Of a stretch of DNA of 49,890 nucleotides, positions 1 to 49,890 are shown one piece after another. Made by a program: the position numbers and the translations under genes. Origin of the DNA: Chitinophaga pinensis (GTDB taxonomy: Bacteria > Bacteroidota > Bacteroidia > NS11-12g > UBA955); assembly GCA_945877575.1 (NCBI GenBank), contig CAMDUE010000006.1:96767-146656 (forward strand). The letters run 5' to 3'. The notes beneath the pieces are model-generated. The model ran no database searches. It was given only the letters and a program-made list of their open reading frames with translations, and was not told the DNA's origin. Positions within the stretch are counted from its first letter, which is position 1. Every line of letters starts with the position of its first letter.

Positions 1-870
1 AGGAATACCCGTTTTTTCTCCTTCAATGTACTGTGCATTATTAGGGATATTCCAACTTCGAGTAAGTTCGCCATCAAACGAGTGCGCTGATGGACCAAGA
101 CCTAAATAGGGTGATCCCTTCCAATAATTGGAATTGTGTTTTGATCTATGTCCTGGTTTGCAGTAATTGCTGATTTCATAGGCATCCCAGCCAAATTCCA
201 GCATCAGTTTTTGCAAGAGCATAAAATCTTCGGTCATGCGCTCATCTACGGGTTCTTGAACTTCTTTCTTTTTAATCTGATGCGATAATGCAGTTTTGGG
301 TTCTACGGTTAAGGCATAAGCAGATAAATGGGTTATACCGGAGGTTAGCGCCCATCGAAGTTCGTTTTCCCATTCCTGAATTGATTTCCAGGGAGTTCCG
401 TAGATTAAATCTAAGGTCAGGTTTTGAAATCCAGCTTTTACGGCTAGTTGAATAGATTTTTTGGATTGTTCAGCAAGGTGATTCCGATTCATCAACTGCA
501 ATTCAGTATCGTTGAGAGATTGAACTCCAATGCTCAGTCTATTGATGCCTAGTTCCAACCATGTTTGCAATTGAAATGAATTGATATCTTCTGGGTTGCA
601 TTCTAAAGTGATTTCCTGAATTTCAGAGAGGTTGAAAGACGTATTTAGGGCATTAACAATTTGAAGAAGTTCATCTTTTTCTAATAGAGACGGTGTACCG
701 CCCCCAAAATAGATGGTTTCAAGTTTTAGATGCTGGTTTTTTTTACGATCAATTTCCAACAGGAGCGCTTCAATAAAGTCATTTTTGAGCTTCAGGGAAG
801 TGCTGAAATGGAAGTTGCAATAGTGGCACGCTTTTCTGCAAAAGGGAATGTGCAAATAGATGCCCGACAT
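1..870 (-). CDS. hemW: HemW-like radical SAM protein (C-terminus outside window)
   Basis: The minus strand encodes 290 residues from ATG at 868-870 and runs off the window edge, so the C-terminal part is missing. Residues 11-18 carry the radical SAM cluster motif C-x3-C-x2-C followed by N-F (PFCRKACHYCNF). The Phe where HemN has a fourth Cys fits HemW rather than the oxygen-independent coproporphyrinogen oxidase HemN. The GGGTPS motif follows at about residue 51. HemW proteins bind heme and act as heme chaperones; oxidase activity should not be assumed. The gene is divergent from the DUF4271 gene and has a TAACTTCG element four bases before its start. Confidence 0.9.
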   Translation of the reverse strand, partial: MSGIYLHIPFCRKACHYCNFHFSTSLKLKNDFIEALLLEIDRKKNQHLKLETIYFGGGTPSLLEKDELLQIVNALNTSFNLSEIQEITLECNPEDINSFQLQTWLELGINRLSIGVQSLNDTELQLMNRNHLAEQSKKSIQLAVKAGFQNLTLDLIYGTPWKSIQEWENELRWALTSGITHLSAYALTVEPKTALSHQIKKKEVQEPVDERMTEDFMLLQKLMLEFGWDAYEISNYCKPGHRSKHNSNYWKGSPYLGLGPSAHSFDGELTRSWNIPNNAQYIEGEKTGIP

Positions 871-874
871 AGTG

Positions 875-882
875 CGAAGTTA
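875..882 (-). promoter_or_regulatory. -7 promoter element of hemW
   Basis: On the minus strand the sequence reads TAACTTCG-CACT-ATG, a TAnnTTYG element four bases from the hemW start codon. This spacing would place the transcript start at or next to the ATG. The same TAACTTCG is found five bases before hppD. Confidence 0.45.
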
Positions 883-885
883 TCG

Positions 886-893
886 TATTTTTG
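886..893 (+). promoter_or_regulatory. -7 promoter element of the DUF4271 gene
   Basis: TATTTTTG matches the Bacteroidota TAnnTTTG element, 14 bases before the ATG at 908. I do not see a clear -33 TTTG at the expected distance. It lies back to back with the hemW element. Confidence 0.4.
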
Positions 894-907
894 CGAATCT
901 GACTTTT

Positions 908-1858
908 ATGAACTCAAAGGTTAAGTGGCTATTTTTTTGGTTTCTTTGGATGCTAACAGCCCAATCTTCTGGATTGATGGCTCAATCAGCACTAGATGCT
1001 CCAGCTGAAACTGAGTCAGATACTGTTCAATTGCTTGATAGCAATGCCATTAAATACAGCAGGGCGGGATTTAGATTTTGGGATTCTCTTTCGAAGGATT
1101 CTGGTTCAGGAAGATTCAAAAGTGCGTTAAATTGGCAAACGCCCACGGTTAAGGTTGATCGGGTTTTTGAGCCATACTCTCCTTTTATTCACGAAACTTA
1201 TTTGAGAATATCGAGAGTCAAGTTTTGGTTCTTTGCCGTGAGCATCTTCATAATCTTGTATTATCTCTATTTTAGAGCTGCTTTTGCCAAGCAATTTCAG
1301 CTCAGAATGAGCAGTTTTACCAAACAGTATTACTTTGAAGATTTGATGCGAGAACAAGCCATAAGTTCAGCCGCGGGAAGCGTGCATGCCTTCAATTTAG
1401 GACTGTTGGTTTTCTGTCAAGGAATTCTACTTTACTTGGTTGCGGCAGATTACAACAGATTGAACAGCATTTATACATTCATTCTTGCAATCATTGCAAC
1501 AGGTATTTTCAATGGTTTATTGCTCTTTACTCAGTACATATTCACTCAAAGTATGGATATGGGAGGGGTCTTGTTGCGTCAATTTCAAAGGCAAATAAAT
1601 GTCAATCTGTTATTCGCGTTCATTTGCATGCCCGTATTTCTTCTAAGTTATTACAATGCTGACTACTCCAATAATTCTTTGTGGTTAAAAATCATTTATT
1701 CGTCTTTAATTATTTGGATATCAATTCGTTTGTTGTACCAAGTTTACGGATTAATAAAAGATAACACATTGAATTTCACTTCAATTTTGTACCTTTGCAC
1801 CTTGGAAATTATCCCTTATTTGCTTTTACTAAAGTTTTTAGGAATAAACATATCATAA
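908..1858 (+). CDS. DUF4271 integral membrane protein
   Basis: The protein is 316 residues long. It starts with a signal-like hydrophobic segment (residues 4-20, FWFLWML), followed by a polar region to about residue 95. Some six to seven hydrophobic helices then run to the C-terminus, broken by a conserved-looking loop containing the MSSFTKQYYFEDLMREQ stretch. This arrangement, and the usual position next to hemD in Bacteroidota, match the DUF4271 family. Its biochemical function is unknown. I chose the ATG at 908 rather than 860 because 860 would overlap the hemW start and prefixes the signal sequence with unlikely residues. hemD follows three bases after the stop. Confidence 0.8.
   Translation: MNSKVKWLFFWFLWMLTAQSSGLMAQSALDAPAETESDTVQLLDSNAIKYSRAGFRFWDSLSKDSGSGRFKSALNWQTPTVKVDRVFEPYSPFIHETYLRISRVKFWFFAVSIFIILYYLYFRAAFAKQFQLRMSSFTKQYYFEDLMREQAISSAAGSVHAFNLGLLVFCQGILLYLVAADYNRLNSIYTFILAIIATGIFNGLLLFTQYIFTQSMDMGGVLLRQFQRQINVNLLFAFICMPVFLLSYYNADYSNNSLWLKIIYSSLIIWISIRLLYQVYGLIKDNTLNFTSILYLCTLEIIPYLLLLKFLGINIS
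1769..1797 (+). promoter_or_regulatory. Internal promoter for hemD
   Basis: TTG at 1769-1771, then 18 bases, then TACCTTTG at 1790-1797: a good match to the Bacteroidota TTG/TAnnTTTG promoter. It lies inside the 3' end of the DUF4271 gene, about 64 bases before hemD, so hemD could be transcribed independently. Confidence 0.55.
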
Positions 1859-1861
1859 TTC

Positions 1862-2623
1862 ATGTACCCGGAAAGAGAAACCAAAGTCAAATCCATTCTG
1901 ATCACTCAACCCCCGCCAGAACCGGGCAGAAACGTGTATGAAGAGTTTGCAAAAAAGTACAAAATCACCATTGATTTCAGGGCGTTTATTCACATTGAAC
2001 CGTTAACTCCCAAAGAAATCAGAAAGCAAAAAGTCAATTTTGCTGATTTTACCGCAGTAATCTTTAATTCAAAAAATGCCGTAGATTATTTCTTTTCTTT
2101 GGCTCAAGAAATGAAGGTGGAAATTTCTCCCGAAATGAAGTATTTTTCCATCAATGAGAATGTATCTAATTACGTTCAGAAATACATTGTACCGCGTAAA
2201 CGTAAAATGTTTACATCCAAAGGAAATGAAAAAGATTTCTTGACTCTCTTCAAAACCCACAAGAAAGAAAAATTCTTGTTCCCTTGCAGCGATATTCGTA
2301 AACCGAGTATCCCTGATTACTTCACTCAAAACGAATTTGATTTCACCGAAGTCATCATTTATCGCACAGTTTCTTCTGATTTAAGCGATCTTGAAAATGT
2401 GTTTTACGATGTAATTGTATTCTTTTCGCCTGCAGATATCAAATCTTTGTATGACAACTTCCCCGGGTTTGTTCAGAACAAAACCAGAATAGCTGGCTTT
2501 GGAAGCTCCACCCAGCAAGCCATCGAAGAACACAATCTTATCTTAGATATTCCAGCTCCAGCAGTGAATATACCTAGTATGGTTGCTGCTTTGGAAGACT
2601 ATTTGTCTAGAGTGAACAAGTAA
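1862..2623 (+). CDS. hemD: Uroporphyrinogen-III synthase
   Basis: The protein is 253 residues, a usual length for HemD. It closes and inverts the fourth pyrrole ring of hydroxymethylbilane to give uroporphyrinogen III in the cytoplasm. Recognisable family landmarks are the opening KSILITQPPPE strand, the AVIFNSKNAVDYFF segment where one domain ends, the FLFPCSDIRKPSIP stretch before the second domain, and DVIVFFSPADIKSLY near residue 190. HemD sequences diverge strongly, so the call rests on the overall pattern and the DUF4271-hemD neighbourhood. Its 3' end overlaps the convergent methyltransferase gene by 25 bases. Confidence 0.88.
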   Translation: MYPERETKVKSILITQPPPEPGRNVYEEFAKKYKITIDFRAFIHIEPLTPKEIRKQKVNFADFTAVIFNSKNAVDYFFSLAQEMKVEISPEMKYFSINENVSNYVQKYIVPRKRKMFTSKGNEKDFLTLFKTHKKEKFLFPCSDIRKPSIPDYFTQNEFDFTEVIIYRTVSSDLSDLENVFYDVIVFFSPADIKSLYDNFPGFVQNKTRIAGFGSSTQQAIEEHNLILDIPAPAVNIPSMVAALEDYLSRVNK

Positions 2624-3840
2624 CCCCCCACCCAGGCCCTAAATTCTGAGCCACTTTTGGTGATGAAAATCACCCTGTTTCCTCCGTCTTTTATACCCAA
2701 TATTTTTAATAGTTCGTGACCCTTCATGCCACTGCAATCTCTAGCAGTGACCGTTGCTTGAGCAATATTTTGATCTTTCAAAGTGCGTTTTAATTCCTTT
2801 AAACTTCCCTTAAATTCTAATTCTACCCTTAAAGTTCTTCCTAAATAATTTGGAAAGGTACATTTTCCAACAAATAAGGTGCCTTGCGTGGTAACAGAAA
2901 TCAAATCGGGGTGCTCTCTGAACTTCTCATTCAACCCCAATATATTCATATGTCCGTGAGGCTCAAAAATGAAATCCAATCCGTCACTTTTTTTTTCTAT
3001 TTGTTCTAAATCATCAACTTCATGGAAAATGTCAGCATGTTCGCTCTCTTTGATATTTACCGCGCTGCGGAGGATATTTTGAGCGCCTAGTGGATGTACT
3101 TCAACCAACAATTCCTTGACCTCCGATTTGTACATCACGCTGTAAAAGTGCAATTCTCCAGGCAACCACTTCCGGATTTCTCGAAAATCAGTAGCTGGAC
3201 TCAACTTGATGAGCCATCGGTTGCAGAGATTGCCGTATTTCTCAATTAACTCCATGATGTTGGGTTGGAAAATAGAAAAGTTGCCTCCCAATCGTTCGTT
3301 TTCCTGGCGGCGGTCAGGATCAACATAAATGAGGTCTATGGATGGTTCAATTCCGTGAGCTGATAAATATTCTTCGGCAGTAAAGGTGAGCCGTTTATAT
3401 TTACTCAGTTGTTCAGCAGGTAAAGTTTTGTTGAAATTGAATTCAACCAGTTGGTTAAGGGCCCCATTCGGGTCCAAGCTTTTAACTGTGCATCCCAATT
3501 TTAACCATGCCCAATCATCAATTCCCAATCCACCGGTTAGGCTTAACATTTTTTGGGATGAAAAAAAGCCCGCTTTCCAAAGGGCCACCGATTCTGAGGT
3601 TGATTGTTCTAGGCTTCGTTGTTCGAATAAACATCCAACAGAAACAAAAGAGGGCAATTTCTTGATAGCCTTTTCTTTGAGTTTGTATTGTTCTAAAGCC
3701 AAAGGTAAGAATTCACCGAACTTTTTCTGCAGTTCACCGAGTGAAGGCATTTTTTGCGGTGATTTTTCCGAATTAATCAACGACAAAGCAAGAGAAATGT
3801 CCTCAAATGCGTTTACTTTGTAAATTAATTCAGAAATCAT
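2599..3840 (-). CDS. THUMP-like domain class I SAM methyltransferase (PG_1098-type)
   Basis: 413 residues. The middle holds a class I methyltransferase fold: MLSLTGGLGID is the SAM-binding glycine loop, VKSLDPN the acidic second strand, IDLIYVDPDRR the motif-IV-like catalytic strand. The C-terminus (from about residue 260) matches the ferredoxin-like and THUMP-like domains of the PG_1098 family of Bacteroidota, ending FRAWVGGYLFTLDK. THUMP association suggests an RNA, possibly tRNA, substrate, but this is inference. I start it at the ATG at 3838-3840, which is preceded eight bases upstream by TAATTTTG; a longer reading frame upstream is only the antisense of the small lipoprotein gene. It overlaps hemD tail to tail. 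Confidence 0.85.
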   Translation of the reverse strand: MISELIYKVNAFEDISLALSLINSEKSPQKMPSLGELQKKFGEFLPLALEQYKLKEKAIKKLPSFVSVGCLFEQRSLEQSTSESVALWKAGFFSSQKMLSLTGGLGIDDWAWLKLGCTVKSLDPNGALNQLVEFNFNKTLPAEQLSKYKRLTFTAEEYLSAHGIEPSIDLIYVDPDRRQENERLGGNFSIFQPNIMELIEKYGNLCNRWLIKLSPATDFREIRKWLPGELHFYSVMYKSEVKELLVEVHPLGAQNILRSAVNIKESEHADIFHEVDDLEQIEKKSDGLDFIFEPHGHMNILGLNEKFREHPDLISVTTQGTLFVGKCTFPNYLGRTLRVELEFKGSLKELKRTLKDQNIAQATVTARDCSGMKGHELLKILGIKDGGNRVIFITKSGSEFRAWVGGYLFTLDK

Positions 3841-3958
3841 GAAGACTGCAAAATTAATCGCAATTATTGGTATCGCTGCAACCTTATTCACAGCATGTGG
3901 CGTTCGCAAGAAAGACAAATGCCCAAGCATGGGTGAGAGAACCACCATTGTAAAGTAA
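3839..3958 (+). CDS. Small putative lipoprotein, 39 residues
   Basis: A complete reading frame of 39 codons and TAA: a basic start (MKTAK), a hydrophobic core, then the lipobox-like LFTAC with Cys20, followed by a short polar tail rich in Lys/Arg that includes a CPSMG stretch. This is the layout of a lipoprotein processed by signal peptidase II and anchored in a membrane; function unknown. Very small lipoproteins with a CPxx tail occur in Bacteroidota, which supports reality. Its ATG overlaps the start codon of the divergent methyltransferase by two bases. No convincing promoter is seen (nearest is the imperfect TTACTTTG at 3813-3820). ytxJ starts four bases after its stop, so the two are probably cotranscribed. 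Confidence 0.6.
   Translation: MKTAKLIAIIGIAATLFTACGVRKKDKCPSMGERTTIVK
3849..3856 (-). promoter_or_regulatory. -7 promoter element of the THUMP-like methyltransferase
   Basis: TAATTTTG on the minus strand, eight bases before the ATG. It falls inside the coding sequence of the divergent small lipoprotein. Confidence 0.4.
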
Positions 3959-3962
3959 TTCC

Positions 3963-4301
3963 ATGAACGGTTGGCACGATTTATTGAGCACTGAACAAGT
4001 AGATCAAGCCGTTCAAAACTCAGCCCACAAAACAGTGGTGTTCTTTAAACATTCTACCCGCTGTTCAATTTCCACCATGGCTAAAAAACGACTTGAGTCG
4101 TTGGAGTCATCGGAGTTATCAAAGGCTGATTTTTACTATCTAGATCTAATCGCTCACCGTGATGTTTCCAACTACATTGCTGAGAAATTGCACGTCTATC
4201 ACGAATCCCCTCAAATCATTGTGGTGAAAAATGGAGAGTGCACTTACGATGCATCGCACATGGAAATTAGCAGCCGCGACTTGATTCAGGAAGTATCATG
4301 A
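3963..4301 (+). CDS. ytxJ: Bacillithiol system redox-active protein YtxJ
   Basis: 112 residues with a thioredoxin-like fold. VVFFKHSTRCSISTMAKKR places a single active-site Cys at residue 34 in a monothiol motif, and the family signature of a strand ending in a Pro (HESPQIIVVKNG, cis-Pro region) follows. YtxJ proteins co-occur with bacillithiol biosynthesis and are proposed to act as monothiol bacilliredoxin-like proteins. Presence of the gene suggests, but does not prove, that this organism makes bacillithiol. The next gene overlaps its stop by four bases (ATGA), so translation is likely coupled. Confidence 0.85.
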   Translation: MNGWHDLLSTEQVDQAVQNSAHKTVVFFKHSTRCSISTMAKKRLESLESSELSKADFYYLDLIAHRDVSNYIAEKLHVYHESPQIIVVKNGECTYDASHMEISSRDLIQEVS

Positions 4302-4693
4302 TTCCGGTCTTTAATTTGGGCGACGAAACTCAGTTGACCTTTATGGTGACTGAGTCTGATTTAGCCTCATTCAACGGGGAGCGTGTGCATCCATTTTATT
4401 CCACTTTTTCCTTGGGACGAGATGCTGAATGGACTTGCAGGCAATTTGTTCTTCAAATGAAGGAGGAAGACGAAGAGGGAATAGGTACTTTTTTGAATAT
4501 CAAGCACGCTTCTCCTGCTTTGTTGGGGGAACAAGTAACCATTACAGCAAAAATCACTAGACTTGAAGGAAATAGCATAGATTGTGATTTTTGGGTAAAT
4601 GCCGGCGAACGGTTGGTTGCTCAAGGAGAACAAGGCCAAAAAATATTGAAAAAAGAAAAAGTTCAGAGATTGATTGAACAAATAACCCCATGA
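4298..4693 (+). CDS. Hotdog-fold thioesterase-like protein
   Basis: 131 residues. The sequence order (an early polar strand ending VTESDLASF, the helix region VHPFYSTFSLGRDAEWTCRQF, then strands around ASPALLGEQVTITAKITRLEGN and IDCDFWVNAGERLVAQGEQGQ) resembles small FlK-like/acyl-CoA thioesterase hotdog proteins. GEQVTITAKI followed by the final strand pair is the most typical part. Substrate unknown. It is linked by ATGA overlaps to ytxJ upstream and smpB downstream, so the three genes form one translationally coupled unit. Confidence 0.7.
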   Translation: MIPVFNLGDETQLTFMVTESDLASFNGERVHPFYSTFSLGRDAEWTCRQFVLQMKEEDEEGIGTFLNIKHASPALLGEQVTITAKITRLEGNSIDCDFWVNAGERLVAQGEQGQKILKKEKVQRLIEQITP

Positions 4694-5148
4694 GTAAAGG
4701 AACCAAAAAAATTGAAATTCACAACCGAAAAGCATCGTTCAATTATCACATTGAAGAACGGTTTGAGGCGGGCATGGAATTGAGAGGTTCTGAAGTTAAA
4801 TCTATACGAAGCAATTCGGTGAATATGGGCGATGGTTATTGTTATTTGGAAAACGGGGAGTTGTTCCTCAAGAATATGCATATTTCGGAATGGAAACAGG
4901 CCAGCTATGACGCTCACGAACCCCTGAGAGATCGTAAACTCCTACTCAATAAAAGAGAACTTGCACGTATCGAAGGGCGCATCAAATCGAAAGGATACGC
5001 CGTTTTTCCCGTTCGACTTTTTGAAAGCGACCGTGGTTTTTTTAAGTTAGAAATTGGCTTAGGTCAGGGTAAAAAGACTTTTGACAAGCGTGAAGATATC
5101 AAAGAAAAGGACATTAAAAGAGATCTTGATCGAGGTGGGCGTTATTGA
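4690..5148 (+). CDS. smpB: SsrA-binding protein SmpB
   Basis: 152 residues, the usual length. SmpB binds tmRNA and delivers it to stalled ribosomes for trans-translation. Diagnostic stretches are the N-terminal IHNRKASFNYHIEERFEAG, the GSEVKSIR strand, and the basic tail from KTFDKREDIKEKDIKRDL to the end, which inserts in the mRNA channel. The start overlaps the previous gene by four bases. The 3' end overlaps the convergent PIN toxin gene by seven bases. Confidence 0.96.
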   Translation: MSKGTKKIEIHNRKASFNYHIEERFEAGMELRGSEVKSIRSNSVNMGDGYCYLENGELFLKNMHISEWKQASYDAHEPLRDRKLLLNKRELARIEGRIKSKGYAVFPVRLFESDRGFFKLEIGLGQGKKTFDKREDIKEKDIKRDLDRGGRY

Positions 5149-5564
5149 TCTAAAGTGAGATGTTCCAGTAAAAATTCCGCTACGGTTTTTACAGGAATAC
5201 TGCAATTTAAAAAGCCTTTCAAATCTCGGGTTAATATAAATTCTTGGTTGTTTGCAGTGGCCACGGCCATTTGAATACCGTCTTCGGTGTCTTCATGATT
5301 CAAGGTTATTCCTTGTTTGATTTGTTCTAAATTTAAATCCAATACCTGAACATATTTAGTGACAATTTCTATACATTCTTGTTGCTTCGATTTGCTTTGT
5401 TTTCTCAATAAGTAGAGTAGGTTGGCAATGGTTAAAGCAGAAGTAGAAAGTTGCCACGATCGGTCTGAAGCTAAAGTCAATAATGTCAAACTGTGATTGG
5501 AATGAGGCATTCGATCAAAGAATATGTCAGCCAATACATTGGTATCGAGAAATAGCTTAATCAT
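5142..5564 (-). CDS. PIN-domain toxin (VapC-like ribonuclease)
   Basis: 140 residues. The N-terminus FLDTNVLADIFFDR is the classic PIN motif with the first catalytic Asp at residue 7. Further acidic positions lie in the HEDTEDGIQMAVA helix, and the TRDLKGF segment sits where the last acidic residue is expected. PIN toxins of this group are Mg-dependent RNases. It overlaps the upstream antitoxin gene by eight bases, the normal arrangement for a toxin-antitoxin operon. Its C-terminus overlaps smpB tail to tail. All expected acidic positions seem present, so the toxin is probably intact. Confidence 0.85.
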   Translation of the reverse strand: MIKLFLDTNVLADIFFDRMPHSNHSLTLLTLASDRSWQLSTSALTIANLLYLLRKQSKSKQQECIEIVTKYVQVLDLNLEQIKQGITLNHEDTEDGIQMAVATANNQEFILTRDLKGFLNCSIPVKTVAEFLLEHLTLDQ

Positions 5565-5823
5565 TTAAGCGCTTATATTTCTGCTCCATGTATTGCAATC
5601 GATCTTCATTTTCTTCTAAATGATCAGATTCAGAATTTAATAATCCTTTGATAGATAACAAATCATTTGGGAATTCTAGGGAATCAATAGAATCTTCGTT
5701 TTCCAAAAGGTGAATTAACTTTTCTTCAACCAATTGAGACAAACTTTTACCCTGTCGCTTGGCATACAGTTTGCCTTTTTCAGCAACCATTTGTGATATT
5801 CGAAGGGTTAATTTGTAATCCAT
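5557..5823 (-). CDS. Antitoxin, DUF6364-like
   Basis: 88 residues from the ATG at 5821-5823. DYKLTLRISQMVAEKGKLYAK followed by GKSLSQLVEEKL is the ribbon-helix-helix-like N-terminus common to DUF6364 antitoxins that partner PIN toxins. The acidic C-terminal part would bind the toxin. An alternative ATG at 5839-5841 would add six residues and start inside the inverted repeat; I prefer the shorter form because homologous antitoxins begin at MDxKLTL. A TATTTTTG element and a 9-bp inverted repeat lie directly upstream, consistent with autoregulation. Confidence 0.75.
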   Translation of the reverse strand: MDYKLTLRISQMVAEKGKLYAKRQGKSLSQLVEEKLIHLLENEDSIDSLEFPNDLLSIKGLLNSESDHLEENEDRLQYMEQKYKRLND

Positions 5824-5831
5824 AAAACTTT

Positions 5832-5861
5832 TGACGTACATTATTTTTATTTTGTACGTCA
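5832..5861. promoter_or_regulatory. Inverted repeat operator/hairpin at the PIN toxin-antitoxin promoter
   Basis: TGACGTACA at 5832-5840 and TGTACGTCA at 5853-5861 are perfect 9-bp inverted copies separated by 12 AT-rich bases. The repeat begins next to the -7 element and ends nine bases before the antitoxin start. It could be the binding site of the antitoxin (autorepression) or a 5' leader hairpin. Confidence 0.65.
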
Positions 5862-5892
5862 CAAAAATATTAAAAGTAAATTACAAAAACAA
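5862..5892 (-). promoter_or_regulatory. Promoter of the PIN toxin-antitoxin operon
   Basis: On the minus strand TTG (5890-5892), 20 bases, TATTTTTG (5862-5869). It fits the Bacteroidota consensus and occupies the short gap after the menD stop at 5894. Confidence 0.5.
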
Positions 5893-5893
5893 C

Positions 5894-7528
5894 TTAGTTG
5901 TCATCTTTGCAAATCAATTCTACGAGAGTTGCAGTTTCTGCAAATAAGATTTTTTGAAAGCTTAAGTCAATTTGATCTACACCCAATGATTGATGCTCCA
6001 TACCATAGAATTTAGATAGGTGTTTAAAATCAAATTTTCTTGGGGTATGAATGAACTTTCGAAGTTCAGGGAATTTGTTTGGACCTTCAATCCAGTCGAA
6101 AATTCTTCCGCCGCCGTTATTGAATACCACCACTCTCAAATTGGAAGGTAAATCTGTCCAAAGTGCATTAGAATCATAAACGGTAGTTACATCGCCCAGA
6201 ACGGCAATGACTATTTTTTCGGGTTGTGCCAGCGCTGATCCAACCGCGGTGCTCAAACAACCATCAATGCCGCTAACACCTCGATTTGAGAAAATCTGAG
6301 CCGCTGTGGGCAAAGACCAGCTGCCATATCTCACGGGCATGGAGTTTCCCAAATGAATGATAAAACGCTCGTCAATGGATTTGAAAAATTGCTGCATCCA
6401 AATGAGCTCACTTGAAAATGGCTCAGGCAATTCATTGGATTTCAATGGCTGAGTTGCAACAAACTGTTGCCAAACTTCTGAATATTTTTTGCAAGAATTT
6501 ATTTGATCTTCAGCGTTATGGGTATTCCAAAGTTCCAAAATTCCTTGAAGAAAATCGGCTTCGAAGCTGGGAATGTGTACCGGATTGGTTTCAAAAGGAT
6601 CGCCTACCTCTGAATATGGTCCAAGATGGATATGATGCGGTTTGTGTTTTTGGAGGAAGTTTTTGAGGGGTTTCGACAGTGTAACTGTCCCCAAAGAAAT
6701 CAATAAATCTGGCTTTAAAGATGCGGGAATTTCTCGTTTTAATAAGGCCCAATCCCAACTTTGCAGCCCGTAGGGTTGTTGTGAACTGCATACGTCGCTG
6801 AAAATCGGAAGGTAATTCTGAAGCTCGGAGAGTACTTGAGAGAGGGTTTCGGACGGGGGATTTTGACCCACCAACACCGCAATTTTTTGAGCGCTGCCAA
6901 TGGCCGAAGAGATGTCTTCTAAAGTTACTTTGGGTATTTGGGATGCTTTGTAAACAAAGGGTTTTACAGCAATGGAATCAGAATCAGAAGCAGAGCTAAA
7001 GGTTGAAATTCCTTCGTAAATGGGTTCTGAAAGAGCAATATTTAAGTGAAAGGGACCGGGAATTTGAGTGAGTGAATCCTGAAACAGTTGGTAAATGCCT
7101 TCGGTGAGTTCGTGTTCAGATGAATTCCGGGGATTGCAATGGTGTGAATGACGCACATAAGTGCCAAAAATACCGGGTTGTCGGAGGGTTTGACCATCCC
7201 ACTGATCAATGAGTTCTTCGGGCCGGTCAGCAGAAACAATACACAGCGGAATTCGTTGATAATAGGCTTCAACCACGGCAGGAAATGCGTTTACCAATGC
7301 TGATCCTGATGTGCACAAGAATGCAGCTGGAAATTGATCTGATTGAGCCATTCCCATGGCTGAAAAAGCAGCAGAGCGTTCATCGGGCATGCTGAATAAT
7401 TGCATGTTTGGATTTCTAAGCAGCGCTGCAACGATGGGTGCATTTCTAGAGCCAGGTGAAATTACCCAGCGAAGAATGCCAATTTCTTCAAAAAGTTGAA
7501 CTATATGGTCTAGCTTTTTGGATAGCAT
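5894..7528 (-). CDS. menD: SEPHCHC synthase MenD
   Basis: 544 residues, normal for MenD. The thiamine-diphosphate enzyme condenses isochorismate with 2-oxoglutarate in menaquinone synthesis. WVISPGSRNAPI at residues 21-32 and the DERSAAFSAMGMAQ segment (residues 49-62, carrying the cofactor-activating Glu) are hallmarks. The C-terminal cofactor motif is AVLGDVTTVYDSNALW, continuing to VVVFNNGGGRIFDWIEG. Its ATG directly follows the stop codon of the metallo-hydrolase gene with no gap, so the two are likely cotranscribed. Other men genes are not in this window. Confidence 0.95.
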   Translation of the reverse strand: MLSKKLDHIVQLFEEIGILRWVISPGSRNAPIVAALLRNPNMQLFSMPDERSAAFSAMGMAQSDQFPAAFLCTSGSALVNAFPAVVEAYYQRIPLCIVSADRPEELIDQWDGQTLRQPGIFGTYVRHSHHCNPRNSSEHELTEGIYQLFQDSLTQIPGPFHLNIALSEPIYEGISTFSSASDSDSIAVKPFVYKASQIPKVTLEDISSAIGSAQKIAVLVGQNPPSETLSQVLSELQNYLPIFSDVCSSQQPYGLQSWDWALLKREIPASLKPDLLISLGTVTLSKPLKNFLQKHKPHHIHLGPYSEVGDPFETNPVHIPSFEADFLQGILELWNTHNAEDQINSCKKYSEVWQQFVATQPLKSNELPEPFSSELIWMQQFFKSIDERFIIHLGNSMPVRYGSWSLPTAAQIFSNRGVSGIDGCLSTAVGSALAQPEKIVIAVLGDVTTVYDSNALWTDLPSNLRVVVFNNGGGRIFDWIEGPNKFPELRKFIHTPRKFDFKHLSKFYGMEHQSLGVDQIDLSFQKILFAETATLVELICKDDN

Positions 7529-8170
7529 TTAGTTGAAAAACGGATTGGTATTTATTTCTTTCTGAACTTGAGTGGATGGACCATGTCCACAAAAAAGCTG
7601 CATATCTGATGGAAGGGTAAAGATTTCAGATCTAATTTTCTCTAGGAGCAAATCGTGATTTCCGCCGGGAAGATCGGTTCTTCCTATAGAACCTTGAAAA
7701 ACGCAATCGCCTACCACCGCAAAATTTTCATCTTCCTGAATGTAAATTACATGTCCAGGTGAATGACCGGGAACAAATCTAACATCCAATTTCAAGGTTC
7801 CCACGATGATGCTATCGCCGTGTTGAACAAATTGATCTGGAAGGGGAGAAGGGGTGTAATCAAGGTTCCAAACGGCTGCCATTGCGTCTGACCGTTGAAT
7901 CATTTTGACATCGTCTTGGTGCAGATAGTATGGAACTTCCGGAAACTCTTGTTTAACGTACCAATTGCCAAAAATATGATCAATGTGGGCGTGGGTTCCC
8001 AATAAATGGGTCAAGGTAAGTTGATTTTGGATTAAAAAATCTTTGACGGTGTTGCATTCCTCACGATTATACATTCCTGCGTCTATCAGCGCTGCATGGC
8101 GGGTATTTTCATCCCAAATAATGTAGGTGTTTTCTGATAGCGGATTAAAAGTGAATGACTGAATGGGCAT
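7529..8170 (-). CDS. MBL-fold metallo-hydrolase, glyoxalase II-like
   Basis: 213 residues from the ATG at 8168-8170. The zinc motif THAHIDH (HxHxDH) is near residue 78, the second His in VPGHSPGH, the bridging Asp in AVVGDCVF, and the last His in LFCGHGP, the full ligand set of the family. GSIGRTDLPGG is typical of the glyoxalase II-like hydrolases of unknown substrate. A longer upstream start would prefix a hydrophobic Cys-rich stretch that overlaps the promoter, so it is rejected. TATCTTTG lies four bases before the chosen ATG. Confidence 0.88.
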   Translation of the reverse strand: MPIQSFTFNPLSENTYIIWDENTRHAALIDAGMYNREECNTVKDFLIQNQLTLTHLLGTHAHIDHIFGNWYVKQEFPEVPYYLHQDDVKMIQRSDAMAAVWNLDYTPSPLPDQFVQHGDSIIVGTLKLDVRFVPGHSPGHVIYIQEDENFAVVGDCVFQGSIGRTDLPGGNHDLLLEKIRSEIFTLPSDMQLFCGHGPSTQVQKEINTNPFFN

Positions 8171-8174
8171 GGCG

Positions 8175-8182
8175 CAAAGATA
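8175..8182 (-). promoter_or_regulatory. -7 promoter element of the MBL hydrolase-menD unit
   Basis: Minus strand TATCTTTG-CGCC-ATG. A TTG 22 bases upstream lies in the right arm of the lpd terminator. The four-base gap to the ATG suggests a leaderless transcript. Confidence 0.5.
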
Positions 8183-8197
8183 GGTCTGTAAACAACA

Positions 8198-8227
8198 AAA
8201 AACCCAAAGCATACGCCTTGGGTTTTT
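8198..8227 (-). terminator. Intrinsic terminator of lpd
   Basis: AAAAACCCAA (8198-8207) and TTGGGTTTTT (8218-8227) form a 10-bp stem with a 10-base loop. The T run follows on the minus strand, 22 bases after the lpd stop. The A run on the other arm means it could also work on the plus strand. Confidence 0.8.
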
Positions 8228-8249
8228 CTATCTTGTTTAAGGATTTAAA

Positions 8250-9638
8250 TTATAAATGTATGCACTCGTCGTAAGCTTGAGCAACGGCTTCCATTACTGC
8301 TTCGCTCATTGTTGGGTGAGGATGTACTGATTTCAATACTTCCATACCGGTGGTTTCCAAATTACGAGCTACAACAGCTTCAGCAATCATATCGGTCACA
8401 CCTTCGCCCATCATGTGACAACCCAACCATTCGCCGTATTTTTTGTCAAAAATAACTTTAACGAATCCGTCTTTATGTCCGCTAGCGCTTGCTTTTCCGC
8501 TCGCACTGAATGGGAATTTACCCACGCGAATCTCGTAGCCTTTTTCTTTTGCTTGAGCTTCGGTCAATCCAACAGAAGCAACCTCCGGGTGAGTGTAGGT
8601 ACAACCAGGGATGTTTCCGTAGTTCAAAGGCTGAGGATGATGTCCGCAGATAGCCTCTACGCAAATGATTCCTTCAGCAGAAGCAACGTGTGCCAATGCA
8701 GGACCAGGAACGATATCACCGATGGCGTAAACGCCAGGAACAGTAGTTTTGTAGAATTCATCTACTACCACTTTACCTCTTTCGGTTTTAACGCCCATTT
8801 CTTCCAAGCCTAAGTTTTCAAGGTTGGTTTCAACACCTGCAGCACTCAAAACGATATCGCATTCGCGTGTTTCAACACCTTTAGCAGTTTTGATGCTCAC
8901 GGTGCAACGGTCGCCTTTAACTTCTACTTTTTCAACGCTAGATTCTGTTAAAATTTCGATGCCTTTTTTCTTGTACGACATAGCCATAGCTTTGCTCACT
9001 TCCTCATCTTCCACGGGAAGAATGCGGTTCATGAACTCAACGATGGTCACTTTGGTTCCAACGGTATTGTAGAAATAAGCGAATTCCATTCCAATAGCAC
9101 CGCTACCAATGATCAACATTTCTTTGGGTTGCTTAGGAAGAACCATTGCCTCACGGTATCCAATGACGTGTTTGCCATCGATAGGAATGTTTGGCAATTG
9201 ACGACTTCTAGAACCGGTAGCTAAAATGGTGTGATCTACTTCAACGGTATTTACTTTACCATCTTCACCTGTAACGGCAATTTTGCCTTTACCCGCTAAT
9301 TTGGCAGTTCCTTTAATGACTTCAATTTTATTTTTCTTCATCAAGAAGGCAATACCCTTGCTCATTCCGTCAGCTACTCCGCGGCTTCTTTTGATCATGC
9401 CATCGAAGTCGGTTTTAACTTCTGCTACAGAAATTCCGTAGTCAGCAGCATGGTTAATGTAGTCAAACACTTGAGCACTTTTTAACAAGGCTTTAGTGGG
9501 TATACATCCCCAATTCAAACACACACCACCTAAATCGGCTTTTTCGATGATGGCAACTTTTTTACCCAATTGTGAAGCGCGGATGGCAGCAACGTAACCG
9601 CCGGGTCCACTACCTATGACAGCAATATCAAATTTCAT
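8250..9638 (-). CDS. lpd: Dihydrolipoyl dehydrogenase
   Basis: 462 residues, normal length. The FAD-binding GSGPGGYVAA is at residues 9-18, and the redox-active disulfide is in GGVCLNWGCIPTK with Cys40 and Cys45. The NAD-binding GSGAIGMEFAYF lies near residue 180. The C-terminal HPHPTMSEAVMEA carries the catalytic His and the downstream Glu. This E3 flavoprotein reoxidises lipoamide in the 2-oxoacid dehydrogenase and glycine cleavage complexes. No E1 or E2 genes are nearby. It ends in a strong terminator and has its own -7 element in the short gap after typA. Confidence 0.96.
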   Translation of the reverse strand: MKFDIAVIGSGPGGYVAAIRASQLGKKVAIIEKADLGGVCLNWGCIPTKALLKSAQVFDYINHAADYGISVAEVKTDFDGMIKRSRGVADGMSKGIAFLMKKNKIEVIKGTAKLAGKGKIAVTGEDGKVNTVEVDHTILATGSRSRQLPNIPIDGKHVIGYREAMVLPKQPKEMLIIGSGAIGMEFAYFYNTVGTKVTIVEFMNRILPVEDEEVSKAMAMSYKKKGIEILTESSVEKVEVKGDRCTVSIKTAKGVETRECDIVLSAAGVETNLENLGLEEMGVKTERGKVVVDEFYKTTVPGVYAIGDIVPGPALAHVASAEGIICVEAICGHHPQPLNYGNIPGCTYTHPEVASVGLTEAQAKEKGYEIRVGKFPFSASGKASASGHKDGFVKVIFDKKYGEWLGCHMMGEGVTDMIAEAVVARNLETTGMEVLKSVHPHPTMSEAVMEAVAQAYDECIHL

Positions 9639-9657
9639 GGTCTGATCTTTTGTGATG

Positions 9658-9665
9658 CGAAGATA
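9658..9665 (-). promoter_or_regulatory. -7 promoter element of lpd
   Basis: TATCTTCG on the minus strand, 19 bases before the lpd ATG, in the 33-base gap between typA and lpd. Confidence 0.4.
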
Positions 9666-9671
9666 ATATAA

Positions 9672-11486
9672 TTAACTCATGGTTTCTAACTTATTGGATG
9701 CGCGCTTACGCTCGTTTTCATCCAATATAATCTTTCTCAAACGGATGTTTTCTGGAGTTACCTCAACGTATTCATCGCCTTGGATGTATTCCATTGCTTC
9801 TTCCAAAGAAAACACTTTTGGTGGCGCCAAAACGGTGCTATCATCTTTACCTGCAGCACGGAAGTTGGTCAACTGCTTTGCAGTACAAAGGTTCAATACC
9901 AAATCTCCTGGCTTGATGTGCTCACCCACAATTTGTCCGGCATAAATTTCTGAACTCGTAGGAATGAAATAATTTCCTCTGTCTTTCAATTTATCCATAG
10001 AATACCCGGTTGAGCTTCCTTTTTCTTTGGATATCAATACACCATTGATACGGCCAGGGATTTCACCTTTGTAGGCTTCGTATGCTTTGAAACGGTGAGC
10101 CATGATGGCTTCTCCTTGGGTTGCAGTCAATAAGTTGTTTCTCAAACCAATCAATCCGCGAGAAGGAACCTCAAATTCCAATCTAACCATGTCGCCTTTG
10201 GGCTCCATGCTGAGCATTTCACCTTTTCTTTGGGACACATATTCAATAACTTTTCCAGAGTGCGAATCAGGTACGTCAACCGTTAAAATCTCAATTGGTT
10301 CGCATCTTACGCCATCAATTTCTTTTAATATGACGCGGGGCTGACCCAACTGGAGTTCGTAACCTTCACGACGCATGGTTTCCACCAATACGCCCAAGTG
10401 CAGAATTCCACGTCCAAAAACCAAAAACTGATCAGCAGAATTGGTTTCCTGAACACGAAGAGCCAAGTTTTTCTCGGTTTCTTTCATCAAACGCTCGCGA
10501 ATCTTCTGTGAAGTCACGTGCTTACCCTCTTTTCCGAAGAAAGGAGAGTTGTTGATGGCGAACAACATACTCATGGTAGGTTCGTCAATCTTCATTTGTG
10601 GCAATGCCTCTGGATTTTCAATGTCGCAAATGCAATCGCCAATCTCAAAGTTTTCCAAACCCGTTACAGCACAAATATCACCAGCGGTAACCTCAGTTAT
10701 TTTGGCTTTACCCAATCCGGTAAAAGTATAAATCTCTTTGATTTTATGTTTTTCGATACGTCCATCGCGCTTCACCAAAGAAACGGGCATATTTTCTTTC
10801 AAATGTCCGCGCTTCAATCTTCCAATGGCAATACGACCGGTAAAGCTAGAATAATCTAAGCTGGTGATTTGCATTTGGTTGGTACCTTCTTCCACGTGGG
10901 GCTCAGGAATCACCTTCACGATGGTATCCATCAAGAAGGTCAAATCTGGGGTAGGATTTCTAAAATCTGGACCGAACCAACCGTTTTTACCCGATCCGAA
11001 AACCGTAGTAAAATCAAGTTGTTGTTCGTTTGCACCTAGGTTAAAGAACAAATCAAAGATATCGTCGTGGGTTTTTTCAGGATCACAGTTTGGTTTGTCA
11101 ACCTTATTAATAACAACAATAGGTTTCTTACCGAGTGCAAGAGCTTTTTGAAGCACGAAACGGGTTTGGGGCATGGGTCCTTCGAAAGCATCCACAAGAA
11201 GCAATACTCCATCGGCCATATTCAAAACACGCTCTACTTCACCGCCAAAATCGGCGTGACCAGGGGTATCAATGATGTTAATTTTTGTACCTTTCCAAAT
11301 TACGCTAACATTTTTGGCAAGGATGGTAATACCGCGTTCACGTTCAAGGTCATTATTGTCAAGAATAAGTTCGCCAAAGTCTTGATTTTCTCTAAAAAGT
11401 TTGGCTTGGTGGAGCATTTTGTCGACCAGGGTAGTTTTCCCGTGGTCAACGTGGGCGATGATTGCAATGTTGCGCAGTTGAGACAT
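9672..11486 (-). CDS. typA: Translational GTPase TypA/BipA
   Basis: 604 residues. The G1 loop [10 protein letters not shown] is at residues 11-20, ERGITI is the switch I/G2 region, DTPGHADF is G3 and NKVDKP is G4. The C-terminal region with SRGLIGLRN and [16 protein letters not shown] is specific to TypA/BipA among translational GTPases. The protein binds the 70S ribosome and helps 50S subunit assembly, notably under stress or cold. lpd follows 33 bases downstream on the same strand. Confidence 0.96.
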
Positions 11487-11553
11487 GTTAAAATTAAAAT
11501 TGCGCGAATTTCGGTATAATTTATGAATTTATTGTTATGAGTGGGTTTTTGGG

Positions 11554-11672
11554 GGGAGTCGGGGGTCGGGAGTCGGGAGACGGGAGTCGGGGGACGGGGG
11601 ACGGGAGACGGGGGACGGGGGACGGGTTTCGGGTTTCGGGGGACAGGTTTCGGGGGGCGGGAGTTGGGGAGG
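11554..11672. repeat. Degenerate heptad tandem array 1 (17 units)
   Basis: Seventeen consecutive 7-bp units without phase slip: mostly GGGAGTC, GGGGGAC, GGGAGAC, with GGGTTTC near the end. GGG recurs every 7 bp in thirteen units in a row (11554 to 11638). The array lies 67 bases upstream of the typA start and next to gene fragments, and on the minus strand it stays open as a spurious proline/serine-rich frame. Confidence 0.9.
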
Positions 11673-11689
11673 AGGGACGGGAAGTTTGA

Positions 11690-11862
11690 ATTATTGAGTA
11701 TGCATGCGATGAAATAATTTCGATTGATGGAAATTTAAAATTGCCCGATTCTGTCATTCCTGAGAAAATTCGGGAATATGTAAAATCAAACTATCCAGCC
11801 TATTTCTATACAGAGAGGGGAGAATTCACATCAATTTCGCACGATGTTCTTAAAACTTGTCG
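11690..11862 (+). pseudogene. Gene fragment, possibly PepSY-like
   Basis: An open stretch without a proper start, reading about YACDEIISIDGNLKLP then SVIPEKIREYVKSNYPA. The pattern 'DGN-x-LP-x2-V-x5-I-x2-Y-x3-NYP' resembles the PepSY-like/beta-lactamase-inhibitor-like repeats of secreted Bacteroidota proteins. It has no signal sequence and stops being plausible where the hsdM fragment begins on the other strand (about 11863). I take it as the broken remains of a gene; the family call is weak. Confidence 0.35.
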
Positions 11863-11953
11863 CTGGCTCAACACTGCCTCTAAATTTATTTGCAGCTTCC
11901 CACAGGGTAACTTCAATTGCTTTTTCTTTTACTTCTTTAGTTGACTTAGCCAT
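11831..11953 (-). pseudogene. hsdM: 5' stub of type I restriction-modification methyltransferase hsdM
   Basis: From ATG at 11951-11953 the minus strand encodes a 40-codon frame. Its first 31 codons read as the N-terminus of HsdM: a basic lead, then VTLWEAANKFRGSVEPA. In intact HsdM this continues with (E)YKHVVLGLIFLKY; here it changes abruptly after VEPA (near 11862) and stops at TGA 11831-11833. So roughly 90 bases of hsdM remain and the rest of the R-M locus is absent downstream. The stub starts five bases after the dinD stop, the usual dinD-hsdM order. Confidence 0.75.
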
Positions 11954-11958
11954 AAATC

Positions 11959-12801
11959 CTATTTCTTTCCATTAAGTTTTTTCTTTTCAATTTCTTTATC
12001 AGCAGATTTAACTCTGCGCTCAAGTTTTTTGATGTCTTCTTCAGCGGGTAGCTGTTCTGGTTTTATACCACTTTTACCAAGAAGTTCACGTACATCTCCG
12101 TTGTTCTTGATATGCTCATCCGTAATGCTCGCCTCACCTTTCAGGTCATGTTGCTTTACATTGAAGTTGGTGATTTCGGTGGCCAATTGTTTTGCAGTAA
12201 TTGTAATGGTAGGGAGGAAATCAGCTAGGGGTCTGTTTTCCGGAATGCCTAACTTCTTCTTCATGGTGCTTGTGGTCAATCCGCCAAACAATGCCCAATC
12301 TCCTTTGCTACGAATGTTTGCAAAACCTTTATTGTCTACACCCCTTTCATATATATTCTTAGAAAGTTCAGTTTCAGTCGCTGCCAATTTCTCACGAGCT
12401 TGCAAGCGCTCATTCAAGCGAATACGCTCTTCCAGCAACTCTTGCTTTCTTGTTTGAATGGCAAAATAACTTTGTGCAAAGGCTATTTGTTCTTTCTTAG
12501 AATCCCCGTTCTGCGCAATGAGATAGCAAGCATAGCGAGTAAGCATAATATCATCCTGTTTTCGCTCAGCCCCGGATCCGATTTTGACCATTTTGGTGAC
12601 GTCAACGAAATGGTCTAAAACCGCTTCCCCTGTGGTTTTGCAACTTTCTTTTGCCTTATCTACAGCATTTACGAAGTTACGCCAGTCTGAGTAACCAAGT
12701 AGCTCCTGAAGCTCCCTTGCGAGCCAATATTCAACACCTTCTTGCTCGTATGCTGATTCTTCAAATGATTTATTCAGTTTTATAATTGTTTCCTTTTCCA
12801 T
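11959..12801 (-). CDS. dinD: DNA damage-inducible protein D-like (DinD/Bro-N)
   Basis: 280 residues. The N-terminus (EGVEYWLARELQELLGYSDWRNF) is a Bro-N-like domain, followed by VTKMVKIGSGAERKQDD and LTRYACYLIAQNGDSKK. The family's C-terminal half contains GRSKGDWALFGG-like IRSKGDWALFGGLTTSTMKK and NNGDVRELL, and the tail is Lys-rich. DinD of Escherichia coli is LexA-controlled and acts on RecA filaments. Homologues outside enterobacteria are common inside type I R-M loci, exactly the context seen here with the hsdM stub. The frame is intact. No host-type TAnnTTTG element precedes it, in line with acquisition by transfer. Confidence 0.85.
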   Translation of the reverse strand: MEKETIIKLNKSFEESAYEQEGVEYWLARELQELLGYSDWRNFVNAVDKAKESCKTTGEAVLDHFVDVTKMVKIGSGAERKQDDIMLTRYACYLIAQNGDSKKEQIAFAQSYFAIQTRKQELLEERIRLNERLQAREKLAATETELSKNIYERGVDNKGFANIRSKGDWALFGGLTTSTMKKKLGIPENRPLADFLPTITITAKQLATEITNFNVKQHDLKGEASITDEHIKNNGDVRELLGKSGIKPEQLPAEEDIKKLERRVKSADKEIEKKKLNGKK

Positions 12802-12813
12802 ATCACATTATTT

Positions 12814-12828
12814 CTCGCTTTTCGCGAG
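12814..12828. promoter_or_regulatory. Inverted repeat upstream of dinD
   Basis: CTCGC-ttttc-GCGAG, perfect 5-bp arms, 13 bases before the dinD ATG. It could be an operator or a leader hairpin. It does not match any LexA box I know. The rest of the 12829-13025 spacer is AT-rich and shows nothing I can assign. Confidence 0.35.
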
Positions 12829-13025
12829 GATTTAATAAATTGAATACATAGCTCGTTTCAGTAATTATAATGTGTAAAAAACTACATTTAATTACGACGG
12901 AAGTTAGCTAAATTTTTAGAATTAGACAGATAAGATGGGAAACTTTTCGGTCAATTCAGGTCAATAACTTCAAGATATTAAGTGGCTGAAACCGGCACTT
13001 TCAAAATAAAGCAGAGAAATTTCCC

Positions 13026-13033
13026 TAAAATTG
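13026..13033 (+). promoter_or_regulatory. Possible -7 element of the DUF1287 gene
   Basis: TAAAATTG, one base off TAnnTTTG, four bases before the GTG at 13038. It supports the GTG start and another near-leaderless arrangement. Confidence 0.3.
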
Positions 13034-13037
13034 CTCC

Positions 13038-13634
13038 GTGCATAAAACTCTCTTGAAATTCTGGGTCATTTTGACCTTCTTCAATCTCTCTGTGGCCGAA
13101 GGTGGAGCTCAAGCCAATTTCTTTGATCGATTGGCCGACTCGGCCTATACATTGACCAAACAGCAAGTGGTTTATGACCCTCAGTATTTTGTTTTGAAAT
13201 ATCCCAACGGAGATGTGCCTGCCAACAAAGGGGTTTGTACCGATGTGGTGATTCGCGCCTACCGAAAATTGGGCATCGATTTGCAAAAGGAAGTTCACCA
13301 AGACATGTCATCGCATTTCAACGCTTACCCAAAAAGTTGGGGACTTTCGCGTCCCGACAAAAACATAGATCACCGACGGGTCCCCAATTTGATGACCTAT
13401 TTCAAGAGACAAGGCTCAAGTATCGCCATTTCAACGGTCGCGTCTGATTATTTTCCGGGGGACATCGTATGCTGGAATTTAGGCGGTGCCGTAACTCATA
13501 TTGGAATCGTCAGCCACCTGAAATCCAACGACGGTTTAAGACCCCTAATCATTCATAACATCGGCGCCGGACAGGTGCTCGAAGATTGTTTATTCAGCTT
13601 CAGAATTATTGGGCATTACCGATTTCGGAAATGA
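13038..13634 (+). CDS. Secreted DUF1287 protein
   Basis: 198 residues from a GTG start. A hydrophobic signal peptide (LLKFWVILTFFNLSVA) precedes the mature domain. DUF1287 signatures are clear: YPNGDVPANKGVCTDVVIRAYR, LQKEVHQDM, DKNIDHRRVPNL and AVTHIGIVSH. The Cys in GVCTDV with His in THIGIV suggests a papain/NlpC-P60-like thiol hydrolase, possibly on peptidoglycan; this is inference from residue order. The protein would act in the periplasm. Gap to the convergent toxin gene is 13 bases. Confidence 0.85.
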   Translation: MHKTLLKFWVILTFFNLSVAEGGAQANFFDRLADSAYTLTKQQVVYDPQYFVLKYPNGDVPANKGVCTDVVIRAYRKLGIDLQKEVHQDMSSHFNAYPKSWGLSRPDKNIDHRRVPNLMTYFKRQGSSIAISTVASDYFPGDIVCWNLGGAVTHIGIVSHLKSNDGLRPLIIHNIGAGQVLEDCLFSFRIIGHYRFRK

Positions 13635-13647
13635 ACTTTGCAATGTG

Positions 13648-13998
13648 TTAAATATCCAAAACAACTAACAGATTTCTTTGAACTTTATCTGATAGCGCTG
13701 TTGGTAGTTGGCCTATTTTTTTTATCAGTCGTCTGTTGTCGATGGCTCGAATCTGGTCAATCATTACATCACAATCCTCTCGAACATTGGCCATTCCCTT
13801 TTTCAAGTGTACCCGCAATAATTGACTTTTGGCTGATACGTTTGTGGTTATTGGACAAATTAGGGTGGAAGGATGAATTTCATTTAGAAGATCGGATTGC
13901 ACAACCAGTACCGGTCTTGTTTTTCCGGTTTCGGTTCCATGTCTCGGATCTAAGTTGGCTAACCAAACATCAAATTTTTGAATTTCCAAGCTCTTCAT
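13648..13998 (-). CDS. MazF/PemK-family endoribonuclease toxin
   Basis: 116 residues from ATG at 13996-13998. FDVWLANLDPRHGTETGKTRPVLVVQ is the PemK/MazF opening: the strand W-x-A-x-L-D, then GxExxKxRPxLVVQ with the conserved Arg-Pro. ICPITTNV is the next core strand, and IDQIRAIDNRRL is the final conserved segment. These toxins cleave mRNA. The start overlaps the antitoxin gene by 29 bases. All the usual core residues are visible, so it is probably active. Confidence 0.88.
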   Translation of the reverse strand: MKSLEIQKFDVWLANLDPRHGTETGKTRPVLVVQSDLLNEIHPSTLICPITTNVSAKSQLLRVHLKKGMANVREDCDVMIDQIRAIDNRRLIKKIGQLPTALSDKVQRNLLVVLDI

Positions 13999-14221
13999 AA
14001 TCGTCCATCTCTTCAAATTCTTTCAGCACTTTCATTGACTCTTCACTTACTAATTTCGATTCAAATGCCAACTGTTGTGCAATGAGTTCTTTCTTTTTCA
14101 CCGCGTTGTAATACTCAATTGCCTCGTTGATGTATCTATTCCTTGGTTTTTTAAGTCTAGATATTATTTCTTCAGTATCTGAATAAACATTTTCGTCAAG
14201 CTTAAGTGAAAGCGTTTTCAT
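13970..14221 (-). CDS. Ribbon-helix-helix antitoxin of the MazF-like toxin
   Basis: 83 residues. KTLSLKLDENVYSDTEEIISRLKKPRNRYINEAIEYYN, read in two parts, is a ribbon-helix-helix DNA-binding domain (strand with alternating residues, then two helices). The acidic C-terminus (LKEFEEMDDYEELG) would wrap the toxin. The gene precedes and overlaps the toxin, as in MazEF-like operons. A palindrome covers its -7 element, so it very likely represses its own operon. Confidence 0.8.
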   Translation of the reverse strand: MKTLSLKLDENVYSDTEEIISRLKKPRNRYINEAIEYYNAVKKKELIAQQLAFESKLVSEESMKVLKEFEEMDDYEELGNSKI

Positions 14222-14238
14222 AGTTTAGATATTCTAAA

Positions 14239-14261
14239 AGTATACAACAAAAGTATATACT
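14239..14261. promoter_or_regulatory. Operator and -7 element of the MazEF-like operon
   Basis: AGTATATACT (14252-14261) is a perfect 10-bp palindrome, and a half site AGTATAC lies at 14239-14245. AAAAGTATA occurs twice, 13 bases apart. The minus-strand TACTTTTG (14248-14255) overlaps the palindrome, so a bound antitoxin would block the promoter. Confidence 0.6.
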
Positions 14262-14293
14262 TTTTTGCTCAAATCAAAATTGATTATTTCAAC

Positions 14294-14301
14294 TAAATTT
14301 G
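14294..14301 (+). promoter_or_regulatory. -7 promoter element of prfC
   Basis: TAAATTTG, 13 bases before the prfC ATG at 14315. A correctly spaced -33 TTG is not obvious. Confidence 0.35.
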
Positions 14302-14314
14302 CACCTTTCTACTC

Positions 14315-15895
14315 ATGTTCGAATCTGAGATTTCCAAACGCAAAACCTTCGCTATTATTTCGCATCCCGATGCCGGTAAAACTACCCTGACAGAGAAATT
14401 TCTGCTTTTTGGTGGACAAATTCAAACCGCAGGGGCTGTTAAGTCCAACAAAATCACAAAAACCGCCGCCTCAGATTTCATGGAAATTGAAAAACAAAGG
14501 GGTATTTCTGTGGCTACATCGGTGATGACTTTCCCCTACAAAGGAAAGTGGGTCAATATTTTGGATACTCCCGGGCACAAAGATTTTGCTGAAGATACTT
14601 ACCGAACTTTGACCGCAGTTGACTCCGTTATCTTGGTGGTAGATTGCGTGAAAGGGGTGGAAGAGCAGACCAAACGACTCATGGAAGTTTGCAGAATGCG
14701 CAAAACTCCTGTGATTGTGTTTATCAATAAAATGGATCGCGACGGTAAAGATCCCTTTGATTTACTCGATGAGCTCGAAGAAAATTTAGACATTCAAGTG
14801 CATCCTTTGAGCTGGCCCATCAACGGCGGACGCGATTTTAAAGGTGTTTATTTGCTTCCCTCGAAATCTTTGAACCTCTTCGAAAGCTCCAAAACCAAAC
14901 TCTCTGATGATGTAATATCAGTGCAAGGCGTTGATGATGAAAGACTTCCACAGTTGGTTGGGGATAAAAATGCTGCAAAACTCCGCGAAGACGTGGAACT
15001 CATTGAAGGTGTTTACGGAGACATCGATATCAATAATTATTTGAAAGCCGACGTGGCACCCGTTTTCTTCGGTTCGGCATTGAACAACTTCGGAATTCAG
15101 GAGCTCCTAGATACCTTCGTGGATATCGCTCCGAATCCGCTCGCACGTCCCACAACCGTAAGGGATGTGGAGCCCACCGAAGCTAAATTTTCGGGATTTA
15201 TTTTCAAGATACACGCCAATTTAGACCCTCGCCACCGCGATAGAATTGCCTTCTTGCGTGTGTGCAGCGGCAAATTTGAACGCAATAAAGCTTACAAGCA
15301 TACCCGACTTGAAAAACAGGTCAAATTTGCGGCGCCATACACCTTTTTAGCTGATTCTAAGGAAGTGATGGATGCTGCTTTTCCGGGGGATGTTGTGGGC
15401 TTATACGATACCGGAAACTTCAAAATTGGCGATACACTGACCGAAGGTGAGGTATTCACTTTCAAAGGAATCCCGTCGTTTTCGCCCGAAATATTCAAAG
15501 AATTAATCAATCTTGACCCAATGAAAAGCAAGCAGTTGGAAAAAGGCATCCAACAGCTCACCGACGAAGGATTGGCCAACTTGTTCATCCAAGAACCCGG
15601 AAGCCGAAAATTTGTTGGTACCGTGGGTGAACTGCAGTTTGAAGTACTGCAATACCGCCTAGAACACGAGTACGGCGCGAAATGTCGCTTCGAGGCCCGC
15701 GGAATCCACAAAGCCTGCTGGATGACCGGTCCTGAAGCCGATCTGAAAGATTTCATGAAATACCGCGGTTCAAACATTGCCTACGACAAATCGGGCAATC
15801 CCGTTTTCCTCGCCGAAACCGCTTACATATTGCGCATGGCCATGGAAAAATACCCAGACATTCAATTCCACACAACAACGGAGTTGATATCCTAA
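14315..15895 (+). CDS. prfC: Peptide chain release factor 3
   Basis: 526 residues, normal for RF3. The GTPase P loop [10 protein letters not shown] is at about residues 16-25, [10 protein letters not shown] is switch I, DTPGHKDF is G3 and NKMDRDG is G4. The RF3-specific C-terminal domain includes [20 protein letters not shown] and [16 protein letters not shown]3 uses GTP to recycle RF1/RF2 from the ribosome after peptide release. The stop codon at 15893-15895 is followed after two bases by heptad array 2. Confidence 0.96.
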
Positions 15896-15897
15896 GT

Positions 15898-16051
15898 AGT
15901 CCATAGTCCGTGGTCCATAGTCCGTAGTCTGAAGCCTGTGGTCCATAGTCGGAAGTCCATGGTCTGTAGTCCGTGGTCTGTAGTCCGTAGTCCATAGTCT
16001 GTGGTCGCCGACACCTGAAACCCGTTACCCGGTACCTGAGACCCGGTACTA
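15898..16051. repeat. Degenerate heptad tandem array 2 (22 units)
   Basis: Twenty-two 7-bp units with no phase slip. The first fifteen are AGTCCRT/GGTCYRT-type. The last part shifts to ACCC-containing units: GAAACCC, GTTACCC, GGTACCT, GAGACCC, GGTACTA. The array occupies essentially the entire gap between prfC and the convergent DUF3078 gene. Its last unit, GGTACTA, contains that gene's stop codon (TAG on the minus strand, 16049-16051). Confidence 0.93.
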
Positions 16052-17002
16052 TATATGAAACGCGTATCCAATGCCGAAAACCCATGAGTTTTGCCAAGCG
16101 TTGGTGCCGGGTTTGACCAGGTCTTTGTCGAAGATGGAGATTAAAGTGTAGTTTAAGTTGAGGTATTTAGTGAGACGGGCCGAAAGGCCAATGTCTATAC
16201 GAGAATCTAAAAGTGCGCGATCTGTTTGGTAGGGTAGAAAGCCCAAGTAGTTGAGCTTGGCGGTGTACATTTCTTTGGGACCAAAATTGCGCGTGCCACC
16301 CATTTGGACTTGCATACCGAATTCGTTGTCAATGTATTGTCCTTTTTGAACACGAGCAATGACCTCGGTGTTGCGGAGGTTGTACAAATCTTGATTGATG
16401 ACGTAGGTTTGTTTGAGGGTAACATAACCAAGACGAATGAAGGAGTTTCGGTAGAATTTATTTTCAGTACCTATGGCTAACTGTGTTTGTCCCTGCGATA
16501 GGAAACTGGTGGTCATGGTTGTAAGTTCTCTTCCGATGGGGTCTTTTGTGTAGATATAACCGGGTAGAAGTTGCGTTTGAAAATTGAGTCCACCGTACAT
16601 AGATAGGGTAGGGTATTCATCGAATTCCATACCCAATTTACTGTCTAAAAAGACGTTGTCAATGTTCTTTCTGGTGCTCCAAAAGCCATCTCCGAAAATG
16701 TCGCTCTGTCGGTTAGCAATGACACCCACGTTGATTTTGAGGGTATTATCCCAACTCATCCGCTCCTTTTTAAGATTGGCTCCGGCACTAATTAGACCAG
16801 CAAAGCTGATATTGTTGCTAGAGCCGCTGTTCCAATTGGGGGATGAGTTGGCTAATGAGAAGTTAAATTTAAAATCAGCACCGTATTCCCAAATACGGCT
16901 AGCTGTTGAGTCACGACGAAATTGGTTTCCGCTGTTGGTAGGGGTAGACGATGGAACGTCCCCCGAAAACAGAAATCCCAAAAATGCCGCGGCTAAATGC
17001 AT
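16049..17002 (-). CDS. DUF3078 outer-membrane protein
   Basis: 317 residues. A hydrophobic N-terminus (AAAFLGFLFSG) serves as signal peptide. The DUF3078 pattern is visible in NISFAGLISAGANLKKERMSWDNTLKINVG, read in two parts: a strand with a central Gly-rich turn and then W-D/N-N-x-L. Alternating amphipathic strands continue to the C-terminus, which ends in aromatic/hydrophobic FGIGYAFHI, a typical barrel end recognised by the BAM machinery. Function unknown. It lies 25 bases downstream of sucC on the same strand. The stop codon is part of repeat array 2. Confidence 0.75.
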   Translation of the reverse strand: MHLAAAFLGFLFSGDVPSSTPTNSGNQFRRDSTASRIWEYGADFKFNFSLANSSPNWNSGSSNNISFAGLISAGANLKKERMSWDNTLKINVGVIANRQSDIFGDGFWSTRKNIDNVFLDSKLGMEFDEYPTLSMYGGLNFQTQLLPGYIYTKDPIGRELTTMTTSFLSQGQTQLAIGTENKFYRNSFIRLGYVTLKQTYVINQDLYNLRNTEVIARVQKGQYIDNEFGMQVQMGGTRNFGPKEMYTAKLNYLGFLPYQTDRALLDSRIDIGLSARLTKYLNLNYTLISIFDKDLVKPGTNAWQNSWVFGIGYAFHI

Positions 17003-17027
17003 GAAAAAACTTAGGGCGGGCGGTAGA

Positions 17028-18245
17028 TTAGGCTTCTTTTAGAACCTTTTCAACCAATTCAGCAGCCTCTTTAAGGGCAATCGCAGAGAATACCTTCAAA
17101 CCGCTTTCATCAATGATGCGCTTAGCTTCTTCGGCATTAGTACCTTGCAAACGAACAATGATGGGGATTTTTACATCACCAATTTTTTTGTACGCCTCAA
17201 CAACACCATTTGCAACGCGATCGCAACGAACGATACCGCCAAAAATGTTGATCAAAATGGCCTTAACTCCAGGATCGCTCATGATGATTCTGAAACCAGC
17301 TTCAACGGTTTCAGCGTTAGCAGTACCCCCTACATCTAGGAAGTTTGCAGGTTCACCGCCTGACAATTTGATGATATCCATGGTAGCCATAGCAAGTCCA
17401 GCACCGTTAACCATACAACCCACGTTTCCGTCGAGTTTTACATAGTTAAGGTTGAATTTACCAGCTTCAACTTCTGTAGGATCTTCTTCAGCAATATCGC
17501 GCAACTCGATGAAATCTTTGTGGCGGTAAAGGGCGTTGTCATCAAGATTTACTTTGGCGTCAACGGCAATAATTTTATCGTCAGAAGTCTTAAGAACAGG
17601 GTTGATTTCGAACATCGCAGAATCGGTTTCATCGTAAGCTTTGTACAAAGCGGTTACAAATCTCACCATTTCTTTGAAAGCGTTGCCTTCTAATCCTAGG
17701 TTGAAAGCAATTTTACGAGCTTGGAAAGGCTGTAAACCGGTAGCTGGGTGCACCCATTCTCTGTGAATTTTCTCAGGAGTGTGCTCTGCTACTTCTTCAA
17801 TATCCATACCACCTTCAGTGGTGTAAATGATTACATTTTGCTTTTTAGTACGATCTAATAAAACGCTCATGTAGTATTCTTTAGGTTCGTTAGCACCTGG
17901 ATAGAATACGTCTTGAGCAACATAAACTTTATTCACTACTTTACCAGCAGCGCCTGTTTGGATGGTAACCAAAGTACCGCCCAACAAGTTTTTAGCAATT
18001 TCAGCTGCACCTTCGGGCGACTTAGCCACTTGAACACCGCGGTGCTCAGTACCTTGGATTTTACCTTTTCCGCGACCACCGGCATGGATTTGGGCTTTCA
18101 CCACACACCATCCGCTGTTGTATTCGTCGCGCACGCGCTCAGCAGCAGCAAGTGCTTCTTCGGGAGTTTCGGCTACAAAACCATTTTGCACGGCTACTCC
18201 GTACTTTTTCAAAATTTCCTTAGCTTGATATTCGTGAATGTTCAT
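17028..18245 (-). CDS. sucC: Succinyl-CoA synthetase subunit beta (ADP-forming)
   Basis: 405 residues. MNIHEYQAKEILKKYGV is the canonical start, followed by the ATP-grasp region with KAQIHAGGRGKGKI, FEINPV and DVGGTA. VKAILINIFGGIVRCD lies in the C-terminal CoA-ligase-like domain. SucC with SucD converts succinyl-CoA to succinate with nucleotide triphosphate formation in the TCA cycle. sucD is not next to it, which is common in Bacteroidota. Start sites of sucC and the divergent ABC ATPase share a 66-base spacer holding both promoters. Confidence 0.96.
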   Translation of the reverse strand: MNIHEYQAKEILKKYGVAVQNGFVAETPEEALAAAERVRDEYNSGWCVVKAQIHAGGRGKGKIQGTEHRGVQVAKSPEGAAEIAKNLLGGTLVTIQTGAAGKVVNKVYVAQDVFYPGANEPKEYYMSVLLDRTKKQNVIIYTTEGGMDIEEVAEHTPEKIHREWVHPATGLQPFQARKIAFNLGLEGNAFKEMVRFVTALYKAYDETDSAMFEINPVLKTSDDKIIAVDAKVNLDDNALYRHKDFIELRDIAEEDPTEVEAGKFNLNYVKLDGNVGCMVNGAGLAMATMDIIKLSGGEPANFLDVGGTANAETVEAGFRIIMSDPGVKAILINIFGGIVRCDRVANGVVEAYKKIGDVKIPIIVRLQGTNAEEAKRIIDESGLKVFSAIALKEAAELVEKVLKEA

Positions 18246-18250
18246 ATAGG

Positions 18251-18282
18251 TTGGAATTCCGACGCGAAAATAATTAACTTTG
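18251..18282 (+). promoter_or_regulatory. Promoter of the LolD-like ABC ATPase
   Basis: TTG (18251-18253), 21 bases, TAACTTTG (18275-18282), then 29 bases to the GTG start. A minus-strand element TATTTTCG for sucC (18265-18272) lies between the two boxes, so the divergent promoters overlap and may compete. Confidence 0.5.
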
Positions 18283-18311
18283 ACCCCATTCCCGCAATAA
18301 TTTTACAAAAA

Positions 18312-18962
18312 GTGATATCATGCATTGAACTTCGCAAACAATACGGCCAACTAGAGGTCCTAAAAGGGGTGTCTCTCGATGTCCATGAGCGCGAAATTAT
18401 CAGCATCACCGGCGAAAGCGGCGCAGGAAAAAGTACCTTATTACATTTAATAGGCACCCTAGATCGTCCAACTTCAGGTCAGGTGTTGTTTCGTGGGGAT
18501 GATATTTCGAAATTAACCGGCAAGAAATTATCGGCTTTCAGAAACCAGAATTTGGGATTTATCTTCCAATTTCACCAGCTCGTTCCAGAATTAACGGCCA
18601 TAGAAAATGCCTTTTTACCGCGTTTAATTTCTGGGGATAGCCGTTCGGCTGCAGAAAAATCAGCCAAAGAAATGCTAGACTACTTGGGCCTGACAGACCG
18701 CATGAATCACCGTCCAAGCGAATTATCGGGCGGCGAGCAGCAACGAGTATCTATTGCAAGAGCTCTGAGTATGCGTCCATCGTTAATCTTAGCCGATGAA
18801 CCCACCGGAAATTTAGATACAAAAAACGCCAAGCTGATTCACGAGCTCTTCTTCAAGATGCGCGATGACTTCAACTTGACGTTCATTATAGTGACCCACA
18901 ATCAGGAACTAGCCAAACTCTCTGACCGACAGGTAGTGATTGTGGATGGGGTTTTAGACTAG
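18312..18962 (+). CDS. ABC transporter ATPase, LolD-like
   Basis: 216 residues from a GTG start. Walker A GESGAGKST is at residues 34-42, the Q loop in GFIFQFHQLVPELTA, the signature LSGGEQQRVSIARAL, and Walker B LILADEPTGNLD with the H loop in VTHN. Length and the NLGFIFQFHQLVPELTA stretch match LolD, the ATPase of the lipoprotein-releasing LolCDE complex; relation to MacB/FtsE-type ATPases cannot be excluded and no permease is adjacent. The GTG is preferred because LolD homologues begin two to three residues before IELRKQYG-like motifs. The last codons GAC TAG already belong to heptad array 3. Confidence 0.85.
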   Translation: MISCIELRKQYGQLEVLKGVSLDVHEREIISITGESGAGKSTLLHLIGTLDRPTSGQVLFRGDDISKLTGKKLSAFRNQNLGFIFQFHQLVPELTAIENAFLPRLISGDSRSAAEKSAKEMLDYLGLTDRMNHRPSELSGGEQQRVSIARALSMRPSLILADEPTGNLDTKNAKLIHELFFKMRDDFNLTFIIVTHNQELAKLSDRQVVIVDGVLD

Positions 18963-19075
18963 AGACTAGAGACTAGGGACTAGGGACTAGGGACTAGGGA
19001 CTAGGGACTAGAGACTAGGGACTAGAGACTAGAGACTGGTACTTGGTACCAGGTACCAGGTACCAGGTACTAAGA
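18957..19075. repeat. Degenerate heptad tandem array 3 (17 units)
   Basis: Seventeen in-phase 7-bp units: twelve-fold block of GACTAGG/GACTAGA/GACTGGT, then units of the AGGTACC type (ACTTGGT, ACCAGGT three times, ACTAAGA). It begins in the last sense codon of the ABC ATPase, supplies that gene's TAG, and ends directly against the stop codon (19076-19078) of the convergent gene. Confidence 0.93.
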
Positions 19076-20197
19076 TCAGTTTCTCTCGTAACGATCTTTA
19101 GCGTTCCAACCCATGGAAATACCAAAGCGCCAGCCCCATTTACCGGGTACAGCAAATACGTTTATGGGAATGTTTAATTTGCCTGATTTGAAGGTTTTTC
19201 CAGCTGCAAATAAGAAGCCAGTTGCAATTACCGTAGTGCCGCGGCTGTCTGGTGCGGTTATTATATCGCCACTTTGATTGGGGCTTGGTTCTCCTAAAAC
19301 GAAGTTTTGAGATTGGTCATTGCTGGGGAAAAATCCTTCAGCAGATCTAGAAATGGCAAAGTTTGGACCGAAGGCGAATTCCCAACCGTTAACGTTGTTT
19401 CTCAAACCATTTAATAAGGTTATCGAAGGTATAACTCTTCCTTGGTCTAAACCGGTAATCATAGGTATGAACTCAAATAAAGCTTGGAAGTTTCCTTCGT
19501 TGAGGTATTGTTTTTCAAATTGATAACCAAATTGAAACATAAATGGATTTCCATTGTATCCACCGGCATTTTCACTTCTAGTCATTAAGGTGCCCAAGTA
19601 TCCTGTCATAAAGGTTGCGCCCATACGTGGTCCATCCGATTGCAAACGAGGAGCATAAGGGTTGTTGATGGCGTTGTCAAAATCTGCGCGTTTGGTTAAT
19701 TTAGTAACAAGTTCATTGTCGTTTGGAACATTAAATAGGTCATTTACACAAATGCGCAACATTTGGAATTCTGTGCCAGGAATGACTAAGAATTCACGAA
19801 CTTTTTGGGTTTCAAAGTTTCCTTTGTTAACGTCTAATATTCTCAATGAAACGTTCAAGTTTTCTCCCATTTGAGAGATTGATCCGCTCAGCATTTTGTC
19901 AACTTTTAGTTTTTTACCTACTTCTTGAAGACAAATTTTTGAGTAGCAATTAAGAAGGTCTAAAGAATCACGGCGGGCGATGTATTCAATATCATATTTA
20001 TCCATGACTTCAAAATAGCCTACGCGAATTAATTCGTTTGTTAAAAATTGGATGGCCTGAATTTGGTTCATTTTGTAACCTCTTACATCGAAATCTACAA
20101 CCGCAATGCTTTGTTTAGCTACTGCATCATATTGTGCAGTTAAGTTGCTGGAAATTAGTGTAATGCACACTAGAAATAACAGTCTCATTTTTTTCAT
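19076..20197 (-). CDS. CsgG/TolB-like protein with C-terminal barrel-like region
   Basis: 373 residues from ATG at 20195-20197. The signal peptide is MRLLFLVCITLISSNLTAQ. Residues 28-140 (QSIAVVDFDVRGY, ELIRVGYFEVMDKYDIEYI, VDKMLSGSISQMGENLNVSLRILDV) follow the CsgG/LpoB/TolB N-terminal pattern: an AVxDF opening, 'L...L...g.F.Vvdr', and 'd.iv.G.i......v.v.l.Dv'. From about residue 190 the sequence has alternating Gly/aromatic strands ending MGWNAKDRYERN, suggesting a beta-barrel or sandwich. It is likely periplasmic or outer-membrane; function unknown. It ends against heptad array 3. Confidence 0.65.
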   Translation of the reverse strand: MKKMRLLFLVCITLISSNLTAQYDAVAKQSIAVVDFDVRGYKMNQIQAIQFLTNELIRVGYFEVMDKYDIEYIARRDSLDLLNCYSKICLQEVGKKLKVDKMLSGSISQMGENLNVSLRILDVNKGNFETQKVREFLVIPGTEFQMLRICVNDLFNVPNDNELVTKLTKRADFDNAINNPYAPRLQSDGPRMGATFMTGYLGTLMTRSENAGGYNGNPFMFQFGYQFEKQYLNEGNFQALFEFIPMITGLDQGRVIPSITLLNGLRNNVNGWEFAFGPNFAISRSAEGFFPSNDQSQNFVLGEPSPNQSGDIITAPDSRGTTVIATGFLFAAGKTFKSGKLNIPINVFAVPGKWGWRFGISMGWNAKDRYERN

Positions 20198-20215
20198 GGT
20201 CTTTATTTTATTGAT

Positions 20216-20245
20216 TTGTGTACAAAATTGTGTAGTTGTATCAAC
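20216..20245. promoter_or_regulatory. Repeat motifs between the CsgG-like and HTH genes
   Basis: TTGTGTA occurs twice as a direct repeat (20216-20222, 20228-20234), followed by the inverted repeat GTTG-TAT-CAAC (20235-20245). The spacer is divergent, so this may be an operator, possibly of the adjacent HTH protein. No direct evidence of binding. Confidence 0.3.
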
Positions 20246-20313
20246 AAGAAATAACGGAAATTTACAAATGGAGAAAGTATTTTTAAGGCTTTTCCGTAAT
20301 TTGCTAGAATATT

Positions 20314-21324
20314 TTGAAAAATTCATCACCCAATAGACCCGCCCAACTCGCTTTTGTGGAAGTTCTCAAGAGGGCTGCCCCTATGAACATTAACCTCGCT
20401 GAAGAAATAGCTGCTCTGTTTGAAATTAGCTTGGATTCGGTGTACAGAAGGATGAGAGGCGAAACCGATTTCTCTCTTGAGGAAGTGGTTGCACTCTGCG
20501 ACAATTTTAACATCCCCCTAGAAGATGCATTGAGCCCCAAAAGTAAGATGGTCAGTTTTAGAGCCAATGACCTTTCAAATGAGTCACAATCATTTGCTGC
20601 TTATTTAAAGGTGTTGTATTCTGATTTGCGTTGGGTGAGACAATGGGATAATGCCGAAATCATTTATGCAGCAGAAGACCTTCCTGTGTTTTACCATTTT
20701 TTCTTTCCGCGGTTGGCAAGATTTAAAATGGTTTATTGGAACAAGTCCATACTTGGCTCGGTTGATTTGAAGCAGTCTTTCGTTGAGGATATTCTCATCC
20801 CCGACTCATGGCGGGAAGAAGTCCCTAAAATTCAACAAACCTTTTTGGAAATGCCATCTACTGAAGTTTGGCATGAAGATACTTTGAAAAGTACGTTTAG
20901 ACAGCTTGAATATTATGCATCGGCGGGCTATTTTAAAGATATTAACGTAGCACTTGAAGTCGTTGACGAAATTGAAGCCTTAGTTTTGATGTTGAAATCG
21001 CAAGCAGTTCAAGGGAAAAAGTACAATCCTATAAAAAAGGAATTCACAGAAACCCCTTATGAGTTGTATATCAGCGATGTAATGATTGGGACGAACTGCG
21101 TATTTTTAAGGTCTTCCGGACAGAATGCGTCTTACTTGGGGTATAACACGTTTAATTTCATTCAAACCAAGAACGAAGCGTTTAACCGGCAGGCAATTGG
21201 CTGGTTGGAAAACTTGATGTCGAAAAGCGAAAAGGTATCAGGTGTTTCAGAAAAGAATAGAAATCGTTATTTTGCTCAAGTTGCACAAGAAATTGAGCAA
21301 TTGCGCAAACGAATTTCACCATGA
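20314..21324 (+). CDS. HTH transcriptional regulator (BetR/XRE-like)
   Basis: 336 residues from a TTG start; the frame is closed by TAG nine bases upstream, so only ATT, TTG or an internal ATG (residue 24) are possible. Residues 25-70 form a helix-turn-helix: LAEEIAALFEISLDSVYRRMRGETDFSLEEVVALCDNF read in parts, the BetR-like pattern of Bacteroidota regulators. The remaining 260 residues are mostly helical, with tandem Trp/Tyr-rich segments, and I do not recognise a named domain. It overlaps recQ by four bases (ATGA), so the pair is coupled. Target genes unknown. Confidence 0.65.
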   Translation: MKNSSPNRPAQLAFVEVLKRAAPMNINLAEEIAALFEISLDSVYRRMRGETDFSLEEVVALCDNFNIPLEDALSPKSKMVSFRANDLSNESQSFAAYLKVLYSDLRWVRQWDNAEIIYAAEDLPVFYHFFFPRLARFKMVYWNKSILGSVDLKQSFVEDILIPDSWREEVPKIQQTFLEMPSTEVWHEDTLKSTFRQLEYYASAGYFKDINVALEVVDEIEALVLMLKSQAVQGKKYNPIKKEFTETPYELYISDVMIGTNCVFLRSSGQNASYLGYNTFNFIQTKNEAFNRQAIGWLENLMSKSEKVSGVSEKNRNRYFAQVAQEIEQLRKRISP

Positions 21325-23216
21325 GTGACAGCACTACACCCGAAGAAATATTAAAAAAACATTGGGGTTTCGATCGTTTTCGAGATGGTCAACTAAATAT
21401 CATTCAATCAGTTATTTCTGGAAATGATACACTTGCCTTGTTGCCAACAGGCGGTGGAAAGAGCATCTGTTTTCAAGTGCCTGGACTTCTTTTAGGGGGA
21501 CTTACACTCGTGGTATCGCCCTTGATTGCGTTGATGAAAGATCAAGTTGACGGACTAAAACAACGGAATATTTCGGCCAATTTCATTCACAGCGCCCTAA
21601 CTTGGAAAGAAATTAAAGGCATTATGGAAAATGCCCTTAAAGGACATTACTCCTTTTTATATGTATCGCCTGAAAGACTGCTTTCTCAAAATTTTACGGA
21701 ATATCTGCCCAATCTGAATATAAAATTATTGGTGGTAGATGAGGCTCATTGCATTAGTTCTTGGGGAAGTGATTTCAGGCCTTCGTTCAAAGAAATTTAC
21801 AAAGTCAGAGAATTTTTATCTGCCAAAACACCCGTTGCCGCCTTTACTGCGTCTGCGCCCGATTGGATTCAAGAGGATATTATTTCGGGATTGCAATTAA
21901 AGAATCATAAAAAATTTCAAGGTGAATTTGGACGAAATAACTTGGTTTTTCAAGCAATTTATGCAGAAAATAAACGCGATTTATTGCTGCATGCATTGAA
22001 ACATACCACTGGGTGTTCTATCGTGTTTGGAAGCACGCGAAAAGAAGTTCAGGATTGTGCTCAATGGCTAGCCGAAGAAGGCATTTCATCGCATTTTTAT
22101 CACGGCGGACTTCCAAGCGAGGAACGATCTAAAAAGCAAACCGAATGGATGCAGAACAAAGTAAGGGTGATGGTGTGTACCAATGCTTTTGGCATGGGCG
22201 TTGACAAACCCGATGTTCGGTATGTTTTCCATTTGTCACCAAGCGCTACACCCGAAGACTATTATCAAGAAGCAGGAAGAGCAGGGAGAGATGGCAATAA
22301 GAGCTTTTGCATTTTGTTTTACAACTCGTCTGATTGGTTGAAATCAATAGAGTTTATTGCGCAGCAACATCCCCCGATAGAAACCTTGAAACAATGTTAC
22401 CATGCGGTCATGAATTCTTTGGGAATTGCACCAGGCAACGGACAAGACAGCGTGAATGCAATAGATTGGACATTGATTGCTGAAAAGTACAAGATTTCGG
22501 TATCGCAAATGTTCTTTTCTATCAAAATCATTGAGAAATTGAAGCTCTGGCACCTCAGTGAGGGATTTAATAGTCCCTCGAAAATCAAGATGCAAATGGA
22601 TTACTCAGAGGTTTATGACTTTAAAATCAGGTACGAAAAGTTCGATTCTTTGTTGGATGTTTTGATGCGCGGATTTGGGGGGATTTTTGAGCACTTCACC
22701 ACCGTAATTGAACCTCAATTGGCTCGAAAAGCCTTATTGACAGAAGATGAATTGACTAAACAACTGGGTGTGCTCCAAAAGGCGGGAGTTATAGATTACA
22801 TTCCTCGGAGCAATTTGCCCATGTTGACTTTGTTGGAACCTCGATCAATGTATCCAAGCTTCGATATGAAAATCGTGGAAGCACTGAAGAAAAGGAGGCT
22901 AGAGGCATTGTCAAAAATGCAAGAATATTCACAGAATAAGGCATGTAGATCCAATTTTTGGGTGAATTATTTCACTGGAGAACCTTCTGGAAATTGCTTT
23001 ACTTGCGATAATTGCAAAAAGAAGTTTGCTAAACCTCAACCCAGTAGAATTCAAAAAGAAATTCTCGAAAGATTGTCAAAGCCATCAGATTTTTTTGAGT
23101 TTACACAGAACTTTCCTCTGGAATTTAGAGACAACTTTTTGGATCAGTTGAATAAACTAATGGATGAAGGTAAAATTCAGAAATCGGCCGATAATCAATT
23201 AAGTTTGCAGGCTTGA
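21321..23216 (+). CDS. recQ: ATP-dependent DNA helicase RecQ
   Basis: 631 residues. Walker A LPTGGGKS is at residues 41-48, DEAH at residues 140-143, and motif VI QEAGRAGRDG marks superfamily 2. The RecQ C-terminal zinc region is present as CRSNFWVNYFTGE followed by CFTCDNC. There is no obvious HRDC domain after it; short RecQ proteins of this kind are common in Bacteroidota. RecQ unwinds DNA 3' to 5' in recombination and repair and in other organisms can unwind G-quadruplexes, of interest given the GGG arrays here. The start overlaps the HTH gene; the stop overlaps the TTG of the next gene. Confidence 0.93.
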   Translation: MSDSTTPEEILKKHWGFDRFRDGQLNIIQSVISGNDTLALLPTGGGKSICFQVPGLLLGGLTLVVSPLIALMKDQVDGLKQRNISANFIHSALTWKEIKGIMENALKGHYSFLYVSPERLLSQNFTEYLPNLNIKLLVVDEAHCISSWGSDFRPSFKEIYKVREFLSAKTPVAAFTASAPDWIQEDIISGLQLKNHKKFQGEFGRNNLVFQAIYAENKRDLLLHALKHTTGCSIVFGSTRKEVQDCAQWLAEEGISSHFYHGGLPSEERSKKQTEWMQNKVRVMVCTNAFGMGVDKPDVRYVFHLSPSATPEDYYQEAGRAGRDGNKSFCILFYNSSDWLKSIEFIAQQHPPIETLKQCYHAVMNSLGIAPGNGQDSVNAIDWTLIAEKYKISVSQMFFSIKIIEKLKLWHLSEGFNSPSKIKMQMDYSEVYDFKIRYEKFDSLLDVLMRGFGGIFEHFTTVIEPQLARKALLTEDELTKQLGVLQKAGVIDYIPRSNLPMLTLLEPRSMYPSFDMKIVEALKKRRLEALSKMQEYSQNKACRSNFWVNYFTGEPSGNCFTCDNCKKKFAKPQPSRIQKEILERLSKPSDFFEFTQNFPLEFRDNFLDQLNKLMDEGKIQKSADNQLSLQA

Positions 23217-24322
23217 AACTGATTTTTACGGTCATAAACGATTTAACAACTGATCAGCGAATGATTCGCATTTGCAGTGCCTTGTCTGAAGCCGGTCATG
23301 AAGTTGAATTGGTGGGTAGAAATAAGAGAGATTCACAGTCCCTGGCAACTAGAAACTATAAACAAACCCGATTGAATTGCTGGTTTGAAAAAGGAAAGTT
23401 CTTTTACCTTGAATACAATCTTAGGTTGTTTTTTTATTTACTTGGTAGGCAAGATTATTTTCTGACGGCCATTGATTTAGATACGGCTCTAACGGCTGTG
23501 GGGTTAAACATTTTCCAAAAAAAGCCATTCTTTTTTGATGCCCATGAAATGTTCACCGAAGTTCCAGAGGTGATAGATAGAAAAAGCGTTCAAAAAATAT
23601 GGCTGAAAGTAGAAGCGAGTGTTTTTCGGCGTGCGAAAAAGATTTATACCGTTGGATTTGCTTTGAAGAAGTTTTTTGAAGATAGACATCATAGAAGTGA
23701 TGTCATGGTTGTTAGAAATGCACCCAATTCAAAAAGGGAATCTGTACAAATACCGGTAGAAATAAATTTGCCGTCAGAGCCGTTTATTTTGTATCAAGGC
23801 GCTTTGAATAAGGGTAGAGGGCTGGAGAGGCTCATTCAAATATTAAAGGATTACTCGTTGAATTATCCCTTGGTTTTGGTAGGGGATGGAGATGTCAGGC
23901 AAGAGCTTGAAAGAATGGTGAATTCAATGGGTTTGCAAAAACAAGTATTTTTTGTGGGTCAAGTTTCGCCTATTTATTTACCTGAAATATCGCGAAGGGC
24001 AAGGATAGGTTACAATGTGAGTGAAAATTTAGGATTGAGTTATTTTTATTCGTTGAACAATAAGTTCTTTGATTACGTAGAAGCTGAATTGCCCTCGGTA
24101 ATCAATGATTTTCCGGAATACGTTGAACACTGTAAAAAATTTTCTGTGGGTATTTTGGTTTCGAATGCGAATCAGGAAATTGCAGATGCCTTAAAGAAAT
24201 TGATTGAAGATGAAGTGGCATATCAAAAGATCAAGAATCAGTGTTCATTGGCAAGAAATGTTTGGAATTGGGAGTGTGAAAAACAAATTTTGATAGATAT
24301 TTACCAAGAATTTAAGCAGTAA
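23213..24322 (+). CDS. Glycosyltransferase, GT4-like
   Basis: 369 residues from a TTG that overlaps the recQ stop (TTGA). The N-terminus KLIFTVINDLTTDQRMIRICSALSEAGHEVELVGR, read in two parts, is the GT-B acceptor domain opening. The GT4-like donor domain shows ILYQGALNKGRGLERLI and later LVLVGDGDVRQELERM. The E-x7-E motif region is less clear, in YSLNNKFFDYVEAELPSVIND. Likely adds a sugar to a surface glycan at the cytoplasmic face; donor unknown. Followed by a second glycosyltransferase after nine bases. Confidence 0.82.
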   Translation: MKLIFTVINDLTTDQRMIRICSALSEAGHEVELVGRNKRDSQSLATRNYKQTRLNCWFEKGKFFYLEYNLRLFFYLLGRQDYFLTAIDLDTALTAVGLNIFQKKPFFFDAHEMFTEVPEVIDRKSVQKIWLKVEASVFRRAKKIYTVGFALKKFFEDRHHRSDVMVVRNAPNSKRESVQIPVEINLPSEPFILYQGALNKGRGLERLIQILKDYSLNYPLVLVGDGDVRQELERMVNSMGLQKQVFFVGQVSPIYLPEISRRARIGYNVSENLGLSYFYSLNNKFFDYVEAELPSVINDFPEYVEHCKKFSVGILVSNANQEIADALKKLIEDEVAYQKIKNQCSLARNVWNWECEKQILIDIYQEFKQ

Positions 24323-24331
24323 CAAAGAGAA

Positions 24332-25453
24332 TTGACCCATAAACATCTTCATATTGTAGCTTTTGATTTACCCTATCCTCCGAATTACGGTGGGTCAACA
24401 GACATGTACTACAAGGTGTTGTCTATGAAGGAATTAGGAGTTAAAATTACGCTTCATGTATTTTTATACGGCGGTAAATCTCCAGCCAAAGAGTTGGAGG
24501 AAGTAGCCGATAAAGTGTATTATTATCCCCGGAAAAGAAGAAATCCTTTTGCGGGTACATGGCCATATATAGTAAGAACTCGAAAATCTGCCCTGTTGTT
24601 GAAACGTCTGATGTCAGATGATTCACCTATATTGTTCGAAGGATTACATACAACCTACTATTGCAATTCACCGCAATTAATCAATAGGGTTAGGGTAGTG
24701 AGGGCGCACAATGTGGAGCACAATTATTATGAAGCATTGGCGTTGGCCGAAGAGAATATTGTAAAAACGTTGTTTTTCAAACGTGAAGCCAAACGCTTGC
24801 GCGATTATGAAAAAATGTTAAAGCAGGTAAATGGAGTTGCTGGTATTAGCCCTATGGAAACCCGATATCTGCAAGGTGAGTACGGAAACGCTGAATACAT
24901 ACCGGCTTTTCATTCTAATGAAGAGATGATTTGCAAAACCGGCAAGGGCGACTATGTTTTGTATCACGGTAATTTATCAGTACCCGAAAATAATCGAGCC
25001 GCTTTGTTTTTGGTAACGGAGGTCTTTTCAAGATTGAGCATTCCTTGTTATGTTGCAGGTTCAAGACCTTCTCAAACGCTGCAGGAAACCATAAAACGCT
25101 ATCCAAACATCAAGTTGGTAGCCAATGTTTCTGCGGAAGAAATATTGAAATTGATACAAGACGCGCATATCAATGTGATGGTGACCTTTCAATCAACGGG
25201 CATCAAATTAAAATTGTTGAATTCCCTGTATCGTGGGCGATTTGTGGTAGCCAACAAAGAAATGGTTGACGAAACAGGATTGGATACCTTGGTGCATTTA
25301 GGTCAAACTCCCGCAGAGTTGGTTCAACAAATTCAAAGAGTCATGAACATGGAATTTACCGAGGATTTGTTAGACTACAGAAAACAAGTTTTAGGGTCTA
25401 CTTTCAACAATCAACTCAACGCTAGAAAGTTGTTGAATATGTTAGGCTTGTAG
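24332..25453 (+). CDS. Glycosyltransferase (GT-B fold)
   Basis: 373 residues from a TTG start. The acceptor domain opens HIVAFDLPYPPNYGGSTDMYYK, where the 'PYPP-x2-GG' loop is typical for GT4-related enzymes. RAHNVEHNYY is the next conserved loop, then VLYHGNLSVPENNRAALFL begins the donor domain. FQSTGIKLKLLNSLYRGRFVVANKEM corresponds to the nucleotide-sugar Glu/Lys region, with 'K-L-x-N-x-L-x-x-G' visible. Specificity unknown. It sits directly behind another glycosyltransferase, suggesting a shared glycan. Confidence 0.78.
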   Translation: MTHKHLHIVAFDLPYPPNYGGSTDMYYKVLSMKELGVKITLHVFLYGGKSPAKELEEVADKVYYYPRKRRNPFAGTWPYIVRTRKSALLLKRLMSDDSPILFEGLHTTYYCNSPQLINRVRVVRAHNVEHNYYEALALAEENIVKTLFFKREAKRLRDYEKMLKQVNGVAGISPMETRYLQGEYGNAEYIPAFHSNEEMICKTGKGDYVLYHGNLSVPENNRAALFLVTEVFSRLSIPCYVAGSRPSQTLQETIKRYPNIKLVANVSAEEILKLIQDAHINVMVTFQSTGIKLKLLNSLYRGRFVVANKEMVDETGLDTLVHLGQTPAELVQQIQRVMNMEFTEDLLDYRKQVLGSTFNNQLNARKLLNMLGL

Positions 25454-25522
25454 ACTGTTTATTAATCTATGCACTACTGTTTTTTGTGTGTAAGTGCAAT
25501 CATTTGCTTGGTTTTATGCGGT

Positions 25523-25530
25523 TAATTTTG
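25523..25530 (+). promoter_or_regulatory. -7 promoter element of the TPR gene
   Basis: TAATTTTG-AATT-ATG: a consensus -7 element four bases before the start codon. TTTG at 25503-25506 lies 16 bases upstream, slightly short of the usual spacing. Confidence 0.5.
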
Positions 25531-25534
25531 AATT

Positions 25535-28522
25535 ATGAGGTATTGCGTTTATGCATTCTTGCTGTTCAGTGTTTCAGCATTGTGGGGACAACAACATCCG
25601 GTGAATACTTTTCCGTCAATTTACACCCAAAGAGGTATAGAATTGTACGAAGAAGGTAGATTTAATGCCGCTATTGCCCAATTTGAAGAAGCGTTGAAAA
25701 ATCAACCCCTTGATCAACAAGACGGTGATCTGTTGTTTTATCATGCCATGTCGAAGTTATATGCCGGACATGAGAACGCTGAGCCTTTTTTGACCTCTTA
25801 TCTTGAAAATAATCCCAATGCAGGTCGTGCACAACTAGCCAATTTAGCCTTAGGTGATTATTTTTATAACCAAGGAAAGTATGGTCCTGCACTTTCTTAT
25901 TATCGTGAAGTTGATGAGAAATCTGTAGATAAAAAGTTACGCAGTCGCTTTTTGTTTCGTGTTGGATTTTGCTACGTGAATCGTGGCAAGTATAAAGAAG
26001 GCAAAGAGAATTTGGAGAAAGTAGTTAAGAGCGGTGGCGAATTTCAATCCATTGCTCAATATTATTATGGTTATGCGTGTTTGATGGAGAAGGATTTTGA
26101 AAGCGCTTACTCAGCCTTCAGAACCATCACTGATAAGAACTTTGAGATGGTACATTTTTACATGGCTCAAGTGCTTTATCAATTGTCGAGATACGAAGAA
26201 GCCATTTCAGAATTGGATAAATTAAACACGAGAAAGGTCAAGAAAAATGAAGCAAATTGGTTGAGAGCGCAGTGCTATTACCGAATGAAATCGTATGCAA
26301 AAGCCGCTGAATTTTTTGAGGCTGTGAATCCATCCCCTAAAACAACAAAGCCACAAGAACAATTTGAAATTGCCTATACTTACGCAAAATGCAAACGGTA
26401 CAACGAGAGTATTCCGTGGTTTAGAGAAGTAGCTCAGAATAATGATAGTTTGGCTCAAATTGCGAGCTTCGAATTGGGAAATGTTCTGCTTGAAATGAAG
26501 AACTACCGCGAAGCACAATTCGCCTATTCCGAAGTTTGGAGAACTGGTTTTAACGAGGAAATTGCACGTCTTGCTTTGTATACACAAGCAAAAATTGCCG
26601 TTCAAATGGGAGAAGCTAACTCTACCAAATTGTTAGACAAGTATACCAGGTTGTTTCCCAAATCACCCGAGGCTAAAGAAGCCAACAAGTTGAAAGCCAG
26701 ATTGTTGCTGAATACCGATAAGTATCGTGAAGCGGTGGAAATATTGGAGGGAATGGATGATTTAGATGCCCAAACCGAAGAGATTTATCAGAAAGTCACC
26801 CTAGCAAGGGGCATGGAATTGTTCAAATCTCGTCGTTGGGATGACGCCAATGATCTTTTCAAGCGCTGTATGGCTAAAAAAGCCAATCGAAAGTTTGCTG
26901 CTCAAGCCGGTTATTGGTATGCAGAATCACTCAATCAATCAGGAAAATCAACAGAGGCTTTGCAAGCATATAAGGATTTTATCAATATGCCCAAATCTGA
27001 TGAAGTATCGGAATTTTCTTATGCGTATTACGCTCAAGGATATCATTTCTTCGAGAAGAAAAACTACTCGGAGGCCGCAATTTACTTTTCGCAGTTTACT
27101 CAAAAATTAGGCAATCAAGGGTATAACGAAGCCGTGGTTCATGATGCACACTTGCGCATGGGCGATTGTTACTTAATGACCCGCGAATTAGATAAATCTG
27201 TTAAGGCATATGCTTATGTTTCCGGGAAACGCGGCAGGGATGCGGATTATGCACTGTTTCACAGCGGACTTATATACGGTTTGTTAGGCAATTCGGAGGA
27301 AAAAATCAGCACCTTGAAGAGATTGTTACGGGATTATCCAAACAGTCGATATGTGATGGAAGGTTATGATGAGGTAGCAGCGGAATACATGGAACTCAGA
27401 AATTACGATCAAGCCAAGGAATTCTACAGCCAGATTTTGACTAAGTTCCCAGGTACGCAAATTACGAGAAAAGCATACAGTGCTTTAGGTCGTATTTATT
27501 ACCAGAAGAAAGACATCGATGCATCGGTAGATTCATATTCAAAATTGTACGATGAATTCAAAGGAACAGCTGATGCTCAATCGGCGGCTGAAATGGTAAA
27601 AACCATTTTGACTGAAGAGGGAAGAGCCAAAGATTTTGTGCGTTGGGCTTCATCTCGCGGTGGAATGAGTTCAATGGCTGAAGACAGTATACTTTATGAA
27701 ACTGCCATTACAGCATATGATAGAGAGGAGTACAAAAAAGCAGTAGGAAGTTTTGAGTCATACTTATCTGAGAAGCCAGAGGGGAATTTTGTGATTTCTG
27801 CTCAATATTATTTGGGAATGAGTTATGAGCAATTGAAGCAACCTCAAAAGGCGGTTGAGTTGTACAAAAAAGTGGCAGTTGCAAATTCAGGAGAGTACAA
27901 AGAAGATGCTACATTGGCAGTCTTGAAAATTTACGGACCCAATGCCGAATGCGCTGATATCATCACCTATTTGGAAATTATTGAGCAAATTACCAATTCT
28001 CGCGATATTCAGGAGAAAGCTTGGAAATCGATGATGTACTGTTACGGTAAATCAGGCAATGCTGAAGGCATGCAGAAAATTGCGAGCAAAGTAATGGGAT
28101 CTAATTCGGCCGATAAAGACATGAAGTTTGAGTCGCAACTTATCTTAGTTAAGAACCAATTGAAGCAGAGCAGTGCTTCTTCTACGGCAGATGAAAATAA
28201 TCAATTATTCTCACAATTAAAGACCATATACAGCGGCAATGATAATCGTTTTGCGGCTGAAGCAAAATACTTGGAAGCCGAATTGCACTTCGGATTGGAT
28301 AGTTTAAATGCAACCAAAGAGTCTTGCTACGAATTGCTTGATAAATTCAATGGATATGATGAATGGGTAGGAAAGTCACTGGTGTTGCTTGGAGATGCAT
28401 TCGCAAAAGAAGGTGATTTCTTCAATGCACGGGTTACTTACAATACCATTCTAGAAAACTTTACAGATAAATCAATCACTGAAACGGCTAAAGACCGAGT
28501 AAAAAGGATTGAAGGAAAATAG
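25535..28522 (+). CDS. Large secreted tetratricopeptide-repeat protein
   Basis: 995 residues. A signal peptide (CVYAFLLFSVSALWGQ) is followed by about twenty TPR-like 34-residue helical hairpins, e.g. RGIELYEEGRFNAAIAQFEE, NLALGDYFYNQGKYGPALSYY, LGRIYYQKKDIDASVDSYSK. It resembles the long TPR proteins of Bacteroidota related to YbgF/CpoB and BamD in repeat type, but I recognise no additional domain. Likely periplasmic scaffold. An 8-base gap separates it from the convergent coiled-coil gene, and a stem-loop spans that junction. Confidence 0.8.
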   Translation: MRYCVYAFLLFSVSALWGQQHPVNTFPSIYTQRGIELYEEGRFNAAIAQFEEALKNQPLDQQDGDLLFYHAMSKLYAGHENAEPFLTSYLENNPNAGRAQLANLALGDYFYNQGKYGPALSYYREVDEKSVDKKLRSRFLFRVGFCYVNRGKYKEGKENLEKVVKSGGEFQSIAQYYYGYACLMEKDFESAYSAFRTITDKNFEMVHFYMAQVLYQLSRYEEAISELDKLNTRKVKKNEANWLRAQCYYRMKSYAKAAEFFEAVNPSPKTTKPQEQFEIAYTYAKCKRYNESIPWFREVAQNNDSLAQIASFELGNVLLEMKNYREAQFAYSEVWRTGFNEEIARLALYTQAKIAVQMGEANSTKLLDKYTRLFPKSPEAKEANKLKARLLLNTDKYREAVEILEGMDDLDAQTEEIYQKVTLARGMELFKSRRWDDANDLFKRCMAKKANRKFAAQAGYWYAESLNQSGKSTEALQAYKDFINMPKSDEVSEFSYAYYAQGYHFFEKKNYSEAAIYFSQFTQKLGNQGYNEAVVHDAHLRMGDCYLMTRELDKSVKAYAYVSGKRGRDADYALFHSGLIYGLLGNSEEKISTLKRLLRDYPNSRYVMEGYDEVAAEYMELRNYDQAKEFYSQILTKFPGTQITRKAYSALGRIYYQKKDIDASVDSYSKLYDEFKGTADAQSAAEMVKTILTEEGRAKDFVRWASSRGGMSSMAEDSILYETAITAYDREEYKKAVGSFESYLSEKPEGNFVISAQYYLGMSYEQLKQPQKAVELYKKVAVANSGEYKEDATLAVLKIYGPNAECADIITYLEIIEQITNSRDIQEKAWKSMMYCYGKSGNAEGMQKIASKVMGSNSADKDMKFESQLILVKNQLKQSSASSTADENNQLFSQLKTIYSGNDNRFAAEAKYLEAELHFGLDSLNATKESCYELLDKFNGYDEWVGKSLVLLGDAFAKEGDFFNARVTYNTILENFTDKSITETAKDRVKRIEGK

Positions 28523-28548
28523 GTGGTTGATTATTTCAAATCAACCAC
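28523..28548. terminator. Stem-loop at a convergent junction
   Basis: GTGGTTGAT (28523-28531) and ATCAACCAC (28540-28548): a perfect 9-bp stem with an 8-base loop, starting just after the TPR stop. It includes the last codons of the convergent gene. There is no good T run, so it is a weak or non-canonical bidirectional terminator. Confidence 0.45.
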
Positions 28549-29433
28549 TTGAGAACCCATTAAATAACCCTCGGTATATACTTCAATGCTGTATTTACCG
28601 GGGTTTAATTTTTGAGATGGTTTCCAAATACTGGAAGGAACTTGCTTAAGATCTTTCTCAAAAACAACTGAAGTTTTGTATGAATATTTGGTTGATTTGC
28701 CGTTTTCTAATTCAACAATACCTCCTTGACCGCTTTGTGAAAGTGTAATGCCTTCTGGTCCAGTGATTTTTACAAATATTTCTCTATCGCCAGCTTCCGC
28801 AACATTGTTTTCAGAAATATTGAAGCTGATTCTCAAGGCATCAACGCTGCGAGCTCTAATGGTATTTACTTCTTTACCAGTTAGACTTTGCTTTTTTAAA
28901 GTTTCTACTCTGATATCTTGTGTGGTTAAGCGTGCTGCTAGGTTTCTAAGTTTCTTACTTTCTACTTCTAAGTTTGTGTTTTTAGCGTACAAAGTCATGT
29001 TTTGATTTTGCAGACTGTCGTTTCGGTCTTTCAATTGAACATTCTCTTCTTCAAGCGCAGCTAATTTTGCGTCGAGTTCTTTGATTTTATTGGTCAGCTC
29101 GTCAACCAATAAACGACTGTTTTTGTCATTCTTCTTCAATAAGTAGGTCAAACGAGCAATTTCGCTGCTTCTAGCGGCTAATTCAGCCGACATTTTTTCG
29201 CCGTTCTGAGCTAGGGTTGCAGAATCGTTTCTGTATTGTTCTATCAAGGCTTCAGCCGCTGAAATGGCTTTATTTCTTTCTTCAAGAGTTGCACTCATTT
29301 CCTCATTAACTTTTACTGCAGCATTCTTCTCTCCTTTGCCAGCTTGCCAGAGGTAAAACAATCCTAAATTGAATACCAACAAGATTAGAATAATGATGTA
29401 AAGGATGGATTTGTTCTTGGATTGATTGATCAT
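28531..29433 (-). CDS. Membrane-anchored coiled-coil protein
   Basis: 300 residues. One N-terminal transmembrane helix (ILYIIILILLVFNLGLFYLW) is followed by a long coiled coil from about residue 40 to 170 (heptads such as LTNKIKELDAKLAALEEENVQLKD, read with L/I at a and d). The C-terminal 110 residues form a beta-rich domain: ALRISFNISEN, EIFVKITGPEGITLSQ, PGKYSIEVYTEGYLMGSQVV, similar to periplasmic sandwich domains. I do not recognise a named function. TAAATTCG lies 30 bases upstream as a possible -7 element. Confidence 0.65.
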   Translation of the reverse strand: MINQSKNKSILYIIILILLVFNLGLFYLWQAGKGEKNAAVKVNEEMSATLEERNKAISAAEALIEQYRNDSATLAQNGEKMSAELAARSSEIARLTYLLKKNDKNSRLLVDELTNKIKELDAKLAALEEENVQLKDRNDSLQNQNMTLYAKNTNLEVESKKLRNLAARLTTQDIRVETLKKQSLTGKEVNTIRARSVDALRISFNISENNVAEAGDREIFVKITGPEGITLSQSGQGGIVELENGKSTKYSYKTSVVFEKDLKQVPSSIWKPSQKLNPGKYSIEVYTEGYLMGSQVVDLK

Positions 29434-29499
29434 GTTTGTTCTTAAATTAATTGGACGGATTTACGAATTTAGCGTAATTTTACTGCTTTCTTTTTATAA

Positions 29500-30039
29500 A
29501 TGCAAGTTGAAGAGCTTTTGCCCGGTCTACTTCTCATTACTCCTAAAGTATTTCAAGACCACCGTGGGCACTTTTTTGAGAGCTTCCGAGAGGATGTTTT
29601 ATCGTCTCATGGATTAGCAAATAATTTTGTTCAAGACAATCAAAGTCTTTCCAATAAGGGCATTCTAAGAGGGTTGCATTTTCAGGCTCCTCCTCATGCT
29701 CAAGGTAAGTTTGTACGCGTTATTTCTGGTGCTGTTTTGGATGTTGCTGTTGATATTCGGAAGGCCTCACCTACCTATGGAAAAGTTGCGGCAGTAGAAT
29801 TGAATGAGCAGAATTTCAAAATGTTATACATTCCTCCTGGATTTGCACATGGCTTTCTAACCTTGGAAGATCACACCATTTTTACCTACAAATGCACTGA
29901 TTATTACCATCCTGAAACCGAAGGAGGTGTGAGATGGAATTCTCCTGAATTGAATATTCCTTGGAACATTGAAGATCCTGTATTGTCTGCCAAAGATGAA
30001 ATTCTTCCGCTTTTCAGTGAATTCATATCCCCATTTTAA
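29500..30039 (+). CDS. rfbC: dTDP-4-dehydrorhamnose 3,5-epimerase
   Basis: 179 residues, the standard length. DHRGHFFESFRED (residues 20-32), NQSLSNKGILRGLHFQ (with the catalytic His in LRGLHFQ) and DVAVDIRKASPTYGK are family landmarks, as is IPPGFAHGFLTLED with the second His. The enzyme epimerises dTDP-4-keto-6-deoxyglucose on the way to dTDP-L-rhamnose. rfbA, rfbB and rfbD are not beside it, so this copy is separated from the rest of the pathway or serves another deoxysugar. Confidence 0.93.
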   Translation: MQVEELLPGLLLITPKVFQDHRGHFFESFREDVLSSHGLANNFVQDNQSLSNKGILRGLHFQAPPHAQGKFVRVISGAVLDVAVDIRKASPTYGKVAAVELNEQNFKMLYIPPGFAHGFLTLEDHTIFTYKCTDYYHPETEGGVRWNSPELNIPWNIEDPVLSAKDEILPLFSEFISPF

Positions 30040-30075
30040 GAAAAACGATTAACAACCTATAATACCCGTTAAGCT

Positions 30076-31038
30076 ATGACTCAAGATTTATCACCTAAAA
30101 CCCAGGAGCTGCTTCAGAAGCTTCAAGAGAAATTCGGTCAAGAGAATCAAAAACTCGATGATTATCTTGAGGGGTTGCTCTATAACAACTACGAACCTTA
30201 TTGGCGTTATGTTGCTGTTGATACCTTGTTGTCATTGCAACAACCCAAAACAGATATTCCCGACGAAGTTATTTTTATAGGATATCATCAAATAACCGAG
30301 TTGTATTTCAAGCTCATCATTCACGAACTTGAACAAATGTCGGTGGGCGGTCTATCTGACGAGCGTTGGAAAGATAAGCTTACTCGTGTAGTGAGATATT
30401 TTAAAAACTTGATTGATAGTTTCGATATCATGATTGACGGAATGGAAATGAAACAGTTTTTGGAATTTAGAATGTCGCTTTTACCGGCGAGTGGATTTCA
30501 GAGCGCACAATTCCGAATGATTGAAATGGCTTGCACTGATATGTTCTATCTGACTGCAGAGTCCCAAAGAGAAAACAGCCAAATTGATGATGTTCAGGGC
30601 TGCTATCAAAATATATATTGGAAGCAAGGTTCTATTGATTCAGCAACGGGTCAACGCACTTTAACTTTGAAACAGTTTGAAGATCATTACGAAAAAACCT
30701 TCATGGAGTGGGCTGATAAGTGGAAAAACATCAATTTGAATAAGCAATTGTTGAAGTTAGATGCTGAAGGCAAGTTGACAGAAGAGTTAAAAGGATTTTT
30801 TAAAACCTTAGATGTTTATTTGAACATCAATTGGAGATTATCGCACTATCGCAGTGCCGTAAGATATCTGTCTAGTAAAGGAACCGATGTATCAGCCACT
30901 GGCGGTACCAATTGGCAAAAGTTTCTGCCTCCTCGTTTTCAAAGAATCATATCTTTCCCAACGTTGTGGACAGAGGAAGAGAAAGAAAATTGGGGCAAAG
31001 GTTGGGTGGATGAGCAAATGCTTTTATTGAAGAAATAA
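30076..31038 (+). CDS. kynA: Tryptophan 2,3-dioxygenase family protein
   Basis: 320 residues. FIGYHQITELYFKLIIHEL carries the distal active-site His71, FRMSLLPASGFQSAQFRMIE matches the conserved substrate-binding Arg-x-x-x-x-x-ASGFQS segment, and INWRLSHYRSAVRYL holds the proximal heme His257. KGTDVSATGGTNWQKFL is the mobile C-terminal loop that closes the site. The heme enzyme opens the indole ring of tryptophan to N-formylkynurenine. No other kynurenine genes are adjacent. It is followed by the MazG-like gene with a two-base gap. Confidence 0.9.
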   Translation: MTQDLSPKTQELLQKLQEKFGQENQKLDDYLEGLLYNNYEPYWRYVAVDTLLSLQQPKTDIPDEVIFIGYHQITELYFKLIIHELEQMSVGGLSDERWKDKLTRVVRYFKNLIDSFDIMIDGMEMKQFLEFRMSLLPASGFQSAQFRMIEMACTDMFYLTAESQRENSQIDDVQGCYQNIYWKQGSIDSATGQRTLTLKQFEDHYEKTFMEWADKWKNINLNKQLLKLDAEGKLTEELKGFFKTLDVYLNINWRLSHYRSAVRYLSSKGTDVSATGGTNWQKFLPPRFQRIISFPTLWTEEEKENWGKGWVDEQMLLLKK

Positions 31039-31040
31039 CC

Positions 31041-31382
31041 ATGAGCCAGTCTGACATTACGTTGAGTGAACTCCAGCAAAAAGTAGATCACTGGATCAAA
31101 ACTGTTGGTGTTAGGTATTTCTCAGAACTCACAAATACGGCCATTTTAATGGAAGAAGTGGGGGAGTTGGCTCGAATAATGTCAAGAAAATACGGAGATC
31201 AGTCTTTCAAAGCAGGAGAACCTGATGATAAATTAGCCGATGAAATGGCTGATGTGCTTTGGGTTCTGGTGTGTTTAGCCAATCAAACAGGGGTAGATTT
31301 AACCAAAGCGGTTGAGTCTAACATCCAAAAGAAAACCCAAAGAGACGCTGAACGACATAAAAACAACGATAAGTTGCATTGA
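31041..31382 (+). CDS. MazG-like nucleotide pyrophosphohydrolase
   Basis: 113 residues. LMEEVGELARIMSRKYGDQ is the ExxE half and LADEMADVLWVLVCLANQ the ExxD half of the MazG metal site, with four-helix-bundle spacing. These all-alpha NTP pyrophosphatases hydrolyse non-canonical or selected nucleoside triphosphates. The sequence ends in a basic tail with NIQKKTQRDAERHKNND. The fni promoter starts right after the stop. Confidence 0.85.
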   Translation: MSQSDITLSELQQKVDHWIKTVGVRYFSELTNTAILMEEVGELARIMSRKYGDQSFKAGEPDDKLADEMADVLWVLVCLANQTGVDLTKAVESNIQKKTQRDAERHKNNDKLH

Positions 31383-31410
31383 AGCAAAACTTTCGGCCTA
31401 CAATTTTTGT

Positions 31411-31418
31411 TACCTTTG
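31411..31418 (+). promoter_or_regulatory. -7 promoter element of the mevalonate operon
   Basis: TACCTTTG, seven bases before the TTG start of fni. TTTC at 31391-31394 is the closest -33-like box. It likely drives the mevalonate genes. Confidence 0.5.
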
Positions 31419-31425
31419 TAAAACA

Positions 31426-32439
31426 TTGGCGGCAAATCACCTCAACAAAAGAAAAGCAGATCACATTGAATTGACCTTCCGTTCGCAACTGAGCGAGGGT
31501 GATTCAAGATTTTATTACGAACCATTGTTCGCTGCTTCCCCTGATCATCAGACTTTAAAAGAAACTTCATTGGCAGGAAGAATCTTGCGAGCGCCCATTT
31601 GGATTTCTAGCATGACCGGCGGTGCTGAATTGGCTGGAGAAATCAATAAAAACTTAGCCCGAGCAGCTCAAAAATATGGCTTAGGTATGGGCCTTGGTTC
31701 TTGCAGACCTGTTTTGGAGCAAAAAGAGTCAGCTTCCGATTTTAAAGTGAGGAATATCATTGGCGATCAACCCTTATTTGCGAATTTGGGCATTGCCCAA
31801 CTTCAGGAATTGAAGAAAGCGAATGAAGCTCATAAAATTAAGGAACTCATTCACAGCCTAGATGCTGATGGATTGATTATACATGTTAATCCCTTGCAAG
31901 AGTGGTTTCAGCCTGAAGGTGACAAATATTCTGAGGCACCCATAGACACCGTAAAGTGGGTATTAGATTTTGCCCAGTTTCCTGTTATGGTGAAGGAAGT
32001 AGGACAAGGATTTGGTCCTAAATCCTTGAAAGCGTTGCTGGAGCTCCCATTGGAAGCACTCGACTTCGGGTCTTTTGGAGGTACCAATTTTAGTTTACTT
32101 GAAAATCACCGAAGAAGTGACTTGAGAGCCGAAGAATGGAAATGCGCCACTCATGTGGGGCATACTTCTGTAGATATGATTGAATCCGTGAATGAGATTT
32201 TGTTACAAATGACCGAAGCAGGGAAAACATCCCCCGTGAAAACAATCATTGCCTCAGGCGGAATCAAGAATTTTTTGGATGGATATTATGCCATCGGTAA
32301 ATTGAAACATGCTGCAATTTACGCTCAAGCAAGTCCGTTTTTGAAATATGCACTTCAAGGCCAAGAGCCTTTAGACCAATTCATAGAATCACAAATTGAA
32401 GGCCTTAAAATGGCTCAATCTTACCTAACGGTTAAATAA
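31426..32439 (+). CDS. fni: Isopentenyl-diphosphate delta-isomerase type 2
   Basis: 337 residues from a TTG start (MAANHLNKRKADHIELT), the usual beginning of type 2 IDI. Key segments: RAPIWISSMTGGAE (FMN/substrate loop), MGLGSCRP, DGLIIHVNPLQEWFQPEGD (with the metal Glu region), VMVKEVGQGFG, FGSFGGTNF and IIASGGIKNFLDGYYAIG. The FMN enzyme interconverts IPP and DMAPP. An upstream reading frame extends into the previous gene but is not conserved-looking. It begins the mevalonate block and is followed by mvaA after one base. Confidence 0.93.
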   Translation: MAANHLNKRKADHIELTFRSQLSEGDSRFYYEPLFAASPDHQTLKETSLAGRILRAPIWISSMTGGAELAGEINKNLARAAQKYGLGMGLGSCRPVLEQKESASDFKVRNIIGDQPLFANLGIAQLQELKKANEAHKIKELIHSLDADGLIIHVNPLQEWFQPEGDKYSEAPIDTVKWVLDFAQFPVMVKEVGQGFGPKSLKALLELPLEALDFGSFGGTNFSLLENHRRSDLRAEEWKCATHVGHTSVDMIESVNEILLQMTEAGKTSPVKTIIASGGIKNFLDGYYAIGKLKHAAIYAQASPFLKYALQGQEPLDQFIESQIEGLKMAQSYLTVK

Positions 32440-32440
32440 A

Positions 32441-33787
32441 ATGAGAAAACCCGCACCTATTTCTGGCTTCAGTAAATTATCGAAAGAAGCAAAAATTGAA
32501 TGGATTCTTCAGAATCACGCCAGCGAACCTGAGTCGGCATTGAACATGTTAACCGGTTATTGGCATGGACAAACAGAGGTACAACGACTCCACGATGAGT
32601 TCATTGAAAATACGGTATCCAATTTTTATCTTCCGTTTGGGGTAGCTCCAAACTTTTTGATTGACGGTAAAATCTTCACCATCCCATTGGCCATTGAAGA
32701 ATCAAGTGTGGTTGCGGCAGCAGCCAAAGCCGCCAATTTTTGGTTGGAACGCGGTGGATTTAAAACGGAGATCATTGGCATGACCAAAATTGGACATGTG
32801 CATTTTGTTTGGCAAGGGAAGGATTTCGAATTTCTACAAACAGCGTTTGTGGATCACAAACATAGATTGTTTGATGCGACCGATGAAATTACCCGCAACA
32901 TGCGTCAACGCGGCGGCGGAATTTTAGATATTTCTTTGATAGATAAATCAGATTTAGAAGAAGATTATTATCAGCTCCAAGTGAAATTTGATACCCGTGA
33001 TTCGATGGGTGCTAATTTCATCAATTCTTGTTTGGAAGCCATTGCAAAAGAATGGGCACAGTTAGTGGGAGAGTTGAAGGCTGAGCATCCGGTTCAAATT
33101 GTGATGAGTATTTTGAGTAATTTCACTCCTGAATGTCGTGTTAAAGCGGAGGTGAGTTGTAAAATCAGCGACATTAACGAAGGCAGTGGTATCAGCAATC
33201 AAGAGTTTGCTGAAAAATTTGTAAGGGCCATCAGAATTGCTAAGGCTGAGCCTTATCGTGCGGTGACTCATAACAAAGGAATCATGAATGGAATTGATGC
33301 GGTTATTATTGCTACTGGCAATGATTTTCGTGCCACTGAAGCATGCGCTCACGCATATGCAGCGAAAGATGGAAGTTATTCTAGTTTAACCCATGCCGAA
33401 ATCAATGGTGATGAGTTTAAATTTTGGATCGATTTGCCCTTGAGCATTGGCACCGTTGGCGGAATTACCTCGTTGCACCCGATGGTGAAATTTGCTCATG
33501 AACTTTTGGGATATCCGTCTGCTTCTGATTTGATGCGCATTGTCGCTGTTGCCGGATTGGCGCAGAATTTTAGTGCTGTTAGATCTTTGATTACCTCAGG
33601 AATTCAAAAAGGGCACATGAAAATGCACTTATTGAATATTTTGAATCAATTGGAAGCAACCGATGAAGAGAAAAAACAAATAGTAGAATATTTCAAAGAT
33701 AAAGTGGTTAGTTTCTCAGCTGCAGTAGAGATATTTTCGAAAGTGAGAGGGGTTTCAGTTAGCGCAATTTCCTCAGCTAAGCATTAA
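32441..33787 (+). CDS. mvaA: Hydroxymethylglutaryl-CoA reductase, class II
   Basis: 448 residues. Catalytic residues can be placed: Glu in IPLAIEESSVVAAAA (residues 86-87), Lys279 in HNKGIMNGID, Asp295 in ATGNDFRA and His392 in QKGHMKMH. DTRDSMGANFIN (residues 184-195) is the cofactor-binding motif. The lack of membrane segments and the length fit class II. It reduces HMG-CoA to mevalonate. HMG-CoA synthase is not in the window. The GHMP kinase gene begins within its stop codon (TAATG). Confidence 0.95.
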   Translation: MRKPAPISGFSKLSKEAKIEWILQNHASEPESALNMLTGYWHGQTEVQRLHDEFIENTVSNFYLPFGVAPNFLIDGKIFTIPLAIEESSVVAAAAKAANFWLERGGFKTEIIGMTKIGHVHFVWQGKDFEFLQTAFVDHKHRLFDATDEITRNMRQRGGGILDISLIDKSDLEEDYYQLQVKFDTRDSMGANFINSCLEAIAKEWAQLVGELKAEHPVQIVMSILSNFTPECRVKAEVSCKISDINEGSGISNQEFAEKFVRAIRIAKAEPYRAVTHNKGIMNGIDAVIIATGNDFRATEACAHAYAAKDGSYSSLTHAEINGDEFKFWIDLPLSIGTVGGITSLHPMVKFAHELLGYPSASDLMRIVAVAGLAQNFSAVRSLITSGIQKGHMKMHLLNILNQLEATDEEKKQIVEYFKDKVVSFSAAVEIFSKVRGVSVSAISSAKH

Positions 33788-34725
33788 TGCAGTCTTTTTA
33801 CGCACCCGGTAAAATTTTATTGAACGGTGAGTACACCGTTTTGGTGGGCTTCGAGGGAATGGCCTTGCCGGTTAAATGCGGACAATGGCTTGATTCGTGG
33901 GTCTTTAATACTCCTGCTGCTGCGGTTGATACCCTATATTATCAAGCGTTGGATGAAAATGAACAACCCTGGTTCCAGATGAGCGTGAGTTTGGATGATT
34001 TGTTGCCTAGCAGCGAAATAACTTCCATCGATAAGCCCGTTGCTGAAACTTTTTTAAAGTTGCTCAATTTGGTTCCCGATGGATTTTTTGAGTCCGGAAA
34101 ATCCGTACGACTGGTTACTCGACTTGAATTCAATCGAAATTCTGGATTAGGCAGCAGCAGCACATTCGTTGCTTTGATGTCGCAATTTTTCGGATTGAAT
34201 GCCCAGTGGGTTCAGTCTGAGCTTTTCGGGGGAAGTGGTTACGATGTAGCCATTGCACAGGTGCAAAAACCCTTGGTTTTCTGGAGAAATCAACAAGGAG
34301 TTCATTTTAGACCTTGGAAACTGTCTTCATCTTTGACTCAACAATGGCACATCGTTTTTTGGGGAGAGAAAGTAAATTCACGTAACAGCAGTGCAGCAGT
34401 TAAGGAGACCTTAGATCAGTTGAGCGCCGATACAGCATATAAAATGCAGTTGGAAAAGATTTTGTCTTTGACACGAGATGCTCAAGATATTCCAACGTTG
34501 GAAACATCATTGGAAATGATGCAAATGTTTTTGTCGCAATTATTGGGATTAGAAACGCCTTATCAATCGTTGGGTTTAAAGCCAGTATCTCAGGGACTGT
34601 GCAAATGGTTGGGAGCTTGGGGAGGTGATATGCTGTTGGTTAACAAGAAGATTTTGCAAGAATATCCATCCATATTTAAAAATAAAACCGTAGTTGCCTG
34701 GAACGACTGGGTGATTCCAAATTAG
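33787..34725 (+). CDS. GYDIA-type GHMP kinase (candidate phosphomevalonate kinase)
   Basis: 312 residues. It opens YAPGKILLNGEYTVLV, the GHMP N-terminal strand. The ATP loop NSGLGSSSTF is at residues 118-127, and the naming motif appears as GSGYDVAIAQ (residues 149-158; GYDVA instead of GYDIA). It lies between HMG-CoA reductase and diphosphomevalonate decarboxylase, where a phosphomevalonate kinase is needed and none of the classical type is seen. Assigning this step is inference from position. Start overlaps the mvaA stop by one base. Confidence 0.8.
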   Translation: MQSFYAPGKILLNGEYTVLVGFEGMALPVKCGQWLDSWVFNTPAAAVDTLYYQALDENEQPWFQMSVSLDDLLPSSEITSIDKPVAETFLKLLNLVPDGFFESGKSVRLVTRLEFNRNSGLGSSSTFVALMSQFFGLNAQWVQSELFGGSGYDVAIAQVQKPLVFWRNQQGVHFRPWKLSSSLTQQWHIVFWGEKVNSRNSSAAVKETLDQLSADTAYKMQLEKILSLTRDAQDIPTLETSLEMMQMFLSQLLGLETPYQSLGLKPVSQGLCKWLGAWGGDMLLVNKKILQEYPSIFKNKTVVAWNDWVIPN

Positions 34726-34733
34726 AATAAAGA

Positions 34734-35795
34734 ATGTCTGAGTATAATTGTGTTAAATATCGTTGCCCAAGCAACATTGCCTTGGTGAAATACTGGGGTA
34801 AAAAATCGGGAGGTGTTCAACTACCTGCAAATCCTAGCATTAGCTGGACATTGACAGATCTTCACGCTACAACAACTGTCACAAGGGCTAAATTGGATGA
34901 TACTCATGCTTCAAGTGTGAGTTTGGAGTTTTTTTTAGCGGGAGAACCTAAGCCTTCTTTTGAACCAAAAATCAGACAGTTTTTGGAGCGAATTGCTCCT
35001 ATGATGCCTCAGGTAAAGGAGTTTCATTGGCGAATTGAATCTGAAAATAATTTCCCTCACGGCACAGGAATAGCTAGTTCGGCCGCAGGCTTTGGTGCTT
35101 TAGCACTGTGTTTTGCAGACTTTCAACGGGCTGATTTAGCTGGAACACAGACTTGGAGCGAAGAAGAATTTCTTCAAACTGCAAGTATATATGCTCGATT
35201 GGGTTCTGGTTCGGCTTGCAGAAGTGTTTACGGACAGCCAGGAATCTGGGGAGAAACCAAAGCATGGAGCAAAGCCACAGATGAATTTGCTGTACCCTTC
35301 ACCGCTGAGGTTCATCCGTCGTTGAATAATTGGGCGGATGCCGTGTTGATTGTAGACGATGGGGAGAAATCTGTGAGTAGCACTCAAGGACATGATTTGT
35401 TAAAAGATCATCCTTATGCAACCTCTAGATATCAACAGGCCCAAATCAATTTGGAGCGCTTATTGGAAATAATGAAGGAGGGTGATCTCGAAGGATTTAT
35501 CTCTCTCGTAGAATCAGAAGCCTTGCAATTACACGCTATGATGATGTCGTCAGAACCATATTATTTGTTGATTCGCCCAAATACGGTGGCGATCATTGAG
35601 AAGATTTGGCTCAAACGCAAGGAGACTCAGTGGCCTATGGCCTTTACTTTAGATGCCGGTGCCAATGTGCATTTATTGTATGATAAATCTTACAGTCAGT
35701 CAGTAATGAACTTTATTGAAACTGAGTTGTTACCTTATTGCAAAAACAGTTTGTATCTTTGCAGCAACATTGGTGGATCCCCGCAAAAAAATTGA
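34734..35795 (+). CDS. mvaD: Diphosphomevalonate decarboxylase
   Basis: 353 residues. CPSNIALVKYWGKK at residues 11-24 is the family signature, PANPSISWTL the substrate loop, and FPHGTGIASSAAGFGALAL the GHMP ATP loop. SGSACRSVYG contains the Ser/Arg pair of the active site. DAGANVHLLY near residue 306 completes the conserved Asp. The enzyme decarboxylates mevalonate diphosphate to IPP with ATP. One base separates its stop from the mevalonate kinase start. Confidence 0.94.
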   Translation: MSEYNCVKYRCPSNIALVKYWGKKSGGVQLPANPSISWTLTDLHATTTVTRAKLDDTHASSVSLEFFLAGEPKPSFEPKIRQFLERIAPMMPQVKEFHWRIESENNFPHGTGIASSAAGFGALALCFADFQRADLAGTQTWSEEEFLQTASIYARLGSGSACRSVYGQPGIWGETKAWSKATDEFAVPFTAEVHPSLNNWADAVLIVDDGEKSVSSTQGHDLLKDHPYATSRYQQAQINLERLLEIMKEGDLEGFISLVESEALQLHAMMMSSEPYYLLIRPNTVAIIEKIWLKRKETQWPMAFTLDAGANVHLLYDKSYSQSVMNFIETELLPYCKNSLYLCSNIGGSPQKN

Positions 35796-35796
35796 A

Positions 35797-36744
35797 ATGA
35801 TAAAAAGTTCCATGTTTTACGCCAAAATACTTCTCTTCGGAGAGTATGGAATCATTGAGGATTCTATGGGGTTGAGCATCCCTTTTGATAATTTTAATGG
35901 AAGATTTCGTTTTGTTGAACCTTCAGAAGCTGATGACAATCAAATTCGAAGCAACAAAAGCATTGCGAAATACGTGAAGCATTTGAAACAAATGCATTTT
36001 ACTGGGCAATTACCTTGCAAATTTGATTTTGCACGATTGGAAGGTCATCTTGAGACAGGACTATATTTTGATAGTAGCATTCCTCAGGGTTTTGGTGTAG
36101 GAAGTTCTGGTGCTTTGGTTGCCGCCATTTACAGCAACTACTCAGAAAATCCCATTACCGCTGACGATATCATGATTGAAGATCGGTTGCAGCAGTTGAA
36201 AGAAGTATTGGGACTTATGGAGAGCTTTTTCCATGGAAAGAGTTCGGGCCTAGACCCATTGATTTGTTATCTGAATTTACCCATCATCATTAAAGGGAAA
36301 GGTAATTTAGATACTGCCGAACTTCCGGCAGAGAACATCACAGGTAAAGGAGCCATTTTCCTTTTAGATTCCGGTTCCCCGGGAAAAACAAAAGGTATGG
36401 TAGAAATTTTCCTCGAACGTTTGAAAGAGGAAGGTTTCAGAAATATGGTGAAAACGGAATTGAAAAAGCACAATGACAATGCCGTAACTCACTTTTTGAA
36501 AGGAGAGGTTAAGCCTTTGTTTAAACACGTTAAGGCCATTTCACAGTTATTCTTTAATAACTTCCAACCTATGATTCCTCAAAAGTTTGAATCGCTGTGG
36601 AAGAAAGGACTTGAAACCAATGCCTATTATCTAAAACTCTGCGGTAGCGGAGGAGGCGGTTTCGTTCTTGGTTTTACCGAAGACTTTGAACAAGCTCAAA
36701 AACTCTTAGAAGGGCACAATGTTCAAGTAATCTACAGAATGTAA
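35797..36744 (+). CDS. mvk: Mevalonate kinase
   Basis: 315 residues from ATG 35797 (ATG 35812 is an alternative five codons later). FYAKILLFGEYGIIEDSMGLSIP is the GHMP opening with mevalonate-binding residues, read as K-I-L-L-F-G-E-Y. IPQGFGVGSSGALVAA is the ATP loop, and SGLDPLICYLN holds the catalytic Asp. LCGSGGGGFVLGFT is GHMP motif 3. It phosphorylates mevalonate to 5-phosphomevalonate. Placed after mvaD and just before the prenyltransferase. TATCTTTG at 35754-35761 could be a local -7 element. Confidence 0.9.
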   Translation: MIKSSMFYAKILLFGEYGIIEDSMGLSIPFDNFNGRFRFVEPSEADDNQIRSNKSIAKYVKHLKQMHFTGQLPCKFDFARLEGHLETGLYFDSSIPQGFGVGSSGALVAAIYSNYSENPITADDIMIEDRLQQLKEVLGLMESFFHGKSSGLDPLICYLNLPIIIKGKGNLDTAELPAENITGKGAIFLLDSGSPGKTKGMVEIFLERLKEEGFRNMVKTELKKHNDNAVTHFLKGEVKPLFKHVKAISQLFFNNFQPMIPQKFESLWKKGLETNAYYLKLCGSGGGGFVLGFTEDFEQAQKLLEGHNVQVIYRM

Positions 36745-36745
36745 T

Positions 36746-37705
36746 ATGCCCAAGGGCAATCAAAGATTTTTACGCTTTTTATACTTTTTGAGTTTGGTGC
36801 GTTGGTACAACGTGGCCTTGATTTCTTTTGCTCAAATCTTTTTGGCCGCCTACATGCAGCTTATGTTGCATGCCGAGGCATCAAAAAAGTTGGCTTTGTG
36901 GTACTTTTTGACCGATATAAATACCTATCTGATGGTAGGGGCTTCTGCATTTACCATTGCAGCGGCGTACATCATCAACTCATTTTATGATAGAGATAAA
37001 GATTTGGTCAATCGTCCTTCTCATCCGTTGATGGCATCGGCCATTGGCACCAAACATTTGGCAAATTTGTACATCATCTTCAATGTTTTGGGTTTGATAT
37101 TTGCCGCTATGGCTTCTGCTAAAATTGCGGCTTATTTCTTGGGGATTCAAATTTTGTCGTGGTTTTATTCGCATAAATTACAAAAAATTGCCTTTTTCAG
37201 GGAACTCACGTCTTCATTGTTGACTGTCTCACCCGTATTGGCTGTATGGATTCACTTAGGACTTCCATCTATCGAAATTTTAGGCTTTTTCACCGCATTG
37301 ACCTTGATTATATTGACTAAAGATGTTTTGAAAGGACTTGACGGACATCGAGGAAATTTAATCTTTGGATACAGAACAGTAGCGGTGGTAACTTCCCAGA
37401 ACAATGCTCGTTTATCATTGATAGTCATTAATTTAATGGCTTTTTTAACTTTCTCGTATCTAAGGTTTTGGTTCGACTGGACCTTGACTCCAGGTTCATG
37501 GAAGTATTTTGGAGATGCAGGATTGATCTATTTGATTGGATTTTCTATTGGATTCTCATTACTTGGTTCTTTGATTGCCTATTTGTTGCCGTTGAATTCC
37601 ATTAGATGGGCTGTGCGTTGGCAGAAATTATTGTTAATTGGTCACGTTGCTGGAATTGTGGCTCTTATTGTTTATAAGTACATTCTGATTTATCTTCCGC
37701 TGTAA
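36746..37705 (+). CDS. UbiA-family prenyltransferase
   Basis: 319 residues with about nine hydrophobic segments. The first Asp-rich motif NSFYDRDKDLVNRP (from residue 78; N-x3-D-x3-D) binds the prenyl diphosphate through Mg. The second is in KDVLKGLDGHRGN. In Bacteroidota, proteins of this group are often annotated as geranylgeranylglycerol-phosphate geranylgeranyltransferase; the true acceptor is not certain. One base after the mevalonate kinase, so it probably consumes the isoprenoid made by the operon. Confidence 0.85.
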   Translation: MPKGNQRFLRFLYFLSLVRWYNVALISFAQIFLAAYMQLMLHAEASKKLALWYFLTDINTYLMVGASAFTIAAAYIINSFYDRDKDLVNRPSHPLMASAIGTKHLANLYIIFNVLGLIFAAMASAKIAAYFLGIQILSWFYSHKLQKIAFFRELTSSLLTVSPVLAVWIHLGLPSIEILGFFTALTLIILTKDVLKGLDGHRGNLIFGYRTVAVVTSQNNARLSLIVINLMAFLTFSYLRFWFDWTLTPGSWKYFGDAGLIYLIGFSIGFSLLGSLIAYLLPLNSIRWAVRWQKLLLIGHVAGIVALIVYKYILIYLPL

Positions 37706-37706
37706 T

Positions 37707-40172
37707 TTGTTGGACTTGGAAGAGAGAATAACCCTTTTTGCAGAAATTCTGTTGCCGTTACCTTTACCTAAGGTTTATACCTATCGTTTGCCGTATGAGT
37801 GGAACGAGTTGTTGGTATTGGGCATGAGAGTAGCCGTTCCATTTGGCGTCAAAAAGGTGTATTCTGGCATCGTTTGGAAAATCACCGAGCAGCCACCTCA
37901 AGGATATCAAGCCAACTACATCATTGAGATTTTAGATGATAGACCCATTGTAACTCCCTTGCAGATGGAGTTTTGGGAATGGATTAGCAGATATTATCTG
38001 TCGAATTTGGGCGACGTTCTCAATGTGGCATTACCCGCCGGGTACAGGGTTCAGTCCCAAACAAAGATATCCTTACATTCAGAAATCAATTTGGATGATT
38101 TAGGAGTTCTTGATGAAAAGGAGAATTTGGTTTTATCTTTATTGATTAAGGAGAAAATCATTACAGTTGAACAGGTTCAGCAACTTCTGAATCAGAAAAC
38201 CATCATGAAAACCATTAAGTCCATGTACCACAAGGGATTGATTTCCATGCAGGAGGAATTGCGTGAAAATTATAAACCCAAATGGCTAGATTGGATTGAG
38301 CTTTCGTCAGATTGGAAAGACGAAGCCTTTGCAAATGAAGTGTTGAATTACACCGAGAAACGGGCCATAAAGCAATTTGAAGCCTTGATGCACCTTTTGG
38401 GTCGTACCAGAGTTGCACATCCTGTGAAGACATTCATGGCAGATAGTGGAGTTTCTCGCACAATATTAAATGCTTTACAGGCGAAAGGATGGTTAAGGAT
38501 TTTTCAAGAGAAAACAGATCATCTTAAATTAAGAGCCGCAGGAAATAGCCATTTGGAGTTGACATCCAAACAAAAAGACATAGCGTTAAAAATTGATGAC
38601 GCATTTGATCAAGGGACACCGGTTTTGATTCAAGGGGTAACGGGTAGCGGAAAAACGTACCTTTATTTGAAGGCATCCCTTGAAATACTCGAACAAGGTA
38701 AACAAGTGTTATTCTTGGTTCCAGAGGTGGCCTTGACCGAAAATTTAGTGGAGCGTATTTCTGAATTTGTGCCACAGGAAATAGGCGTTTGGCATCACTA
38801 TTATTCCAGTTACGAAAGAACAGAATTGTACGATAAAATAGCCCGAAGGGAAGTCAATTTCATTATTGGAACTCGGTCGGCATTGTTTGCACCTTTTTGT
38901 GAATTGGGAATCATCATCATTGATGAGGAACATGAACCAAGTTATAAGCAATTTGAAAAACGACCCTTGTTTCATGCGCGTGATGCGGCATTTTATCTGG
39001 CCAGACAGTGGGGCGCTCATCTGTTAATGGGTTCTGCAACACCCAGTTATGAGATGTTGCATTTAGCCAAGACGGGCAAAATCTCTTTGTTGAGATTGGA
39101 TGTCCGATTTGATGACAGAAAAGCCACCAAGTGGGTTTGGCTAGACAGTAAGGAACTTAAACAGCAAAATAGGCACAAAGAATTATTTTCTGATCCTATG
39201 TTGGAAGAAATGAAATTATCTTGGGAAAAAGGCAAGAAAACCATCGTTTTTCACAATAGAAAAGGATATGCTCCATACATGCAGTGTGCTTTGTGTGGAC
39301 ATACCACGCAGTGCATTCAATGTGATATCGCCCTGACCTATTACAAAAGTTCGTTGAATCAAAGATGTAATTATTGCGGACATTCACAAGCTGTACCAAA
39401 GGTTTGTCCAGGTTGCGGAGGAAGTCACTTCCAAATGAAAGGTACGGGTACGGAAAAAATCGTGGAAGAGTTGGAAATTTACTTTCCAAAAGCAAGAATT
39501 GCCCGATTTGACCAGCAAAGCATCAAGAAAAGGAGTGATTTTCAGAAAATAATTCAAGATTTTAATACGGGTCAAATTGATTTTTTGGTGGGCACTCAAC
39601 TATTATCTAAAGGAATTGACTTTGAATCTGTTGAGTTGATTTGTGTTCCCGATGCTGATATGTCTTTGAATATTCCTGATTTTAGGTCACACGAAAGAGC
39701 ATTTCAACAGCTTTACCAACTTGCAGGACGAGCCGGAAGGGGCGATGCCGCTGGGAAAATCCTTATCCAAACCCACAAGAAAAATCACCCCGTTTTCCAA
39801 GCGTTGAACGATTCAAATTTTGACGGATTTGCCCAAGAAGAGTTGGAGGCGCGCGAAGCATTCTCTTATCCGCCATTTGGTCGGTTGATTGAAATTTCAA
39901 TCAAGCACAAAAATGAGTCAACCTGCATGACGGCGGCTATGATTATGAATAATTTATTGAGGACTCATTTAGGAGATTTTCTCTTGGGACCTGTTGTCCC
40001 TACAGTTGCGAGGGTCAAAAATATGTACATTCAGCAGTTCTTACTCAAGTTGAATTCAAAGTCGCCTACTGCAACTAAAATTAAGTCATATTTGCTGTCT
40101 CAAAAAGATCGTTTGATCCAAAGCGACGGCATGAATGCAATTCAAGTAGAATTCAACGTAGACCCCTATTGA
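37707..40172 (+). CDS. priA: Primosomal protein N' (PriA helicase)
   Basis: 821 residues from a TTG start one base after the UbiA stop. The N-terminal DNA-binding domain opens EILLPLPLPKVYTYRLP. Walker A is VTGSGKTYLYL, Walker B IIIDEEHEPSYKQ, and motif III LLMGSATPSYE. The eight-Cys zinc insertion is complete: CALCGHTTQCIQC and CNYCGH plus CPGCGG. QLAGRAGRGDAAGK is motif VI. PriA reloads the replisome at stalled forks. It is cotranscribed with the mevalonate block only by position. Confidence 0.95.
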   Translation: MLDLEERITLFAEILLPLPLPKVYTYRLPYEWNELLVLGMRVAVPFGVKKVYSGIVWKITEQPPQGYQANYIIEILDDRPIVTPLQMEFWEWISRYYLSNLGDVLNVALPAGYRVQSQTKISLHSEINLDDLGVLDEKENLVLSLLIKEKIITVEQVQQLLNQKTIMKTIKSMYHKGLISMQEELRENYKPKWLDWIELSSDWKDEAFANEVLNYTEKRAIKQFEALMHLLGRTRVAHPVKTFMADSGVSRTILNALQAKGWLRIFQEKTDHLKLRAAGNSHLELTSKQKDIALKIDDAFDQGTPVLIQGVTGSGKTYLYLKASLEILEQGKQVLFLVPEVALTENLVERISEFVPQEIGVWHHYYSSYERTELYDKIARREVNFIIGTRSALFAPFCELGIIIIDEEHEPSYKQFEKRPLFHARDAAFYLARQWGAHLLMGSATPSYEMLHLAKTGKISLLRLDVRFDDRKATKWVWLDSKELKQQNRHKELFSDPMLEEMKLSWEKGKKTIVFHNRKGYAPYMQCALCGHTTQCIQCDIALTYYKSSLNQRCNYCGHSQAVPKVCPGCGGSHFQMKGTGTEKIVEELEIYFPKARIARFDQQSIKKRSDFQKIIQDFNTGQIDFLVGTQLLSKGIDFESVELICVPDADMSLNIPDFRSHERAFQQLYQLAGRAGRGDAAGKILIQTHKKNHPVFQALNDSNFDGFAQEELEAREAFSYPPFGRLIEISIKHKNESTCMTAAMIMNNLLRTHLGDFLLGPVVPTVARVKNMYIQQFLLKLNSKSPTATKIKSYLLSQKDRLIQSDGMNAIQVEFNVDPY

Positions 40173-40187
40173 TTTCGTAATTTTTCG

Positions 40188-40195
40188 TAACTTCG
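40188..40195 (+). promoter_or_regulatory. -7 promoter element of hppD
   Basis: TAACTTCG, five bases before the ATG (TAACTTCG-CCCCT-ATG), nearly identical to the hemW element. TTG at 40169-40171 lies 16 bases upstream. Confidence 0.45.
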
Positions 40196-40200
40196 CCCCT

Positions 40201-41325
40201 ATGCAAAGCGAAGTTTTGGATAATGTTGCCGTTGAGACGGATTTTCTTCCCTTAAACGGAACCGATCACATTGAATTTTTCGTAGGAAACGCCAAACAAA
40301 GCGCCTATTATTATCAGGCTGCTTGGGGATATAAATTGGTTGCTTACGCGGGGCCTGAAACGGGAGTGCGCGATAGAGCCAGTTATGTTTTAGAGCAAGA
40401 GAAAATTCGCTTGGTTTTAACTACAGCCATTGATCCAAACTCTGAAATCGCTCAACATCACCTTACCCACGGTGACGGTGTTAAGTTTTTGAGCATTTGG
40501 GTTGATGACGCCACCAAAAGTTTCGAAGAAACAGTTAAACGCGGTGCAAAGCCATACATGGAGCCCACTCGTTTTGAAGATGAGAATGGCTATGTGATTA
40601 TTTCTGGTATCCATACTTACGGTGAAACCGTACATAAGTTTGTTGAGCGTAAAAACTACAACGGCCCATTCTTGCCTGGTTATAAAAAGCCTGCTTTTGC
40701 CATGAATGTTAAACCCGTTGGACTTAGATACGTAGACCATTGCGTTGGAAATGTCGAATTAGGCAAGATGAATGAATGGGTTCGTTTTTACGAGGATGTA
40801 ATGGGCTTCAAATTGTTATTGACTTTTGATGACAAAGACATCAGCACCGAATACAGCGCTCTGATGAGTAAGGTGGTGTCTAACGGAAACGGATACATCA
40901 AATTCCCCATCAACGAGCCTGCTGAAGGAAAAAAGAAATCTCAAATAGAAGAGTATATCGAGTTCTATAAAGGTGCTGGTGTTCAACACATTGCCATCGA
41001 AGTACACAACATCATTGAAACGGTAGGAGAACTTCGCAATCGCGGAATTGAATTCCTATACGTTCCTGAAACCTACTATGATGACGTACTTGACCGAGTA
41101 GGAGAGATTGAAGAAAATCTTGAAGATCTAAAGAGTCAAAACATTCTTGTAGACCGAGACGAATCTGGATATCTACTACAAATCTTCACCAAACCTGTAG
41201 AAGATCGCCCCACCGTATTTTTTGAAATCATTCAAAGAAAGGGTGCAAAATCATTCGGAAAAGGCAATTTCAAAGCCCTTTTCGAAAGCATTGAACGCGA
41301 ACAGGCGGTAAGAGGGAATCTGTAG
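40201..41325 (+). CDS. hppD: 4-hydroxyphenylpyruvate dioxygenase
   Basis: 374 residues. The iron ligands are His180 (YVDHCVGNV), His263 (GVQHIAIEV) and Glu342 (FFEIIQRKG), all present. GTNxF-like loops are replaced by FGKGNFKALFESIEREQ at the C-terminus, the gating helix. The enzyme converts 4-hydroxyphenylpyruvate to homogentisate in tyrosine breakdown. Homogentisate dioxygenase is not adjacent. The stop at 41323-41325 is followed after three bases by heptad array 4. Confidence 0.95.
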   Translation: MQSEVLDNVAVETDFLPLNGTDHIEFFVGNAKQSAYYYQAAWGYKLVAYAGPETGVRDRASYVLEQEKIRLVLTTAIDPNSEIAQHHLTHGDGVKFLSIWVDDATKSFEETVKRGAKPYMEPTRFEDENGYVIISGIHTYGETVHKFVERKNYNGPFLPGYKKPAFAMNVKPVGLRYVDHCVGNVELGKMNEWVRFYEDVMGFKLLLTFDDKDISTEYSALMSKVVSNGNGYIKFPINEPAEGKKKSQIEEYIEFYKGAGVQHIAIEVHNIIETVGELRNRGIEFLYVPETYYDDVLDRVGEIEENLEDLKSQNILVDRDESGYLLQIFTKPVEDRPTVFFEIIQRKGAKSFGKGNFKALFESIEREQAVRGNL

Positions 41326-41328
41326 ATT

Positions 41329-41524
41329 GGTACTAGGTACTAGGTACCGGGTTACGGGTAGCGGGCTTCGGGTATCGGGTTTCGGGTTACGGGTAGCGGG
41401 TACCGGGTTACGGGTAGCGGGCTTCGGGTATCGGGTTTCGGGTTACGAGTAGCGGGTTTCGGGTAGCGGGCTTCAGACCACAGACCATGGGCCACGGACT
41501 ACAGACTACAGACTACAGACTATA
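41329..41524. repeat. Degenerate heptad tandem array 4 (28 units)
   Basis: Twenty-eight in-phase 7-bp units: GGTACTA, then GGTACCG/GGTTACG/GGTAGCG/GGCTTCG/GGTATCG/GGTTTCG, ending in GACCACA and GACTACA units. A higher-order unit of eight heptads (56 bp) is duplicated: 41343-41398 and 41399-41454 differ at one base. GGG occurs every 7 bp fourteen times in a row (41349 to 41442). The last unit GACTATA contains the stop codon of the convergent membrane protein gene. Confidence 0.95.
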
Positions 41525-42611
41525 TCAATATCGATTGTATAAATAGAATTCCTTGAGTAACTGAGAAGACAGCCATCACCGTCAAGGCTATCCAGCGTTG
41601 AAGGGGAGTTATGTGTCTGAATAGGTAAATCCAGGCTGGGAGAAGCACGCACACGTTCCGGTAAACGGCGGTGACACTGCTGCTACTGTAGGGGAGCCAC
41701 CAATAGAGAAGGGTGAAAATCATTAATAGGAGCCACAGCGGTTGTTGGGTGCGGATCTTGTAGAATTTAATGACGGCTAGAATTACAGCGATCCAAATGA
41801 AGTAGTTTTGGAGTTCTATTGACATTTTTAGGGTGCCCCATGCATCGATTAATTCCTTGAATTTCAAGTACATCATCTCGAATGGGAGCTTCACATGGTG
41901 TCCGTATTTGCCCTGTATTAGGAATAATGCGTTCCATTTTCCAGTGGCGAAATAATCGTATGTAAACCAAGTTATGATGCCGGCTAATGGAATTAATACG
42001 AGTTTAGAGGCATTGGTGAGGGTTAAATCTTTTTTGCGCCATTGATAAAATGCATAAACGCCCAAACAGGCGATGAGAATGAATCCGATAGAGTAGGAGA
42101 GTGCGGCAAAGTAACCCATGATGCCAGCCAGTAAGTATTTTTGACGTTCCAGAAAGTAAAACATCCCCAGAACGAAAAAAGCTAAAAGGGACATGGGGAA
42201 AATGGCGTGAAAATAGATATTTCCCGGTGCTAGTAATAAGAGTAAAGCGCCCGCAAAAGATTCATTTCTGACCCAATACAGGCTGCAAATCCAGAAGAAG
42301 GTACTGATGTAAATACCGGCATCGGCAAATGGAATTTGTTGGCCAGAAATTTCATGAAGCAGTCTAATGAGAGCAGGGTAAAGGGGTGCCCAGCCGGCGT
42401 TTCCGCAGTTCCCTGAGGGAATATCAGGGCAAGGGTAAAGGGTGTGCCCAACTTTAGCAATGCCAAGGTAAAGCCCGGAATCCCAACGGCTCCAACAGAT
42501 TTCGTTCCATCCTCCCCAACAATTTCCGGCTAAAGCTATGTAATGTCCAAATAAAAAATAGGAAACAATGAGCGCGAATGCGGCAATGATTTGTCTTTTG
42601 CTTAGTTCCAT
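41520..42611 (-). CDS. PIG-V-like mannosyltransferase (GT-C membrane protein)
   Basis: 363 residues with about eleven hydrophobic segments. The first extracytoplasmic loop carries SRWDSGLYLGIAKVG (Asp44), then GWAPLYPALIRLL, the pair of motifs seen in bacterial PIG-V-like GT-C transferases (R-W-D-x-x-W/L-Y and F-P-L-Y-P). These use polyprenyl-phosphate mannose to mannosylate a lipid or glycan outside the membrane. Acceptor unknown. The start overlaps the oligopeptidase 3' end by 10 bases, so the genes are coupled. The TAG stop lies in array 4. Confidence 0.75.
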   Translation of the reverse strand: MELSKRQIIAAFALIVSYFLFGHYIALAGNCWGGWNEICWSRWDSGLYLGIAKVGHTLYPCPDIPSGNCGNAGWAPLYPALIRLLHEISGQQIPFADAGIYISTFFWICSLYWVRNESFAGALLLLLAPGNIYFHAIFPMSLLAFFVLGMFYFLERQKYLLAGIMGYFAALSYSIGFILIACLGVYAFYQWRKKDLTLTNASKLVLIPLAGIITWFTYDYFATGKWNALFLIQGKYGHHVKLPFEMMYLKFKELIDAWGTLKMSIELQNYFIWIAVILAVIKFYKIRTQQPLWLLLMIFTLLYWWLPYSSSSVTAVYRNVCVLLPAWIYLFRHITPLQRWIALTVMAVFSVTQGILFIQSILI

Positions 42612-44305
42612 TGACTCTCCACGAAATTCATCAGTGAAGATACATATTGTGGCGAGAAATCAAAGCGAACACCTGCGGCAAGGTAAATTTCTGGAATGCT
42701 CTGAGTGTAACCTAATTTCATGAAATTGGTGTACCCTTGGAGGGCTTCCTCACGCGACTTTTCAACGTAGTTTTTCCAAATGCCTATGGCGCCCAATTGA
42801 GCAATGCCGTATTCAATGTAGTAGAAAGGTACTTCGAAAATGTGCAATTGACGGTGCCAAGAATGATTTTTTGCAAATTCTAAATCCGTGTAGTCAACCA
42901 AACCGGTTCCAAAACGCTCTTGAATTTGGTTCCAAGAAATCATTCTTTCAGTGCGAGTATGATTGGGGTTTTCATAGATCCAATGTTGGAAAGCATCAAC
43001 TGTAGCAATCCACGGAAGGGTATTGATCACCCCTTCAATTTGTTCCATTTTAGCCCTTTGTAGGTCTTCAGTTGAATCGAAATAATGTTGCCAACCTTCC
43101 ATGCTCAACAATTCCATACTCATCGAAGCAAGCTCAGCTACTTCGCTTGGAGTGTTTTTGAATGCGTTCAAAGGCAAAGGTGCCATCAAAAAGCTGTGAA
43201 TGGCATGCCCCGCTTCATGCACTAAGGTTTCAACGTCTCTCAAATTGCCGGTTGCGTTCATGAAAATGAAGGGCATATTGGTTTCGGCTAGAGGATAATT
43301 ATATCCGCCCGGTGCCTTGCCCACTCTGCTATCTAGGTCAAGCAATCCTTTTTCTTTCATAGTGGTTAAACACTGTGAAAAGAAAGGATCTAATTGGTCT
43401 AAATTCTTGATGCCTTTTTCCAAAAGGTCAGAACCGTTGCTAAAGGGTTTTAAAGCCGGTCTATTGAGAGGATCAACTGAGGTATCCCAAGGTTTGAGAA
43501 CCTCCAGTTTCATTTGATCTTTGCGTTTTTGCGTGACTTTTTGGGTGAGTGGAACTACATATTCTTCAATGGCCTTATGGAAATCTTTGCAATCTTGGGC
43601 TGTGTAATCGTATCTGCCTAATGCTGCAAACATGTAGTCGCGGTAATTTTCAAATCCAGCATTGAGTGCCATTTGATGTCTTTTTGCGACCATATGGTCA
43701 AAGATATCTTCCAGCTTTTCAGTGTCAACGGCACGGCGTTCTTGTATTTTTCTCCATGCTTTTTCTCGAAGATCTCTATCGGGTTCAAGTAAAAAGTTGG
43801 ATGCTTTTTGGAGGGTGATTTCTTCACCGTTCCATTCAATGCTCATACTACCTTGAACCGAGGAGTATTCTTGGGCCAAAGTGCTCAATTCAGATTGAAT
43901 TTCAATGTTTTCTTCTCTGAAGATTTCGATGGCTTTTCTAACTCCGCGGAAATAAATTTGGTGAGCAGTGCTTTGAGGATTGGATTCATTTTCGAGTTCC
44001 TGAGTGAAAGAGCAATCTGCAATTTTTCGATTGAGTTGATCTTCTAGTGGAGCCAACTGTGGTTGGATTTCCTGAACAAACTGAAGATACTTCGACTCGT
44101 GATCTTTGTTTTTAGTATCGCAAGTCATGCGAATGTATCTCCAGGCCATATCTTCCGAAATATGACTTTCGAGCTCACTAGCATCTTTTAGCCAATTTTC
44201 TAATTCGGTTACGCTGTTTATCGGTCTCTCAATAAGTTGATTAAAGAGTGAAACGACAGATTCAGCCGAATCAATTCGGAAATTCTCAGGAATAAATGAA
44301 GCCAT
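42602..44305 (-). CDS. M3-family oligoendopeptidase
   Basis: 567 residues. The zinc site HEAGHAIHSF has His363, Glu364 and His367; the third ligand Glu lies in SEVAELASMSMELLSME about 28 residues on, as in family M3. FHVDxSxRxGK-like substrate loops near residue 340 read GKAPGGYNYPLAETNMPFIFMN. C-terminal HxxxY region: FEVPFYYIEYGIAQLG. A cytoplasmic metallopeptidase cutting short oligopeptides, of the PepF type. No signal peptide. Confidence 0.9.
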   Translation of the reverse strand: MASFIPENFRIDSAESVVSLFNQLIERPINSVTELENWLKDASELESHISEDMAWRYIRMTCDTKNKDHESKYLQFVQEIQPQLAPLEDQLNRKIADCSFTQELENESNPQSTAHQIYFRGVRKAIEIFREENIEIQSELSTLAQEYSSVQGSMSIEWNGEEITLQKASNFLLEPDRDLREKAWRKIQERRAVDTEKLEDIFDHMVAKRHQMALNAGFENYRDYMFAALGRYDYTAQDCKDFHKAIEEYVVPLTQKVTQKRKDQMKLEVLKPWDTSVDPLNRPALKPFSNGSDLLEKGIKNLDQLDPFFSQCLTTMKEKGLLDLDSRVGKAPGGYNYPLAETNMPFIFMNATGNLRDVETLVHEAGHAIHSFLMAPLPLNAFKNTPSEVAELASMSMELLSMEGWQHYFDSTEDLQRAKMEQIEGVINTLPWIATVDAFQHWIYENPNHTRTERMISWNQIQERFGTGLVDYTDLEFAKNHSWHRQLHIFEVPFYYIEYGIAQLGAIGIWKNYVEKSREEALQGYTNFMKLGYTQSIPEIYLAAGVRFDFSPQYVSSLMNFVESQWN

Positions 44306-44316
44306 AGTAATTGGTA

Positions 44317-44871
44317 TTAGCTACCCATTTTGCGAGGAGTTGCAGTTTTTGCTTTCACTCCTGCGGAAGTTTTTGTAGCGGTTTTAACGGCTGACTTTGC
44401 AGCGGTTTTGCTCGCATCAGGTTTTGCTTTTGCAACTGGAGCATCTGAGTCAGTACCTTCTGCGCCTTCAGTTTCTTCTTCATGAAGTGTAGCGAAATCT
44501 AATTTATCTTTTAATAAGTGATACCAAGCACACAACTTTTTCATATCGCTTGGATACACTCTTTCGCGGTCATAGTTTGGCATAACCTTCGCCATAAACG
44601 CTTTAACTTCATCGTTGTCTGCCTTGCTGGTGGGAACGGCTTCACCTTTTTCTTCCAACGCTTTTACGTTTTGAAGTACTACTGCCAATTTAACCTCGCC
44701 TTCTTCTTCAAACATAGAGATGTCAGATAGAATGCTCACGCGTTGTCTAAGGTTGGTAGAGAACTTTTTGCCATCGGCCAAAGCTTCAAGTATTAAACCA
44801 GATTTGTTTTGTCCCAATATTTTGTGCAAGCCGGGCATTCCGGTTACTGAAACGATGTCTTTTAACTTCAT
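44317..44871 (-). CDS. DUF5606 protein with Ala/Lys-rich tail
   Basis: 184 residues from ATG 44869-44871. MKLKDIVSVTGMPGLHKILGQNKSGLILEAL, read in parts, is the DUF5606 opening; later MPNYDRERVYPSDMKKLCAWYHLL is the second conserved part. Past residue 145 comes a low-complexity tail rich in Ala, Lys and Thr (KTAAKSAVKTATKTSAG), similar to histone H1-like tails, so nucleic-acid contact is possible but unproven. Function unknown. It lies 11 bases upstream of the oligopeptidase gene on the same strand. Confidence 0.8.
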   Translation of the reverse strand: MKLKDIVSVTGMPGLHKILGQNKSGLILEALADGKKFSTNLRQRVSILSDISMFEEEGEVKLAVVLQNVKALEEKGEAVPTSKADNDEVKAFMAKVMPNYDRERVYPSDMKKLCAWYHLLKDKLDFATLHEEETEGAEGTDSDAPVAKAKPDASKTAAKSAVKTATKTSAGVKAKTATPRKMGS

Positions 44872-44905
44872 AGAAATGCAAATTTCCACAAATAGTAGTA
44901 GATTA

Positions 44906-45208
44906 TCAAGTACGAGAGTGTTGTTTTCGGGTATGAACTTTTTGAAATTCCCTCAGAAGTACTGCTTTTGCCATATTTTCATGGGTATCACCGCCCATTT
45001 TTTGGACGAATTTGTACTGTTTCTCAGTGAGGTCAACTCTGAAAACTATCTTCATCCAGTCTGAGTTTCGTTGAGTTCTTAGGTTTTCTACGGCCAATAA
45101 TAGTTCTGGTAACAGAGAGGCTAAATCGGTGTAATTGTCCCCCGAAAAAAGAAAGCCCGCTATCCCAAAATCTTTTTCAATTTGCATCCTAATTTCCTCG
45201 AGATACAT
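44906..45208 (-). CDS. Small conserved-looking protein of unknown function
   Basis: 100 residues from the ATG at 45206-45208 (MYLEEIRMQIEKDFG). Two amphipathic helices frame a central IVFRVDLTEKQ strand, and the tail ENMAKAVLLREFQKVHTRK is helical and basic. The pattern 'YRVDI-x-E...LA-x-x-I-x-x-RE-x-QKV' occurs in small Bacteroidota proteins that I remember only as hypothetical. The frame extends upstream to 45409, but that part is antisense to hldD and unlikely to be real; GTG codons at 45272-45280 are less likely starts. It is divergent from hldD. Confidence 0.5.
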   Translation of the reverse strand: MYLEEIRMQIEKDFGIAGFLFSGDNYTDLASLLPELLLAVENLRTQRNSDWMKIVFRVDLTEKQYKFVQKMGGDTHENMAKAVLLREFQKVHTRKQHSRT

Positions 45209-45292
45209 TGGGCTAACCAACTGTAAATTTAAATCATCGGGTGGATTATTGGGGATATCTAAGGGATGTTTCACACACACGAATTTAATGCC

Positions 45293-45300
45293 TATTTTTG
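45293..45300 (+). promoter_or_regulatory. -7 promoter element of hldD
   Basis: TATTTTTG-TTTC-ATG: the element ends four bases before the start codon. No clear -33 TTTG at the usual distance. Confidence 0.45.
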
Positions 45301-45304
45301 TTTC

Positions 45305-46282
45305 ATGATCATTGTTACGGGTGCTTGCGGATTTATTGGCTCTGCTCTTTTGGGAAAACTTCAGGAACTTGGTTACGGCGAATTGATTGCTGTAGATGAT
45401 TTTAGCCACACTTCAAAACTTCCCAATTTGGAAAACAAGAAACTGAAGGCCCGAATTGATAGAGAAGAATTTCCTGATTGGTTGGATGAACATGCTCAGA
45501 AAGTGCAATTTGTATTTCATATTGGAGCAAGAACCAGGACCAATGAATTTGATTGGGATGTTCTAAATCACTTAAACGTAGATTATTCTAAACGACTTTG
45601 GAATACATGTACCCAGTTTTCTATTCCTTTGATTTACGCCAGCTCGGCAGCCACTTATGGTAGCGGTGAATTTGGATTTGATGATAGTCCAGAGGGTAGG
45701 AGTCGTTTAAAGCCCATGAATCCCTATGGCGAGAGCAAGCAGTTGTTCGACCTTTGGGCGGAAGAAAAAGCGGCTGAAGGCCTGCACCCTCCATTTTGGG
45801 CTGGTTTTAAGTTTTTCAATGTCTTTGGCCCAAATGAATATCACAAGGGAAGAATGGCCAGTGTGGTTTTTCATGCCTTCAATCAGATCAAGGAAAAAGG
45901 CGAAGTTTCCTTGTTCAAAAGCTATAGAGATGATTACCAAGATGGCGGACAACGCCGAGATTTTGTATACGTGAAAGACGTTTTAAGCGTTCTGATTCAT
46001 TTTATGGAAAATCGAAAAAATTCGGGAATTTATAATTTGGGAAGCGGGCAAGCTCACACTTTTTTAGAATTGGCAACCGCGGTTTTTGAAGCTTTAAATC
46101 AAGTTCCCAATATTCAATATGTTGAAATGCCCGAAGACATTAGAGGTAATTATCAATATTTCACCGAGGCATCCATGAATAGGGTTAAAAACGCAGGTTA
46201 TTCAGACTCATTTTGGGATTTTGACCAAGCAATCAAAGATTATGTTACTGGCTATTTAGAGCACCAATGCGCCGTGTATTAA
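45305..46282 (+). CDS. hldD: ADP-L-glycero-D-manno-heptose 6-epimerase
   Basis: 325 residues from ATG 45305. The NADP-binding loop TGACGFIGS is at residues 5-13, the catalytic YxxxK in PYGESK (Tyr141, Lys145), and the preceding Ser in YASSAATYG. FHIGARTRTNEFDWDVL and FKFFNVFGPNEYHKGRMASV are characteristic of HldD/RfaD. It makes the heptose precursor of lipopolysaccharide inner core. Upstream in-frame Met codons overlap the promoter and are rejected. The histidine kinase gene starts inside its last codons (16-base overlap). Confidence 0.92.
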   Translation: MIIVTGACGFIGSALLGKLQELGYGELIAVDDFSHTSKLPNLENKKLKARIDREEFPDWLDEHAQKVQFVFHIGARTRTNEFDWDVLNHLNVDYSKRLWNTCTQFSIPLIYASSAATYGSGEFGFDDSPEGRSRLKPMNPYGESKQLFDLWAEEKAAEGLHPPFWAGFKFFNVFGPNEYHKGRMASVVFHAFNQIKEKGEVSLFKSYRDDYQDGGQRRDFVYVKDVLSVLIHFMENRKNSGIYNLGSGQAHTFLELATAVFEALNQVPNIQYVEMPEDIRGNYQYFTEASMNRVKNAGYSDSFWDFDQAIKDYVTGYLEHQCAVY

Positions 46283-49200
46283 ACATATTGGGTGTTGTTT
46301 TAAGAGCTATAGGCTTGAATCTATTGGTCTTAGGATTTTGGCTCAATTCAGACGAATATAGCGGTGAACCAAACTCTCAGAAAATCATTGATCAAGCACA
46401 ACTAGAAATTCTTGATGCCGATGAATTGATCACAACTCTAAAAGACTCATTTGGGCAAGCCAAGTCTTTTATGCCTTGGTTGGATAAACTTAAAAGTAAA
46501 GATTTAGAGGCATTTTTGTTTTATCAAGGAAAGCCCATTGAGTGGACATGCCAAGATTTTCAGGTTAGTCCCCAATTGGGCAATCAGTTTGGATTTATTA
46601 ATCAAAATGGAGTTTATCTTGCAACTTGGAACCTGGAAATCAATAATTATACCTATGTTTTTGTCTTAAATGCATTCAATTCCAACTTTCCACAAATTCA
46701 ATCAAAAACTGCCATCATTAATGGCATTGAAGTAGTTGTTTCTAGTGATTCGTTCTCAAATGCCAAAGACTTAAATGTCCAGATTAGAACCCTCGACCCT
46801 TTAAAAAGAGAACCTAAATCATTTGATTTTTATGTAAAAATCAACCGTGTAAATAACCCCGTTTGGGATGATTTACTTTTGTTGCTTGGTTGGATATTTT
46901 TAACGGCAGGTATTTATTGTTTATCTGTATTAAAAAATTCTCTGTGGCGAAGAATTCCTATAAGTGCTTTGTTATGGATGATCTTTGCTCTGGGTATTTC
47001 AAACGGAGTTGTAGGTCAGAGTTTGTCCCAATTTAGATTGTTTTCTCCCGATGTTTTTTCACCTACCCCTCTTTTAAATACTCTCGGTGTATCAATAATT
47101 TGGTCGTTGATTGGTTTATGGTTGGTTCGAAATTTAAAAGTATACCGAAATGAACTAACCAATACCGCACCGGTATTGATTTTGTTGTTGAGGTGGGCCT
47201 TATTGCTTTTGGCGGGAACTATATTGTTTTACAGCGCAGATTTATCTGCTTACATTATTCATAGTACACACATAGCGTTTGATTTTTCTAAACTTCTACT
47301 GATAGATTACATGTCGGTATTGTCTCTTTTACTGATTATCATCATGTTGGCTTCAGCACTTGTGATATTGGATTTTGTCATTCATACCGGAAAATCAAAT
47401 TGGAGTTTGTTCACTTCAGGATTCATTTTTTCAAGTATTGTGGTGTACAAAGATCCATTCATTGGTGCATTGTTGCTTTTGTTCTTATTGATTTGGTTGG
47501 GACATCAAACTTGGAATAATTTGGGTTTTCCAGGAATTCGCCGATGGCTTGAAATTATCTTGCCAGCCCTTTTTATCAGTGCGGTAATTAAAGGTGAATT
47601 GGTGAAAAAAGAACGATTACAACAAGAATTACTCGCCAAAAACCTAGTAGTTAAGTACGATGATTTTGTAAATGGACTTTTGCTGGATATTGAGAATTCA
47701 TTCAATACTGACTTAGCGGTCTTGCATTTCATTACTGGAAATTCTGAAACCGAAAAAGCCCAACTGGTAGAGAATTTAAGGACTCAGTATTTTTCAGAAT
47801 TAAACGATCAATTTGAATTTGAGGTTTTTGATTTTAACGATTCCGGAAAGAACTTTAGAATTCAGAACTCACTTGATTTATCAGCACTTAATTCTCTTTT
47901 CAACAGCGATGGCTCGCTCCAAATCACTCCTCATTTTGTTCAAATCACCGAAAGAAGATTGAGAGGGGCATACGTAGGAAGATTTCCGGTTTATAAAGAC
48001 AGCCAATTTTCTGCACTTTATTTTACCCTTTTGACACCCAAAAGTCTTGAAAACAACGGACAATTATCTGATCAAATTAAACCATCCGAAGTTGAAAAAT
48101 TGAGAGACGAGAATTCATTTAGTTATGCCATTTACAACCGAGATAGACTGAGTAAAAATACCGGGTCGTTTGAATATCCTCTTCAAAGTCCCTTTGGAAA
48201 CACAAACGGTTTTATTCAAAAAGGAAAAAATAGGCATTTTGTCTTGTATGATTCTTTTAATAACCAAGTAGTTGTGACCGATACAGCAAATGGTTTGCTG
48301 CATGAAACGTTTCAATTCACCCTCTTTATTTTAGGCGGATTTTTAATCTACTTCTTTATTTACTGGGTGGTTTGGATTGAGAAGTGGGTATTTTTAAAAG
48401 CGGGATTAGCTAACGATACGATGCCTACCAGTCATTGGTTGATTTCTAAAAAACTCCAACTTTATATGACCTGGCTATTGATGTTGATATTTATCATCGT
48501 ATTGACGGTGACAGTCAACTTTTTTATATCCAAAAATACGTTGGCTCAACAGCAAGATTTATTGAGGAAAACCACCAATATTGCAACAAAAATAAGCTCT
48601 CAAATCAGTTTAGATCAACTCGAAAATAAATATGAAGTAGGTTTGGTGTATGATCTATCCGAAGCATACGGTGCTGATATAAATGTTTTTGACAGATACG
48701 GACAATTGATTGTTTCTACCCATAATGCGTTCTTCCGTGATCGATTCAGAGGGAATTTGATGAATCCAGCGGTATACAGAGATTTCAATGCCGGAAAACA
48801 GAATGCGATTTTGGCCGAAGAGAAAATTTCTGATCTCGAATATTTATCTGCATACTCCGTAATCAACGATAATGATCTGAATATTAGAGGATTTGTTAAT
48901 GTGCCGTATTATTCAAATCGAAACGATTTGTACAATGAGATATCCAACTTTGTAGTGGCTATCATCAATCTATTCGCGTTAATTTTCGCAGCTTCTTTGA
49001 TTTTAACGAACGTGGTTTCTAAGAGAATCTCTGAACCTTTGTTGCTGATTGGGTCAAAACTAGCGAAAACAAAATTAGGTCAACGAAATCAACCCATTCA
49101 GTGGGAGGGCGAAGATGAAATTGGTCAATTAGTTTCAGAATATAACCGGATGTTGGCTCAATTAGATGAAAGTCTAAACAAATTAGCGGCTACCGAAAGG

Positions 49201-49878
49201 GAAGGAGCGTGGAGAGAAATGGCCAAACAAGTTGCCCATGAAATTAAAAATCCTCTGACTCCCATGCGTCTGTCATTGCAACATCTGCAATATTCAATGA
49301 ATCGCGGCGATGATAATCTCAAAGAGAAAATCTCAAAAACAGCAGACTTGTTGATTCGTCAAATTGATTCATTAAGCAATATGGCCGAAGAATTTAGCTC
49401 ATTTGCAAAGATGCCAGAACCCAAATTAGAGCCAACCGATATTACTCAAGTGCTAGCCGATGCCATTGCATTGAATGAGCGTGAGATGGGTTTCAGTATT
49501 GAAGCAGATTTATGTGAATCAGAAATTGAAATCTTAGCAGATGCCCACCAATTGGTTCGAGTATTTAACAATCTGCTAAAAAATGCCATTCAAGCCATCC
49601 CCGATGACAGAAAAGGTAAAATCCAAGTGGTTCAAACTCTATCACCCAATAATGGGAAAGTCATCATCAAAGTAAAAGATAATGGTAAAGGAATTCCTCC
49701 GGAATTATTCAATAAAATCTTCTCTCCCAATTTCAGTACCAAAAATTCTGGTATGGGCTTAGGATTGGCCATCACCCGTAAAATTGTTGAGCAATTTAGC
49801 GGATCTATAGATTTTGAAACAAAATTAGACGAGGGCACCACCTTTACTCTGGTATTTCCAACCAGGGCTTCGACCTGA
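46267..49878 (+). CDS. NtrY-like membrane sensor histidine kinase
   Basis: 1203 residues. The N-terminal half has about nine hydrophobic segments (first at residues 4-25, a cluster at 200-450) and long extracytoplasmic parts. Two further helices flank a second sensor region at about residues 690-920. A HAMP-like segment (VVSKRISEPLLLIGSKLAKTK) then leads to EGEDEIGQLVSEYNRML. The dimerisation helix AKQVAHEIKNPLTPMRLSLQ has the phospho-acceptor His991; N box LLKNAIQAI, G1 VKDNGKGIP and G2 SGMGLGLAI follow. HEIKNPLTP resembles NtrY. The cognate regulator is not in the window. The unusually large sensor part has no domain I can name. Confidence 0.88.
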   Translation: MRRVLNILGVVLRAIGLNLLVLGFWLNSDEYSGEPNSQKIIDQAQLEILDADELITTLKDSFGQAKSFMPWLDKLKSKDLEAFLFYQGKPIEWTCQDFQVSPQLGNQFGFINQNGVYLATWNLEINNYTYVFVLNAFNSNFPQIQSKTAIINGIEVVVSSDSFSNAKDLNVQIRTLDPLKREPKSFDFYVKINRVNNPVWDDLLLLLGWIFLTAGIYCLSVLKNSLWRRIPISALLWMIFALGISNGVVGQSLSQFRLFSPDVFSPTPLLNTLGVSIIWSLIGLWLVRNLKVYRNELTNTAPVLILLLRWALLLLAGTILFYSADLSAYIIHSTHIAFDFSKLLLIDYMSVLSLLLIIIMLASALVILDFVIHTGKSNWSLFTSGFIFSSIVVYKDPFIGALLLLFLLIWLGHQTWNNLGFPGIRRWLEIILPALFISAVIKGELVKKERLQQELLAKNLVVKYDDFVNGLLLDIENSFNTDLAVLHFITGNSETEKAQLVENLRTQYFSELNDQFEFEVFDFNDSGKNFRIQNSLDLSALNSLFNSDGSLQITPHFVQITERRLRGAYVGRFPVYKDSQFSALYFTLLTPKSLENNGQLSDQIKPSEVEKLRDENSFSYAIYNRDRLSKNTGSFEYPLQSPFGNTNGFIQKGKNRHFVLYDSFNNQVVVTDTANGLLHETFQFTLFILGGFLIYFFIYWVVWIEKWVFLKAGLANDTMPTSHWLISKKLQLYMTWLLMLIFIIVLTVTVNFFISKNTLAQQQDLLRKTTNIATKISSQISLDQLENKYEVGLVYDLSEAYGADINVFDRYGQLIVSTHNAFFRDRFRGNLMNPAVYRDFNAGKQNAILAEEKISDLEYLSAYSVINDNDLNIRGFVNVPYYSNRNDLYNEISNFVVAIINLFALIFAASLILTNVVSKRISEPLLLIGSKLAKTKLGQRNQPIQWEGEDEIGQLVSEYNRMLAQLDESLNKLAATEREGAWREMAKQVAHEIKNPLTPMRLSLQHLQYSMNRGDDNLKEKISKTADLLIRQIDSLSNMAEEFSSFAKMPEPKLEPTDITQVLADAIALNEREMGFSIEADLCESEIEILADAHQLVRVFNNLLKNAIQAIPDDRKGKIQVVQTLSPNNGKVIIKVKDNGKGIPPELFNKIFSPNFSTKNSGMGLGLAITRKIVEQFSGSIDFETKLDEGTTFTLVFPTRAST

Positions 49879-49890
49879 TTAACGGCGACT

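What the first reader, a model, noticed from the sequence alone, without database searches (positions are those of the whole stretch)
15898..16051. Strict 7-bp phase in a highly degenerate intergenic array (array 2)
Twenty-two heptads follow without a single insertion or deletion although the units differ at most positions. Ordinary microsatellites lose phase as they decay. Here substitutions are tolerated and length changes are only whole units. The array fills the gap between prfC and DUF3078 to within two bases. Together with the arrays at 11554, 18957 and 41329 it defines a dispersed family. Heptameric tandem repeats are known in heterocystous cyanobacteria (STRR); I know of no description for Bacteroidota.
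Basis: partly seen in the sequence, partly recalled or inferred. Interest (0 to 1): 0.75.

Follow-up and report, generated by a model that had tools for sequence, protein, structure and literature searches.

The report
Drifting seven-letter repeats between genes
The gap between two genes is filled by a strictly seven-base-paced but variable repeat, one of many such arrays in this bacterium; a sister species keeps the arrays at the same places but spells them with entirely different seven-letter words, so these arrays are rewritten rapidly in whole seven-base steps.

Summary
Window 15896-16051 is a degenerate 7-bp array (93 of 147 lag-7 matches; dinucleotide shuffles 37±5.7), filling the prfC/DUF3078 gap. 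It is one of many in the genome: 47 period-7 arrays in 571 kb sampled (partly chosen for hits), almost none at other periods, no phase slip found in 58 arrays of two species.

New here: (1) the nearest sister (MAG JAMNXP01, 83-88% DNA identity) has arrays at the same sites, six of seven compared, but with unrelated words. Whole-genome word counts are reciprocal (GGTGATC x3: 122 vs 0; RGTCYRN-type: 2 vs 187); 12 other congeners have neither. (2) Arrays are polar: NRGTNNN words run inward from both ends in 39 of 39 two-armed arrays, whatever the gene orientation. (3) The arms are not hairpins: in this species they pair less than arms taken from different arrays. (4) Two copies in a 2.25-kb duplication differ by two 7-bp indels plus substitutions only.

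Best reading: fast in-register satellite-like turnover, a new variant of a known kind. The cause of the polarity is open.

The parts
15896..16009 (+). Array 2, left block: about 16 heptads of TRGTCYR type (RGT words, reading away from prfC)
   Evidence: TRF 15896-15999 period 7; heptad listing; lag-7 test
16010..16051 (-). Array 2, right block: about 6 heptads of ACCYGNN type on +, i.e. TAGTACC/GGGTCTC/AGGTACC words reading inward from the DUF3078 end; the outermost TAG is the DUF3078 stop codon
   Evidence: TRF 16020-16049 period 7; listing; ORF 16049-17002 minus
14315..15895 (+). prfC (peptide chain release factor 3), left convergent neighbour
   Evidence: PF16658 RF3_C 8e-41, PF00009; ORF
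16049..17002 (-). DUF3078 protein gene, right convergent neighbour
   Evidence: PF11276 1.9e-16; ORF
11554..11680 (+). Array 1, one-armed G-rich heptads (GGGGACG/GGGAGTC/GGGTTTC) upstream of typA/bipA
   Evidence: typA by PF21018
18956..19072 (.). Array 3: AGACTAG/GGACTAG heptads then GGTACCA heptads, between convergent ABC-transporter ATPase and a minus-strand gene
   Evidence: sister array of other words at the same site L227:10466-10717
41329..41526 (.). Array 4: GGTACTA/GGGTNNC heptads (with a 56-bp, eight-unit duplication) then RGACYAC heptads; two-armed, between convergent genes
   Evidence: sister array of other words at the same site L237:8068-8215

Best explanation
A satellite-like family of degenerate heptanucleotide arrays has settled at gene borders, mostly just behind stop codons, in the lineage of this species and its sister. 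Shown: arrays keep a 7-bp register; they gain and lose whole 7-bp units while substitutions accumulate; sites are shared while the words differ completely between the sisters; the NRGTNNN word strand runs inward, away from the flanking genes, at both ends; arms of one array avoid complementarity in this species. Inferred: turnover is by slipped-strand mispairing or unequal recombination inside each array, which can only move in 7-bp steps, so phase survives while the spelling drifts; arrays with complementary arms are lost as unstable palindromes; gene borders are where such growth is tolerated. No cellular function is needed or shown. The polarity suggests that growth is directional, 3'-ward away from the gene, but its cause is not known.
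For: Strict period 7 and no slips. Duplicated array copies in L094 differ by two 7-bp indels and substitutions only; a 56-bp unit duplication in window array 4. Six of seven compared sites hold arrays in both sisters with unrelated words; reciprocal whole-genome word counts. Polarity 28:0 and 11:0 in every gene context. Arms avoid pairing in G000, p=0.0002. Convergent-gene enrichment p=3e-4 and 6e-5.
Against: Slippage alone predicts neither the polarity nor a shared species vocabulary across unlinked loci, and no multi-word tract is shared between loci that would show copying. Loss of complementary arms is not separable from assembly failure at palindromes. Independent filling of favoured sites in the two sisters is not excluded.
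Confidence: 0.6

Rival explanations
1. Directional 3'-end extension: breaks near gene borders leave two 3' ends, each extended inward with RGT words (telomere-fusion-like, or by copying other arrays after Chi-like processing by an AddAB/RecBCD-type enzyme), then joined.
For: Absolute polarity at both ends independent of gene direction; arms use different words; same polarity in Anabaena azotica, a cyanobacterial MAG and a distant Bacteroidetes MAG.
Against: Register is kept across the switch (offset 0/1 in 21 of 28 G000 arrays), whereas free joining would randomise it; no PF00078 reverse transcriptase in G000, no Ku in the genus sample; no shared multi-word tracts that would show copying. AddAB/RecBCD was not searched for.
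Confidence: 0.15
2. Bidirectional transcription terminators or cruciform hairpins built from inverted heptad arms.
For: Enrichment between convergent genes and right after stop codons; the array-free relative G006 has what looks like an intrinsic terminator at the site of window array 4.
Against: Inter-arm pairing is weaker than in chimeras of arms from different arrays in G000 (-12.8 vs -23.9 kcal/mol, p=0.0002; G011 same direction, p=0.19); no terminator-like site by consensus in 15700-16300; the polarity also holds between divergent genes.
Confidence: 0.1
3. Protein- or RNA-binding arrays (one protein per heptad, as proposed for cold-shock proteins in PMC4679880), maintained by selection.
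For: Common NRGTNNN core in both species and both arms (phase set on RGT).
Against: Words are replaced completely between sisters; the orientation relative to transcripts differs between convergent, tandem and divergent sites.
Confidence: 0.08
4. Mobile MITE-like element inserted at many sites.
For: Dispersed, site-sharing, absent from 12 congeners by word search.
Against: Arrays differ in words and length at every locus; no multi-word tract is shared between loci apart from the segmental duplication.
Confidence: 0.05
5. Assembly artefact.
For: Some contig ends lie in arrays.
Against: A separately assembled sister MAG has arrays at the same sites; similar arrays occur in isolates such as Pedobacter, Mucilaginibacter and Anabaena azotica.
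Confidence: 0.02

Closest known systems
GGGAATC / GGGGA(C/T)T heptamer repeats of Xanthomonas and Nostoc (Rehm et al. 2015, PMC4692102)
   Same: Dispersed heptamer arrays; in Xanthomonas 70-75 convergent inverted pairs; in all three organisms repeats lie close to or over stop codons on the coding strand, and upstream of genes on the non-coding strand, i.e. the same polarity; 83% at the same place in a sister species with length and sequence variation.
   Different: One G-quadruplex-forming word family there; here a large vocabulary, much of it not G4-forming (TAGTCCA, TAGTCTG), and words wholly different between sisters.
TAACTGA heptamer direct repeats in Beggiatoaceae, Cyanobacteria and five Bacteroidetes (MacGregor 2015, PMC4679880)
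   Same: Intergenic heptamer arrays in Bacteroidetes, some long and mixed with other heptamers, with shorter repeat-free intergenic regions in close relatives.
   Different: A fixed word, mostly upstream of start codons; TAACTGA is not among the common words here.
STRR of heterocystous cyanobacteria and degenerate heptanucleotide repeats of the Nostoc tRNA-Leu intron P6b (PMC3488679)
   Same: Degenerate heptads with unit copy-number change; Anabaena azotica arrays examined here show the same GT-to-AC polarity, 6:0.
   Different: P6b arms base-pair into a hairpin; arms here avoid pairing in G000. P6b also shows indels off the heptad motif.
DRT10 / telomerase-like tandem-repeat synthesis (PMC12632851)
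   Same: Makes short tandem repeats by 3'-end synthesis.
   Different: 9-nt uniform repeats from an RNA template in the example read; no PF00078 reverse transcriptase found in G000.

Membership tests
Degenerate heptanucleotide tandem arrays (SSR / STRR-like) | Tandem 7-bp unit, strict register | tested here: met
Degenerate heptanucleotide tandem arrays (SSR / STRR-like) | Dispersed, mostly intergenic | tested here: met
   gene calls are simple ORF calls; a few arrays were scored inside ORFs
Degenerate heptanucleotide tandem arrays (SSR / STRR-like) | Length change in whole units | tested here: met
   two 7-bp indels, no other indel, in one duplicated array pair; only one such pair was available
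Rehm-type polar heptamers | Word strand runs away from the nearest gene / convergent pairs | tested here: met
   compared with the text read
Rehm-type polar heptamers | G-quadruplex-forming word GGGNATC | tested here: not met
   mixed vocabulary; TAGTC and TGGTC words prominent, GGG words only a part
TAACTGA repeats | The word TAACTGA | tested here: not met
   not among the commonest word classes of either species
Hairpin heptanucleotide repeats (Nostoc P6b) | Arms base-pair | tested here: not met
   arms pair less than chimeras in G000; inconclusive in G011 (n=11)
Telomerase/DRT-like product | Cognate reverse transcriptase in the genome | tested here: not met
   no PF00078 match in G000 (99.9% complete); divergent enzymes could be missed

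The most novel reading that the evidence does not exclude
Bacterial heptad arrays are written by a strand-autonomous, directional process that extends 3' ends inward from gene borders with a species-specific vocabulary, so that sister species keep the same sites but use different heptad words, and the polarity (RGT words in, ACY words out) is shared at least by Bacteroidota and Cyanobacteria.
Probability: 0.2. Interest if true: 0.8.

Novelty: new variant of a known kind. Interest (0 to 1): 0.52.

Why it matters
Heptamers are cited as the commonest repeat class in most bacterial genomes, and the reason for seven is unsettled. A pair of sister species with arrays at the same sites, complete word replacement, strict register and an absolute polarity makes the question testable: strains of this group should show the growth point, the step size and the direction of change. 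Polarity in words that cannot form G-quadruplexes, and arms that avoid pairing, argue against G4 and hairpin explanations of the similar Xanthomonas pattern.

Tried and rejected
Snap-back copying of one arm to make the other: rejected for G000, where arms of one array share fewer words than arms of different arrays. An earlier version of that test mixed one-armed and two-armed arrays, which is a confound, and was redone on two-armed arrays only. Hairpin/terminator function. Stop-codon supply as the cause of polarity: TAG is enriched at array edges in G000 (25/45 vs 70/453) but not significantly in G011, and many words hold no stop codon. Reverse transcriptase or Ku-based origin. Long-tract gene conversion. 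A special status of TRGTCYR words across phyla: the scan found at least 119 stretches in many phyla, but it selects on that pattern, and the reversed control pattern is also frequent in some Bacteroidota, so no claim is made. Other Bacteroidota sampled (G219, G200, G392, G445, G310) have period-7 arrays but too few two-armed ones to test polarity.

Full report
Observation. Window 15896-16051 is a degenerate heptad array between prfC (RF3_C) and a convergent DUF3078 gene (PF11276). Lag-7 identity is 93/147 against 37±5.7 in dinucleotide shuffles (maximum 58 of 2000), with equal peaks at 14 and 21 and none elsewhere. It has two blocks: about 16 TRGTCYR heptads and about 6 ACCYGNN heptads. The prfC stop ends at 15895 and the outermost right heptad contains the DUF3078 stop codon, so the gap is filled to within two bases.

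Genome-wide. Period 7 is the only abundant short period: 47 arrays in 571 kb of G000 and 27 in 256 kb of the sister G011; other periods from 4 to 13 give 0-2 each. Many G000 stretches were chosen because a word search had hit them, so its density is an upper estimate. Median array length is 177 bp in G000 and 192 bp in G011. In arrays, 94.6% and 94.2% of tetramer recurrences are at multiples of 7, and no phase slip was detected in 11.5 kb of array. The congener G006 has no comparable arrays in 140 kb (one AT-rich hit).

Same sites, other words. G011 is a separately assembled MAG; its 69541-base contig matches JAMNXP010000011 (L180). In the compared syntenic DNA six sites carry arrays in both species and one in G011 only, and in the printed pairs the words are unrelated. 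At prfC/DUF3078 G000 has a 160-bp array of TAGTCC words and G011 a 324-bp array of CTTTGGT and GCTGACC words between the same flanks. In G006 (about 75% identity in prfC) the two genes run end to end. Whole-genome word searches agree: RGTCYRN x4 gives 187 hits in G000, 2 in G011 and 0 in 12 congeners; GGTGATC x3 gives 0 in G000, 122 in G011 and 0 in 12 congeners. Either arrays arose in the common lineage of G000 and G011 and their words were then replaced, or both lineages filled the same favoured sites independently; the first seems likelier.

Whole-unit change. A 2.25-kb segment in L094 is duplicated at 92.5% identity and includes an array. The two array copies differ by two 7-bp indels and by substitutions that move the boundary between word blocks; no other indel occurs in the array. 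Window array 4 contains a 56-bp, eight-unit duplication.

Polarity. In two-armed arrays the left arm is made of NRGTNNN words and the right arm of their reverse-complement type (NNNACYN): 28:0 in G000, 11:0 in G011 (binomial p=4e-12). Both arms read inward have a similar logo, though the phase in that logo was set on RGT. The rule holds between convergent (16), tandem (14) and divergent (4) genes, so it is not set by transcription direction. It also holds in arrays of Anabaena azotica (6:0), a cyanobacterial MAG (3:0) and a distant Bacteroidetes MAG (3:0). Among pattern hits from many phyla it is 15:3, or 14:3 after removing L180, which is G011 itself; some of these are the same cyanobacterial and Bacteroidetes loci just named. 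Opposite cases are from Deltaproteobacteria, Anaerolineae and Verrucomicrobia and a Clostridiaceae MAG. The register of the GT or AC dinucleotide is kept across the switch (offset 0 or 1) in 21 of 28 G000 arrays.

Not a hairpin. Among 28 two-armed G000 arrays, pairing energy between the arms is -12.8 kcal/mol against -23.9 for arms combined from different arrays (p=0.0002), and shared 8-mers are 0.7% against 4.9%. G011 goes the same way without significance (n=11). Loss of perfect palindromes, in the cell or in assembly, could explain this; some contig ends lie in arrays.

Position. Arrays are enriched between convergent genes in both species and many start within about 20 bp of a stop codon. 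In G000 the stop codon at an array edge is TAG in 25 of 45 cases against 70 of 453 overall, apparently because the outer word TAGTCC or TAGTACC supplies it. At the site of array 4, G006 carries what looks like an ordinary intrinsic terminator in a 49-bp gap.

Mechanism. Slippage or unequal exchange inside arrays with a 7-bp unit explains phase, whole-unit change and rapid rewriting. It does not explain polarity or the species-wide vocabulary. No multi-word tract is shared between loci, so long-tract conversion is not the homogeniser. There is no PF00078 reverse transcriptase in G000 and no Ku in the genus sample. Directional 3'-end extension is attractive for the polarity, but the kept register speaks against free joining and no enzyme is named.

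Prior work. Rehm et al. 2015 (PMC4692102) describe, for GGGAATC in Xanthomonas, convergent inverted pairs, proximity to and overlap with stop codons on the coding strand, and shared sites with length and sequence variation between two species. MacGregor 2015 (PMC4679880) describes heptamers in Bacteroidetes. The Nostoc tRNA-Leu intron P6b stem is made of degenerate, pairing heptanucleotides (PMC3488679). The present arrays are therefore a new variant: many words, no G4 requirement, full word replacement between sisters, non-pairing arms.

Noticed in passing
L249:4675-4857 (G011:C2): A G011 array whose right arm is CCCTAAA x7, the same heptad as the plant-type telomere repeat, in a site that has no array in G000.
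   Followed up: no
L094:5000-7235 and 8080-10305 (G000:C5): A 2.25-kb tandem-like duplication (92.5% identity) that carries an array in each copy; used here as a natural test of array change.
   Followed up: yes
L261:1987-2036 (G006:C8), orthologous to window 41324-41521: In the array-free relative the convergent gap holds a terminator-like hairpin GGGATAAG-GAAA-CTTATCCC followed by a T-rich run; the array stands in its place in G000 and G011.
   Followed up: no
L227:13618-13942 and L237:8005-8244 (G011): G011 arrays hold, between the heptad arms, pieces of another repeat (AGCTTCGCTGAGACTTTGAG and its reverse complement), perhaps a separate palindromic element nested in the arrays.
   Followed up: no
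L293:2476-2568 (Clostridiaceae BRH_c20a); L129, L143, L197: Heptad arrays with the opposite polarity (ACY words first), in Clostridiaceae, Deltaproteobacteria, Anaerolineae and Verrucomicrobia.
   Followed up: partly
L256:6904-6990 (G000:C3) and L251:5901-5993 (G011:C2): A heptad array at the same site in both species that may extend into a coding region; words differ there too. The reading frame was not checked.
   Followed up: no
G011:C11:326-886: The only PF00078 reverse transcriptase found in the genus sample lies in G011, not in the window's genome.
   Followed up: no

Follow-up and report, generated by a model that had tools for sequence, protein, structure and literature searches.

Guanine runs recurring every 7 bp in a bacterial genome raise the question of whether such arrays are kept for the structures that guanine can form, or for something that the guanines merely accompany. 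In this study we focus on four arrays in a window of 49,890 nucleotides (the whole stretch of DNA analysed), which lies at C6:96767-146656 of a 2.5-Mb Bacteroidota genome, hereafter G000, where strict period-7 arrays are numerous. An over-representation of heptamer repeats in bacterial genomes is on record (cited in PMC4692102), and their function is not settled. An earlier note on the window read arrays 1, 3 and 4 as canonical G-quadruplex tracts at gene ends, and pointed to a RecQ helicase encoded in the same stretch. The analysis reported here shows that these tracts are one dialect of a dispersed, extragenic family of heptamer arrays.

Array 1 (11554-11669, plus strand) is composed of the period-7 words GGGAGTC, GGGGGAC and GGGTTTC, with 13 GGG in a row (11554-11640). 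It lies about 70 bp upstream of the start codon of typA, which is on the minus strand, and its G-rich strand is antisense to that gene. To its right, a Bro-N domain gene is found at 11959-12801 (minus strand), and synteny with the sister species described below is broken over 11700-12801, a possible insertion. Array 2 (15896-16043, plus strand), made of GTAGTCC, ATAGTCC and GTGGTCC and then of ACCC-type words, occupies the gap between the stop codons of the peptide chain release factor 3 gene on its left (RF3, 14315-15895, plus strand) and of a DUF3078 gene (minus strand). Array 3 (18956-19072, plus strand), with AGACTAG and GGACTAG words followed by GGTACCA, overlaps the stop codon of an ABC-transporter gene (plus strand) and reaches to within 5 bp of the stop codon of the opposite gene. 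Array 4 (41329-41522, plus strand) also occupies a gap between stop codons, those of an HPPD-like glyoxalase/dioxygenase gene on its left (40201-41325, plus strand), whose protein has its best named relatives in Bacteroidota, and of a gene at 41520-42611 (minus strand). Its words run from GGTACTA through GGGTTAC, GGGTAGC, GGGCTTC and GGGTATC to GACCACA and GACTACA, and it holds a 56-bp higher-order repeat; a plasmid origin of this array was rejected, as no match was found. Arrays 2 to 4 are flush with the stop codons of convergent genes, so that the placement at gene ends given by the earlier note stands for them but not for array 1.

The G-tracts themselves were correctly described. GGG recurs at 7-bp steps 13, 5 and 14 times in arrays 1, 3 and 4, always on the plus strand, which was seen in none of 100 shuffles; the G3N4 core of array 4 spans 41349-41442 (plus strand). 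Overlapping matches to four consecutive G3N4 units, with 0 expected and none in 100 shuffles, number 10 in array 1, 2 in array 3 (18976-19006) and 11 in array 4, and by sequence these tracts qualify as potential three-quartet quadruplexes. Array 2 indeed has no full G3N4 set, though its period is 7. The arrays, however, extend past the G-tracts, as the limits of array 4 illustrate, and the non-GGG words AGACTAG, GGTACCA, GTAGTCC and GACTACA keep the 7-bp rhythm beyond them. Tandem Repeats Finder reports a period of 7 and, in the period-7 rows, 0% indels at 11554-11669, 15896-15999, 18956-19070 and 41348-41522.

We extended the analysis to stretches totalling about 1.0 Mb of G000 and 0.39 Mb of its sister species G011, in which genes were called by a simple open reading frame and codon-usage script. 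The first 20 G000 stretches were picked near known G3N4 matches, and array densities are taken from the remaining stretches only. In 450 kb of unselected G000 sequence, tandem repeats at lag 7 account for 1939 bp and those at any other lag between 2 and 11 for 0-77 bp; multiples of 7 follow lag 7, and no lag-7 arrays were found in locally shuffled sequence. The arrays are intergenic tandem repeats of a 7-bp unit, drawing on dozens of words per genome, and they are long, those listed mostly exceeding four units. Two G000 arrays lying 3 kb apart (L164 2067-2203 and 5149-5492) are near-copies across several different words, with 50 exact bases in common that reach outside the array, suggesting local copying or gene conversion. 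Block copying between loci is rare, blocks of at least 28 bp with at least three distinct units being shared by three array pairs in G000 and one in G011; most sharing is of single words. Moreover, some G000 contigs end in or near arrays (L142 10354-10679 at the end of C2, L168 1-170 at the start of C7 and L163 160-257 at the start of C5), which indicates that arrays probably break assemblies and are under-counted.

The arrays sit at the ends of genes. Their edges meet stop rather than start codons by 47 to 2 in G000 and by 19 to 5 in G011, and 15 of the 47 G000 arrays touch a stop codon on both sides, thereby closing the gap between convergent genes. Arrays are carried by 35 of the 648 junctions in the G000 sample (about 5%), distributed as 18 of 104 convergent, 13 of 439 codirectional and 4 of 105 divergent junctions (convergent versus divergent, p=0.0015). 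Furthermore, the words are oriented. Read in the sense direction from the stop codon they are G/T-rich and polar, AGTTGGT being found 119 times in sense and 0 in antisense and CTTTGGT 73 and 0 times; exceptions are the palindrome-like GGTACC words and ACTAGAG (30 sense, 5 antisense). G exceeds C inward at stop edges by 57 to 5, compared with 51 to 26 at other edges (p=0.0004). The skew flips toward the far side of the array, and either strand reads G-rich and then C-rich: the words are mostly RGT-N4 sense-ward from the stop codon and become the reverse-complement form at the far side. The RGT core, which was spotted after looking at the words, occurs in 88% and 95% of sense doublets; other families show it less strongly, the fraction being 0.38 in G108, a genome described below.

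The sister species separates what is kept from what is replaced. G011, whose assembly is 74% complete, has 83% DNA identity with G000 over 83 kb aligned, and the two proteins searched are 96-99% identical in amino acids. Its period-7 arrays are abundant (39 segments in 354 kb) and are written in words such as GGTCTTT, the commonest, GGTGATC, GGCTGAC and CTCTAAA. All four window sites carry an array in G011, namely L211 16554-16712, in the place corresponding to array 1, L206 13620-13935 for array 2, L206 10461-10709 for array 3 and L205 8022-8228 for array 4. Of the arrays that could be mapped across all syntenic stretches compared, 9 of 10 in G000 and 9 of 12 in G011 have a partner array at the same junction, whereas no more than about 5% of junctions in the G000 sample carry an array at all. 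Yet the two species have just 1-3% of repeated words in common, and orthologous arrays align with a score of 14.6, against 14.7 for non-orthologous arrays across species and about 27 for arrays within one genome. The word sequence is replaced genome-wide in concert, and position and period are conserved. A non-heptamer centre, GAGACTTTGAGACTCAC..GCTTCGCTA, recurs in G011 at L205 ~8110-8170, L206 ~13700-13840 and L208 ~6100, and may be a small repeat dispersed within or close to arrays.

The other relatives add further variants. At the array sites, other genus members have an empty site, a terminator or a third dialect, the latter represented by G002 with its GGTTCCT and GACCAGA words. In G108 (7.2 Mb, same class; L253-L261), we counted 570 matches to four G3N4 units, with GGGTTTC and GGGTTTT words and a weaker strand polarity at stop codons; it is a distant Bacteroidia genome, apparently with an independent G-rich dialect. 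G117, a soil Bacteroidetes, has arrays of period 8 with GTTG-N4 words and 75 genome-wide overlapping four-fold matches. Those of locus L065 (601-653, 1045-1094, 2373-2624 and 3797-3995) have a G/T-rich and a C/A-rich side, and three of the four lie at most 16 bp from a stop codon. The period-8 arrays weaken the idea of a universal 7-nt constraint across Bacteroidota, and the repeat period itself may be lineage-specific.

Where arrays stand, terminators are scarce. Scored by a simple hairpin-plus-T rule, a terminator is present at 3 of 42 convergent gene ends with an array versus 38 of 94 without (p=4e-5), and in 17 of 26 cases in other genus members. At the HPPD junction, a hairpin followed by a T-run is clear in several relatives, and its place is taken by an array in G000, G011 and G002. 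At RF3, relatives in which the convergent neighbour is retained show a very short gap and no terminator, so that terminator replacement is not general and arrays also occur where there was nothing to replace. Compared with dinucleotide shuffles, the arrays form more stable folds (mean z of -2.5 and -3.5); as the arms of one array pair no better than swapped arms (p=0.87), a hairpin with coevolving arms was rejected.

Several known systems resemble these arrays in part. Intrinsic terminators likewise lie behind stop codons, but the arrays stand where terminators are missing and have no compact GC hairpin followed by a T-run, and the low count of such hairpins at array-bearing ends speaks against identity with them. 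REP/BIME elements are extragenic, located 3' of genes in inverted arrangement, and rare between divergent genes. The arrays share all of these features; unlike REP/BIME, they are 7-bp direct repeats with no palindromic unit and no conserved sequence, and the non-specific pairing of their arms and the few shared blocks do not fit a conserved palindrome copied among loci. The GGGNATC and GGGGA(C/T)T heptamer repeats of Xanthomonas and Nostoc, whose function was left open with polymerase slippage cited (Rehm et al. 2015, PMC4692102), are the closest match: they too have a dispersed, intergenic 7-bp unit on the sense strand beside stop codons, convergent inverted pairs, few copies between divergent genes and largely the same junctions in two related species, and the array word GGGTATC fits GGGNATC. 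Those repeats have one G-rich word family per genome and peak at four units, whereas in G000 dozens of words make up long arrays, many of which lack G3 tracts, and the vocabulary of its sister species is entirely different and has no quadruplex potential. The TAACTGA repeats of Beggiatoaceae, Cyanobacteria and some Bacteroidetes, for which one cold-shock protein per heptamer was proposed (MacGregor 2015, PMC4679880), are also intergenic heptamer direct repeats, and Bacteroidetes intergenic regions with other heptamers, as well as relatives with shorter repeat-free gaps, are described in the same paper. They use a single fixed word, placed for the most part directly in front of start codons, in contrast to the many words found here at stops, and membership in that family was rejected. 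In the literature searched, outside which most subscription papers fell, species-specific dialects at conserved junctions are not described.

How, then, should the arrays be explained? The quadruplex reading holds that they are kept for DNA or RNA quadruplexes that would pause polymerases and be resolved by RecQ. G3N4 runs far above chance speak for it, as does the potassium-dependent quadruplex formation in vitro of the related repeats (GGGAATC)3GGG and GGGGA(C/T)T (PMC4692102). Random placement and orientation, which the earlier note had named as evidence against its own proposal, did not occur, the G3 motif beside stop codons being 13 times in sense and once in antisense. The motif is not a conserved feature, however: 31 of 50 sampled G000 arrays carry it, 19 cannot form a three-quartet structure, and neither can any of the 25 same-site G011 arrays. 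Genome-wide, overlapping matches to four G3N4 units number 432 in G000 versus 7 in G011 (0-7 across 13 genus members), whereas matches to (GGTN4)4GGT number 635 and 365, the 7-bp GGT rhythm being common to both. The RecQ gene is where it was said to be (21321-23216, plus strand), but its link to the arrays was rejected as uninformative, because an RQC domain is encoded in all eight good-quality genus genomes, most of them array-poor. Quadruplex potential is mostly a by-product of the words of G000, incidental where GGG words dominate, and a quadruplex function is unlikely. We consider equally unlikely an array of protein sites, in which each 7-nt unit would bind one single-strand RNA or DNA binding protein, for instance a cold-shock protein on the mRNA 3' end. 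The idea was raised by MacGregor for TAACTGA (PMC4679880), cold-shock domains occur in 13 of 14 genus genomes searched, and GTCTTTG/C, the heptamer consensus of Bacillus CspB (PMC7825780), is identical to the most frequent G011 word in its repeated form (GGTCTTT)n, which is a lead only; the G000 words GGTACCG and GACTAGA depart from this consensus, array-poor relatives have cold-shock proteins too, and a period-8 relative exists. Least probable is a mobile REP/BIME-like element inserted behind stop codons, which would account for the niche at 3' ends and convergent gaps, the two halves of inverted polarity, the empty sites in relatives and the dispersed short central sequences of G011, but not for sharing at the level of words, with so few copied blocks, nor for the lack of visible fixed ends.

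The simplest account is growth by 7-bp steps with word homogenisation, bounded by coding sequence, to which a gene-linked polarity has to be added. Arrays would grow and turn over by slippage or unequal exchange in steps of 7 bp and its multiples, their words would be homogenised within a genome, and they would replace the non-coding sequence between genes as far as the coding ends. They would then be retained at 3' ends as transcript-end zones or in place of them, a transcript through the array being G/U-rich and then C/A-rich in either direction. We tentatively favour this reading of rapidly turned-over 3'-end arrays, in which the transcript-end role is the most economical function that we infer. 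A purely neutral origin is nearly as likely: the arrays would be minisatellites driven by 7-nt slippage, unequal exchange and gene conversion, surviving only where they are harmless, behind stop codons. Purifying selection would explain the position bias, and the empty sites in relatives, the higher-order repeats (such as that of array 4), the fast sequence turnover and the heptamer slippage hypothesis cited in PMC4692102 all fit. Neutrality alone does not explain the near-total sense polarity at stop codons, a gene-linked trait that a purely neutral model does not readily produce, nor why two species whose words are unrelated have arrays at the same junctions; the terminator scarcity is unexplained as well, unless arrays simply overwrote terminators.

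A broader proposal, which we regard as rather doubtful, is that the arrays represent a class of bacterial 3'-end element in which period, polarity and a short core of RGT plus four free bases are conserved instead of sequence, with species dialects at conserved stop-codon junctions replacing terminators and being rewritten in concert between species. What G000 and G011 share is the 7-base rhythm and the position, not the quadruplex. The quadruplex hypothesis arose from genomes whose words happen to be G-rich, and in two sister species that use unrelated words at the same sites, quadruplex potential can be told apart from period, position and polarity. Thus, through the G000 and G011 pair, the function of heptamer arrays becomes a directly testable question.
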